Part shown: one piece after another, positions 1 to 64,000 of the stretch
How the letters are laid out: each line of letters opens with the position of its first letter
How positions within the stretch are numbered: the stretch's first letter is position 1
Source: Lepisosteus oculatus
Taxonomy: Eukaryota > Chordata > Actinopteri > Semionotiformes > Lepisosteidae
Direction of reading: 5' to 3'
DNA length: 64,000 nucleotides
NCBI RefSeq assembly: GCF_040954835.1
Contig: NC_090709.1
Coordinates: 41,052,490-41,116,489, forward strand
The notes under the pieces: generated by a model
Seen by the model: only the letters and a program-made list of their open reading frames with translations
What the model was told of the DNA's origin: nothing
Databases searched by the model: none
Translations under genes and position numbers: made by a program

Positions 1-190
1 AGCTCCTCCAGTCAGGACAGGAGGCTCTTCTGTACACAGAGGGTGGTGGGGGTGGGGAACAAGCTGCACAGCCCTGTGGTTGAAGCCGATACCCTGGCTC
101 CTCTCCAGACACAGCTGGGTGAGCTCCTCCAGTCAGGACAGGGGGGGGGGGCTCTTCTGTACACAGAGGGTGGCGGGGGTGGGGGTTAAT
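1..190. repeat. 121-bp dispersed tandem repeat, about 1.5 copies
   Basis: The same 121 bp unit recurs at about 9.42-9.68, 11.30-12.18, 26.30-26.38, 33.31-34.08, 35.38-35.47, 47.09-47.25, 49.24-49.71, 52.75-53.80 and 60.47-60.76 kb. Landmarks are GTGGGGGTGGGGAACAAGC, GGTTGAAGCCGATACCCTGG and CAGACACAGCTGGGTGAGC. No coding capacity is convincing. This copy lies beyond the VARS2 3' end and runs off the window edge. Confidence 0.9.
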
Positions 191-414
191 TCACTGGACT
201 TTCCCACAGCTGGGCGCTCTGCGCCAGGAGAAACGGCTTAGCTCTGGGCGGCCCACCCCCAGACCCCGGTACTCTGCACGTTTCCTCTCCAGCCCCAGTC
301 TTAACCCCGGCCCGTGACGGTCTGAACGGGGGGGGCCGACCGGAGCCCCTCCCAGAACGGGGGGCCCTTCCTGCAGCGCCATCTGTACCCCTCCCCCAGG
401 AGCGCCCCCAATCG

Positions 415-759
415 ATACAGGTTTGTGAATGTTTTATTTTCAAGTACCAGTACAGGAGGCTGGGAGGACAACAAACAGACTTTTCTTTTGAAGGGGACGT
501 CCGCTTCCGATCAATATCTCTCGACGTCAAATCGCCGTCAGAACCCAACAGCAAGAGATCCTTCGGCCTTCGAGACGAGAGTCTCAATTATCTGAAGGGT
601 CACTTGTTGTGAAAAGCGCTCCCCCCGTTCCTTAGTCTCTGTCTCCCTCTTGTGGGCTGCTGCGGTATTGCAGCCGCCCGGGGGGAGAATTTCTCTCGCC
701 GCCTGGTGGTCGGACCCGGGTACTGCGGCTAAACACTGTGCCGTCTCGTCAAGATTTCT
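415..759 (-). other. VARS2 3' UTR with poly(A) signal
   Basis: On the minus strand the VARS2 stop codon (760-762) is followed by about 325 bases of unique sequence. An AATAAA (TTTATT on the plus strand at 433-438) then marks the probable transcript end near 415. Nothing else is recognisable between the 121-bp repeat and the last VARS2 exon. Confidence 0.65.
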
Positions 760-1170
760 TTACGTCTCTGTCTGGATGCGCCGCAGCGCCGCCAGCTGGT
801 CGTCGATGCTCTGCAGCTCCACTCGCAGGGCGGACACCTGTGGAGGAGAGTCGTGGGCTGGGTTAAAAAGGAGCATTTCATCCCCGTTGCTGAGCAGGGT
901 CAGTGTGTCCTGTGATGGACTGGTGTCCTGTCCAGGGTGTGTGAGTGTGTGTCTGTGTCCTGTGATGGACTGGTGTCCTGTCCAGGGTGTGTGAGTGTGT
1001 GTGTGTCCTGTGATGGACTGGTGCCCTGTCCAGGGTGTGTGTGTGTGTCCTGTGATGGACTGGTGTCCTGTCCAGGGTGTGTGAGTGTGTGTGTCCTATG
1101 ATGGACTGGTGTCCTGTCCAGGGTGTGTGAGTGTGTGTGTCCTGTGATGGACTGGTGTCCTGTCCAGGGT

Positions 1171-1218
<48 letters not shown>

Positions 1219-4200
1219 TGTGATGGACTGGTGTCCTGTCCAGGGTGTGTGAGTGTGTGTGTCCTGTGATGGACTGCTGTCCTGTCCAGGGTGTGTGAGT
1301 GTGTGTGTGTCCTATGATGGACTGGTGTCCTGTCCAGGGTGTGTGAGTGTGTGTGTCCTGTGATGGACTGGTGTCCTGTCCAGGGTGTGTGAGTGTGTGT
1401 GTGTCCTGTGATGGACTGGTGTCCTGTCCAGGGTGTGTGAGTGTGTGTGTGTGTCCTGTGATGGACTGCTGTCCTGTCCAGCATGTGTGAATGTCTGTGT
1501 GTGTGTCCTGTGATGGACTGGTGTCCTGTCCAGGGTGTGTGAGTGTGTGTGTGTCCTGTGATGGACTGGTGTCCTGTCCAGGGTGTGTGTGAGTGTGTGT
1601 GTCCTGTGATGGACTGGTGTCCTGTCCAGGGTGTGTGTGTGTGTGTGTGTCCTGTGATGGACTGGTGTCCTGTCCAGGGTCTGTGTGTGTGTCCTGTGAT
1701 GGACTGGTGTCCTGTCCAGGGTGTGTGAGTGTGTGTGTGTGTCCTGTGATGGACTGCTGTCCTGTCCAGGGTGTGTGAGTGTGAGTGTGTGTGTCCTGTG
1801 ATGGACTGGTGTCCTGTCCAGGGTGTGTGAGTGTGTGTGTGTGTCCTGTGATGGACTGGTGTCCTGTCCAGGGTGTGTGAGTGTGTGTGTGTGTGTCCTG
1901 TGATGGGCTGGTGTCCTGTCCAGGGTGTGTGAGTGTGTGTGTGTGTGTCCTGTGATGGACTGGTGTCCTGTCCAGGGTGTGTGAGTGTGTGTCCTGTGAT
2001 GGACTGCTGTCCTGTCCAGGGTGTGTGAGTGTGTGTGTGTGTGTCCTGTGATGGACTGGTGTCCTGTCCAGGGTGTGTGAGTGTGTGTCCTGTGATGGAC
2101 TGCTGTCCTGTCCAGCGTGTGAGAGCTCAGCCTGTGAGCAAGAACAGTGTTAATTAATCGCAGCGTGTCCTATGCCACAATACGGTCAGAGAGTCACTGT
2201 GTCGTTCCCGGTCCCCGCCAGTGTGTAGTTCACTGCGTCGGTGAGTCATGGCGTCAGTGTGAATCCAGTCCGCGCGTCAGGTGTCTCACCCGGCGGGCCT
2301 GCTCCTCCCTCACTCTCTCGGGCACCCTCTGCTCGTACCCTCGGACCCGGGACCGGCCCAGGGCCTCCTCCAGGCGGGCCGCCACCTTCTCCCTCCGCCG
2401 AGACAGGGAGACGCTCTGCTGCAGCACGTCCACGCTGCCCTGGGAGACAGAGACGCGCGGTCACCACCCAGCGGGGGGGTGAGGCGGATTAGGGCTCGCA
2501 CCCGAGGCCGAGGCTGTTACCTGGACGCGCAGGTGCACCTGACAGTGGGCGTTGACCACGCCCACGGCGCAGCCGGGTGGGGGGGCGGCTCCCTCCGCTG
2601 GCCGCAGGAGGTGCAGCGCCCCGGCGCGCGACAGGGTCCGAGCCGGAGAGAGGAACTCCTGCAGCACCGCGGACAGGCCCGGGTCCGAGCACAGCACCCA
2701 CACTGTAACAGGACACACAGTCACGTCACCTCAGTGACACACTGACACATCACCCACACTGTAACAGGACCCAGAGTCACGTCACCTCAGTGACACACTG
2801 ACACAGCTCCCACACTGCGACGGGACCCAGAGTCACGTCACCTCAGTGACACACTGACACAGCACCCACACTGCAACAGGACACACAGTCACGTCACCTC
2901 AGTGACACACTGACACAGCTCCCACACTGCGACGGGACCCAGAGTCACGTCACCTCAGTGACACACTGACACAGCTCCCACACTGCGACGGGACCCAGAG
3001 TCACGTCACCTCAGTGACACACTGACACAGCTCCCACACTGCGACGGGACCCAGAGTCACGTCACCTCAGTGACACACTGACACAGCTCCCACACTGCAA
3101 CGGGACACACAGTCACGTCACCTCAGTGACACACTGACACAGCTCCCACGCTGCAACAGGACACACAGTCATGTCACCTCAGTGACACACTGACACAGCT
3201 CCCACACTGAAACAGGACACACAGTCACGTCACCTCAGTGACACACTGACACAGCTCCCACACTGCAACGGGACCCAGAGTCACGTCACCTCAGTGACAC
3301 ACTGACACAGCACCCACACTGCAACAGCACACACAGTCACGCCACCTCAGTGACACACTGACACAGCTCCCACACTGCAACAGCACACACAGTCACGCCA
3401 CCTCAGTGACACACTGACACAGCTCCCACACTGCAACAGGACACACAGTCACGCCACCTCAGTGACACACTGACACAGCTCCCACACTGTAACAGGATAC
3501 ACAGTCACGTCACCTCAGTGACACACTGACACAGCTCCCACACTCTGAGGACACACAGTCACGTCACCTCAGTGACACACTGACACAGCACCCACACTGC
3601 AACAGCACACACAGCCACGTCACCTCAGTGACACACTGACACAGCTCCCACACTGCAACAGGACACACAGTCACGTCACCTCAGTGACACACTGACTCAC
3701 TGACCCACTGAATTGGCACCTAAATTGCGAAAGGACACACAGACACACTCACACCAGGGCCAGTTTTCCCAGAAAGCCCACTAACCCACCAGCCTGTCTT
3801 TGAACTGAGGGGAAGAAAACTCACTGTCGGGCCGGGCCTTGCTGAGCTGGTACTGGGCGCGCAGGGACCGGGCCACGCGCACCACTTCCTGTACGGACAG
3901 GAAGTCGGCCTCCTCCTGCGGGAACCGCCAGTGGTCCTGGGAGAAAAGACAGGGAGGGAGGGAGGAGGGCTCCGGTCATTCCGAGCTCGCTTCTCGTCGG
4001 AGCTGGCGGCTCAGCGGCTCAGGACCCGCTGGAAGGGTCCGCCGGTTCGTATCCCGCGGCCGGCAGAGGAATCCTACTCCGCTGGGGCCCCCGAGCGAGG
4101 CCCTCCACCCCAGCTGCTCCAGGGGCGCCGTATAAAATGGCCGACCCTGCGCTCTGACCCCCAGGTTCTCTCTCCCTATCTGTGTGTCTCATGGAGAGCC

Positions 4201-7200
4201 AGCTGGGGTCTGAGAGACCACCCCCCCCACCCCAACTACTCATGACACGCCCCCTCCCACGAGCTAAAACCCACTCCCACTACACAGGACACGCCCCTCC
4301 CACAGAGCCTAAACACACCCCCACCACCCAGGACACGCCCCTCCCACAGAGCCTAAACCCACCCCCACCACACAGGACACGCCCCTCCCACAGAGCCTAA
4401 ACCCACCCCCACCACACAGGACACGCCCCTCCCACAGAGCCTAAACCCACCCCCACCACCCAGGACACGCCACTCCCACAGAGCCTAAACACACCCCCAC
4501 CCCACAGGACACGCCCCTCCCACAGAGCCTAAACACACCCCCACCACACAAGACACGCCCCTCCCACAGAACCTAAACACACCCCCTCCACCCAGGACAC
4601 GCCCCTCCCACAGAGCCTAAACACACCCCCACCACACAAGACACGCCCCTCCCACGAGCCTAAACACACCCCCACCACCCAGGACACGCCCCTCCCACAG
4701 AGCCTAAACACACCCCCACCACACAAGACACGCCCCTCCCACAGAGCCTAAACACACCCCCACCACACAAGACACGCCCCTCCCACAGAGCCTAAACACA
4801 CCCCCACCACACAAGACACGCCCCTCCCACAGAGCCTAAACACACCCCCTCCACCCAGGACACGCCCCCCGTGAGCCTAAACCCACCCCCACCACACAGG
4901 ACACGCCCCTCCCACAGAGCCTAAACACACCCCCTCCACCCAGGACACGCCCCTCCCACAGAGCCTAAACACACCCCCACCACACAGGACACGCCCCTCC
5001 CACGAGCCTAAACACACCCCCACCACACAGGACACGCCCCTCCCACGAGCCTAAACACACCCCCACCACACAGGACACGCCCCTCCCACAGAGCCTAAAC
5101 ACACCCCCACCACACATGACACACCCCTCCCACAGAGCCTAAACACACCCCCACCACACAAGACACGCCCCTCCCACGAGCCTAAACACACCCCCACCAC
5201 CCAGGACACGCCCCTCCCACAGAGCCTAAACACACCCCCACCACACAAGACACGCCCTTCCCACAGAGCCTAAACACACCCCCTCCACACAGGACACGCC
5301 CCTCCCACGAGCCTAAACACACCCCCTCCACACAGGACACGCCCCTCCCACAGAGCCTAAACACACCCCCTCCACCCAGGACACGCTCCTCCCCCTAGCC
5401 TAAACACACCCCCTCCACCCAGGACACGCCCCTCCCACTAACCTAATGCCCTGACATTTCAGGACACACCTGTCTCTCAAACGCCCCCTAAGGCCACCAG
5501 GACACACCCCGTTTGCGAGGGGACACGCCCCATCACATGCTGGGACCCCTACCCCTCCCTCACACACCAGAGCACACTGTGAGCTCCAGGAGTGTCTGAC
5601 AGCGCCCCTCCCCCCCCCGCAGGCAGGAGACGAACCCGCGCTCACCAGGGTGTCGGCTCGGGGGTAGGGGGCCACGCAGACGCTGGGCGGCTGGGGGGCG
5701 AGGGGGGGCAGCCGGTGCCACAGCTCCTCGGAGAGGTAGGGCATGAAGGGAGACAGGAGGGCCAGGCCCTGTCGGACACACTGGTACAGCACCTGCCTGG
5801 CACCCAGACTGGCGTCGTCTGACTGGGGCAACACGGGCTTGATGCACTCCTGAGGGGCGACAGAGGGAGAGGGGTTCACACAGACACCCTGACTGGACAC
5901 TCCAGTACATGAACACTGCACTGAGAGAGAGAGGGGTTCACACACACACACTGACTGGACACTCCAGTACATGAACACTGCACTGAGAGAGAGAGGGGTT
6001 CATACACACACACTGACTGGACACTCCAGGACACGAACACTGCACTGAGAGAGAGAGGGGTTCACACAGACACACTGACTGGACACTCCAGGACACGAAC
6101 ACTGCACTGAGAGAGAGAGGGGTTCATACACACACACTGACTGGACACTCCAGGACACGAACACTGCACTGAGAGAGAGAGGGGTTCACACAGACACCCT
6201 GACTGGACACTCCAGGACATGAACACTGCACTGAGAGAGAGAGGGGTTCACACACACACCCTGACTGGACACTCCAGGACATGAACACTGCACTGAGAGA
6301 GAGAGGGGTTCACACAGACACACTGACTGGACACTCCAGTACATGAACACTGCACTGAGAGAGAGAGGGTTAATACAGACACACTGACTGGACACTCCAG
6401 TACATGAACACTGCACTGAGAGAGAGAGGGGTTCATACACACACACTGACTGGACACTCCAGTACATGAACACTGCACTGAGAGAGAGAGGGGTTCACAC
6501 AGACACACTGACTGGACACTCCAGTACATGAAGGTTATTTCAGTACCAGGTAGACGTCGCACAGGGAGTGCAGCCAGTAGCTGTGGACGGCCGCGGTGAC
6601 CGCGTGCAGGTCGAACCCCTGGAAGCCCCGGTCACACTGCTGGGCCGTCGTGTGCAGCCGGCCACACACCCAGCGGTCAATACTGCTGACCGGACGGACC
6701 TGGGCCGACGGGGACAGGGAGAGGGGTCAAGAGGGCGATCCGGGCGAGCGGCCAGCCTGTCGAGGCGGTCGGTCGGGGTCAGCCGGCGGGCACCTCTCTC
6801 GGGTCCAGGGGGGTGAAGCCCTCTCCCAGGGCTCCCAGTGTGAACCTGACGGCGTTCCAGATCTTGTTGCAGAAGTGCCTGGTGCTGAGGAGCTGGGACA
6901 CGGACAGACTGATGTCGTCCCCTGGGGAGGAGGGAGAGCGGGGGAGAGAGAGAGAGAGAGAGAGCAGGGTCAAGACAGACTGCGGGCGGCGCAACACCCG
7001 GCACAGAGAGGAGCACACTGCAACACCCGGCACAAACAGGAGCACACTCCAACACCCGGCACAAACTGGGGGGAATCCAAAACCCGGCACAAACTGGAGC
7101 ACACTCCAACACCCAGCCACCCGGCACAGAGAGGAGCACACTCCAACACCCGGCACAAACTGGAGCAGAGTCCAACACCCGGCACAAACTGGAGCACACT

Positions 7201-10200
7201 CCAACACACAGCCACCCGGCACAGAGAGGAGCACACTCCAACACACAGCCACCCGGCACAGAGAGGAGCACACTCCAACACCCGGCACAAACTGGAGCAC
7301 ACTCCAACACCCGGCACAAACTGGAGCACACTCCAACACACAGCCACCCGGCACAGAGAGGAGCACACTCCAACACCCGGCACAAACAGGAGCACACTCC
7401 AACACCCAGCCACCCGGCACAGAGAGGAGCACACTCCAACACCCGGCACAAACTGGAGCAGAGTCCAACACACAGCCACCCGGCACAGAGAGGAGCACAC
7501 TCCAACACCCGGCACAAACAGGAGCACACTCCAACACCCGGCACAAACAGGAGCACACTCCAACACCCGGCACAAACTGGAGCACACTCCAACACACAGC
7601 ACAAACTGGAGCACACTCCAACACACAGCACAAACTGGAGCACACTCCAACACCCAGCCACCCGGCACAAACAGGAGCACACTCCAACACCCGGCACAGA
7701 GAGGAGCACACTCCAACACCCGGCACAAACTGGAGCACACTCCAACACCCGGCACAAACTGGAGCACACTCCAACACCCAGCCACCCGGCACAGAGAGGA
7801 GCACACTCCAACACCCAGCCACCCGGCACAGAGAGGAGCACACTCCAACACCCAGCACAAACAGGAGCACACTCCAACACCCAGCACAAACTGGAGCAGA
7901 GTCCAACACCCAGCACAAACAGGAGCACACTCCAACACCCGGCACAAACAGGAGCACACTCCAACACCCGACACAAACAGGAGCACACTCCAACACCCAG
8001 CCACCCGGCACAAACAGGAGCACACTCCAACACCCGGCACAAACAGGAGCACACTCCAACACCCAGCCACCCGGCACAAACAGGAGCACACCCCAACACC
8101 CAGCCACCCGGCACAAACAGGAGCACACCCCAACACCCGGCACAAACAGGAGCACACCCCAACACCCGGCACAAACTGGAGCACACTCCAACACACAGCC
8201 ACCCGGCACAAACAGGAGCACACTCCAACACCCGGCACAAACAGGAGCACACTCCAACACCCGACACAAACAGGAGCACACTCCAACACCCAGCCACCCG
8301 GCACAAACTGGAGCACACTCCAACACCCGGCACAAACTGGAGCACACTCCAACACCCAGCCACCCGGCACAGAGAGGAGCACACTCCCAACACCCGGCAC
8401 AAACAGGAGCAGAGTCCAACACCCGGCACAAACAGGAGCACACTCCAACACACAGCCACCCGGCACAGAGAGGAGCACACTCCAACACCCGGCACAAACA
8501 GGAGCACACTCCAACACCCGGCACAAACAGGAGCACACTCCAACACCCAGCCACCCGGCACAAACAGGAGCACACCCCAACACCCGGCACAAACAGGAGC
8601 ACACCCCAACACCCGGCACAAACAGGAGCACACTCCAACACCCGACACAAACAGGAGCACACTCCAACACACAGCCACCCGGCACAAACTGGAGCACACT
8701 CCAACACCCGGCACAAACTGGAGCACACTCCAACACCCAGCCACCCGGCACAGAGAGGAGCACACTCCAACACCCGGCACAAACAGGAGCACACTCCAAC
8801 ACCCGGCACAAACAGGAGCACACTCCAACACACAGCCACCCGGCACAGAGAGGAGCACACTCCAACACCCGGCACAAACAGGAGCACACTCCAACACCCG
8901 GCACAAACTGGAGCACACTCCAACACCCAGCCACCCGGCACAGAGAGGAGCACACTCCAACACCCAGCCACCCGGCACAGAGAGGAGCACACTCCAACAC
9001 CCGACACAAACAGGAGCACACTCCAACACCCAGCACAAACTGAAGCAGAGTCCAACACCCGACACAAACAGGAGCACACTCCAACACCAAGCCACCCGGC
9101 ACAAACTGGAGCACACTCCAACACCCGGCACAAACAGGAGCACACTCCAACACCCGGCACAAACTGGAGCACACTCCAACACCCGGCACAAACTGGAGCA
9201 CACTCCAACACCCAGCACCCGCTGCGCTGGGGGGTCGGCCGAGTCTCTCACCCTGGGCTTTGTAGGAACAGAGGGCGAACCTCAGGGCGTCGGTGCCACA
9301 CTCGGGGATCCCGCCGGGGAAATCGCGCTTCTGGGGGTGCAGAGAGAGAGGGAGAGAGCGAGGTGAGGAACTGGAACCTGTCTGTCCGTCGGCGTTTGGA
9401 TGTATTCAGGCAGCTTTCCCTCCAAGCCACTGGGCTGCTTGTTCCCCACCCCCACCCCCCTTCTGTGTACAGCAGAGCGTCCTGTCCTGACTGGAGGAGC
9501 TCACCCAGCTTGTTCCCCACCCCCACCCCCCTCTGTGTACAGAAGAGCCTCCTTTCCTGACTGGAGGAGCTCACCCAGCTGTGTCTGGAGAGGAGCCAGG
9601 GTATCGGCTTCAACCACAGGGCTGGGCGGCTTGTTCCCCACCCCCACCGCCCTCTGTGTACAGAAGAGCCTCCTCAGAGCTCTCAGGGATAGTGTGCACG
9701 CGGAGGAAGAGGGCGAGAGACAGACAGCTTCCTGGAGATGCAGGGGGACACAGAGGGACACAGGGGGGATGCAGAGGGACACAGGAGTCGGGAGGACAGA
9801 GAGAGACAGAGAGCGAGACAGAGGCGCCTGACCTGTCCCTCCACAGCCACCTGAACTTCCCTGGGGTCCAGGTTGCCCTCGGTCACCTTCTGGTGTAGCT
9901 CCTGTGTGAGGAGACAGAGGGGGTGAGTCCCAGCATGCTGACGCACTGGCGCACTGGGGGATGTACTGTCTGACACTCTGACTCACTGACACACTAACAC
10001 AGCGATTCACTGTCTGACACACTGACTCACTGACACACTAACACAGCGATTCACTGTCTGACACACTGACTCACTGACACACTAACACAGCGATTCACTG
10101 TCTGACACACTGACACAGCGATACACTGTCTGACACTCTGACTCACTGACACACTAACACAGCGATTCACTGTCTGACACACTGACACAGCGATTCACTG

Positions 10201-13200
10201 TCTGACACACTGACTCACTGACACACTAACACAGCGATTCACTGTCTGACACACTGACACAGCGATTCACTGTCTGACACACTGACTCACTGACACACTA
10301 ACACAGCGATTCACTGTCTGACACACTGACACAGCGATACACTGTCTGACACTCTGACTCACTGACACACTAACACAGCGATTCACTGTCTGACACACTG
10401 ACACAGCGATTCACTGTCTGACACACTGACTCACTGACACACTAACACAGAGATTCACTGTCTGACACACGCTTGGCTTACACACTGACACGCTGGGCTC
10501 ACACACTGACACGCTGGGCTCACACACTGACACACTGACACCCTGGGCTCACACACTGACACCCTGGGCTCACACACTGACACCCTGGGCTCACACACTG
10601 ACACCCTGGGCTCACACACTGACACGCTGGGCTCACACACTGACACCCTGGGCTCACACACTGACACGCTGGGCTCACACACTGACACCCTGGGCTCACA
10701 CACTGACACCCTGGCCACCCTGGGCTCACACACTGACACCCTGGGCTCACACACTGACACCCTGGGCTCACACACTGACACCCTGGGCTCACACACTGAC
10801 ACGCTGGGCTCACACACTGACACGCTGGGCTCACACACTGACACGCTGGGCTCACACACTGACACGCTGGGCTCACACACTGACACCCTGGCCACGCTGG
10901 GCTCACACACTGACACGCTGGGCTCACACACTGACACGCTGACACACTGACACACTGACACAGGGCAGAGGAGAGCAGCGTGTCCGGTCCCAGACCTGCA
11001 GGGAGACCCCGGAGATGACGTCCAGGGGGTCGATGACGTTTCCCAGAGACTTGCTCATCTTGCGGCCGTGGGCGTCTCTCACCATGGAGTGAAGGGAGAC
11101 CTGGAGCCGGGCGCGAGAGAGGGAGTCAGGGCCCGACCATCGGACGCACCAGGGGCCGGCCCCACGGAGCTGAGCTGCCTCCAGTCACGCCTGCCCAGAG
11201 CCTGCCTCTGTCTCGTACCCCTGTTACTGCGGTAAGCAGGACCTTATACTCGCTGTCTGTGCACAAGAGCACAGGACTGGTCTCGGAGTCAGAGTATTAG
11301 CCCATTTGGTAGAGCTCACCCAGCTGTGTCTGGAGAGAAGCCGGGGTATCGGCTTCAACCACAGGGCTGGGCAGCTTGTTCCCCACCCCCACCCCCCTCT
11401 GTGTACAGTAGAGCCTCCTGTCCTGACTGGAGGAGCTCACCCAGCTGTGTCTGGAGAGAAGCCAGGGTATCGGCTTCAACCACAGGGCTGGGCAGCTTGT
11501 TCCCCACCCCCACCCCCCTCTGCGTACAGAAGAGCCCCCTGTCCTGACTGGAGGAGCTCACCCAGCTGTGTCTGGAGAGGAGCCAGGGTATCGGCTTCAA
11601 CCACAGGGCTGGGCGGCTTGTTCCCCACCCCCACCCCCACCCCCCTCTGTGTACAGAAGAGCCTCCTGTCCTGACTAGAGGAGCTCACCCAGCTGCGTCT
11701 GGAGAGAAGCCAGGGTATCGGCTTCAACCACACGGCTGGGCGGCTTGTTCCCCACCCCCGCCACTCTCTGTGTACAGTAGAGCCTCCTGTCCTTACTGGA
11801 GGAGCTCACCCAGCTGTGTCTGGAGAGGAGCCAGGGTATCGGCTTCAACCACAGGGCTGGGCAGCTTGTTCCCCACCCCCACCCCCCTCTGTGTACAGTA
11901 GAGCCTCCTGTCCTGACTGGAGGAGCTCACCCAGCTGTGTCTGGAGAGAAGCCAGGGTATCGGCTTCAACCACAGGGCTGGGCAGCTTGTTCCCCACCCC
12001 CACCCCCCTCTGTGTACAGTAGAGCCTCCTGTCCTGACTGGAGGAGCTCACCCAGCTGTGTCTGGAGAGAAGCCGGGGTATCGGCTTCAACCACACGGCT
12101 GGGCGGCTTGTTCCCCACCCCCGCCACTCTCTGTGTACAGTAGAGCCTCCTGTCCTGACTGGAGGAGATCACCCAGCTGTCTCCCCCAGGTGGGGCCGCT
12201 GGTGCAGAATGATTACTGTGTGCACTGTGTGGGGAGCGCAGTGGGACCCATCCTATATGTAAGGTGCTTTGAGATCCTTTGGGATAAAAGTCGCTATATC
12301 ACTGAAACAACTTATATCCCGCTTTCCTGGTGACGAGCCCCTGCTCACCTGCCTGAAGGGTAGCTCTCCCGTCAGCTCCCTTCCCAGCATCACCATGCGC
12401 GCCACCCAGAAGAAGATGAGGTCACTTCCGGTCTCCAGGAGGCTGTTGGGATAGAACTCCCGCAGGTCTGGGGTCTGCGGACAGGAAGTGATGTCAGTGA
12501 GGTCCTGGCAGGAAACGCACCCCTCAGGCCTTTTTGGATGTGCTACTCGCAGTCACATCTGTAACACCTAGACTCATACCCATAACAGCCATGACCAGAC
12601 CCACAGTCACGATAACCACACCCACAGTCACACCTAAAACACATACAGCCACGCCCATGCTAGACATGACCACACCCACAATCACAATAACCACACCCAC
12701 AAGCCCATATATAACCACACCCATAGTCACACGCATAACACATAGCCACACCCATACTAGACATGACTACACCCACAGACAGTATAACCACACCCCCAGT
12801 CCATTTATAACCACACCCACAGTCACACCCATAACACATATAGCCACACCCATACTAGCCATGACCACACCCACAACCAGTATAACCACACCCCATCCCA
12901 TATTTAACCACACCCATAACACATATAACCACACCCATAGTAGCCATGACCACACCCACAATCACTATAACCACACCCACAAGCCCATCTATACCCACAC
13001 CCAGTCACACCCATAACACATATAGCCACAACCACAATCACTATCACCACACCCACAGTCACACCCATATAGCCACACCCACAATCACTATAATCACACC
13101 CACAGTCACACCCATAACATGCATAGCCACACCCACAATCACTATAACCACACCCACAGTCACACATATAGCCACACCCACAATCACTATAACTACACCC

Positions 13201-16200
13201 AGTCACACCCATAACATATATAGCCACACCCACAGTCACTGTAACCACACCCACAGTCACACATATAGCCACACCCACGCTCACTATAACCACACCCACA
13301 GTCACACATATAGCCACACCCACGCTCACTATAACCACACCCACAGTCACACCCATATAGCCACACCCACAATCACTGTAACCACACCCACAGTCACACA
13401 TATAGCCACACCCACAATCACTATAACCACACCCACAGTCACACCCATATAGCCACACCCACAATCACAATAACCACACCCACAGTCACACCCATATAGC
13501 CACACCCACAATCACTATAACCACACCCACAGTCACACCCATATAGCCACACCCACAATCACTATAACCACACCCACAGTCACACCCATAACATATAGCC
13601 ACACCCACAGTCACTATAACCACACCCACAGTCACACCCATAACACATATAGCCACACCCACACACCTGCTCGGGCCACCCCAGCATGGCGAAAGGAAAC
13701 AGCGCCGAGGAGAACCACGTGTCCAGGACATCAGGATCTGAAGGCAACAGAGTGACAGGAGAGACGTTTCACTCGCAGTGTTGAGGGTTAGAGGTTCCCT
13801 CAGGCTGGAGTGACCTCAGCTCCAGATCGCTGGGACTCCTGAAATGCCCTGCCTTTTTTAATTATTCACTAATACTGTAGAGACACTCAGTCTGATCACC
13901 TCCAGCTTCACCCTCACACTCCTCCTCCTCCTCAGATCTGTACAGGACTGGAGAGACACTCAGTCTGATCACCTCCAGCCTCACCCTCACACTCCTCCTC
14001 CTCAGATCTGTACAGGACTGGAGAGACACTCAGTCTGATCACCTCCAGCTTCACCCTCACACTCCTCCTCCTCAGATCTGTACAGGACTGGAGAGACACT
14101 CAGTCTGATCACCTCCAGCTTCACCCTCACACTCCTCCTCCTCAGATCTGTACAGGACTGTAGAGACACTCAGTCTGATCACCTCCAGCTTCACCCTCAC
14201 ACTCCTCCTCCTCCTCAGATCTGTACAGGACTGGAGAGACACTCAGTCTGATCGCCTCCAGCTTCACCCTCACACTCCTCCTCCTCCTCAGATCTGTACA
14301 GGACTGGAGAGACACTCAGTCTGATCACCTCCAGCTTCACCCTCACACTCCTCCTCCTCCTCAGATCTGTACAGGACTGGAGAGACACTCAGTCTGATCG
14401 CCTCCAGCTTCACCCTCACACTCCTCCTCACAGTTGATTATTATTCAGGGCAAGCACCAGGGGTTCTAAGGGGGTCTTGCCTTGAGTTAGGGTGATCTCT
14501 TCCTCGGCGATCCCGAACTTCTGGGCTGCTGACCTTCTGACCTCTTCTGCGCTCCGCCCACACATCCACAGGGCGTCGCTGCCCTCCTGGTCAGACACGA
14601 GTTTTGGGGCACACTTGTCAGTCCAGGGGCGCCCACACAGTGACGCGGGTTGGGGGACAGACTGACAGACAGATGGACAGTTGGGGGGGTTGGACACGCA
14701 GAAGGACAGAGCAGGGGGTCAGACACTCAGAAGGACAGAGCAGGTGGACAGACACTCAGAAGGACAGAGCAGGTGGACAGACACTCAGAAGGACAGAGCA
14801 GGGGGTCAGACACTCAGAAGGACAGAGCAGGGGGTCAGACACAGAGGGACAGAGCAGGTGGACAGACACTCAAAAGGACAGAGCAGGTGGACAGACACTC
14901 AGAAGGACAGAGCAGGGGGTCAGACACTCAGAAGGACAGAGCAGGGGGTCAGACACTCAGAAGGACAGAGCAGGGGGTCAGACACAGAGGGACAGAGCAG
15001 GTGGACAGACACTCAAAAGGACAGAGCAGGGGGTCAGACACTCAGAAGGACAGAGCAGGTGGACAGACACAGAGGGACAGATGGGGGGGGGGGGTGGACA
15101 CACAGAGGGACAGAGCAGGGGGTCAGACAGATCAGGCAGGCAGGCAAACGCGGACACACCTCCTTCTGGTCATCTGACCCCGGGAAAGCCACCTGATAGG
15201 CTGGAATCTGGTGGCCCCACCACAGCTGCCTGGAGACGCACCAATCACTGAGAAGACAGGGGGGGAGAGGGGGGCGGGGCCGACTGATGAAGAAGCCATG
15301 TGACCCCAGGCGGAGAACCTGCGTCGGCGCTTCGTCCTCGTCAGCGAGCGAGCGAACGGTTCTGCTCCCAGCGCAGACTGACCATCGGCCCCCCGTCTCT
15401 GCTCACCTGACGCCGGACAGCCAGGTCCTCCAGGTCTTCTTGTGGAAGCCGGGAGTGATGTCCAGCTCCCCGTCCTCCACCGCCTGGGACAGACCGGACA
15501 GCACGCAAGATGGGCTCACCGACACAGTGACTACACGTGCGGACTGAGCACACACAATCTGCCATTTTATCAGCCTGTATCTCTGTCAGTCTCCCCTGTG
15601 TGGATCTCTGTCAGTCTGTCTGTCAGTCTCACCTGTGTGGATCTCTGTCAGTCTGACCTGTGTGGATCTCTGTCAGTCTGTCTGTCAGTCTCCCCTGTGT
15701 GGATCTCTGTCAGTCTCACCTGTGTGGATCTCTGTCAGTCTGTCTGTCAGTCTCCCCTGTGTGGATCTCTGTCAGTCTGTCTGTCAGTCTCACCTGTGTG
15801 GATCTCTGTCAGTCTCCCCTGTGTGGATCTCTGTCAGTCTGTCTGTCAGTCTCCCCTGTGTGGATCTCTGTCAGTCTGTCTGTCAGTCTCACCTGTGTGG
15901 ATCTCTGTCAGTCTCCCCTGTGTGGATCTCTGTCAGTCTGTCTGTCAGTCTCACCTGTGTGGATCTCTGTCAGTCTGACCTGTGTGGATCTCTGTCAGTC
16001 TGTCTGTCAGTCTCCCCTGTGTGGATCTCTGTCAGTCTCACCTGTGTGGATCTCTGTCAGTCTGTCTGTCAGTCTCCCCTGTGTGGATCTCTGTCAGTCT
16101 GTCTGTCAGTCTCACCTGTGTGGATCTCTGTCAGTCTCCCCTGTGTGGATCTCTGTCAGTCTGTCTGTCAGTCTCCCCTGTGTGGATCTCTGTCAGTCTC

Positions 16201-19200
16201 CCCTGTGTGGATCTCTGTCAGTCTGTCTGTCAGTCTCCCCTGTGTGGATCTCTGTCAGTCTGTCTGTCAGTCTCCCCTGTGTGGATCTCTGTCAGTCTGA
16301 CCTGTGTGGATCTCTGTCAGTCTGTCTGTCAGTCTGACCTGTGTGGATCTCTGTCAGTCTGTCTGTCAGTCTCACCTGTGTGGATCTCTGTCAGTCTCAC
16401 CTGTGTGGATCTCTGTCAGTCTGTCTGTCAGTCTCCCCTGTGTGGATCTCTGTCAGTCTGTCTGTCAGTCTGACCTGTGTGGATCTCTGTCAGTCTCACC
16501 TGTGTGGATCTCTGTCAGCCTCACCTGTGTGGATCTCTGTCAGTCTGTCTGTCAGCCTCACCTGTGTGGATCTCTGTCAGCCTCACCTGTGTGGATCTCT
16601 GTCAGTCTGACCTGTGTGGATCTCTGTCAGTCTGTCTGTCAGTCTGACCTGTGTGGATCTCTGTCAGTCTGTCTGTCAGTCTGACCTGTGTGGATCTCTG
16701 TCAGTCTGACCTGTGTGGATCTCTGTCAGTCTGACCTGTGTGGATCTCTGTCAGTCTGTCTGTCAGTCTGACCTGTGTGGATCTCTGTCAGTCTGACCTG
16801 TGTGGATCTCTGTCAGTCTCACCTGTGTGGATCTCTGTCAGTCTCACCTGTGTGGATCTCTGTCAGTCTGTCTGTCAGTCTCACCTGTGTGGATCTCTGT
16901 CAGTCTCCCCTGTGTGGATCTCTGTCAGTCTGTCTGTCAGTCTCCCCTGTGTGGATCTCTGTCAGTCTCCCCTGTGTGGATCTCTGTCAGTCTCCCCTGT
17001 GTGGATCTCTGTCAGTCTGTCTGTCAGTCTCCCCTGTGTGGATCTCTGTCAGTCTGTCTGTCAGTCTCCCCTGTGTGGATCTCTGTCAGTCTGACCTGTG
17101 TGGATCTCTGTCAGTCTGTCTGTCAGTCTCACCTGTGTGGATCTCTGTCAGTCTCCCCTGTGTGGATCTCTGTCAGTCTGTCTGTCAGTCTGACCTGTGT
17201 GGATCTCTGTCAGTCTGTCTGTCAGTCTGACCTGTGTGGATCTCTGTCAGTCTGACCTGTGTGGATCTCTGTCAGTCTGACCTGTGTGGATCTCTGTCAG
17301 CCTCACCTGTGTGGATCTCTGTCAGTCTCACCTGTGTGGATCTCTGTCAGTCTCACCTGTGTGGATCTCTGTCAGTCTCCCCTGTGTGGATCTCTGTCAG
17401 TCTGACCTGTGTGGATCTCTGTCAGTCTGTCTGTCAGTCTGACCTGTGTGGATCTCTGTCAGCCTCACCTGTGTGGATCTCTGTCAGTCTGTCTGTCAGT
17501 CTTCCCTGTGTGGATCTCTGTCAGTCTGTCTGTCAGTCTCACCTGTGTGGATCTCTGTCAGTCTGACCTGTGTGGATCTCTGTCAGTCTGTCTGTCAGTC
17601 TGACCTGTGTGGATCTCTGTCAGTCTGTCTGTCAGTCTGACCTGTGTGGATCTCTGTCAGTCTGTCTGTCAGTCTGACCTGTGTGGATCTCTGTCAGTCT
17701 GTCTGTCAGTCTCCCCTGTGTGGATCTCTGTCAGTCTGTCTGTCAGCCTCGTCTGTGTGCATCTCTGTCAGTCTCACCTGTGTGGATCTCTGTCAGTCTC
17801 ACCTGTGTGGATCTCTGTCAGTCTCACCTGTGTGGATCTCTGTCAGTCTGTCTGTCAGTCTGACCTGTGTGGATCTCTGTCAGTCTCACCTGTGTGGATC
17901 TGTCAGTCTGTCTGTCAGCCTCACCTGTGTGGTTCTCTGTCAGTCTCACCTGTGTGGATCTCTGTCAGTCTGACCTGTGTGGATCTCTGTCAGTCTGTCT
18001 GTCAGTCTGACCTGTGTGGATCTCTGTCAGTCTGTCTGTCAGTCTCCCCTGTGTGGATCTCTGTCAGTCTCACCTGTGTGGATCTCTGTCAGTCTCACCT
18101 GTGTAGATCTCTGTCAGTCTGACCTGTGTGGATCTCTGTCAGTCTGACCTGTGTGGATCTCTGTCAGTCTGACCTGTGTGGATCTCTGTCAGTCTGTCTG
18201 TCAGTCTCCCCTGTGTGGATCTCTGTCAGTCTCACCTGTGTGGATCTCTGTCAGTCTCACCTGTGTGGATCTCTGTCAGCCTCACCTGTGTGGATCTCTG
18301 TCAGTCTGACCTGTGTGGATCTCTGTCAGTCTCACCTGTGTGGATCTCTGTCAGCCTCACCTGTGTGGATCTCTGTCAGTCTGTCTGTCAGTCTCCCCTG
18401 TGTGGATCTCTGTCAGTCTCCCCTGTGTGGATCTCTGTCAGTCTCCCCTGTGTGGATCTCTGTCAGTCTGTCTGTCAGTCTCCCCTGTGTGGATCTCTGT
18501 CAGTCTGTCTGTCAGTCTCCCCTGTGTGGATCTCTGTCAGTCTCACCTGTGTGGATCTCTGTCAGTCTCACCTGTGTGGATCTCTGTCAGTCTCACCTGT
18601 GTGGATCTCTGTCAGTCTCCCCTGTGTGGATCTCTGTCAGTCTGACCTGTGTGGATCTCTGTCAGTCTGTCTGTCAGTCTGACCTGTGTGGATCTCTGTC
18701 AGCCTCACCTGTGTGGATCTCTGTCAGTCTGTCTGTCAGTCTTCCCTGTGTGGATCTCTGTCAGTCTGTCTGTCAGTCTGACCTGTGTGGATCTCTGTCA
18801 GTCTGTCTGTCAGTCTTCCCTGTGTGGATCTCTGTCAGTCTGTCTGTCAGTCTGACCTGTGTGGATCTCTGTCAGTCTGTCTGTCAGCCTCGTCTGTGTG
18901 CATCTCTGTCAGTCTCACCTGTGTGGATCTCTGTCAGTCTCACCTGTGTGGATCTCTGTCAGTCTGTCTGTCAGTCTGACCTGTGTGGATCTCTGTCAGT
19001 CTCACCTGTGTGGATCTGTCAGTCTGTCTGTCAGCCTCACCTGTGTGGTTCTCTGTCAGTCTGACCTGTGTGGATCTCTGTCAGTCTGACCTGTGTGGAT
19101 CTCTGTCAGTCTGTCTGTCAGTCTGACCTGTGTGGATCTCTGTCAGTCTGTCTGTCAGTCTCCCCTGTGTGGATCTCTGTCAGTCTCACCTGTGTGGATC

Positions 19201-20400
19201 TCTGTCAGTCTGACCTGTGTGGATCTCTGTCAGTCTGACCTGTGTGGATCTCTGTCAGTCTCACCTGTGTGGATCTCTGTCAGTCTCACCTGTGTGGATC
19301 TCTGTCAGTCTCACCTGTGTGGATCTCTGTCAGTCTGACCTGTGTGGATCTCTGTCAGTCTGTCTGTCAGTCTCCCCTGTGTGGATCTCTGTCAGTCTCA
19401 CCTGTGTGGATCTCTGTCAGTCTCACCTGTGTGGATCTCTGTCAGCCTCACCTGTGTGGATCTCTGTCAGCCTCACCTGTGTGGATCTCTGTCAGCCTCA
19501 CCTGTGTGGATCTCTGTCAGTCTCACCTGTGTGGATCTCTGTCAGCCTCACCTGTGTGGATCTCTGTCAGCCTCCCCTGTGTGGATCTCTGTCAGTCTCC
19601 CCTGTGTGGATCTCTGTCAGTCTCCCCTGTGTGGATCTCTGTCAGTCTCACCTGTGTGGATCTCTGTCAGTCTCACCTGTGTGGATCTCTGTCAGTCTCA
19701 CCTGTGTGGATCTCTGTCAGTCTGACCTGTGTGGATCTCTGTCAGTCTGACCTGTGTGGATCTCTGTCAGTCTGTCTGTCAGTCTCCCCTGTGTGGATCT
19801 CTGTCAGTCTCACCTGTGTGGATCTCTGTCAGTCTCACCTGTGTGGATCTCTGTCAGCCTCACCTGTGTGGATCTCTGTCAGTCTCACCTGTGTGGATCT
19901 CTGTCAGTCTCACCTGTGTGGATCTCTGTCAGCCTCACCTGTGTGGATCTCTGTCAGCCTCCCCTGTGTGGATCTCTGTCAGCCTCACCTGTGTGGATCT
20001 CTGTCAGTCTGACCTGTGTGGATCTCTGTCAGTCTGACCTGTGTGGATCTCTGTCAGCCTCCCCTGTGTGGATCTCTGTCAGCCTCACCTGAATGGCTCT
20101 CTGTGCCATCTGCTCACAGCGCACAAACCACTGGCTCTTCAGCAGGGGCTCCACAACATCGCCTGAACGACTGAGCGAGAGAAAACGACAAGGAGAGAGA
20201 GAACGATGACCCTTATCAACAGCTCTCCGTTGTTCTCCGCCCAGAAGTGCAAGGATCTACGCCGAGGGTGTTGTCGCTGTGGGGGGGGGTTACCTGCACA
20301 CTGGCAGCACCATGGGGTGCTCCTCGGTGCCCCTGTACAGCCCCCTCTCCTTCAGGGCTGACACCACCCTGTCCCTGGCCTCGAACCTCTTCACTCCCTG

Positions 20401-20434
<34 letters not shown>

Positions 20435-22344
20435 CGGTTAATACAGACACGCCCACAGTCCTCACACCGCGTGTGTGTTGGCGTGCTCGCGGGCGGCGTT
20501 TCGGTGGGGGTTCGGCAGCAGATCGCCGTGGGACCGGAAGGCGTTATGGGGGTGATTGGGTCGGTCCAGTCCGTCACTGGGGTACAGCCCCCCTCTGTCG
20601 CCGACATATTTACAGCTCGCTGTCTGACTGGAAGGCGTTATGGGGGTGATCGGGTCGGTCCAGTCCGTCACTGGGGTACAGCCCCCCTCTGTCGCTGACA
20701 TATTTACAGCTCGCTGTCTGACTGGAAGGCGTTATGGGGGTGATCGGGTCGGTCCAGTCCGTCACTGGGGTACAGCCCCCCTCTGTCGCTGACATATTTA
20801 CAGCTCGCTGTCTGACTGGAAGGCGTTATGGGGGTGATCGGGTTGGTCCAGTCCGTCACTGGGGTACAGCGCCCCCTCTATCGCCGACATATTTACAGCT
20901 CGCTGTCTGACCGGAAGGCGTTATAGGGGTGATCGGGTCGGCCCAGTCCGTCACTGGGGTACAGCGCCCCCTCGGTCGCTGACATATTTACAGCTCGCTG
21001 TCTGACTGGAAGGCGTTATGGGGGTGATCGGGTCGGTCCAGTCTAACACTGGGGTACAGCCCCCCTCTGTCGCTGACATATTTACAGCTCGCTGTCTGAC
21101 TGGAAGGCGTTATGGGGGTGATCGGGTCGGCCCAGTCCGTCACTGGGGTACAGCCCCCCTCGGTCGCTGACATATTTACAGCTCGCTGTCTCAGGAAGGC
21201 GTTATGGGGGTGATCAGGTCAGCCCAGTCTAACACTGGGGTACAGCCCCCCTCTGTCGCTGACATATTTACAGCTCGCTGTCGGACCGGAAGGCGTTATG
21301 GGGGTGATCGGGTCGGTCCAGTCTAACACTGGGGTACAGCCCCCCTCTGTCGCTGACATATTTACAGCTCGCTGTCTCAGGAAGGCGTTATGGGGGTGAT
21401 CGGGTCGGCCCAGTCCGTCACTGGGGTACAGCCCCCCTCTGTCGCTGACATATTTACAGCTCGCTGTCTGACCGGAAGGCGTTATGGGGGTGATCAGGTC
21501 GGCCCAGTCTAACACTGGGGTACAGCCCCCCTCTGTCGCTGACATATTTACAGCTCGCTGTCTCAGGAAGGCGTTATGGGGGTGATCGGGTCGGTCCAGT
21601 CCGTCACTGGGGTACAGCCCCCCTCTGTCGCTGACATATTTACAGCTCGCTGTCGGACCGGAAGGCGTTATGGGGGTGATCGGGTCGGCCCAGTCCGTCA
21701 CTGGGGTTATGAGCCCACCTGCAGCCACGCGCCACAGAGCTCCGTCATGGTGCCGTCACCTCCGATGACGGAGAGCAGGGGCAGGGAGGGGTGTCTCAGG
21801 GAGACCCCGAAGTCCACGTAGTCGTGGGCGGGGGTGACCTTCACCGCCCCTGAGAGAGAGAGAGAGGGAGAGGGAGAGGGAGAGGGAGAGGGAGAGGGAG
21901 AGGGAGAGGGAGAGGGAGAGGGAGAGGGAGAGGGAGAGGGAGAAGGAGGAGAAGGAGGAGAAGGAGAAGGAGAAGGGGAAGGGGAAGGGGAAGGAGAAGG
22001 AGGAGAAGGAGAAGGGGAAGGAGAAGGAGGAGAAGGAGAAGTAGGAGAAGGAGAAGAAGGAGAAGGAGAAGGAGAAGGAGGAGGAGGAGGAGGAGAAGGA
22101 GAAGGAGAAGGAGGGAGGGAGAGGGAGAAAGGGGGAGAGAGGGGAGGTTAGACAAACGCTCGTCCCCGAATTCCCCCATCCAGACCCAGAATTCCCCCGC
22201 CTGCCGGAGAGCAGGAGAACTCCCGGTCCGACAGGAGGGAGGGGCGCACCTGTGCCCAGCTGGGCGTCGACCAGGGGGTCCGGGAGGATGGGCAGCAGGC
22301 GTCCGCTGAAGGGGTGTCTGCACCTGCGGCCCTGGACAGACTGG

Positions 22345-22378
<34 letters not shown>

Positions 22379-25300
22379 GGGGCTGACCGAGTGCCATCTC
22401 TCGGACACACTGACCCACTGACCAACAGGCCCTCCGGAGAGAGTGACCGACCAGCGACCGACCGACCGCCTGCCGAGGCGGGGAGCTCGAATTCTGGGGT
22501 GACTGACCTGGTATCGGGGGTCATCGGGGTGCACGAGAATGGCCACGTCTCCCAACATGGTCTCTGGACGCGTCGTGGACACAGGGATCTCCCCATCTGA
22601 GAGGGACAGGGGCGATTGCAGGGACACCAAACCACAGTGACGTTATCACCGCGCTGAGAGGGAGGAGAACCCCTCAGTCATAGACACACCCCACAGGACA
22701 GGAGACACAGTGAGAGAGAGAGAGGAGAGCACAGAGAATATCCCTCAGTCATAAACACACAACAGGACAGGAGACACAGTGAGAGAGAGGAGATCACAGA
22801 GAATATCCCTCAGTCATAGACACACACCACAGGACAGGAGACACAGTGAGAGCGGGGAGATCACAGAGAATATCCCTCAGTCATAAACACACACCACAGG
22901 ACAGGAGACACAGTGAGAGAGAGAGAGGAGATCACAGAGAATATCCCTCAGTCATAAACACACACCACAGGACAGGAGACACAGTGAGAGAGAGGAGATC
23001 ACAGAGAATATCCCTCAGTCATAGACACACACCACAGGACAGGAGACACAGTGAGAGCGGGGAGATCACAGAGAATCCCTCAGTAATTAACACACAAAAC
23101 AGGACAGGAGACACAGTGAGAGGAGATCACAGAGCATCCCTCAGTCATAAACACACACAACAGGACAGGAGACACAGTGAGAGGAGATCTGAGAGTCCCT
23201 CAGTCATAAACACACACAACAGGACAGGAGACACAGTGAGAGGAGATCTGAGAGTCCCTCAGTCATAAACACACACAACAGGACAGGAGACACAGTGAGA
23301 GAGGGGAGATCACAGAGAATCCCTCAGTAATTAACACACAAAACAGGACAGGAGACACAGTGAGAGGAGATTACAGAGAATCCCTGTCATAGACACACAC
23401 AATAGGACAGGAGACACAGAGAGAGAGAGGAGATCACAGAGCATCCCTCAGTCATAAACACACACAACAGGACAGGAGACACAGTGAGAGGAGATCTGAG
23501 AGTCCCTCAGTCATAAACACACACAACAGGACAGGAGACACAGTGAGAGGGGATCTGAGAGTCCCTCAGTCATAAACACACACAACAGGACAGGAGACAC
23601 AGTGAGAGGAGATCACAGCAAATCCCTCAGTCATAAATACACACAACAGGACAGGAGGCACAGTGAGAGTGAGTGAGAGGAGATCACAGAGAATCCCTCA
23701 GTCATAAACACACACAACAGGACAGGAGACACAGTGAGAGAGAGGAGGTATTACACCGCAGCAGTGCAGGAGAATACTGACCCTGCCCCTCTAAGGGGTA
23801 GGCGAAAGTCACCATGGTCCCGAATTCCACCTTGTCCTCGTATCCCGGGACGGAGAGGAGCGTCCGGCCCGTCAGCTGGACGCTGTCCACCTGCAGCGCA
23901 AACAGTCCCGGGTTCGAGTCACAGATCGATCCAGAAGCGGGTTTCGGGCGCGCGTGGCAGCGATGCAGGTGGACGAGAACGGGCCCGCAGAGTGGGCAGT
24001 CGCCGCCCGTGCGTCTGGTTCGCCGGGGAAGGCAACAGCAGACCCGGCTAATGCATCGGTTCGGACCGCCGCGGACGCTCCGGATCCGGCGGAGTGCTTG
24101 CAGGCTCGTTACACATTAAAGGGGCCTGACAGGAGGGAGCAGCAACGCCTGCCTGCTGCCCGTGCGTCTGGTTCGCCGCGGAAGGCAGCAGCAGACCCGG
24201 CTAATGCGTCAATTCGGACGGGCCGCGCGCGGGGCCTGGAGCGGGCCCAGACGAGTGAGCAGGGACCCGGGGCGAGGGGCGGGGGGGGGGGCGGGGCGTC
24301 TCTCACCTCGATGTCGGAGATGGCGGAGCGCAGAGCGCAGGACCAGTTGACCAGCCGCTGGCTGCGGTAGATGAGACCCGCCTGGTGCAGCTGGAGGAAG
24401 GCCTCAGTCACAGCGTGGGAGAAGGACTGGGGGGGGGGGGGGAGGGGAGAGAGAGAGGGAGGAGAGAGGAGAGAGAGAGAACTCAAATTCAGAAATCTAG
24501 TCCCAGAGTTCCCACACCTGCCAGAATCACAACGGGTCCCAATCCTACTGGGAGAGGGAGGAGGGAACTCAGCTGAACTGGCAGCCCAGTGTGTGATCTC
24601 CTGTCCCAGCCTGAGGAACAGACAGTGAGCCTGTCTCTCAATAATAATAATCCAGTGTGTGACCTCCTGTCCCAGCCTGAGGAACAGACAGTGAGCCTGT
24701 CTCTCAATAATAATAATACAGTGTGTGATCTCCTGTCCCAGCCTGAGGAACAGACAGTGAGCCTGTCTCTCAATAATAATAATACAGTGTGTGATCTCCT
24801 GTCCCAGCCTGAGGAACAGACAGTGAGCCTGTCTCTCAATAATAATACTACAGTGTGTGATCTCCTGTCCCAGCCTGAGGAACAGACAGTGAGCATGTCT
24901 CTCAATAATAATAATCCAGTGTGTGATCTCCTGTCCCAGCCTGAGGAACAGACAGTGAGCCCGTCTCTCAATAATAATAATACAGTGTGTGATCTCCTGT
25001 CCCAGCCTGAGGAACAGTGAGCCTGTCTCTCAATAATAATAATCCAGTGTGTGATCTCCTGTCCCAGCCTGAGGAACAGTGAGTCTGTCTCTCAATAATA
25101 ATAATACAGTGTGTGATCTCCTGTCACAGCCTGAGGAACAGTGAGTCTGTCTCTCAATAATAATAATACAGTGTGTGATATCCTGTCCCAGCTTGAGGAA
25201 CAGTGAGTCTGTCTCTCAATAATAATAATACAGTGTGTGATCTCCTGTCCCAGCCTGAGGAACAGTGAGCCTGTCTCTCAATAATAATAATACAGTGTGT

Positions 25301-26455
25301 GATCTCCTGTCCCATCCTGAGGAACAGTGAGCCCGTCTCTCAATAATAATAATACAGTGTGTGATCTCCTGTCCCATCCTGAGGAACAGTGAGCCTGTCT
25401 CTCAATAATAATAATACAGTGTGTGATCTCCTGTCCCAGCCTGAGGAACAGACAGTGAGCCTGTCTCTCAATAATAATAATACAGTGTGTGATCTCCTGT
25501 CCCAGCCTGAGGAACAGACAGTGAGCCTGTCTCTCAATAATAATAATAGTGTGTGATCTCCTGTCCCAGCCTGAGGAACAGACAGTGAGCCCGTCTCTCA
25601 ATAATAATAATACAGTGTGTGATCTCCTGTCCCATCCTGAGGAACAGTGAGCCCGTCTCTCAATAATAATAATACAGTGTGTGATCTCCTGTCCCATCCT
25701 GAGGAACAGTGAGCCTGTCTCTCAATAATAATAATACAGTGTGTGATCTCCTGTCCCAGCCTGAGGAACAGACAGTGAGCCTGTCTCTCAATAATAATAA
25801 TACAGTGTGTGATCTCCTGTCCCAGCCTGAGGAACAGACAGTGAGCCTGTCTCTCAATAATAATAATACAGTGTGTGATCTCCTGTCCCAGCCTGAGGAA
25901 CAGACAGTGAGCCTGTCTCTCAATAATAATAATACAGTGTGTGATCTCCTGTCCCAGCCTGAGGAACAGTGAGCCTGTCTCTCAATAATAATAATACAGT
26001 GTGTGATCTCCTGTCCCAGCCTGAGGAACAGTGAGTCTGTCTCCCAATAGTGCTCCATCTGTCTACAGTATATGTACAGTAAATATTTTATGACGTGTCT
26101 CTGTTGTAAATGTCTGTAATATGTCTGCAGATTTTATATTAATGTTATTTACCTGGTCCATGGTGAAACGGGCTCGGCTCCAGTCCAGCGACGCCCCCAT
26201 CCTGCGCAACTGGTGATAGATCTCATCTCCCTTCCTGTGAAATACACAGACAGGGACCCCTGAGCGCGCAAACAGGAATCAAAGAGCAAGAGCTGTCAGG
26301 GTGCAAAACAGGAGGCTCTTCTGTACACAGAGGGTGGTGGGGGTGGGGAACGTGCTCTCCAGCCACAGTGTTGAAACCGATACAAGGAAGAGCCACAGAG
26401 ACTTGGAAGAAAGGAAGAGGACCACATTGAGGGACAGCAGGCAGAAAGAGGAGAG

Positions 26456-26495
<40 letters not shown>

Positions 26496-27445
26496 CAGAC
26501 TCACTCGTTCTTCCAGGCCCAGACCTCCTGCAGGAAGTGATCTCGGCTCATGTCCGTCCTGAGTAGACCCTTCTCTCTCAGCAGCTTCTTCTCCACCACC
26601 ACCTGCGAGACACAGGGAGAGCCGGGCTGTACACTCACCTGACACACACACACACTCATCTGACACTGCACTCACACACCTGACACACACACACACTCAC
26701 CCGACACACACACACACACTCATCTGACACTGCACTCACTCACCTGACACACACACACACTCACCCGACACACACACACACACTCATCTGACACTGCACT
26801 CACACACCCTGACACAGACACACACACTCACCTGACACACGCACACGCACTCACCTGACACAGACACAGACAGACAGACACTCACCTGACACAGACACAC
26901 ACACTCACCTGACAAACACAAACCCGACAAGACACAGACACACGCACTCACCTGACACAGACACAGACAGACACACACACACCTGACACAGACACACGCA
27001 CTCACCTGACAAACACAAACCTGACAAGACACAGACACACGCACTCACCTGACACAGACACAGACAGACAGACACTCACCTGACACAGACACACGCACTC
27101 ACCTGACAAACACAAACCTGACAAGACACAGACACACGCACTCACCTGACACAGACACAGACAGACAGACACTCACCTGACACAGACACACGCACTCACC
27201 TGACAAACACAAACCCGACAAGACACAGACACACGCACTCACCTGACACAGACACAGACAGACACACACACACCTGACACAGACACACGCACTCACCTGA
27301 CACAGACACACGCACTCACCTGACACACACACAGTCGACACAGACACACACACACACACACACCTGACACAGACACACGCACTCACCTGACACAGACACA
27401 CGCACTCACCTGACACACACACAGTCGACACACACACACACAGTC

Positions 27446-27494
<49 letters not shown>

Positions 27495-30400
27495 GACACA
27501 GACACACCTGACACAGACACAACAGCTGATGACGTTACACAGAGCGGACTTTATTAGCACTTCACCCTGAACCCAGTCCCGTTTCTAACCCCCTGCGCTG
27601 TTAAACACACTGACCTGAGTGGCGATCCCAGCGTGGTCACAGCCTGGGACCCACAGCACCCTGTAGCCCTGCATCCTCCTCCTGGAACAGCAACACACAG
27701 ACACCATAACACACTGAGAACACACTGAGAACACCCTGTAGCCCTGCATCCTCCTCCTGGAACAGCAACACACAGACACCATAACACACTGAGAACACAC
27801 TGAGAACACCCTGTAGCCCTGCATTCTCCTCCTGGAACAGCAACACACAGACACACTGACACACAATAACACACTGAGAACACACTGTAGCCCTGCACCC
27901 TCCCCCTGGAACAGCAACACACAGACACCATAACACACTGAGAACACACTGAGAACATCCTGTAGCCCTGCACCCTCCTCCTGGAACAGCAACACACAGA
28001 CACAATAACACACTGAGAACACACTGAGAACATCCTGTAGCCCTGCACCCTCCTCCTGGAGCAGCAACACACAGACACAATAACACACTGAGAACACACT
28101 GTAGCCCTGCACCCTCCTCCTGGAGCAGCAACACACAGACACACTGACACACTGAGAACACCCTGAGAACATCCTGTAGCCCTGCACCCTCCTCCTGGAA
28201 CAGCAACACACAGACACAATAACACACTGAGAACACACTGAGAACATCCTGTAGCCCTGCACCCTCCTCCTGGAGCAGCAACACACAGACACAATAACAC
28301 ACTGAGAACACACTGTAGCCCTGCACCCTCCTCCTGGAGCAGCAACACACAGACACACTGACACACTGAGAACACACTGAGAACATCCTGTAGCCCTCCA
28401 CCCTCCTCCTGGAGCAGCAACACACAGACACAATAACACACTGAGAACATCCTGTAGCCCTGCACCCTCCTCCTGGAACAGCAACACACAGACACCATAA
28501 CACACTGAGAACACACTGTAGCCCTCCACCCTCCTCCTGGAACAGCAACACACAGACACAATAACACACTGAGAACACACTGAGAACATCCTGTAGCCCT
28601 CCACCCTCCTCCTGGAGCAGCAACACACAGACACAATAACACACTGAGAACATCCTGTAGCCCTGCACCCTCCTCCTGGAACAGCAACACACAGACACAC
28701 TGACACACTGAGAACACACTGAGAACATCCTGTAGCCCTCCACCCTCCTCCTGGAACAGCAACACACAGACACAATAACACACTGAGAACACACTGAGAA
28801 CACCCTGCATCCTCCTCCTGGAGCAGCAACACACAGACACACTGACACACTGAGAACATCCTGTAGCCCTGCACCCTCCTCCTGGAACAGCAACACACAG
28901 ACACACTGACACACTGAGAACACACTGAGAACACCCTGTAGCCCTCCACCCTCCTCCTGGAACAGCAACACACAGACACAATAACACACTGAGAACACAC
29001 TGAGAACATCCTGTAGCCCTGCACCCTCCTCCTGGAACAGCAACACACAGACACAATAACACACTGAGAACACACTGAGAACATCCTGTAGCCCTGCACC
29101 CTCCTCCTGGAACAGCAACACACAGACACAATAACACACTGAGAACACACTGAGAACATCCTGTAGCCCTGCATCCTCCTCCTGGAACAGCAACACACAG
29201 ACACCATAACACACTGAGAACACACTGAGAACACACTGTAGCCCTGCATCCTCCTCCTGGAACAGCAACACACAGACACAATAACACACTGAGAACACAC
29301 TGAGAACATCCTGTAGCCCTGCATCCTCCTCCTGGAACAGCAACACACAGACACCATAACACACTGAGAACACACTGAGAACACACTGTAGCCCTGCACC
29401 CTCCTCCTGGAACAGCAACACACAGACACAATAACACACAAACACACTGAGAACATCCTGTAGCCCTGCACCCTCCTCCTGGAACAGCAACACACAGACA
29501 CACTGACACACTGAGAACACACTGAGAACACCCTGCACCCTCCTCCTGGAGCAGCAACACACAGACACAATAACACACTGAGAACATCCTGTAGCCCTCC
29601 ACCCTCCTCCTGGAACAGCAACACACAGACACACTGACACACTGAGAACACACTGAGAACACCCTGCACCCTCCTCCTGGAGCAGCAACACACAGACACA
29701 ATAACACACTGAGAACACACTGAGAACACCCTGCACCCTCCTCCTGGAGCAGCAACACACAGACACAATAACACACTGAGAACATCCTGTAGCCCTGCAC
29801 CCTCCTCCTGGAGCAGCAACACACAGACACACTGACACACTGAGAACACACTGTAGCCCTGCACCCTCCTCCTGGAGCAGCAACACACAGACACACTGAC
29901 ACACTGAGAACACACTGTAGCCCTGCACCCTCCTCCTGGAACAGCAACACACAGACACCATAACACACTGAGAACACACTGTAACCCTCCACCCTCCTCC
30001 TGGAACAGCAACACACAGACACACTGACACACAAACACACTGAGAACATCCTGTAGCCCTGCACCCTCCTCCTGGAGCAGCAACACACAGACACAATAAC
30101 ACACTGAGAACACCCTGTAGCCCTGCACCCTCCTCCTGGAACAGCAACACACAGACACACTGACACACTGAGAACACACTGAGAACATCCTGTAGCCCTC
30201 CACCCTCCTCCTGGAACAGCAACACACAGACACAATAACACACTGAGAACACACTGAGAACACCCTGCACCCTCCTCCTGGAGCAGCAACACACAGACAC
30301 AATAACACACTGAGAACACACTGAGAACACACTGCACCCTCCTCCTGGAACAGCAACACACAGACACAATAACACACTGAGAACTCACTGAGGACACCCT

Positions 30401-33400
30401 GCACCCTCCTCCTGGAACAGCAACACACAGACACAATAACACACTGAGAACACACTGAGAACATCCTGTAGCTCTCCACCCTCCTCCTGGAACAGCAACA
30501 CACAGACACAATAACACACTGAGAACACACTGTAGCCCTGCACCCTCCTCCTGGAGCAGCAACACACAGACACACTGACACACTGAGAACACACTGAGAA
30601 CATCCTGTAGCCCTGCACCCTCCTCCTGGAACAGCAACACACAGACACAATAACACACTGAGAACACACTGAGAACACCCTGCATCCTCCTCCTGCAACA
30701 GCAACACACAGACACAATAACACACTGAGAACACACTGAGAACATCCTGTAGCCCTCCACCCTCCTCCTGGAACAGCAACACACAGACACAATAACACAC
30801 TGAGAACACACTGAGAACACCCTGCACCCTCCTCCTGGAGCAGCAACACACAGACACAATAACACACTGAGAACACACTGTAGCCCTGCACCCTCCTCCT
30901 GGAGCAGCAACACACTGACACACTGAGAACACACTGAGAACATCCTGTAGCCCTGCACCCTCCTCCTGGAGCAGCAACACACTGACACACAGGCACACTG
31001 ACACACAGACACACTGACACACAGACACAGTGACACAGTGACACAGTGACACAGTGACACAGTGACACAGTGACACGCCGACACGCCGACACGCCGACCC
31101 GCCGACCCGCCGACACACAGACACACAGACACACAGACACACAGACCCACTGACCCACAGACCCACAGACCCACAGACCCACTCCAATCTGGCCCTGATC
31201 TGAGCCCTGCCTCACCAGCGGGCCAGGGCGTCCTCGAGGGCCACCGTGAGGGCGTGGCCCAGGTGCAGGGAGCCCGTGACGTTGGGCGGGGGGATGCACA
31301 TGGAGAACGACCGGCCCAGCGCCTGGGGCAGCCGGCCCTGCAGGGGGAGAGCAGAGCAGAGCCATCAGCAGCCACGACGGCGACATACACAGTATGAGAT
31401 AATCACAACTACAGCAGCAGCAGCCACAGTGACACTGTATATAGAAATAACAATACTGTATATAGAAATCATCATAATACCAACTACAGCAGCAGCAGCC
31501 ACAGTGATACTGTATATATAAATAACAATACTGTATATAGAAATCATCATAATAACCACAACTACAGCAGCAGCAACCACAGTGATACTGTATATATAAA
31601 TAACAATACTGTATATAGAAATCATCATAATACCAACTACAGCGGCAGCAACCACAGTGATACTGTATATATAAATAACAATACTGTATATAGAAATCAT
31701 CATAATACCAACTACAGCAGCAGCAACCACAGTGATACTGTATATATATAAATAATAATAACAATACTGTATATATAAATAATAATAATAACTACAGCAG
31801 CAGCAACCACAGTGATACTGTATATATAAATAACAATACTGTATATAGAAATCATCATAATACCAACTACAGCAGCAACCCTGATAACACTGTATATATA
31901 TATAAATAATAATAATACTGTATATATATAAATAATAATAACAACTACAGCAGCAATAATAATAATACTGTATATATAATAATAACTACAGCAGCAATAA
32001 TAATAAAAACAGCAGCAAGAATAATAATAATAATAATAATAATAGTAAGAACAATATTAAAAACGACAGCAGCAATAATAATAGAAATAAGTAACAGTAA
32101 TAATAATGCCCTACCACACGCTACTGTAAACAAGCAGCGAGAGGAAGAGGAAACTTCATTTCCACTCACACCCTTCCTCGTCCACCCCTCTCTGAATCCC
32201 GCCCCTCCTCCTCCTCACCTGGTACTCCGGGGTGAAGAAGCCCTCTCTCTCCCACCACTGGTACCAGCAGGCCTCCACGTACTGGGGGCTGTAGGCCGGG
32301 GGCAGGGGGCCGGAGGTGTCTGAGAGAGGGGCAGAGGGGCCCGTCATCAGAGAGCACACAGGGACACAGGGACACGGTAGACTCTCACACACTCTCTTAC
32401 ACACACACTCTCACTCTCTCACGCTGTCACACACGCGGTCACACACACGGTCACACACACGGTCACACACACGGTCACACACTCACATGCTCACTCGCTG
32501 TCACACACTCTCAATCTCACACCCTCACACTGTCACACACACCCTCACTCTCTCACGCTGTCACACACACTCAATCTCTCACACACTCACACACACACTG
32601 TCACACACTGTCACACACTCTCAATCTCACACCCTCACACTGTCACACACACCCTCACTCTCTCACGCTGTCACACACACTCAATCTCTCACACACTCAC
32701 ACACACACTGTCACACACTCTCAATCTCACACCCTCACTCTCTCACGCTGTCACACACACCCTCACTCTCTCACGCTGTCACACACACTCAATCTCTCAC
32801 ACACTCTCACACACACTGTCACACACTGTCACACACTCTCAATCTCACACCCTCACACTGTCACACACACCCTCACTCTCTCACGCTGTCACACACACCC
32901 TCACTCTCTCACGCTGTCACACACACTCACTCTCACACACACCCTCACACTGTCACACACACCCTCACACTCTCACACACTCACTCTCACACACTCGCTC
33001 ACACACTGTCACACACTGTCACACACACCCTCACTCTCTCTCTCTCTCAGCTCCGAGGCGCTGCCTCACCCTTCCTCTCCCCGGGCGGCGTGGGCGCGGT
33101 GTAGACCATCCTCTCCTTCTCCTTCCACTGCGGCCCCGACGCCCCGGCGCCCTGGCAGGAGACAGCACCGCCCAGAGGCAGGATCAGAACCGCTCCCGGA
33201 CGACAGTGGACTCCTGGCCCGGCAGAGCGCCACACACAGGACCTCACAACCTGCGGGGCGACTCCAGCACCTCCAGAGGGACGCACCCCACGGGGCGAGA
33301 GCGTACAGGGCTCAGGGCAGGAGGCGCTTCTGTACACAGAGGGGGGTGGGGGTGGGGAACAAGCTGCCCAGCCCTGTGGTTGAAGCCGATACCCTGGCTT

Positions 33401-34298
33401 CTCTCCAGACACAGCTGGGTGAGCTCCTCCAGTCAGGACAGGGGGCTCTTCTGTACACAGAGGGGGGTGGGGGTGGGGAACAAGCTGCCCAGCCCTGTGG
33501 TTGAGGCCGATACCCTGGCTCCTCTCCAGACACAGCTGGGTGAGCTCCTCCAGTCAGGACAGGAGGCTCTTCTGTACACAGAGGGGGGTGGGGGTGGGGA
33601 ACAAGCTGCCCAGCCCTGTGGTTGAAGCCGATACCCTGGCTTCTCTCCAGACACAGCTGGGTGAGCTCCTCCAGTCAGGACAGGAGGCTCTACTGTACAC
33701 AGAGGGTGGCGGGGGTGGGGAACAAGCTGCCCAGCCCTGTGGTTGAAGCCGATACCCTGGCTTCTCTCCAGACACAGCTGGGTGAGCTCCTCCAGTCAGG
33801 ACAGGAGGCTCTACTGTACACAGAGGGTGGCGGGGGTGGGGAACAAGCTGTCCAGCCCTGTTGTTGAAGCCGATACCCTGGCTTCTCTCCAGACACAGCT
33901 GGGTGAGCTCCTCCAGTCAGGACAGGAGGCTCTACTGTACACAGAGGGGGGTGGGGGTGGGGAACAAGCTGCCCAGCCCTGTGGTTGAAGCCGATACCCT
34001 GGCTTCTCTCAGGACACAGCTGGGTGAGCTCCTCCAGTCATGACAGGAGGCTCTTCTGTACACAGAGAGGGGCGGAGGTGGGGAACAAGACAGCCCCGCC
34101 CCTCCCTCCCTGGCTGGCTGGCTGGCTCACCGTGGCGCAGTCTGCCAGGACGGCCCGCTCCCTCTCCCGCCTCCTCTTCTGCTTCTCCGCCCGGCCTCGG
34201 TCCGGGGCGGGGGCGGGCGCGGCCCGGGAGGTCGGCAGGTCGTGGGCCGGCCGCCCCCACAGCGCCCCCAGGGGGACGCGGCGAGCTGGGCGCCACAT
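760..34298 (-). CDS. vars2: Mitochondrial valyl-tRNA synthetase, 29 coding exons
   Basis: Class Ia synthetase that charges mitochondrial tRNA-Val with valine in the matrix. Exons, 5' to 3' on minus: 34298-34131, 33151-33070, 32319-32219, 31337-31216, 27681-27615, 26602-26505, 26234-26153, 24426-24307, 23890-23782, 22596-22508, 22331-22250, 21849-21719, 20397-20294, 20170-20089, 15483-15407, 15247-15160, 14613-14481, 13737-13667, 12474-12349, 11100-10996, 9901-9833, 9330-9252, 6921-6794, 6699-6547, 5849-5646, 3936-3825, 2702-2521, 2439-2290, 837-760. They sum to 3192 nt (1063 residues, equal to human VARS2 as I recall it), and every junction keeps phase. Motifs seen: an Arg-rich acidic-poor N-terminus ([17 protein letters not shown]) like a mitochondrial presequence; [15 protein letters not shown] with the HIGH signature (exon 4); [10 protein letters not shown] (exon 5); [10 protein letters not shown] of the editing domain (exon 10); [17 protein letters not shown] (exon 16); KMSKS (exon 20); anticodon-binding domain in exons 22-25; an Arg/Glu-rich coiled-coil C-terminus (exons 28-29). 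The presequence and the exon 3 match favour VARS2 over cytosolic VARS1. Intron 17 uses a GC donor. The exon 17 acceptor has a poor pyrimidine tract and is the least certain junction. Confidence 0.95.
895..2117. repeat. GT-rich minisatellite in VARS2 intron 28
   Basis: About 25 copies of a ~45-50 bp unit built on GTGATGGACTGGTGTCCTG, CCAGGGTGTGTGAG and a variable (GT)n. The core matches the 3' part of a dispersed fish element seen more fully at 58.4-59.2 kb, so the array looks like an expansion inside that element. Confidence 0.93.
2694..3700. repeat. 56-bp minisatellite spanning the exon 27 acceptor
   Basis: About 18 copies of a 56 bp unit in VARS2 intron 26. On the sense (minus) strand each unit reads through a CCTGTTGCAG-type acceptor into TGTGGGNGCTGTG, which is the beginning of exon 27. 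The array is contiguous with the real splice site at 2702/2703. Confidence 0.93.
3990..4222 (+). mobile_element. tRNA-derived SINE copy
   Basis: Aligns along its length with the element at 37.48-37.75 kb. A pol III B-box-like GGTTCGTATCC is at 4044-4054, followed by the shared GGCAGAGGAATCCTACTC segment, TATAAAATGGCCGACCCTG and TCATGGAGAGCCAGCTGGGG. It lies in VARS2 intron 25, antisense to the gene. Confidence 0.75.
4230..5455. repeat. ~43-bp minisatellite in VARS2 intron 25
   Basis: About 28 copies of a unit with CCCACAGAGCCTAAACACAC and GGACACGCCCCTC as landmarks, with variants lacking the CAGA. It starts where the SINE ends, suggesting the two may be connected. No coding content. Confidence 0.92.
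5865..6530 (-). repeat. 62-bp minisatellite filling VARS2 intron 24
   Basis: About 11 copies of a 62 bp unit occupy nearly the whole intron between exon 24 (ends 6547) and exon 25 (starts 5849). On the sense strand a unit reads TTCATGTACTGGAGTGTCC, AGTCAGTGTGTCTGTGTG, AACCCCTCTCTCTCTCAG. The last partial unit merges into the pyrimidine tract of the exon 25 acceptor. The same unit occurs in PPP1R11 intron 1. Confidence 0.93.
6930..9235. repeat. 2.2-kb minisatellite in VARS2 intron 22
   Basis: About 70 copies of a ~31 bp unit with landmarks GGAGCACACTCCAACACCC and GGCACAAACAGG (variants AAACTGG and AGAGAGG), plus a longer variant with an extra CAGCCACCCG. Long ORFs of 740-915 codons in several frames on both strands arise because stop codons are absent from the unit; they are not genes. 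A short (GA)n lies at 6940-6962. Confidence 0.93.
9415..9690. repeat. 121-bp repeat, partial copies, VARS2 intron 21
   Basis: Two to three incomplete copies of the 121 bp repeat, in the opposite orientation to the copy at 1-190. The remainder of the intron to exon 21 is GA-rich and unremarkable. Confidence 0.85.
9950..10465. repeat. ~44-bp tandem repeat, VARS2 intron 20, part A
   Basis: About a dozen units with GATTCACTGTCTGACACACTG and CACACTAACACAGC. It passes directly into the 21-bp array downstream. Confidence 0.9.
10466..10965. repeat. 21-bp tandem repeat, VARS2 intron 20, part B
   Basis: About 24 copies of a 21 bp unit (CTGGGCTCACACACTGACAC plus one base) with two short CTGGCCAC interruptions. 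Because 21 is a multiple of three, it yields spurious Cys/Val/Ser-rich ORFs on the minus strand. Confidence 0.92.
11295..12180. repeat. 121-bp tandem array, about 7 copies, VARS2 intron 19
   Basis: Seven head-to-tail copies of the 121 bp repeat, same orientation as at 52.75-53.80 kb. The 170 bp between the array and exon 19 contains GGATAAAAGTCGCTATAT-like sequence but nothing identifiable. Confidence 0.93.
12540..13665. repeat. CCACACCCACA minisatellite, VARS2 intron 18
   Basis: Interleaved higher-order repeat of ACCACACCCACAGTCACACC, CATATAGCCACACCCAC and AATCACTATA segments. On the sense strand the array begins within a few bases of the exon 18 donor at 13667/13666. Confidence 0.9.
13860..14432. 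repeat. ~70-bp tandem repeat, VARS2 intron 17
   Basis: About 8 copies with TCAGATCTGTACAGGACTGG, AGAGACACTCAGTCTGATC and CCTCCAGCTTCACCCTCAC, and a variable CTC run. It lies between the GC donor of exon 17 and exon 18. Confidence 0.9.
14690..15125. repeat. 29-bp tandem repeat, VARS2 intron 16
   Basis: About 14 copies with AAGGACAGAGCAGG and GGTCAGACACTCAG (variant TGGACAGACACTCA). It gives spurious Gln/Arg/Asp-rich ORFs in all plus frames. Confidence 0.92.
15585..20089. repeat. 4.5-kb minisatellite starting at the exon 14 donor, VARS2 intron 14
   Basis: On the order of 150 copies of a 25 bp unit, some carrying a 12 bp insertion (TGTCTGTCAGTC on plus). On the sense (minus) strand the first unit starts at the first base of the intron: GTGAGGCTGACAGAG then ATCCACACAG, repeated. 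Every unit boundary therefore resembles ACAG|GTGAG, with variants CAG|GTCAG and CAG|GGGAG. The many apparent ORFs are artefacts of the repeat. Confidence 0.95.
20515..21715. repeat. 94-bp satellite-like array, VARS2 intron 12
   Basis: About 13 copies of a 94 bp unit with GACATATTTACAGCTCGCTG, GAAGGCGTTATGGGGGTGAT and CACTGGGGTACAGC. On the sense strand the array begins about 7 bases after the exon 12 donor. Confidence 0.93.
21851..22130. repeat. 280-bp homopurine tract upstream of exon 12
   Basis: Uninterrupted GA/GGA/GAAG purine run on plus, hence a pyrimidine tract on the sense strand. It leads directly into the exon 12 acceptor at 21849/21850. It encodes only low-complexity Glu/Gly, Leu/Pro or Ser/Phe ORFs. 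Confidence 0.93.
22670..23745. repeat. ~60-70-bp tandem repeat, VARS2 intron 9
   Basis: About 16 copies with ACAGGACAGGAGACACAGTG, GATCACAGAGAATCCCTC and AGTCATAAACACACAC, with variable GA runs. Confidence 0.9.
24580..26050. repeat. ~62/66-bp tandem repeat, VARS2 intron 7
   Basis: About 24 copies with GTGTGATCTCCTGTCCCAGC, CTGAGGAACAGACAGTGAG and CTCTCAATAATAATAATACA; a four-base GACA deletion separates two unit lengths. Confidence 0.92.
26300..26385. repeat. Isolated partial 121-bp repeat, VARS2 intron 6
   Basis: A single diverged partial copy, from GGAGGCTCTTCTGTACACAG to GAAACCGATAC. It shows that the unit exists outside tandem arrays. Confidence 0.75.
26625..27522. repeat. CA-rich minisatellite, VARS2 intron 5
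   Basis: Repeats of ACTCACCTGACACAGACACA with (CA)n expansions. On the sense strand units contain TCAGGTGAGTGC, a strong donor-like sequence, within an intron whose real donor is CAG|GTCAGT. Confidence 0.88.
27690..30985. repeat. 3.3-kb minisatellite carrying the exon 5 acceptor, VARS2 intron 4
   Basis: About 45 copies of a unit of roughly 55-85 bp. On the sense (minus) strand each has GTTGCTGTTCCAG (the exon 5 acceptor and pyrimidine tract) followed by GAGGAGGNTGCAGGGCTAC, which is the first part of exon 5. Several copies match the exon exactly over about 20 nt; others differ at one or two positions or have a shortened exon-like part. The real exon 5 is 27681-27615, directly after the last copy. 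Confidence 0.95.
31400..32110. repeat. ~76-bp AT-rich repeat and AAT microsatellite, VARS2 intron 3
   Basis: About 6 copies with ACTACAGCAGCAGCAACCAC, ACAATACTGTATATAGAAAT and CATCATAATACC, degrading into (AAT)n towards exon 3. Confidence 0.9.
32385..33045. repeat. CACACTCTCA-type repeat, VARS2 intron 2
   Basis: Low-complexity array of ACACACCCTCACTCTCTCAC, GCTGTCACACACAC and TCAATCTCTCACACA. The plus-strand His/Ser/Thr-rich ORF over it is spurious. Confidence 0.9.
33310..34085. repeat. 121-bp tandem array, about 6.5 copies, VARS2 intron 1
   Basis: Six head-to-tail copies in the orientation of the 1-190 copy and opposite to 11.3 and 52.8 kb. It fills most of the intron between the first two coding exons. 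Confidence 0.93.
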
Positions 34299-34429
34299 CG
34301 CCGTCCGCTGCGATCAGACGGGAAGAGCGTCAGTCCGGAGGCACCGATCGGGTCAGAACACCAGAACAGCTCAGAGGGAGGCACAGACACCTGACCTGAC
34401 TGCTATCCATCGGCTTTCTTACAGCTCAG

Positions 34430-35110
34430 ATCACAGGGGAGCGGAGTCTGTCCCAGCATGCAACAGGCACAAGGCAGGGCTCACCCTGGACACCAGTCCA
34501 CCACAGGACACACACACACTCACACACCCTGGACAGGACACCAGTCCATCACAGGACACACACACACTCACACACCCTGGACAGGACACCAGTCCATCAC
34601 AGGACACACACACACTCACACACCCTGGACAGGACACCAGTCCATCACAGGACACACACACACACTCTGGACAGGACACCAGTCCATCACAGGACACACA
34701 CACACTCACACACACCCTGGACAGGACACCAGTCCATCACAGGACAGACACACACACACACTGGACAGGTCACCAGTCCATCACAGGACACACACACACT
34801 GGACAGGACACCAGTCCATCACAGGACAGACACACACACACACACACACACTGGACAGGTCACCAGTCCATCACAGGACACACACACACTGGACAGGACA
34901 CCAGTCCATCACAGGACACACACACACACACTGGACAGGACACCAGTCCATCACAGGACACACACACTCACAAACGTTTTTGGACTGTGGGAGGAAACCC
35001 ACACAAACTCTGGGAGAACACGCAAACCCCCACAGGTCCCAGCCTTAACCCAGGACCCCAGAGCTCTGGGGCAGCGCTGCTGACCACTCTGTCCCCTGGC
35101 CTGCTTGGGA
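34430..35110 (-). mobile_element. Dispersed SINE/LINE-tail-like element with internal minisatellite
   Basis: On the minus strand the order is a GGACTGTGGGAGGAAACC-type segment (complement near 34990-35010), then about 12 copies of the GATGGACTGGTGTCCTGTCC unit, then a CCAGGGTGAGCCCTGCCTTG end. This order matches a widespread fish element. Family assignment (SINE with an L2-like tail) is from memory and unverified. Confidence 0.6.
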
Positions 35111-35369
35111 GAATCAGAAAACTGGCCACAAAGATCTCATCCAGCTGTGTCTGGAGAGAAGCCTGTTCCCCACCCCCACCCCCCTCTTTGTAAAGAGGTG
35201 TCTCCTAGTCTCGGTTTTAACCCCCCGTCCACATAGGCTACGGACAATACAGACATAACACAACACAATAGAGAAGGCAAACATATATCCTGCACTAGAA
35301 ATAAGAGAGAAACACTTTTTTTTTCCAGAATAACCCTAATCACGACACGGTTCTCATGTGGGAACATAA

Positions 35370-35480
35370 ATACGGGAGGCGATTCTGTACACAGAGGGGG
35401 GCGGGGGTGGGGAACAAGCTGCCCAGCCCTGCGGCTGAAGCCGATCACCCCGGCTTCTCTCCGGACACAACGGGAAAACA
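35370..35480. repeat. Diverged single 121-bp repeat copy
   Basis: One partial copy (GATTCTGTACACAGAGGGGG to GAAGCCGATCACCCCGGC). A further fragment is at 35140-35190. Confidence 0.75.
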
Positions 35481-35900
35481 TCCCTGCATCTCTCCAGCGG
35501 GCGGGCGGGCGGGACAGGCGAAATGCCCGTCTCTCGTCTGGAACCCGGTCTGGTGTCCTCTTTCGCGACCGCCCACGACACTGGTGGAGCCCGTACGCTA
35601 AGCGGGACCCACGGGCAAGGAGAACCGTTCCGCGGAGCCGAGGGGGACAGAAGAGCAGGAGAATACGGAAACCTTCAACGCCTGACAAGGACAGAACTCG
35701 CACCTGGCCTTCAGAAACCGCCGCAGCGGGCCGCCATGTTCCGGAAGTCCGGGTTGAAAACGCCGACTTCCTACTTCCGCCTGAGGGAGAGGAAAGGGGA
35801 GGGGCTGCGCGCCCCTCCCTCCCCCCCGCGGCCGTGCGAGCGCCCCCTGCCGCCTCGGAGGCCAGGCGCGGCGGGGCGGGTCCGCGAATTTGATCCAATT
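35450..35900 (-). promoter_or_regulatory. vars2: CpG-rich VARS2 promoter candidate
   Basis: GC- and CpG-rich block with a YY1-like GCCGCCATGTT at 35730-35740, an ETS site CCGGAAGT at 35741-35748 and two ACTTCC sites at 35766-35778. This is a housekeeping-type promoter without a TATA box. VARS2 exon 1 has an acceptor-like CTGATCGCAG just before its ATG, so a non-coding first exon here spliced over about 1.2 kb is likely (inference). A divergent transcript cannot be excluded. Confidence 0.5.
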
Positions 35901-36145
35901 GATAATAATAATAATAATAATAATTGCTTACACTTATATAGCGCTTTTCTGGACACTCCACTCAAAGCGCTTTACAGGTAATGGGGTCTCCCCTCCACCA
36001 CCACCAGTGTGCAGCCCCACCTGGATGATGCGACGGCAGCCATAGTGCGCCAGAACGCTCCCCACACACCAGCTCCCAGTGGGGAGGAGAGCATAGTAAT
36101 GTAGCCAATTCATAGAGGCTACAATTGATGAATTTCCCAATGATC
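35898..36145 (+). mobile_element. Partial ~530-bp dispersed element, copy A
   Basis: Starts with (AAT)n and CTTACACTTATATAGCGC, then GGACACTCCACTCAAAGCGC, and carries CAGTGTGCAGCCCCACCTGG. It shares these with the copies at 44.2, 37.3/37.8 and 57.0 kb and is truncated at about 36145. Class unknown. Confidence 0.8.
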
Positions 36146-36244
36146 ACAGCTGTTGCCACTGCGATAAGGCGATCGAAACGTATCCGCACGAAACATTCGC
36201 CTTGGCTGTCGGGCGGAAAAGGAATCTTTGGTGCATTTATTTGT

Positions 36245-36715
36245 TAGGTGTAGGTTTGTGAAGTTGTTTTGGACGGATTTACAGAGTTTTGTTTGCAGGC
36301 AGTTAAAGGTGTTTTTTTTAGATTGAAGGATTTTGACATTTTATTGTACTGTTCAGTAGAAAATTTGGAAAAAGAGCATTTATTTATAGTCAATTTATTA
36401 ATCATTCTTGGTCAATTTCACATCCATAAATCCAAATGGTCTAATAATCCTCCCCTTTTTAGTTCTTTTGAGGTGGAGCTGAAACACTATTTAAATTCTA
36501 TTAAAAATGTGAGAAATAATAAAGCACGGAAAACATATGATATATGTAAAAAATACAAGTTAATCATATAACTTACTTATTACCTCTGGCGGTTAACTGT
36601 TTATTTTTCCTGTTTGTGTTTATTTTCTTGTACCTAATTTGATCCTCTGATTGTATTTGTATTTGTAAATTCTTTACAAATTTAATAAAAAATTCTTTAA
36701 AAAAAAAACATCCCC
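36245..36715 (+). mobile_element. LINE-1-type 3' end (reverse transcriptase C-terminus relic)
   Basis: An ORF at 36269-36571 encodes about 100 residues containing NLEKEHLFIVNLLIILGQFH and IHKSKW. I recognise this as the C-terminal end of L1-type ORF2 proteins, where ...ILLGK(F/Y)HIHKxKW is characteristic. A short AT-rich 3' end and A-run follow. It is 5' truncated, as expected of a dead-on-arrival insertion. Confidence 0.7.
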
Positions 36716-36719
36716 CTTG

Positions 36720-37250
36720 GCTGTAAGAACTACAACTCCCATGAGCGCCGTGCGCGGCTTCCCTTTCCGGGGAGCCTTTTTTTTTTTAAAGTTTATTTTC
36801 TCAAAAATGACCCCAAAACACGGTAGGGTTTCCAGAGATATTACCCCTTCGGGTTTCCAACAAGCGGGTAGCGATGATCCCACCCCCCGAACCCGTCCAT
36901 TTTTACTTTGGAAACTTTTCCTCGGCTGCTACGGCGCATTTTCAACACGACCCAACACATAAACCAGGTTTTTTTTTTTAAAAAAAAAACATCGCCGTGG
37001 CAAGAGACGCTTAAACTCACGGCAGCGGGACCCGGGTGCTTATCTTGGCACGAAACTTGTAGAGACGTTTAAGTCAACTCCCTGATAACGTATACGGCCC
37101 CCTGACCAACGGCAGGCTTTTTCAAACGGCTATAATAAACACCTGAACCTTACACTGCGGAACAGTGGCGTCGCAAAACACGAAATACAAGCCTTTTTTA
37201 AAAAAAAAAAAAACAGCTTAATACTTAAAACGTGATACAGGTGTACTGGT
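36720..37250. other. Unassigned sequence
   Basis: No gene, RNA or repeat recognised. It contains several A/T homopolymers and one short plus-strand ORF (36717-36962) with no recognisable similarity. Confidence 0.5.
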
Positions 37251-37284
37251 CTTACCTACAAGCCAGCAGCCATATCCCCCTGAA

Positions 37285-38050
37285 GCTCCCACTAGAGCCC
37301 AGCAGGTGTGTGAGCCTGGCCAGTACCTGGAGGGGAGACTCCTGGGAAAAACTGAGGCTGCTGCTGGGAGAGGTGTGAGTGGGGCCAGCAGGGGGCGCTC
37401 TCACCCTGCGGTCTGTGTGGGTCCTGATGCCCCAGTATAGTGATGGGGGACACTGGACTGTAAAAGATATTGCAGGGTGATGGGGCAGAGTGGTGGCTCT
37501 GTGGCTCAGGATCTGCGCCTGGGGCTGGGAGGTTGCCGGTTCAAATCCCACGGCTGGCAGAGGAATCCTACTCTGCTGGGACCCCCAAGCGAGGTCCTTC
37601 ACCCCAACTTCTCCAGGGGTGCCTTATAAATGGCCGACCCTGTGCTCTGACCCCCAGCTTCTCTCCCCCTGTCTGTGTGTCTCATGGAGAGCCAGCTGGG
37701 GTCTGCGAAAAGACACATTCCTCATGCAAGACATTGTATAGGATAAAATGGCCGATAAAATGATCTCCTTCTCGAGAAGAGTAGGGGTGTTACCCCAGTG
37801 TCCTGGCCTGATTCCCCTCCCTGGTCTTGACCCATCATGGCCTCCTAATCACCCCCCTCTCTGAACTGGCTCCATCCCTCTGCTCTCCTCCCCACTGAGA
37901 GCTGCTGTGTGCTGAGCGGACTGGAGCATCATCCAGGTGGGGGCTGCGCACTGGGGGGGCTGGAGGGGATCCCCCTGACCTGGGAAGAGCTCTGAGGGGA
38001 GGGTCCGGCAAGGCGCTATAGAGAGAGTGTTAGGAATTATTATTATTATT
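37285..38050 (-). mobile_element. ~530-bp dispersed element, copy D, split by a SINE
   Basis: The left part (37285-37470, with GGCCAGTACCTGGAGGGGAG and GGGGCGCTCTCACCCTGCGG) and right part (about 37770-38050, with CCTCCTAATCACCCCCCTCT and ending in (ATT)n) are adjacent in the intact copy at 57.0-57.5 kb. Here they are separated by about 290 bp containing a tRNA-type SINE. Confidence 0.75.
37475..37760 (+). mobile_element. tRNA-derived SINE inserted in copy D
   Basis: Head resembles a tRNA: GTGGCTCAGGATCTGCGCC (A-box region near 37501) and a perfect B-box GGTTCAAATCC at 37538-37548. The body (CAGAGGAATCCTACTCTGCT, ATGGCCGACCCTGTGCTC) matches the copy at 3.99-4.22 kb. It is not a functional tRNA: no acceptor-stem pairing is evident. 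Confidence 0.8.
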
Positions 38051-38054
38051 ACAA

Positions 38055-38690
38055 AATGAGACAAAAGCTCGGAAGAGGTATTTACAGGTCGGGAGCACCC
38101 GCCGGCTCAACTCACCAGGTCGCCCGGTTCGGCATTTATTAGGCTTAATTGCTTTTTGGGGAGCTAACCTCTAGGTTTTATCGGTGAAGTAATAGGTCGT
38201 AATATCAAAGAAAGGGGGTGCTAACTACAGCACAAGGCTGGAGCTCCGAGCACGTTTGAATCCGTGCCATACAGTATGGGGGTTCAGGCACGACACTCCA
38301 AAACTTCACTGATAAATGTCCCTGTTTTTGTGGAAACCTCCCCCCCTTTGGAAATTCATTGATGAGTTTGATGACCGGACCGGAAAGACTCCTATCCAGC
38401 CTGGTCATCATAGCGCGCCCACATCGTCAGGGGTTACACGTGACGAAATCAACTCAACTTCTGAAATAACGTCCGCTTTCATATTTCCGCAGACCGAAAT
38501 CGTCTGCAGATACGCCTCTGCACCCATGTTTTAAACTGCTCCGACACAGGGGTCTTCCCGGGCCACCTCGTCTTGATGTATATCAATAACGCGCCGTTAT
38601 TATCATTAACCATTTATTACAAACGGTATTTTAATATTGTTTGCGACGGGGGCTGAAACCTCACATAACATCTCTTTTTGTGTGTGTGTG
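38055..38690. other. Unassigned sequence
   Basis: No coding exon, RNA or repeat recognised in either strand; base composition is near average. Confidence 0.5.
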
Positions 38691-39140
38691 TGGATGACGA
38701 CAAGTGTTAAACACGTTAACAGTGTTAAACAAGTGTTAAACAGAAAATATTCTGTTATTTTATCGTACCGTTTCACAGAAAAGTGGGGAAAAAAGAGCAG
38801 TTATTTCTAGTCAATGTATTAGTCATTCTGGGTGAATTCCACACCCATAAATCACAAGGGTCTAGTAATCCTCCCCCTTTCGGTACTTCTGAGGTGGAGC
38901 TGAAACACTCTTGAAATGCTCTAAAAACTTTGAGAAATAACAAAGCGAGGAAGACATTCGAAGAGATGCAACCAATACAAGTAAATCACATCATTTACTT
39001 CGTGACCTCGGTAAAATGCTTGTTTTTTTTCTGTTTGTGGGTTTTTTTTTTCTCTTGTACCTGTTTTCCATCCTCTGGTTGTAGTTGTATGGGTACATTC
39101 TTTATACGTTGAATAATTCTTTTTTTTTTTTAAGTGTTAA
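38690..39140 (+). mobile_element. Older LINE-1 3' relic
   Basis: Nucleotide similarity to 36330-36690 throughout (GAGGTGGAGCTGAAACACT, GTCAATGTATTAGTCATTCT, GAGAAATAACAAAGCG), but the reading frame is broken by substitutions and indels. It ends in a T run at 39120. Confidence 0.7.
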
Positions 39141-39149
39141 CCTTCCTGG

Positions 39150-39323
39150 TGAACGACTGACGCGCCGGCTGCTATTGGCTGGCACTGTTAACAATGCAGC
39201 TGTAAAGAAAAACAAGAATGCGGAGACATTTGTGGTACAGTCACCAGTGACCCCAGACTCTGAGCGTCCTCACAGACCCCTGAGTCCGGCTGAGCTCTCC
39301 TCCTCCTCCTTCACCCCGGAGTC
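39150..39323 (+). promoter_or_regulatory. MHC class I proximal promoter candidate
   Basis: Upstream of the leader ATG is TGACGCG (39158-39164), resembling an X2/CRE half-site. Ten bases later comes CTATTGGCTGG with an inverted CCAAT core (ATTGG at 39174-39178) like the Y box. Order and spacing resemble the X2-Y part of the SXY module of MHC promoters. S and X1 boxes and a TATA box are not clear. It starts just downstream of the LINE relic. Confidence 0.4.
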
Positions 39324-42300
39324 ATGAAGCCCTCCGCGCTGTTTCTTCTCTGCTGCGGCGAGCTGGTCTGGGCGGGTGAGGGACGTGTTTTATTTCTTAA
39401 AGAAACGAGTTTCGAAGTCTCTCTTTCGCTTTCTGTCCGACTCCCGGCGCCCGTCTCCTGTGCGCGGTGGAGCCAGAGACCCTGAGCGCGATTCCTGACA
39501 CAATTAATACTATAATGCTGATGTGAAATGAACACGTTCCTGCTCTTCTCAGTCGTTTTCGAAGTCTTTCTGTGACTTTTTTCCTCCTGTCTGAAAACAA
39601 GTTGTTTGTAGAGCGGTGAGCCGGGGGTGCGCTCGTCCGTCAGCACAGAGCAACAGAAATGGGTTCTTCCTGATTTCCATGTGCCCTGGAGAAACATCAT
39701 CAGTCTCCAGTCTCCAGTGACTGGTGGGTTAGCTGACGGTCCACCTGTCCGGGTGTGGACATCGATCACAAACTCATGGAAGCTTATTGACCACTAGGTG
39801 GCGCCCGTTTGTAAAACCGCCCGTCTAAAACAAAAATACAGCTGTATTTTTTGGAGTCCACACCACATTTATAGTTCAAAAAGTTAGTGGTCAGGGGGAG
39901 GGTGGACACTGTCCAGCTCACTCTCCTGTCCTTGTCCTGTCCCCAGACTCTCACTGCCTGTGGGGCCCCTGGACTCTACAGACAGGACAGGCCCAGAGTT
40001 AGTGGTCAGGGGGAGGGTGGACACTGTCCAGCTCACTCTCCTACCCTCGTCCTGTCCTCAGGCTCTCATTCCTTGTGGTACTTCGGGACTCTACAGACAG
40101 GACAGGCCCAGTTCCCTGAGTTCGTGGTTGTAGGGATGGTGGACGATGTCCAGGTGGAATACTACGACAGCGACATCGGGAAGATGATCTCTCGACGACA
40201 CTGGCGCCCGGACGCTGAGGTCGAGGAAGCAGACAACAAGGTGTTTGCAGCAAAGGATCATCACTTTGTCATGAGAGACAAGCTGCAGATCCTAATGTCT
40301 CACCTGAACCACACAGGAGGTGAGTGTATTACCCTCACAAGACCAAAAACTTCTTCCTTCCTCACAGGATCAGAAAGAGAACATGGGGCTCATCTGACAT
40401 TTATAATCCATTTCTGCTTACTTCTGCTCTGATGATGTGTGTGTGTCCTGTGATGGACTGGTGTCCTGTCCAGGGTGTGTGAGTGTGTGTGTGTGTCCTG
40501 TGATGGACTGCTGTCCTGTCCAGGTTGTGTGAGTGTGTGTGTGTGTCCTGTGATGGACTGCTGTCCTGTCCAGGGTGTGTGAGTGTGTGTGTCCTGTGAT
40601 GGACTGCTGTCCTGTCCAGGGTGTGTGAGTGTGTGAGTGTGTGTGTGTCCTGTGATGGACTGGTGTCCTGTCCAGGGTGTGTGTGAGTGTGTGTGTGTCC
40701 TGTGATGGACTGGTGTCCTGTCCAGGGTGTGTGAGTGTGTGTGTGTGTCCTGTGATGGACTGGTGTCCTGTCCAGGGTGTGTGAGTGTGTGTGTGTCCTG
40801 TGATGGACTGGTGCCCTGTCCAGGGTGTGTGTGAGTGTGTGTGTGTCCTGTGATGGACTGCTGTCCTGTCCAGGGTGTGTGAGTGTGTGTGTGTCCTGTG
40901 ATGGACTGGTGTCCTGTCCAGGGTGTGTGAGTGTGTGTGTGTGTCCTGTGATGGACTGGTGTCCTGTCCAGGGTGTGTGAGTGTGTGTGTGTGTCCTGTG
41001 ATGGACTGGTGTCCTGTCCAGGGTGTGTGAGTGTGTGTGTGTCCTGTGATGGACTGGTGCCCTGTCCAGGGTGTGTGTGAGTGTGTGTGTGTGTCCTGTG
41101 ATGGACTGGTGTCCTGTCCAGGGTGTGTGAGTGTGTGTGTGTCCTGTGATGGACTGGTGCCCTGTCCAGGGTGTGTGTGAGTGTGTGTGTGTCCTGTGAT
41201 GGACTGGTGCCCTGTCCAGGGTGTGTGTGAGTGTGTGTGTGTCCTGTGATGGACTGCTGTCCTGTCCAGGGTGTGTGAGTGTGTGTGTCCTGTGATGGAC
41301 TGCTGTCCTGTCCAGGGTGAACCCTGCCTTCTGTCTGTTGTTTGCTGGGATAGACTCCAGCTCCCCCAAGAGCCTAAATAAATTTCCTAATAAAGAAACT
41401 AATTTGTACAATTAGAGCTTTAATTAGATGATTAAGATGAGCTGGAATGAAGACCAGCAGCAGGTGTGTGTGGGGACACCCGAAGAAGGATTAGGAACCC
41501 CTGATATAATCCATACAGACATACCCCAGACCACAGTCACACACAACTGTATCTATTATCCATATAGGTATTCTAAGACCACTATAACACACAATTATAT
41601 GTATAGACAGGATAACATTACTGCCAATAGGATGGGATGCATTCTGAGTGGAGTCTGCATGTTCTTCCAGGGACTGAATACGTTTTCTCTGACTGGTCCA
41701 CTTAACTCCCGTCTCACAGTCCTGCTAACTAGATTTAATCTGACTGTGTGTGTATGCCCTGTGATGAACAGTCTGTAAGTGAATATTTACACAGGTGACT
41801 GACCTGTGTGTTCCAGGACACCCTACCTTCCAGGTGATCGCTGGCTGTGAGCTGGACGATGACGGTTCAGCCCGATTCATGAGCCGGGAAGGCTACGATG
41901 GCCGGGACGCGATGAACTACAACACGAAGAGCTACAGCTACACTCTTCTCATCCCAGGTGTAGTGATGGACAAGGCAGGGCTGCAAGTAAATAAATTAAT
42001 GACGGATACATTCTACCAGCCCCTGTGTGTGAGAATCCTGAAGAGCTACCTGCAGCAGGAGAGGACCAGGCTGATGAGGAGAGGTCAGCCTCTTGAGTTT
42101 TTGTGTTTGTCTCCTCTACAGGCGTCCTAAAACATTCAGACTTGACATTCACTCTGTAGCCCTCAGCCAGCGTCAGTCTACTGTCCCAGCGCAGTCAGCC
42201 TCTGATCGATCGATTTATGATCTAGAAGCAGACAGCAAAGTGGACCAGATAGTGCAAACACCCTTTTTCACTGCCTGTTTTCTGGCTGTGGACACGGCTG

Positions 42301-44078
42301 TGGTCACACCCAGCAGTCAGTGCAATCAGGCTGTCAGCGATGTGAAAGACATGCAAAGTGTTTCTGCAGGCTAAACCCTGTCATACACAGAAACCTCAGG
42401 GCTTTACAGCTCAGCATCTAGATCTTAGAGGAAATCTGAAATATAACCGGTAACAGATACAGTGTAGCCAGAGCAGGAGTTGGATGACAGCTAAAATAAG
42501 TGCAGTTAAAATCTTTTTCCTTCTAAAGACAGTCAAAATACCTGCAAGCAAGGTATTGTAGTAGTTGCTTTCTGGTGGCATAAAAGATTGACTTTCTACA
42601 CAAATTAATTCTCTAACCCCCCACACTGCAGTCAAGCCCAGGGTCCGGGTCTTCCAGAAGACATCCGCCCTCTCTGGGGGGACGGAGGTGACCTGCCTGG
42701 CCACCGGCTTCTACCCCCGGGCCCTGGAGCTGACCCTGCTGAGAGACGGGCGTCCCGTCCCGGAGCAGGAGCTGACAGGGGGGGAGGTGCTGCCCAACGG
42801 AGACGGGACCTACCAGCTGAGGAAGAGCCTGGCGCTCAGCGAGGAAGAGGAGGAGCGCCGAGGGAGACATCGCTACACCTGCAGGGTCCAGCACAGCGGT
42901 CTGGACAACAGGCTGGAGGTGGACTGGGGTGAGAGAGAGAGAGACTGAGATTTGTTTATTTAGAAAACTTTACTCCAGCATGAACCTAACACCCCTTCAC
43001 TGTCTGCTTACAGCCTGGTGGTAGTTATGGCGCATAAGAAATAATGCGCTAATGTAGGGGCCAGAATAATATCTTGAGAGACAAATCTGTGTATTTTGAA
43101 ACCATTCTCAAGCGGGAAACAGTGGACAAACGCAGGTCATGAAATTCAAAATAGCTGAGAATCTGTTAGGCTTGTATTGAGCCTTAACCTCCACTAGAAA
43201 TGACCAACAGCTGAAACAGGAATAGGAGACAAAGTGTGTGTGTGAGAGAGATCAGTATCCTCTGTTGTTGTTTTAGGGCTGCAGTGATACTTAAAAACTG
43301 TGTTTGGCTCAGCAGGGTCTAAATGAACACTGTGATGGAAAACTGCATGAATTGAAACCTTTGTTAATTCAAGATAGAACACAGGATATTAAAACAGAAA
43401 AGAAAAGAGATATTAAGATGTTCCCAACAAGAGCTCATGGAGTCGGGCTCATTCTTCCCTCTGCTGTGTTGACAGAACCGGAACCTGATCTGGACACTGG
43501 GCTGATCGCTGGGGTGGTGATCGGGGTCCTGATTGTGGTTCTGGTGCTGCCCGTCGCCGCCTGTGTCCTCTGGAGGAAGAAAGGACGAGGTGAGAGAGGG
43601 AGAGAGGTGTGGAGATCAGTGTGTACAGCAGGAGAAAACCTCATGACCTTCTGCAGGAGTCACTCAGTCTGCAGGGAATCAGAGCTACTCTCTGTGAATG
43701 TACACAGGTGGTAATTCACCTGACAGCCCTTTAGACACAGCACAGCTCAGAGCAGAGCAGAGCGCCGCTGTCTCACTGACGCCGATCTGTGTTTTTACAT
43801 CCTAGGAGCCCAGAGTCCTGCCTGTAGGAGCTCTGACGTCAAGTACACTGAGGCCCAGGGTGAGTGTGAGATCAACTGACTGGAGGGATGTGATGACATA
43901 TAAGTTATCTGGTGTGGTATTCGTCTGACAGTTTATTACAGTAAGATAGACGCAAAGTGGTGGGGGTGTGGAGCAACTTTTCCAGCTATGGTGTTGAAAC
44001 TGTGACCTCTGACCTCTCCTGTGGTGTCTTCCAGGACAAGAACAGAGCGAGACGTCATCAAACAGCTCTGGTCAATAA
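39324..44078 (+). CDS. MHC class I heavy chain, gene 1, divergent and probably non-classical
   Basis: Type I membrane glycoprotein expected to pair with beta-2-microglobulin. Exons: leader 39324-39375 (MKPSALFLLCCGELVWA), alpha1 40062-40319, alpha2 41817-42083, alpha3 42632-42928, connecting/transmembrane 43476-43589, tail 43806-43859 and 44035-44078. All junctions are phase 1, giving 361 residues. Alpha1 starts GSHSLWYFGT (Tyr7 kept) and ends with an NHT glycosylation sequon at the usual Asn86 position. Alpha2 has both cysteines (AGCEL, PLCVRIL), Lys146 and Tyr171, but counting back from Cys164 position 143 is Val, 147 is Ala and 159 is Phe. The classical peptide C-terminus anchors Thr143 and Trp147 are therefore missing. 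Alpha3 has TCLATGFYPR and YTCRVQHS of an Ig C1 domain. Transmembrane AGVVIGVLIVVLVLPVAACV. Sequence style suggests one of the non-U fish lineages (L-like), but I cannot settle this. AATAAA at 44074-44079 overlaps the stop codon. Confidence 0.9.
39883..40111 (+). repeat. 115-bp tandem duplication across the alpha1 acceptor
   Basis: Two copies, 39883-39997 and 39998-40111. Each begins GTTAGTGGTCAGGGGGAGGG and contains a pyrimidine tract, CAG acceptor and the first ~50 nt of the alpha1 exon through CTACAGACAGGACAGGCCCAG. Only the second copy continues into a full alpha1 exon; the first has diverged at several positions. Confidence 0.92.
40432..41375 (+). repeat. GATGGACTGG minisatellite in MHC gene 1 intron 2
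   Basis: About 20 copies of the ~45 bp unit, ending in CAGGGTGAACCCTGCCTTC and GGGATAGACTCCAGCTCC, the normal 3' end of the dispersed element. The homologous intron of MHC gene 2 holds the same array in the same orientation relative to transcription. Confidence 0.92.
42090..42630. other. MHC gene 1 intron 3
   Basis: Non-repetitive intron; no further exon or element recognised. Intron 4 (42929-43475) is likewise plain. Confidence 0.6.
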
Positions 44079-44204
44079 AGAGGCCGTACAGACCGAGAGA
44101 GGAACTCTGCAGAGTGTATACAGAGATCTCGCAGGGCCTGAATCACTTATAACAGAATTAATCACTGTGGGGCTGGGTTTCTTCGGTCATTTTCATACTG
44201 TTGA

Positions 44205-44745
44205 ATAATAATAACAATGTCTTACACTTATATAGCACTTTTCTGGACACTCCACTCAAAGTGCTTTACAAGTAATGGGGAATCCCACCACCACCACCAG
44301 TGTGCAGCCCCACCTGGGGCCATAGTGCGCCAGAATGCTCCCCCACACAGCAGCTCTCAGTGGGGAGGAGAGCAGAGGGATGGAGCCAGTTCAGAGAGGG
44401 GGGGTGATTAGGAGGCCATGATTGGGAAGGGCCAACGGGAAATTTGGCCAGGACACTGGGGTAACACCCCTACTGTTTTCGAGAGACACCCCGGGATTGT
44501 TAATGAGCACAGAGAGTCAGGACCTCGGTTTGACGTCTCAGCCGAAGGACGGCGCCTGTTTACAGTCCAGTGTCCCCCGTCACTATACTGGGGCATCAGG
44601 ACCCCCACAGACCGCAGGGTGAGAGCGCCCCCTGCTGGCCCCACTAACACCTCTCCCAGCAGCAGCCTCAGCTCTCCCAGGAGTCTCCCCTCCAGGTACT
44701 GGCCAGGCTCACACCTGCTGGGCTCCAGTGGGGCTGCCAGCTGGG
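44205..44745 (+). mobile_element. ~530-bp dispersed element, copy B, near full length
   Basis: Runs from an (AAT)n plus CTTACACTTATATAGCACTT end to CTGGCCAGGCTCACACCTGC, the reverse complement of the 57.0-57.5 kb copy over its whole length. It lies about 130 bp past the MHC gene 1 stop codon, so the transcript may end in it. Confidence 0.85.
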
Positions 44746-44779
44746 AGCTGCAGGGGGATAAACTGCGGTCACATTGGAA

Positions 44780-45215
44780 GTGACAGTAACAGCTGCAGTG
44801 TGCTCAGCGTTACGGCCTTGCAGCCCCGGGGCCCTGAGTTCGGTGCCTTTTATACTGTCTGCGTGGAGTTTGCATGTTGCCCCCGTCTTGGTGTGGAGGA
44901 AATCAGGTCATTCAGTGGATTCAGCAATAGCCCGGAAGATGACGATCATGTTTCAACGATGGCGGCACCTCTGTGAGACAGCATTTGAACAGGACGTTTT
45001 AACACCCTACTGTCTCCTCGCGGGTGTTTCATGACCCAGATTCGCAGCACGAGTACAGGCTGCATCAGGTAGATCGAGGAGAGCTGATTGAGTTTGATTC
45101 CCGGTCACACTCCGGTTTCCTGCCACAGTCCACAGACATGCTGGTGGTTGAAATGGCTTCTGGGAAGATTGACCGGGGTGTGAGAGAGAGTGTGTGTGTG
45201 ATGCCCCCTCTCGTG
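44780..45215 (+). mobile_element. Decayed dispersed element relic(s)
   Basis: Contains GCGTGGAGTTTGCATGTTGC and CGGTTTCCTGCCACAGTCC and a GTGTGAGAGAGAGTGTGTG end, in the order seen in the 58.4-59.2 kb element but without its minisatellite. Confidence 0.55.
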
Positions 45216-45479
45216 TGCTGGTTTGCTTCCTGAACTATGCATTAACAGCGTGGATGTGTTTCCCCACATTGCCCACCAGGTGGTGCTGGTGTCTCTAGAT
45301 GCACTATGTGGCTCACTGAAACAGTGAGCAGTCTGAGGTGTCAGAGCTCTCTTATTGTCTAGAAATACAGATAGATTAGACAGAGACCTACTCTGTCTCT
45401 CTGCAGTAGAGTGAGTGGAGTTTTGGCCAGTTTAAGATCTGGACTCGGGAACTCTTGGTGTATGTAAATAGTCTATACT

Positions 45480-46475
45480 ATTCAAATCAAAATCAAATAA
45501 AATCAAAGTTTATTGATCAAATGCACAACAATACGGCCTGCAGCAGTAGTTGCTGGCAATGAAATGTCTTTTTGTGCAAGCTCACAAGAATCACAAAAAA
45601 CACAAAAATCACAAAATTGAGGTTACGTTTTTTTAAATTGAATAAAACTCAATACAAGAAGAGCTGCTATGTGTCTATGTGCTATGTGACCATGGTGTGT
45701 GCAATATATCCAAGTAGTGCAGTGATGCTGAATGCAGTGAAAACTGTGTGTCCCTGTAGCCACTACAGGTGATCTGCTGAAGGAGCCGCAGGCTGGCTGT
45801 TCAGCAGTCTGACTGCCTGGAGGTAGGAGCTGTTCTGTCGTCTGTCGGACTCGGACCGGATGCTTCGGTACCGTTTACCGGCCGGTAGGAGGGAAACCAG
45901 TCTGTGACTGGGATGACTGGGGTCCTGGAGGATGGGCCCGGCCTTCCTCAGACATCTCGCTGAGCAGATCTCCCGGATGTCTGGGTAGCTCACAGCCGGC
46001 GATGAGCCGCCCTGACTGCGCCCCCCTCTGCAGGACTCTGCGCCCCCAGCAGGCAGGGATGCAGCCAGGCGGGGTGCTCTCAACAGCGCCCCTGCAGAGG
46101 CTGGCCTGGAGGGGTGACGGCGTGCCGAACCTCTTTCGCCCGCGGGGAGAGAGAACAGGGCGCCGCCGCGCTGGTCTGACCACGGTGTTGGTGTGGGGCG
46201 TCCAGGTGAAGTCCTCCGAGATATGAGCCCCCAGGAACCTAAAACTGCTGACCTCCTCCCACTGGTGTGAATAGGTGTGTGATCTCCTCCCTGGTGTTTT
46301 CTATATTCCACAATCATCTCCTTTGTCTTACTGATGTTCAGAGAGAGGTTCTCCTGGCACCATACTGCCAGGGTTTCAACACCATCTGTGATCAGGCCGA
46401 TGACTTGTATCGTCCACAAACTCGATGATGGAGTTCGAGTTATGCCCCGGTGTCGAAGAAAAGTCTTCACTCAGG
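45480..46475 (-). mobile_element. Rex1/L2-like LINE relic, reverse transcriptase C-terminus
   Basis: The minus-strand translation contains VIGLITDGVET, LAVWCQENLSLNISKTKEMI and, in another frame, SARCLRKAGPILQDPSHPSH and GKRYRSIRSESDRRQNSS. These are hallmarks of a fish non-LTR reverse transcriptase C-terminus. Frames shift between these motifs and the catalytic core is absent, so it is dead. The 3' part (45480-45770) is AT-rich. Confidence 0.8.
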
Positions 46476-46479
46476 TGAG

Positions 46480-47085
46480 GTGTGGTCAAGCCGAGTCCTT
46501 TATTCATGCGCACGAGGAGGCTGGATCATGCAGATCTGAGAGCAATCTCTCATTCGGATCTACAAAATCGAACTCCCCGAGACGGTAAAGGCAATGAGTT
46601 CTATACAGCAGACTCACACAGGAAAGCTCACTCTAAGTTTCCATATTAGGGGTTGTTTTTCTCTCTACAAACATTTCTTTGTAATTGACCGCGTTCGTCT
46701 TAAGAAGCAGTTCTACCTTGCAGACAGACAAAAGGAAGTATATAAATAAAAGATGTGAAATGAGCTGGACATTCTGCAGTTTGTAATATCAATGTCAGAA
46801 GGTCAAATAATATGCTTGAATTATCCTTTTCTACTGTTGCTAAGCAAAAGGCATATGAGCTAATAAAAACAGTCACTATTTTATATGCTTAATAAAAAAG
46901 GCAAATGCTAAAAGTCTTCCTCACTGGTGACACAGTCATGGGTAAATAAGGAGTAGAGTCTACACTTTTTAATTTTTGCAGATTATAAAAGACAAGATGG
47001 AATCCATTTACCATCTGTCAAGTTCAACTGATTGTGAGAGCAGATACGGAGTTTTAAAAAGACTTTCAACAAGTCGGAATTTGTA
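46480..47085. other. Unassigned AT-rich sequence
   Basis: Nothing recognisable: no ORF of note, no RNA-like structure seen, no copy of the window's other repeats. Confidence 0.5.
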
Positions 47086-47089
47086 GGAA

Positions 47090-47260
47090 TTATGTGGTCG
47101 CAGCCGATACCCTGGCTTCTCTCTGGACACAGCTGGGTGAGCTCCTCCAGTCAGGACAGGAGGCTCTGCTGTACACCGAAGGTGGTGGGGGTGGGGAACA
47201 AGCTGCCCAGCCATGTGGTTGAAGCCGATATCCTGGCTTCTCTCCAGTCCGGACCGGAGG
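47090..47260. repeat. 121-bp repeat, about 1.3 copies
   Basis: Diverged copy with GACACAGCTGGGTGAGCTCC and GGTGGGGGTGGGGAACAAGC, same orientation as 1-190. Sequence from 47260 to 47560 is unassigned. Confidence 0.85.
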
Positions 47261-47559
47261 TGCTTCCTGGGGGTCTTGTTCAAATTTTCCAGTCAGCATT
47301 GCAAGACCCTCCCTGATGTCGTCTTCACTTAATGACAGAAACATGGGGCGAATTATCTTTGAGCTCTGTGCAGAGCAGCAACATGGGTCTCCCAAAATGA
47401 GGATGTGTACAACTCTGTATACAGATCCAGGTCTACAGGACAGACCACGGGCGTGTAGGCTTGTGTGTCAGCTCTTCACAACGTTTGAAGAGTCTGACAC
47501 AACGGCCCTCCGGCATCTGGCCTGAGTCCATCCCGAGTACGGACCTACCCGGAACTAAA

Positions 47560-47820
47560 CAGAACGCGGTGCGTGTTTCCCCATCGGCCGCTACCGGAAA
47601 CGGACTCGGCCGCTGATTCGGAGGAGGGGTTGGCGGAAGTTGTGCAGCGGCGAAACCCTTCCCCCGCAGTCGGCGAGAGACGCAGCGTCGATAACCAGGA
47701 GCAACAGCCGGGGCAGCCGCCCAGCGTGACTGACTTTCGGACCGGACAGCGCTCACGGGTTACCCGGGTCGCTGCTCATCAGCGGTAATTAGGTTGCGTC
47801 TGGAAACGGTGACCCGAACG
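47560..47820 (+). promoter_or_regulatory. ppp1r11: CpG-rich PPP1R11 promoter/5' UTR candidate
   Basis: CpG-dense stretch without a TATA box, immediately upstream of the PPP1R11 ATG. No specific factor site is asserted. Confidence 0.45.
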
Positions 47821-49755
47821 ATGGCGGAGGCGGCCGGCACGTCGAGAGAGACGATCACGGAGACGGTGCAGACCAGCACGCCGCCCCCTCCCCAGCAGGT
47901 ACCGCAGTCGCCGCTAACGAGCGTGTCGAAAATAATGATCATAACGACAGCAATCGCGCTGGAAATGACAACACGGCGCTGCGTCATTGACGCCGCGCCA
48001 CCTGATCACCTCCTGAGCTGCCTGGAGATCTTGTTGACAGACGGAAAACACCATATTTATTCTCTCTCTCTCTCACACACACACACGTCATTCTCATTTT
48101 TAAAACCTGTTTCCCCCCACCACCACCACCAATCCATTACAGTGTTCATGTACTGGAGTGTCCAGTCAGTGTGTGTGTGTGTATGAACCCCTCTCTCTCT
48201 CAGTGCAGTGTTCATGTACTGGAGTGTCCAGTCAGTGTGTGTGTGTGTATGAACCCCTCTCTCTCTCAGTGCAGTGTTCATGTGCTGGAGTGTCCAGTCA
48301 GTGTGTCTGTATGAACCCCTCTCTCTCTCTCAGTGCAGTGTTCATGTACTGGAGTGTCCAGTCAGTGTGTGTGTATGAACCCCTCTCTCTCTCAGTGCAG
48401 TGTTCATGTACTGGAGTGTCCAGTCAGTGTGTGTGTGTATGAACCCCTCTCTCTCTCAGTGCAGTGTTCATGTACTGGAGTGTCCAGTCAGTGTGTCTGT
48501 GTGAACCCCTCTCTCTCTCTCAGTGCAGTGTTCATGTACTGGAGTGTCCAGTCAGTGTGTCTGTATGAACCCCTCTCTCTCTCAGTGCAGTGTTCATGTC
48601 CTGGAGTGTCCAGTCAGTGTGTCTGTATGAACCCCTCTCTCTCTCAGTGCAGTGTTCATGTACTGGAGTGTCCAGTCAGTGTGTCTGTGTGAACCCCTCT
48701 CTCTCTCAGTGCAGTGTTCATGTACTGGAGTGTCCAGTCAGTGTGTCTGTATGAACCCCTCTCTCTCTCTCAGTGCAGTGTTCATGTACTGGAGTGTCCA
48801 GTCAGTGTGTCTGTATGAACCCCTCTCTCTCTCATTCTGCAGGAGAGCCGCAGTCTGACAATCAAGCTGAGGAAGAGGAAGACGGAGAAGAAGGTGGAGT
48901 TTTCCAGCGACACTGTGGACAATGAGCATCTGGGCCGAAGGTCTTCCAAATGTGAGTCGACTGTCACTCAGTTCTGTGTTCCTGTTCCTTCCTCATCAAA
49001 GTAGCAGAAGCGTAGCACCTAGACTCATTCAACAGTTAAGGGTCAATGCTGTGCTTATTAGAGAATTCAGCTGATTGATTTGAGTATCTAGTCCAGGCTT
49101 GTCCCGAGAGAAGGCGTCAGCTTGTTCCACACTCCCACCGCCCTTTGTGTAAAGAAACACCTCCTGTGGCCAGATTGAACACTTGAGTCTCGGGGTTCGT
49201 GTTATGTCATTTAGAAAGTTGAATATACGTCTAAAGGGGCTCTTCTGTACACAGACGGTTGTGGGGGTGGGGAACAAGCTGCCCAGCCCTGTGGTTGAAG
49301 CCGATACCCCAGCTTCTCTCTCCAGACATAGCTGGGTGAGCTCCTCCAGTCAGGACAGGAGGCTCTACTGTACACAGAGGGTGGTGGGGGTGGGGAACAA
49401 GCTGCCCAGCCCTGTGGTTGAAGCCGATACCCCGGCTTCTCTCTCCAGACACAGCTGGGTGAGCTCCTCCAGTCAGGACAGGGGGCTCTACTGTACACAG
49501 AGGATGGTGGGGGTGGGAACAAGCTGCCCAGCCCTGTGGTTGAAGCCGATACCCCGGCTCCTCTCCCAGACGCAGCTGGGTGAGCTCCTCCAGTCAGGAC
49601 AGGAGGCTCTTCTGTACGCAGAGGGTTGTGGGGGTGGGGAACAAGCTGCCCAGTCTGTGTGGTTGAAGCCGATACCCTGGCTTCTCTCCAGACACAGCTG
49701 GGTGAGCTCCTCAGATTGATGAGCTACTCCCTGCGCAAGAGAGGTGTCTGTATGA

Positions 49756-49826
<71 letters not shown>

Positions 49827-50001
49827 GCTGCTGTATCTATGAGAAGCCCAGGCAGTTTGGGAGAGCTCCTCGGAGAGCGAGGGGGAGGACGACGGCTGTG
49901 GCAGTGCCAACTGCATCATGGGACACCGGAGCCGGCCCGGCGCGGGGCCCCCCGGTGCCGGGGGGCCGCGGCAGCAGCCCCAGGGCCGCCACGCCCACTG
50001 A
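47821..50001 (+). CDS. ppp1r11: Protein phosphatase 1 inhibitor-3, with apparent 1-nt deletion in exon 3
   Basis: Small, mostly disordered inhibitor of PP1 catalytic subunits; the mammalian protein also has reported E3 ligase activity through its Cys-rich part. Exons: 47821-47898 ([18 protein letters not shown]..), 48843-48951 ([18 protein letters not shown], then [16 protein letters not shown]) and 49827-50001. The RVxF-type PP1 docking motif is KKVEF. Exon 3 starts [12 protein letters not shown] and then shifts frame: TTTGGGAGAGC where the family requires one more G. After the shift the expected acidic and Cys-rich tail ([21 protein letters not shown]) is intact up to TGA at 49999-50001. 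A missed base in a G run is the simplest reading; a real polymorphism or recent lesion is possible. AATAAA is at 50079-50084. VARS2 and PPP1R11 both map to the human MHC class I region. Confidence 0.92.
48135..48838 (+). repeat. 62-bp minisatellite ending at the PPP1R11 exon 2 acceptor
   Basis: About 11 copies of the unit also found in VARS2 intron 24, again in sense orientation: TTCATGTACTGGAGTGTCC, AGTCAGTGTGTCTGTATG, AACCCCTCTCTCTCTCAG. The last partial unit provides the pyrimidine tract of the exon 2 acceptor (ending ATTCTGCAG at 48842). Confidence 0.93.
49235..49715. repeat. 121-bp tandem array, about 4 copies, PPP1R11 intron 2
   Basis: Four head-to-tail copies in the orientation of 1-190, with a degenerate further piece at 49090-49150. 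Confidence 0.92.
49745..49826 (+). repeat. Partial 62-bp unit with (CT)n at the exon 3 acceptor
   Basis: GTGTCTGTATGAACCCC (part of the 62 bp unit) runs into about 65 bp of (CT)n that ends in the CAG acceptor of PPP1R11 exon 3. Confidence 0.85.
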
Positions 50002-50420
50002 GCACCCAGTGAAGAGAGAGAGAGAGAGAGAGAGAGGTAGCTCACTGTGAGCCAGGGGGCGCCGCCGCGAGACGCAGAAATAAACAAACTCAAGCACTAC
50101 AAGACGGGGGGACCTTCCATTGGTGACGCGGGGGGGGGGGCAGGCGGGGACACGCGGGGGTGGAGGTGGGGGTACGAGCGGACCGGGGTGAGAGAGGGCG
50201 AGAGGCACTGATCGTCGCAGGGAGACGTTGGGGGGGGGGTAGCTGCTGAGTATCTGCCCCTCCCGCCCCCTCCCCCCCTCGTCTCTGTCCCCCCCCCACC
50301 CCCCCGCGCTCCTCTCCCCTTCCTCTCTCCTCCCGCTGCGCCTGGCCGCCCAGCTGTGGTGCCTGATGGGATTGAATGCTGTATCTTCACGAGAAACGCA
50401 CTGAGTCAGCCTTTCAGTTA
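50002..50420 (+). other. ppp1r11: PPP1R11 3' UTR and G-rich flank
   Basis: The poly(A) signal at 50079-50084 probably ends the transcript near 50105. The following 50110-50340 is G/C-skewed with several G runs of 8-10; no gene is evident. Confidence 0.55.
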
Positions 50421-50424
50421 TTAA

Positions 50425-51055
50425 ACGCACACTCACACACCCTCACACTCACACACCCTCACATCCTCACACTCACACACCCTCACACCCTCACACTCAC
50501 ACACCCTCACACTCACACACTCACACCCTCACACTCACACCCTCACACTCACACACCCTCACATCCTCACACTCACACACTCACACACCCTCACACCCTC
50601 ACACCCTCACACTCACACACTCACACCCTCACACTCACACACCCTCACATCCTCACACTCACACACTCACACACCCTCACACTCACACACCCTCACACTC
50701 ACACACCCTCACACCCTCACACCCTCACACTCACATACCCTCACAACCTCACACTCACACACCCTCACACCCTCACGCTCTCACACCCTCACGCTCACAC
50801 CCTCACACTCACACGCCCTCACACTCTCACGCTCTCACACTCACACGCCCCCACACCCTCACACTCACACACCCTCACACCCTCACACCCTCACACTCTC
50901 ACACTCTCACTCTCACTCTCACTCTCACACTCTCACGCTCTCACACTCACACACCCTCACACCCTCACACCCTCACACACTCACACCCTCACACTCACAC
51001 ACCCTCACACTCACACGCTCTCACACACACACCCTCAGACTCTCACGCTCACACA
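50425..51055. repeat. CACACTCACACCCT low-complexity array
   Basis: Irregular repeats of ACACCCTCACACTCACAC and CTCACGCTCTCACAC; the His/Thr/Pro-rich ORF over it is spurious. Confidence 0.92.
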
Positions 51056-51194
51056 CACTGACGCCGGGGACCTCACGGACTCTTCCACTGTGCCCTGAGC
51101 TGCTGTCGCACAGCCTGATAACACACCCTGGCCTGGTGGTATAGACAGTTATATGCTGTCAGCTGGTATTTATGTTTATTTATGGTTACGTACC

Positions 51195-51740
51195 CTCAAG
51201 TGGTGTTATATGCAGTTATATGCCCTTCACCGTATGTTGTATACCCTGCGCTGGTGTTATATAGTCTCTGATATACCCTGCGCTGGTGTCGTATACAGTT
51301 ATGTATACCCTGCGCTGGTGTCGTATACAATTATATATACCCTGCGCTGGTGTTATATACAGTTATATATACCCTGTGCTGGTGTCATATACAGTTATAT
51401 ATACCCTGCGCTGGTGTTATATACAGTTATATATACCCTGTGCTGGTGTCATATACAGTTATATATACCCTGCGCTGGTGTTATATACAGTTATATATAC
51501 CCTGTGCTGGTATCATATACAGTTATATAATACCCTGCGCCGGTGTTATATACAGTTATATATACCCTGCGCTGGTGTCGTATACAGTTATATATACCCT
51601 GCGCTGGTGTCATATACAGTTATATATACCCTGCGCTGGTGTCATATACAGTTATATATACCCTGCGCTGGTGTCGTATACAGTTATATATACCCTGCGC
51701 TGGTGTTATATACAGTTATATATACCCTGCGCTGGTGGGG
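51195..51740. repeat. 32-bp tandem repeat
   Basis: About 17 copies of CCCTGCGCTGGTGTCATATA followed by CAGTTATATATA. The spurious Tyr/Ile/Pro-rich ORFs come from the repeat. Confidence 0.93.
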
Positions 51741-51889
51741 GTCAAGGGTTCATACGATGGCTGGGGTAACTGGGTACAACAGGAGGGCGGCCCGATTTTT
51801 ATTTGTTTTTTTTTTAAATAAATTTTAATTTTGCAGAATGATTAATAATCCTCCTCTTAACTTTCGTCGTCTTCTGATCAAGAAATGTG

Positions 51890-51942
51890 GCCCCACACAC
51901 ACACACACACCCACCCTGGACAGGACACCAGTCCATCACAGG

Positions 51943-51973
<31 letters not shown>

Positions 51974-52015
51974 CACACTCACACTCACACTCACACTCAC
52001 ACTCACACTCACCTG
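51890..52015. repeat. (CA)n/(CACACT)n with a single GATGGACTGG-type unit
   Basis: One copy of CCTGGACAGGACACCAGTCC is embedded between (CA)n and (ACTCAC)n. Confidence 0.85.
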
Positions 52016-52189
52016 TATAAACAGATTAAATAATAATCAATCATTTGCATCCTAAGTATTCCTCTTCACCCCACGGGTACAAAAGAACATTTTTTAAGTA
52101 CGACATGTATTGCATCTTTCTGTATGATCCTGATAAGTAAAAGAAAATCGTCTTTGAGTCCCGTGACAAAGCGTTTTGTGTGGAAGTCT

Positions 52190-52410
52190 GTTTTTTTTCC
52201 TGTTGCGTTCGTCTTCAGGGGGCCCTCCTTGTTCTGAAGCCCTGGGTTCGAGTCCGGGTGTCCACCTTCTGTGGGGAGTCTGCGTGTTCTCCCAGCTGAT
52301 CCCCCCCAGAGCGCCTCTGCTGTCATTATGACCCATCAGGTTTCAGCGGGTGCAGCTGCCCTCTGCCCTCTGCCCTCTGCCCTTTGCCCTCTGCCCTCTG
52401 CCCTCTGCAG
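52190..52410. mobile_element. Decayed dispersed-element fragment and CCTCTGC heptamer repeat
   Basis: GGGTTCGAGTCCGGGTGTCC and GGGGAGTCTGCGTGTTCTCC resemble the left part of the 58.4 kb element. A run of seven CTGCCCT-type heptamers follows at 52348-52407. Confidence 0.5.
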
Positions 52411-52754
52411 ATTCCTGCAGCAGGTCACAGAGTGACAGCCAGTGACCACATGGGACAGGAGGAGAGGAAGTACCCCTCCCCAGGGGGAAAAAAAAACTCG
52501 TGCAACACAGAACTTGTGTGAGTTTTTTTTTCTTTTCCTGACAAAGTGCAGGAGCCCCCTGGACCTCCGCCATGCCCTGAACCCTGCGAAGGACACGGTC
52601 GTCATATCAGTCAGGATAAACGCCAGTCGATACACTAGCCCCCCACACACACACACCTGGGATCATAGACTTCCCAGAGTCCTTAGGAATTACGAGATGG
52701 GTCACCAACGAGATGAGGCGATAAGTCCGAACTTCCCCTTTGGTATGATGGTAT

Positions 52755-53795
52755 GATCTCACCCAGCTGTGTCTGGAGAGGAGCCGGGGTATCGGCTTCA
52801 ACCACAGGGCTGGGCAGCCTGTTCCCCACCCCCACCCCCCTCTGTGTACAGAAGAGCCTCCTGTCCTGACTGGAGGAGCTCACCCAGCTGTGTCTGGAGA
52901 GGAGCCGGGGTATCGGCTTCAACCACAGGGCTGGGCAGCCTGTTCCCCACCCCCACCCCCCTCTGTGTACAGAAGAGCCTCCTGTCCTGACTGGAGGAGC
53001 TCACCCAGCTGTGTCTGGAGAGAAGCCGGGGTATCGGCTTCAACCACAGGGCTGGGCAGCTTGTTCCCCACCCCCACCACCCTCTGTGTACAGAAGAGCC
53101 TCCTGTCCTGACTGGAGGAGCTCACCCAGCTGTGTCTGGAGAGAAGCCAGGGTATCGGCTTCAACCACAGGGCTGGGCAGCTTGTTCCCCACCCCCACCC
53201 CCCTCTGTGTACAGAAGAGCCTCCTGTCCTGACTGGAGGAGCTCACCCAGCTGTGTCTGGAGAGAAGCCGGGGTATCGGCTTCAACCACAGGGCTGGGCA
53301 GCTTGTTCCCCACCCCCGCCCCCCTCTGTGTACAGTAGAGCCTCCTGTCCTGACTGGAGGAGCTCACCCAGCTGTGTCTGGAGAGAAGCCGGAGTATCGG
53401 CTTCAACCACAGGGCTGGGCAGCTTGTTCCCCACCCCCGCCCCCCTCTGTGTACAGAAGAGCCTCCTGTCCTGACTGGAGGAGCTCACCCAGCTGTGTCT
53501 GGAGAGAAGCCGGGGTATCGGCTTCAACCACAGGGCTGGGCAGCCTGTTCCCCACCCCCACCCCCCTCTGTGTACAGTACAGCCTCCTGTCCTGACTGGA
53601 GGAGCTCACCCAGCTGTGTCTGGAGAGAAGCCGGGGTATCGGCTTCAACCACAGGGCTGGGCAGCTTGTTCCCCACCCCCACCACCCTCTGTGAACAGAA
53701 GAGCCTCCTGTCCTGACTGGAGGAGCTCACCCAGCTGTGTCTGGAGAGAAGCCGGGGTATCGGCTTCAACCACAGGGCTGGGCAGCTTGTTCCAT
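52755..53795. repeat. 121-bp tandem array, about 8.5 copies
   Basis: The longest and most homogeneous array of this unit; repeated ORF starts exactly 121 apart show the period. Orientation is opposite to the 33 kb array. Confidence 0.95.
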
Positions 53796-53879
53796 TCTCC
53801 CGTTAATAAGTGTGAATTCCCCGACTTGCTTCTAGACGAATTTTGAGGAAAAACAGACCAGAGACCAGAGCCTGATAAT

Positions 53880-54126
53880 TTTTTTAAATGACTTTATTAC
53901 CTTTGCTTGGAAAACAAACAAAAAAAAAAACAGCACACCATCCATTCCCTCAGTGACACTGGAGTGACGTCCCCAGTAAAACCGTTTTTTTCAGGCTGCG
54001 GCGTCTCGACAGTTTCTTTGGCATTTTACAGCCGCCCCCCCCAGCGTGAGCTCCCTGCTCCTTCCTCTCTCCGTGTAGGTTTCGATTAAAAAAAAACCCA
54101 GTAGGCCTCAGTTGAGCCTGCCCACT
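53880..54126 (-). other. 3' UTR of the candidate 54-56 kb gene
   Basis: On minus, an AATAAA (TTTATT at 53893-53898) lies about 230 bases after the predicted stop, supporting a transcript end near 53880. Confidence 0.4.
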
Positions 54127-56493
54127 CTAGTAGGCTCCCTTCCCCACTGCAGTGCTTCCGTCCTGGGCCGCGGCGTCCAGGGCCTCTCCCCGGACCTCCT
54201 CGGGCCTGGAGGGATGCCGGCCCGTTTGTCCCCGAGCGGGACTACTGCTCTCCTGCGCTCCAGACGCACAGCCCTGGTCTGGATCAGGGCACTGAAACAC
54301 ACAGAGAGAGGGAGGTTATAGTCGGGACACGGTCAGATTAGATGGGCAGTTTTACAAACAGCTGTTCAAAACGAGAAGAGAAGCCTCTGAGGTGTGCATC
54401 AGGTGTATCTGTACAGCGTGTCCCATAAGAGTCCGGACAGGTGTGTCTGTACAGTGTGTCCCATAAGAGTCTGGACAGGTGAGTGTGTACAGTGTGTCCA
54501 GTAAGAGTCTGGACGGGTGAGTGTGTACAGTGTGTCCAGTAAGGGTCTGGACAGGTGAGTGTGTACAGTGTGTCCAGTGAGAGTCTGGACAGGTGAGTGT
54601 GTACAGTGTGTCCAGTAAGAGTGTGGACAGGTGAGTGTGTACAGTGTGTCCAGTGAGAGTCTGGACAGGCGAGTGTGTACAGTGTGTCCAGTAAGAGTCT
54701 GGACAGGTGAGTGTGTACAGTGTGTCCAGTTAGAGTCTGGACAGGTGGGTGTGTACAGTGTGTCCAGTAAGAGTCTGGACAGGTGAGTGTGTACAGTGTG
54801 TCCAGTGAGAGTGTGGACAGGTGAGTGTGTACAGTGTGTCCAGTGAGAGTCTGGACGGGCGAGTGTGTACAGTGTGTCCAGTGAGAGTCTGGACAGGCGA
54901 GTGTGTACAGTGTGTTCAGTGAGAGTGTGGACAGGTGAGTGTGTACAGTGTGTCCAGTGAGAGTCTGGACAGGCGAGTGTGTACAGTGTGTCCAGTAAGA
55001 GTCTGGACAGGCGAGTGTGTACAGTGTGTCCAGTGAGAGTCTGGACAGGTGGGTGTGTCTCTACAGTGTGTCCAGTGAGAGTCTGGACAGGCGAGTGTGT
55101 ACAGTGTGTCCAGTGAGAGTCTGGACAGGTGGGTGTGTCTCTACAGTGTGTCCAGTGAGAGTGTGGACAGGTGAGTGTGTACAGTGTGTCCAGTGAGAGT
55201 CTGGACAGGTGGGTGTGTCTCTACAGTGTGTCCAGTGAGAGTCTGGACAGGTGGGTGTGTCTCTACAGTGTGTCCAGTGAGAGTCTGGACAGGTGGGTGT
55301 GTCTCTACAGTGTGTCCAGTGAGAGTCCGTATACTAGTAGACGGGTTAAATAATCCAATTGAAAGACGGTAAACACACGAGGCTCGTTCTCAAGCGCGCC
55401 ACATGATTAACTGTTGCCTAAGCGTCCAATACTCGTTTCTAAACGACCGATTCTCGTCCTTCTCAATTTCACCGACATCCCAAGTAACTCACGTCGAAAA
55501 CATGTCTATTAGGCGTTTGCGCCATTCAAGACAAGACACGACCGATTCCAGGACTATTAAACTCTAAACCTGACAATTTCACACGCTCCCACACCCGAAA
55601 ATGAAGAATTTCTCCTCGTTTGGCGAATTTGAAACGGTTTGTTCAATTAACCGCAACACACAAGACGGCGGTGTTACCTGTTCCAGCGGGACGGCTGGGG
55701 CCTCTCCCGCCGGCTCGGACCTGTCCGGGCTGCCGTCTCCCGCTGCAGCCCGGTTCGGGGGGCAGGCGGGCCCGGGCCGGGGGTCCGGCGCGCCCCGGAG
55801 GGCCGCCGACACCAGCGCGGTCCAGGAAAGGCACCCCTTCCTGAAACGCACCCAACCGGGCCAGGAGAGGAACCCCCCGCCGGTCCGTCCGTGGGCTCGG
55901 GGCAGCAACAGGCTGACGTGCAGAACCGGGCTCCCAGGACCGGCGCGGTGGGCGGAACCGTCCCGCGTGTCCCTCGTGGGCTCCGGTCGCCCTGGCGGTT
56001 TCGGGGCGCCCCCGGCCGCCCACCCCAGCAGTCCCTTGTGCACCCCCCAGCCGGGGTGGGGGGACCCCCTGCCCGGTTCGGCGGCGAGTCCCACGGCGGT
56101 CCGCGCAGGACGCGGCGGTTCCGACCCGGAGCTCGGAGGCGGCCGCTGTGCGCGTCTCCCGGGCCCCTCCGCCGTCTGGGCTGCGGGCCCCCGCTTTTCG
56201 CTGACCCTCCACCTCAGGGGGCCCCCAGACCCGCCGACCCGCACCCCGCAACCCCCCGGCCCGCGCCGCCAACGAGCGGCCGTCGCCGCCGCCGGCCCCC
56301 AGCTGCGCCCGCCGCCCCGCCGAGGCGCTGGGGGCTCCGGCTGCGGCCCGCACGGCAGCCCGAGGCTGCGGCCTGCGCCGGCGGGCCTCGGCGGCGGGTC
56401 GGCTGCGTGAGGCGGCGGCCGCGGCCGCCCGAACAGGCCGCCCCGGCAGCGGAGGACGCCGGCCCGGGCGGAGGCGGAAGGGACCGAAGTCAT
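54127..56493 (-). CDS. GC-rich two-exon candidate gene, unrecognised
   Basis: Prediction from minus-strand signals: ATG at 56493, exon 1 to 55678 (816 nt) with donor AACAG|GTAACA; acceptor CTGTGTGTTTCAG, exon 2 54291-54127 (55 codons with TAG); AATAAA at 53893-53898. Frame is kept across the junction, giving 326 residues. The N-terminus (MTSVPSASARAGVLRCRGG) is Arg-rich without acidic residues, compatible with a mitochondrial presequence; the rest is Pro/Gly/Arg-rich with a more hydrophobic stretch (GGGFLSWPGWVRF). I recognise no domain. Exon 1 lies in an extreme CpG island where long ORFs arise by chance, and another minus frame is also open. The splice sites, poly(A) signal and CpG island support a transcribed gene more than this exact protein. 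Confidence 0.35.
54395..55330. repeat. 38-bp tandem repeat
   Basis: About 24 copies with GTACAGTGTGTCCAGTGAG and AGTCTGGACAGGTGAGTGT. It occupies most of the predicted intron of the candidate gene. Sequence 55335-55675 is unassigned. Confidence 0.93.
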
Positions 56494-56640
56494 CGCAGCG
56501 GCAGGTAGGCGACAGAAACGCGTCTCATCTAAGCCCAACGAGGGGGTCTCCGGAGCTGACAGTGTGAAAACGGGGGTCCTGCGCTGTGCACTACCGCCAT
56601 CCTCGGCGTGCCGTTTAAAAATGCCGTCCCATCTGGGTTT
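55680..56640 (-). promoter_or_regulatory. CpG island
   Basis: Roughly 900 bp of very high GC and CpG density (about 55680-56510), falling off sharply at 56520. It is the likely promoter/first exon of a minus-strand transcript. Confidence 0.6.
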
Positions 56641-57004
56641 GGAAAAAAAAAACAACAACAACAAAAACAAACACCACCCCGCTCGATGAATGAGCGCCGG
56701 GCGGATCTCCGGTCACCGCTGACGGCGGCTGCTGCCGCCCACTGGCCGCTGTGAGACGGTGGCGCCGTCCCGGTACCGGACAGATCCAGCCCCAGGGGGC
56801 CCGTCCCGCTACCGGACAGATCCGGTCCCCCACCCCACCAAGCCGTGACTCCGCTAATTGTCTTTCCAATGTGATGCGTAACTGACACTTTCCTGGCGCC
56901 ACAGCCGAAACGTCGTGTCGTGTCGTGTCGTGTCGTGTCCTGTATAATCCTGTACGTGTTCCTGTGCAGCCTGACGCATCTCCCGGCTTGAACTACGTTT
57001 TGAA

Positions 57005-57530
57005 AGCCTGGCCAGTACCTGGAGGGGAGACCCCTGGGAGAGCTGAGGCTGCTGCTGGGAGAGGTGTGAGTGGGGCCAGCAGGGGGCGCTCTCACCCTGC
57101 GGTCTGTGTGGGTCCTGATGCCCCAGTATAGTGACGGGGGACACTGGGCTGTAAACAGGCGCCGTCCTTCGGATGAGACGTCAAACCCGAGGTCCTGACT
57201 CTCTGTGGTCATTAAAAATCCCAGGGCGTTTCTCGAAAAGAGTAGGGGTGTAACCCCGGCGTCCTGGCCAAATTTCCCATGGGCCCTCACCCATCATGGC
57301 CTCCTAATAACCCCCCTCTCTGAACTGGCTCCATCCCTCTGCTCTCCTCCCCACTGAGAGCTGCTGTGTGGGGGAGCGTTCTGGCGCACTATGGCTGCCG
57401 TCCCATCATCCAGGTGGGGGCTGCACACTGGTGGCGGTAGTGGGATCCCCATTACCTGTAAAGCGCTTTGAGTGGAGTGTCCAGAAAAGCGCTCTATAAG
57501 TGTCAGCCATTATTATGAATAATTATGACG
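57005..57530 (-). mobile_element. ~530-bp dispersed element, copy C, near full length
   Basis: From GGCCAGTACCTGGAGGGGAG to AGCGCTCTATAAGTGTCAGC then (ATT)n. It is collinear with the reverse complement of copy B and defines the unbroken order used to recognise the interrupted copy D. Confidence 0.85.
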
Positions 57531-57639
57531 ATGGGTGTGTCCGGCGTGGCCGTCGTTCACAGTTTGGGGGTGTCCAACACCCTCTTGTGTGACCCTGACG
57601 CCTACAATCAGACGCCGATGCTCTGACTGAGCGGTGCGG

Positions 57640-57965
57640 GCGCTCGGTGAAACGACCGCGTGTTAAGAGTCTTACCGACGACGGTCAGCCGGACTTGACC
57701 GGTGGCGTTCTGAGACTGGCACTCGTCCAGGGTCCCATCAGCGGAGGTGGTGCGCTGAAGGGTCGGGGAGAAGTCCCCCGCCGCGACCCCCTGGTTTCGG
57801 GGGTCTGCCAAAACACGGATCAGCTGGGCGGGCGCCCCACTCGGTCCGCGGCAGGGCAGGGCGGCGTTGTCACGGTCACAACAGGATCTTCACGGGCTGA
57901 AAATCGGGTGGCGCCCAGGTTCTGAACCGTGTAGCTGAAATACCCTCCCACCCTCCTCTCCTCAG
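57640..57965 (-). pseudogene. Decayed Ig-like domain exon
   Basis: On minus, an acceptor-like CCGATTTTCAG precedes a stretch reading EDPVVTVT in one frame. After a shift it reads QLIRVLADPRNQG, then SADGTLDECQSQNATGQVRL and TVV, and ends at a donor G|GTAAGA (57674/57673). The late D-G-x-L-x-x-C and V-R-L-T-V pattern is that of the F and G strands of an Ig V-like domain. The frame change and an in-frame stop suggest a relic. No neighbouring exon was found. Confidence 0.3.
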
Positions 57966-58149
57966 TATAACAAACTAGAATGTTTCACTGTGTGAATTGT
58001 TCGTTTGTCGAGCAGAGCAGCCCGAAACGGGCTTCACCAGATGGAGCAATATCGCCACCTACTGACCGCACAAGAGACCGCGGTCGAAATCACCGCTCAG
58101 GACACGACAGAAACCACAGCCCGCGACGCCGGTGGGTTGTTTCAGTGGT

Positions 58150-58155
58150 TTTATT
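58150..58155 (-). other. Poly(A) signal of MHC class I gene 2
   Basis: TTTATT on plus is AATAAA on the gene's sense strand, about 80 bases after the stop codon at 58236-58238. Confidence 0.6.
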
Positions 58156-58235
58156 ATGTCTCAGTGTGACGTCTCTCTCTGAAGGCGTTCGGTCCACACT
58201 CTGCAGAGTCCCCCTCCTCGGTCCGCACGGCCTCT

Positions 58236-58731
58236 CTAGGGACCAGAGCTGTTGGACGACGTCTCGCTCTGTTCTTTTCCTGGAAGGCACCACAGGAGAG
58301 GAGAGGTCGGAGGTCACGGACAGGTCAGAGAGGGGTCAGAGCAAGGCGTCTGGTCGAGAGCACGCTCCTCTCGCGCCACAGATGGGCTGCAGTTCCTTGT
58401 GCCCTGGGTGCGATTCCAGGCCGGGGGTGCTGTCTGTGTGGAGTTTGCATGTTCTCCCCTGATGAGCATGGGTTTCCTCCCACAGTCCAGAGACAAACTG
58501 GTGGGTTACTTGGCTTCGGGGGAAAACTGGCCTTGGTGTGTGAGTGTGTGACTGTCCTGTGATGGACTGGTGTCCTGTCCAGGGTGTGTGAGTGTGTGTG
58601 TGTCCTGTGATGGACTGCTGTCCTGTCCAGGGTGTGTGAGTGTGTGTGTGTGTCCTGTGATGGACTGGTGTCCTGTCCGGGGTGTGTGTGTGTGTGTGTG
58701 TCCTGTGATGGACTGGTGTCCTGTCCAGGGT

Positions 58732-58769
<38 letters not shown>

Positions 58770-58847
58770 TGTGATGGACTGGTGTCCTGTCCAGGGTGTG
58801 TGTGTGTGTGTGTGTGTCCTGTGATGGACTGGTGTCCTGTCCAGGGT

Positions 58848-58885
<38 letters not shown>

Positions 58886-61404
58886 TGTGATGGACTGGTG
58901 TCCTGTCCGGGGTGTGTGTGTGTGTGTGTGTCCTGTGATGGACTGGTGTCCTGTCCAGGGTGTGTGAGTGTGTGTGTGTCCTGTGACGGACTGGTGTCCT
59001 GTCCAGGGTGTGTGATTGTGTGTGTCCTGTGACGGACTGGTGTCCTGTCCAGGGTGTGTGAGGGTGTGTGTGTGTCCTGTGACGGACTGGTGTCCTGTCC
59101 AGGGTGTGTGAGTGTGTGTGTGTGTGTCCTGTGATGGACTGGTGTCCTGTCCAGGGTGAACCCTGCCTTGTGTGTGGATAATGGATAGATTATCTTATCA
59201 TCACATGACTCCTGCCTTGGCTACACTGTATCAGTTGCCGGTTACATTTCAGATGGCCTTTAAGAGGTTTTGAATTTCCCGAGTCCCTTCTCTTCCCAGC
59301 CCCCTCTCTCCCTCTCTCACCTCGTCCTTTCTTCCTCCGGAGGACACAGGCGGCGACGGGCAGCACCAGAGCCACGGCCAGGACCCCCATCACCACCACG
59401 GCGATGAAGCCCGCGTCGGGTTCGAGGTCCTCACCTGTCAGAAGAGGACGGGGAAGCCAGACGTTCAGGCGCAGCAAGCGCTGGAGTTTTCCTGGGCTCT
59501 GATCTGGGGATATCGGTGACGGCGTCCTACTTTCTCCTTCCACTAGGGGGAGCCCTTGGGCAGCACACACACACACACAAGCCGCCCCCCTACGCACAGC
59601 ACAAGAGATTCTGCGGCCTGTGGTTTGTGCTCGTCGGTGGCGTTGACGTTGGCTGAAGTCTGTCTGCATATAGCGCCTTATTCCGTCAGGGTGCGACAGT
59701 CTGCGGTCCTTACAACGACGGCGATTGCTGGTGGCGGTCAGGCCTCTGTACAGTAGCGCGCGGCGCGTACACCTGGCAGAGGTGGGAGGGGAAATGCTGG
59801 TAGTCTTGGAGTGTCTTCTGTCCTCATGTCCTCATGTGTCGCAGACTGAGTGTCCAGTCCTCATCCTGGCTGGTGTGTGCATTGTGTGTGTGTGTGCGCG
59901 CGCGTCTCTGGAAAGCTGGGACAAGCCGAAAGCCCGGTGGCATCCTTTAAGTGGGTCTCGTTAAGCCAATAACGAACCCATTCAGGGTCGTTAAGACCAG
60001 GAAGGACAGACCTGCGCAGATATACAGTACCAGCCCTCCTGGCCCAGGACTGACAGCTGGACAGAGAATCTCTCTCTCACCCCAGTCCACCTCCAGCCCG
60101 TTGTCCAGACCGCTGTGCTGGACCCTGCAGGTGTAGCGATGTCTCTCTCGGCGCTCCTCCTCTTCCTCGCTGAGCGCCAGGGTCTTCCTCAGCTGGTAGG
60201 TCCCGTCTCCGTTGGGCAGCACCTCCCCCCCTGTCAGCTCCTGCTCCGGGACGGGACGCCCGTCTCTCAGCAGGGTCAGCTCCAGGGCCCGGGGGTAGAA
60301 GCCGGTGGCCAGGCAGGTCACCTCCGTCCCCCCAGAAAAGGCGGATGTCTTCTGGAAGACCCGGACCCTGGGCTTGACTGCGGAGGAAGAGGAGCAGAGA
60401 AGAGGTCCCCTGAAGGACATGGAAAAGCACTGAAGAACTAGAACTGGAGAAACGTCTTTACTCAGACAGTGGTGGAGGTGGGGAACAAGCCGCCCAGCCC
60501 TGCTGTTGAAGCCGATACCCTGGCTCCTCTCCAGACACAGCTGGGTGAGCTCCTCCAGTCAGGACAGGAGGCTCTACTGTACAGAGAGGGGGCGGGGGTG
60601 GGGAACAAGCTGCCCAGCCCTGTGGTTGAAGCCGATGCCCTGGCTCCTCTCCAGACACAGCTGGGTGAGCTCCTCCAGTCAGGACAGGAGGCTCTACTGT
60701 ACACAGAGGGGGGCGGGGGTGGGGAACAAGCCGCCCAGCCCTGTGGCTCTCCAGACGCAGCTGGGGGAGCCCACTGTGACACACCTCTCCTCATCAGGAC
60801 GTGCCCGTCCTGCTCCAGGTATCTCTTCAGCAGCTTCAGGCACATGGGCTGGTAGACGTTGATGACCGCGATCTTATAGCCCTCCAGGAAGAGCTTGTCG
60901 TAGATGGCGCCGGGGTCGAGGGGGCTGTAACTGAATCTCTCCATGTCGTAGGTCAGCAACCCCTGGCCGTCGTAGGCATCGGCCGTCCTGAAGCGGGCGG
61001 CCCCGCCCTCGTCCAGCTCACAGCCGCTGATCCTCTGGTACGTGTGGACGCCTGGGGGGACACACGGACAACTTCTGTCCCGCAGCGTAGGCTGGGATGA
61101 GCTCTTTGATTCGTGTAGTGGGCCACAGACTGGGGCAGCTGGGGTCTGTCCCAGCAAGGAACAGGCACAAGGCAGGGCTCACCCTGGACAGGACAGCAGT
61201 CCATCACAGGACACACACACACACTCACACACCCTGGACAGGACACCAGTCCATCACAGAACACACACAGTCACACACCCTGGACAGGACACCAGTCCAT
61301 CACAGGACACACACACACTCACACACCCTGGACAGGACACCAGTCCATCACAGGACACACACACACTCACACACACACCCTGGACAGGACACCAGTCCAT
61401 CACA

Positions 61405-61452
<48 letters not shown>

Positions 61453-62040
61453 TCACACACCCTGGACAGGACACCAGTCCATCACAGGACACACACACAC
61501 TCACACCCTGGACAGGACACCAGTCCATCACAGGACACACACACTCACACACCCTGGACAGGACACCAGTCCATCACAGGACACACACACACTCACACAC
61601 CCTGGACAGGACAGCAGTCCATCACAGGACACACACTCACACACCCTGGACAGGACACCAGTCCATCACAGGACACACACTCACACACCCTGGACAGGAC
61701 ACCAGTCCATCACAGGACACACACTCACACACCCTGGACAGGACACCAGTCCATCACCAGTCCGGGAGAAGTAACCCACCAGCGCTGTGGTTGAAGCGCC
61801 CCATCACGTACGCCAGCTTCCGCCTCATGTCCCGCTGGAAGTCGCGGACGATCGCTTCCCTGTCCTCGGCGTCGTCGAAGGCGCCCCCGCCCGGGCGCCA
61901 GTCCCGCCGCGACACCAGCTCCCCCGCGGCGCTGTTGTAGTACTCCACCTGCACGCCGTCCACCACGCCCACCCCCGACAGCTCGGGGAGCTCGGGGCTC
62001 CCCACCACCAGCGTGCCGAGGTACCACAGGTAGTGCCTGC
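58236..62040 (-). CDS. MHC class I heavy chain, gene 2, leader exon not found
   Basis: Paralogue of gene 1 in opposite orientation. Exons on minus: alpha1 62040-61780, alpha2 61051-60785, alpha3 60377-60081, connecting/transmembrane 59434-59321, last tail exon 58279-58236 (ends ETSSNSSGP). All phases are 1 and exon lengths match gene 1 except alpha1, one codon longer. Alpha1 begins GRHYLWYLGT (Tyr7) and ends GRFNHSAG (Arg84, Asn86 sequon). Alpha2 has GVHTYQ, SGCELDEGG, YQPMCLKLLKRYL; Lys146 and Tyr171 are kept, but positions 143 and 147 are Ile and Leu and 159 is Val. Transmembrane VVVMGVLAVALVLPVAACVL. The gene-1 tail exon with YTEAQ has no counterpart in 58280-59320, where a dispersed element with a minisatellite sits; the reading frame survives without it. 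I found no leader exon up to 64000, so it is annotated as partial. Confidence 0.88.
58380..59165 (+). mobile_element. Dispersed SINE/LINE-tail-like element with internal minisatellite
   Basis: Order: GTGTGGAGTTTGCATGTTCTC, GGGTTTCCTCCCACAGTCC, then about 13 copies of the GATGGACTGGTGTCCTGTCC unit, then CAGGGTGAACCCTGCCTTGTG. This is the fullest copy here and shows that the minisatellites at 0.9, 34.5, 40.4 and 61.2 kb are internal expansions of one element. It lies antisense in an MHC gene 2 intron. Confidence 0.65.
60465..60765. repeat. 121-bp tandem array, about 2.5 copies, MHC gene 2 intron 3
   Basis: Orientation as at 1-190. It lies between the alpha2 and alpha3 exons; the same intron of gene 1 has none. 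Confidence 0.92.
61140..61755 (-). repeat. GATGGACTGG minisatellite in MHC gene 2 intron 2
   Basis: About 13 copies. On the gene's sense strand the array ends with CAGGGTGAGCCCTGCCTTG and GGGACAGACCCCAGCTGCC, homologous to the end of the array in gene 1 intron 2. Confidence 0.92.
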
Positions 62041-62094
62041 CTGGAAAACAGACGGGATTCTGGGTCCCTACATCTCCTCATGGCGTCTGGGGAG

Positions 62095-63205
62095 AAGTGT
62101 CACGCTGGAGGAACTGAGGCTCTTTAGTCTGAAGGGAGCATCAGAGGAACTGAGTCTCTTGAGTCTGAAGGAAGCATCAGAGGAACTGAGTCTCTTGAGT
62201 CTGAAGGGAGCATCAGAGGAACTGAGGCTCTTTAGTCTGAAGGGAGCATCAGAGGAACTGAGTCTCTTTAGTCTGAAGGAAGCATCAGAGGGACTGAGGC
62301 TCTTTAGTCTGAAGGGAGGGTCCCGCACTGACAGGCTGCAGGAACTGAGTCTCTTTAGTCTGAAGGGAGCGTCCCGCACTGACAGGCTGGAGGAACTGAG
62401 TCTCTTCAGTCTGAAGGGAGCGTCCCACACTGACAGGCTGCAGGAACTGAGTCTCTTTAGTCTGAAGGGAGCGTCCCGCACTGACAGGCTGGAGGAACTG
62501 AGTCTCTTCAGTCTGAAGGGAGCGTCCCACACTGACAGGCTGCAGGAACTGAGTCTCTTTAGTCTGAAGGGAGCATCCCGCACTGACAGGCTGGAGGAAC
62601 TGAGTCTCTTCAGTCTGAAGGGAGTGTCCCGCACTGACAGGCTGGAGGAACTGAGTCTCTTTAGTCTGAAGGGAGTGTCCCGCACTGACAGGCTGGAGGA
62701 ACTGAGTCTCTTCAGTCTGAAGGGAGGGTCCCGCACTGACAGGCTTGAGGAACTGAGTCTCTTCAGTCTGAAGGGAGCGTCCCACACTGACAGGCTGCAG
62801 GAACTGAGTCTCTTTAGTCTGAAGGGAGGGTCCTGCACTGACAGGCCGGAGGAACTGAGTCTCTTTAGTCTGAAGGGAGTGTCCCACACTGACAGGCTGG
62901 AGGAACTGAGTCTCTTCAGTCTGAAGGGAGGGTCCCGCACTGACAGGCTGGAGGAACTGAGTCTCTTCAGTCTGAAGGGAGCGTCCCACACTGACAGGCT
63001 GCAGGAACTGAGTCTCTTCAGTCTGAAGGGAGGGTCCCGCACTGACAGGCCGGAGGAACTGAGTCTCTTTAGTCTGAAGGGAGCGTCCCGCACTGACAGG
63101 CTGGAGGAACTGAGTCTCTTCAGTCTGAAGGGAGGGTCCCGCACTGACAGGCCGGAGGAACTGAGTCTCTTTAGTCTGAAGGGAGGGACCCGCACTGATT
63201 CTGGC
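62095..63205. repeat. 36/51-bp minisatellite upstream of MHC gene 2 alpha1
   Basis: About 6 copies of a 36 bp unit (GAGGAACTGAGTCTCTT, AGTCTGAAGGGAGCATCA), then about 17 copies of a 51 bp form with CCGCACTGACAGGCTGGAG added. Both are multiples of three, so ORFs of 479, 383 and 234 codons run through it; they are not genes. Confidence 0.93.
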
Positions 63206-63229
63206 TCCTTGACAACCATGAATTAGAGG

Positions 63230-64000
63230 AAGTGGTTAGATGGATCAGCATGTCGAGTTTATTAGGAAATACAGATTCGCAGTTTCACTCAGAGAACAGA
63301 AACGCTGAAAAGGCGTTTTTTTTTTTTGTTTTGGGGGGGGGGGTCTGTTTTCACGCCGCAGCTGCGCTCAGCTTTTTCATCGAACGATTCTATCACGCCT
63401 CCGCGCGCCTCGCTGCCAGCTCGGTGGGCGCCTCGCGGCCGGGGCGCCGCCAGGTGTGCTTTGTGCTTCCGGGGCTGCGTCCGGCGCGAGGCCGTTAGGA
63501 GCCCCCGCAGGTGTGCCCGCGAGCCCGTTAAGGGGGCACACGTGCGATCAAAGGGAGCCGCCGACGGCTCGACGTCACACCCCGATAACGTCACCCGCGG
63601 TTTTGCCAACGCGACAGAAAAAACCCAAGAGTTTTGCAGACGCCTCTTGCGAGAGCCCCGTTTCGGTTCCCTCTTCCCTTACCCACCTCCCCCCCCGGTC
63701 TGCCCCCCAGCTCCTTCAGCCCGTCTTCCAGGGCTGTCGGACCGGGCGCACAAGTCGCGCTGGGGACGTCACTTCTGCCGTCGTCCGAAAACGATGAATT
63801 ACAGAGGCTATTCTGTTGTCACGCCGATAGCAGTTCGATACATATACACTCGTATTTTTCTCATATACCCCTCTATATAAGAACATTTAAATATATATCC
63901 ATCCTTGTATTCATTCTTGAATTGCTACATCTGTTCTTTTTCTTTTCCTGTTTACAGCCGTAATATTGTACCCGTGCAATACATTTATATTTCTATTTTA
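63230..64000. other. Unassigned sequence, CpG-rich 63.35-63.75 kb
   Basis: No exon recognised on either strand. CRE-like GACGTCAC (63571-63578) and AACGTCACC (63586-63594) occur in a CpG-rich stretch, which could be promoter DNA for MHC gene 2 or a neighbour, but I see no leader exon to anchor it. The last 200 bp are AT-rich. Confidence 0.4.

Follow-up and report, generated by a model that had tools for sequence, protein, structure and literature searches.

A tandem repeat of about 62 bp, which makes up most of two introns in the window (the whole stretch of 64,000 nucleotides analysed, C14:41052490-41116489 of a genome of 1,200,105,466 bp in 813 contigs), appears to be a splice-acceptor satellite that spreads between intron ends and occasionally makes introns. 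A probability of about 0.5 is given to this reading. The underlying pattern, in which arrays lie in sense to the gene and end in the acceptor of the next exon, is strong, is repeated in further sets of arrays and is marked in the 62-bp family; that the arrays follow such a rule of position and strand is almost certain. Judged from its structure and place, the unit is a portable acceptor.

Results

Repeat arrays in the VARS2 and PPP1R11 introns

The VARS2 intron lies on the minus strand at 5850-6546 (697 bp), as read directly. The original prediction had placed it at 5849-6547; the intron was correctly recognized, with bounds one base too wide on each side. Tandem Repeats Finder and direct reading identified 10.8 copies of the 62-bp unit with 95% matches at 5862-6532 (minus strand), and the array fills 671 of the 697 bp. 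The last partial unit, at 5850-5882 on the minus strand, includes the acceptor TGTGTGAACCCCTCTCCCTCTGTCGCCCCTCAG and runs in sense to the gene into the next exon (TGTGTGAACCCCTCTCCCTCTGTCGCCCCTCAG|GAG), which matches Pfam Anticodon_1 (3.5e-12). On the donor side, read as GTACTGAAATAACC at 6533-6546 (minus strand), the gap between exon and array is 14 nt.

PPP1R11 intron 1 occupies 47899-48842 on the plus strand. Its array of 11 copies, found by the same two procedures at 48140-48834 (plus strand), is likewise in sense and runs into the acceptor (TGTATGAACCCCTCTCTCTCTCATTCTGCAG|GAG). Here the last partial unit and the acceptor of exon 2 were read at 48812-48842 (plus strand), and the exon matches Pfam PPI_Ypi1 (4.4e-8). 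The two arrays bear out the earlier claims that both introns are largely one unit of about 62 bp, that it is sense to the gene, and that its last partial copy enters the acceptor. A further partial unit had been claimed at the acceptor of PPP1R11 intron 2. It is present at 49744-49826 (plus strand) as a solo copy, GTGTCTGTATGAACCCC followed by (CT)n and CAG with no array, and is a weak example, consisting of 17 bases and a long (CT)n run.

The repeat unit and its occurrence in the genome

The unit is laid out like the 3′ end of an intron, with a branch-point-like TTAAC or TGAAC, (CT)n and AG. A genome search with the unit, the check originally proposed, revealed a repeat far wider than the two genes: the 62-bp core had 18,569 matches (9064 + 9505) at up to 3 mismatches and its reversed control none. 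Chance likeness of two genes is ruled out by this comparison. The module TGTATTAACCCCTCTCTCTCTCAG had 3224 exact matches (control, 0), of which 2925 carry the next seven bases of the unit exactly; the other 299 continue differently and may include variants of the unit. With head-to-tail units of period 62 (median 56-66 over 75 arrays), the repeat falls within the range of a minisatellite (about 10-100 bp), and a single sequence family is found inside the introns of many unrelated genes. Convergence on CT tracts was also considered and is ruled out, because whole units are shared beyond the CT tract.

Strand and position of arrays relative to exons

The CT ends of arrays were read in four sets, which gave 79 readable arrays in total. 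Set 1 comprised the window, 20 C14 loci of 10 kb and five picked loci (C3, C4, C6, C7 and C12). Two of its 41 arrays were excluded, one being truncated at the locus border and the other a fragment of a split array; 28 of the remaining 39 ended in a sense acceptor, 5 were antisense at a donor and 6 were neither. Set 2 consisted of 20 places taken in listed order and chosen by the exact module, the cluster at C3:6174527 being left out and one place being already in set 1; its 18 readable arrays included 13 sense acceptors and 5 of neither kind. The 20 places of set 3 were the remaining listed C14 places, one each on C12 and C600, and two on C4; 15 of 19 readable arrays ended in a sense acceptor, one was antisense at a donor and 3 were neither. 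Set 4 covered six places on C4 and C7, where all three readable arrays ended in a sense acceptor.

Over all sets, in which the C14 arrays were chosen by likeness to the VARS2 array within one gene-dense region, 59 of 79 arrays run in sense into the acceptor of the following exon. This count includes the RING exon of L020 and L062, where the array end is near a start codon and the acceptor was assumed. The other 20 fall outside the rule: 6 are antisense at a donor and 14 neither. Sense acceptors outnumber antisense donors with p = 5e-12 (59 vs 6), a comparison in which antisense frames were read less evenly and the antisense share may be underestimated. The difference holds among database-supported exons (33 vs 2, p = 4e-8). 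A dispersed repeat inserted at random, with no preferred strand or place, does not fit these numbers, as had been argued from the sense placement at intron 3′ ends. The proposed tabulation of strand and acceptor distance thus gave the opposite of randomly oriented copies without enrichment at acceptors. Not all copies are sense; antisense copies exist, and in the six cases above it is their CT end that abuts the donor. By eye, 15 of the 28 sense arrays of set 1 start within 25 nt of the donor, and in this set the donors beside whole-intron arrays are seldom plain unit sequence.

Support for the exons and control comparisons

Peptides of 54 of the 59 sense exons were searched in Pfam; the remaining 5 are one of set 1, L049 and three of set 4. 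Matches at E up to 0.01 were found for 32 exons (20 in set 1, 4 in set 2 and 8 in set 3), several of them below the curated cut-off. An Elongin B exon was matched in PDB, bringing the database-supported sense exons to 33 of 59; the other 26 (21 searched, 5 not) had no database match and rest on reading by eye. Two of six antisense exons matched Pfam (proteasome and carnitine acyltransferase), and those read as DDR1, DAXX and ATF6B had no Pfam match. PLD-like and RGL2-like exons gave no match in the PDB search. Gene names throughout are those which we take the exons to carry; RGL2, LHX, ATF6B, PLD, ADCY and others were named by eye without a Pfam or PDB match, and the gene called ZBTB22, for which a BTB match was found, is presumably that one. 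In the C14 interval 34.9-41.6 Mb lie genes known from the vertebrate MHC region. An exon of class I matches Pfam MHC_I (1.1e-12), and AIF1, Vps52, Daxx, proteasome and Sushi exons accompany it. To find class I genes linked with class III genes suggests a ray-finned fish outside the teleosts.

A codon score was trained on 30 matched exons, with the scored locus left out and the mark set at 90% of 525 random places. In the acceptor direction, 20 of 39 right ends scored above the mark, compared with 44 of 306 for other tandem arrays (p = 7e-7); in the donor direction the counts were 19 of 39 left ends and 48 of 306. On the wrong strand, 10 of 39 right and 6 of 39 left ends of the 62-bp arrays passed. 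Some circularity remains in these scores, the training exons coming mostly from beside 62-bp arrays. The comparison, made at the same loci, rules out a general closeness of any minisatellite to exons as sole cause.

Unit phase at the right end was concentrated in the 39 arrays of set 1 (p = 0.0024), more so in its 28 sense arrays (p = 3.5e-5), and again in the 19 arrays of set 3 (p = 6e-4). At the left end of set 1 arrays no concentration was seen (p = 0.21). Phase 50-61 was found at the right end of 22 of 28 sense arrays vs 3 of the 11 other set 1 arrays, which are scattered in phase (p = 0.62). An automatic test with Tandem Repeats Finder borders (34 arrays) was weak (right p = 0.02, left 0.31), its alignment having run into exons, and separately read phases were used instead. 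Applied to control families, it gave p = 0.026 for right ends of the 121-bp family (12 arrays) but no concentration in two 50-bp families, so that the 62-bp family is not alone in showing some concentration of phase.

Left borders were explored in 18 arrays that are not near a donor. Acceptor-like sequence was present in 7 (background 9.5%) and, at a lower score, in 8 (16%), and in 2 and 1 where the background is 5.7% and 3%. Such borders could be left by an array inserted directly behind an old AG, or by an old intron end that was copied in tandem.

Branch-point-like motif and acceptor of the last unit

In the 56 of 59 intron ends listed by a script, a branch-like A stands 14-74 nt from the AG end (median 20) and within 12-40 nt in 49 of the 56; the script takes the last fitting motif, so that in a few cases a less likely one was picked. 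The inner units of C14 arrays carry TGAAC in 643 and TTAAC in 22 of 666 cases, and those of C3 arrays TTAAC in 151 of 157. TGAAC is without the U that stands two places before the branch A in the vertebrate consensus. The last units of C14 sense arrays keep TTAA in 12 of 37 (8 of 24 in set 1, 4 of 13 in set 3), giving an odds ratio of 14 relative to inner units (p = 1.7e-8). Inner units thus share a consensus-breaking T-to-G change from which the last unit is often spared, as would follow if splicing depends on the last unit alone. From its sequence and position, the last, partial unit very probably serves as the acceptor of the next exon. Several antisense arrays present GTGAGAGAGAGAG, a fair donor, to the exon.

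Homogenisation within chromosomes

Divergence was compared among 925 units of 75 arrays. Mean diversity within an array is 4.1%. Mean net divergence between arrays is 1.3% on the same chromosome vs 8.3% between chromosomes, a difference reached in none of 1000 label shuffles. Units are more alike within chromosomes, as in a chromosome-homogenised satellite. Unit length varies by place: the median is 62 in 43 of 46 C14 arrays, 56-58 in 14 of 17 C3 arrays, and 65 on C6 and 66 on C2 (one array each). Divergence had no clear relation to distance on C14 (Mantel, 95 of 1000 permutations), which counts against local exchange, since this predicts one. Exact cores at C4:1166845-10805642 and C7:231305-689956 are all on the plus strand among the matches listed, unlike the C14 cores, which are on both strands.

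Age of the array introns

Exon pairs flanking seven arrays were searched within the same genome for paralogues. Four introns (VARS2, DDR1, LHX and RGL2) look old. At VARS2, the C10 paralogue is split at 56/54 (junction 55). The C27 paralogue of DDR1 is split at 55/59 (junction 58/59), and several more distant kinase loci are uninterrupted. At LHX, the C9 and C27 paralogues stop at 47 and 46 (junction 45), and a more distant C20 match is uninterrupted. From these positions the VARS2, DDR1 and LHX introns look older than their arrays. The RGL2 intron is probably older as well; its C9 and C27 paralogues start at 24 and 25 (junction 26), the upstream part not being found. Besides the DDR1 kinase exon of L010, further copies of it occur on C14, with at least 17 matches in all at C14:35095246-37092012, and the exon preceding it has one C14 match, both among the 150 of 221 candidates scored.

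No counterpart was present for the other three introns among the paralogues found. For ZBTB22, all 29 matches outside C14 (E up to 1e-8) continue across the junction (72/73) without a break. A second C14 copy shares the intron and its donor side, with array sequence at either end of it; the two ZBTB22-like copies with an array intron lie at C14:38340889-38343865 and 38480473-38482015. The ZBTB22 intron has AG|GT on both sides. The RIC8 junction (46/47) is uninterrupted in 2 of 2 paralogues. Its intron on C7 (L029) is repeat throughout its 295 nt, opening with GTATG and closing with CTCCAG, and the donor too is within repeat-like sequence. At PSMB8, the junction is uninterrupted in 2 of 2 paralogues, and this case is counted as ambiguous because PSMB8 and its paralogues may differ anciently. 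Loss of the intron in all other ZBTB22-type loci is possible but unlikely. The ZBTB22 and RIC8 introns, almost wholly repeat, may be newly born and are candidates for intron gain. The four introns older than their arrays speak for conversion or insertion into existing introns, and the three without a counterpart for intron creation in some cases.

Discussion

Origin and spread of the repeat

The original prediction offered a portable 3′ splice-site module or gene conversion between intron ends, and the 59 of 79 arrays in sense at an acceptor favour these ideas, both of which are retained as mechanisms. Homology-driven exchange is favoured here; insertion of an introner-like element and selective retention of arrays are its main rivals, and more than one may hold. 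In the favoured reading, a splice-acceptor satellite, the unit (56-66 bp, depending on the chromosome) would reproduce the terminal portion of an intron, with branch-point-like TTAAC, (CT)n and AG. The array would have spread mainly among introns of one chromosome through DNA exchange starting in the homology of branch point and pyrimidine tract at one intron end, and gene conversion, template switching or re-insertion of circular array DNA could be the route. Exchange ending at no set place would leave the acceptor side fixed and the other side not. No intermediate of spread was seen among the arrays studied. Now and then an array may land in an exon and, being splice-competent, be removed as a new intron, with ZBTB22 and RIC8 as candidates. 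That homology drives the spread within chromosomes we put just short of even odds; that an array has made at least one new intron is an even bet. The fuller proposition is that a vertebrate carries a selfish satellite which replicates a 3′ splice site as its unit, spreads by being copied to the ends of introns and turns into a new spliceosomal intron on landing in an exon; it is held tentatively, with the balance of judgement against it.

Alternatively, a splice-competent array or unit may insert as an introner-like mobile element and make new introns, its copies in old introns being insertions at an exon-start AG|G. The many sense arrays of set 1 starting close to the donor (15 of 28), the junctions of ZBTB22 (29/29), RIC8 (2/2) and PSMB8 (2/2) that are intronless in the paralogues found, and the repeat-like RIC8 donor all agree with this. 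So does the exploratory excess of acceptor-like sequence left of arrays, 7 of 18 vs a 9.5% background, falling at the next score to 2 of 18 vs 5.7%. On the other hand, such an element would have to account for left ends without a fixed phase, for arrays that differ by chromosome and are clustered among the listed places, and for four of seven tested introns that look old. It is considered unlikely.

Selection, which the original prediction had not raised, could act on a minisatellite that is not aimed at introns at all, so that beside exons only arrays keeping a good acceptor (sense) or a good donor (antisense) survive. The CT and AG of the unit are usable as an acceptor and the complement, GTGAGAGAG, as a donor, and antisense arrays do abut donors in 6 of 79 cases. 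The phase lock at the right end is confined to sense arrays (22/28 vs 3/11 others), a result which selection on splice sites fits as well as an insertion mechanism does. Arrays far inside introns or in intergenic DNA should then be harmless and common, however, and just 14 of 79 were read as lying away from exons; moreover, little of this excess is shared by other array families at these loci (44 and 48 of 306 ends). A filter of this kind is quite improbable as the explanation.

That each intron tandemly duplicated its own end, the likeness being convergence on CT-rich ends, agrees with a unit length near short-intron size and with the acceptor-like sequence at some left ends, but is highly improbable, as the whole unit is common to the arrays and the net same-chromosome divergence (1.3%) is below the diversity within arrays (4.1%).

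Relation to known systems

Euchromatic satellites such as the Drosophila 1.688 family form short tandem arrays that are dispersed in gene regions and homogenised by chromosome, as seen here. We know of no splice-site function or fixed intron position for satellites of the 1.688 type, unlike the present array. With introner elements, as described by Gozashti et al. 2022 (PMC9860276), the repeat shares near-identical families carrying splice sites in introns of unrelated genes and the presence of some introns without counterpart in the paralogues found. It differs in forming tandem arrays rather than single elements, with one end fixed and with differences between chromosomes, and in that at least four of seven tested array introns look old. 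According to that paper, introners were detected in two animal groups and in no other group of animals or land plants, and vertebrates give no pattern of introner gain. Introners of Amoebophrya (PMC7789003) resemble the arrays in being repeat-rich introns in many genes, with direct repeats; they have non-canonical splice sites and hairpins, whereas the arrays here are tandem and canonical GT-AG. Intron gain by tandem genomic duplication also yields intron sequence from tandem repetition, and reportedly involves one local duplication (PMC4974935) instead of one dispersed family. The direct repeats near splice sites described in PMC11782384 are a different phenomenon from an acceptor array. Among the papers listed by a literature search, which covered few subscription journals, none reported such an acceptor repeat.

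How introns originate, and why vertebrates seem to acquire hardly any, are long-standing questions. With a family that unites branch point, pyrimidine tract and AG, that has stayed almost uniform within a chromosome and that forms whole introns absent from paralogues, vertebrate intron gain and acceptor replacement could be caught in progress. If real, a selfish satellite of the 3′ splice site would mean that a vertebrate gains introns in the manner of introners, through a tandem repeat and not a transposon. The C3 arrays, with TTAAC in nearly all inner units, offer a natural test of how the spliceosome chooses an acceptor among equal copies.

Other tandem repeats in the region

Tandem repeats make up 54% of the window (1-64000) and 53-81% of each 10-kb C14 locus (L009-L028). 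A second dispersed tandem family, with a unit of about 121 bp, forms 14 arrays in 8 of 21 sources and is present in the window at 9437-9580, 11312-12180, 33312-34101 and 49238-49712. A CT-rich family of 50 bp has six arrays, including L012:777-1647, L020:286-652 and L026:8730-9407; directly behind three of its right ends stand a pyrimidine tract, CAG and what may be an exon, and by this arrangement it may be a second acceptor satellite. At 13874-14429 of the window lies a 73-bp tandem unit containing CTCCTCCTCCTCCTCAG, which is also acceptor-like. At L024:1-1373, a shortened derivative of the 62-bp unit (about 35 bp, with GTGTGTGTGAACCCCTCTCTCTCTCAGTGCAGT) forms an array of its own.
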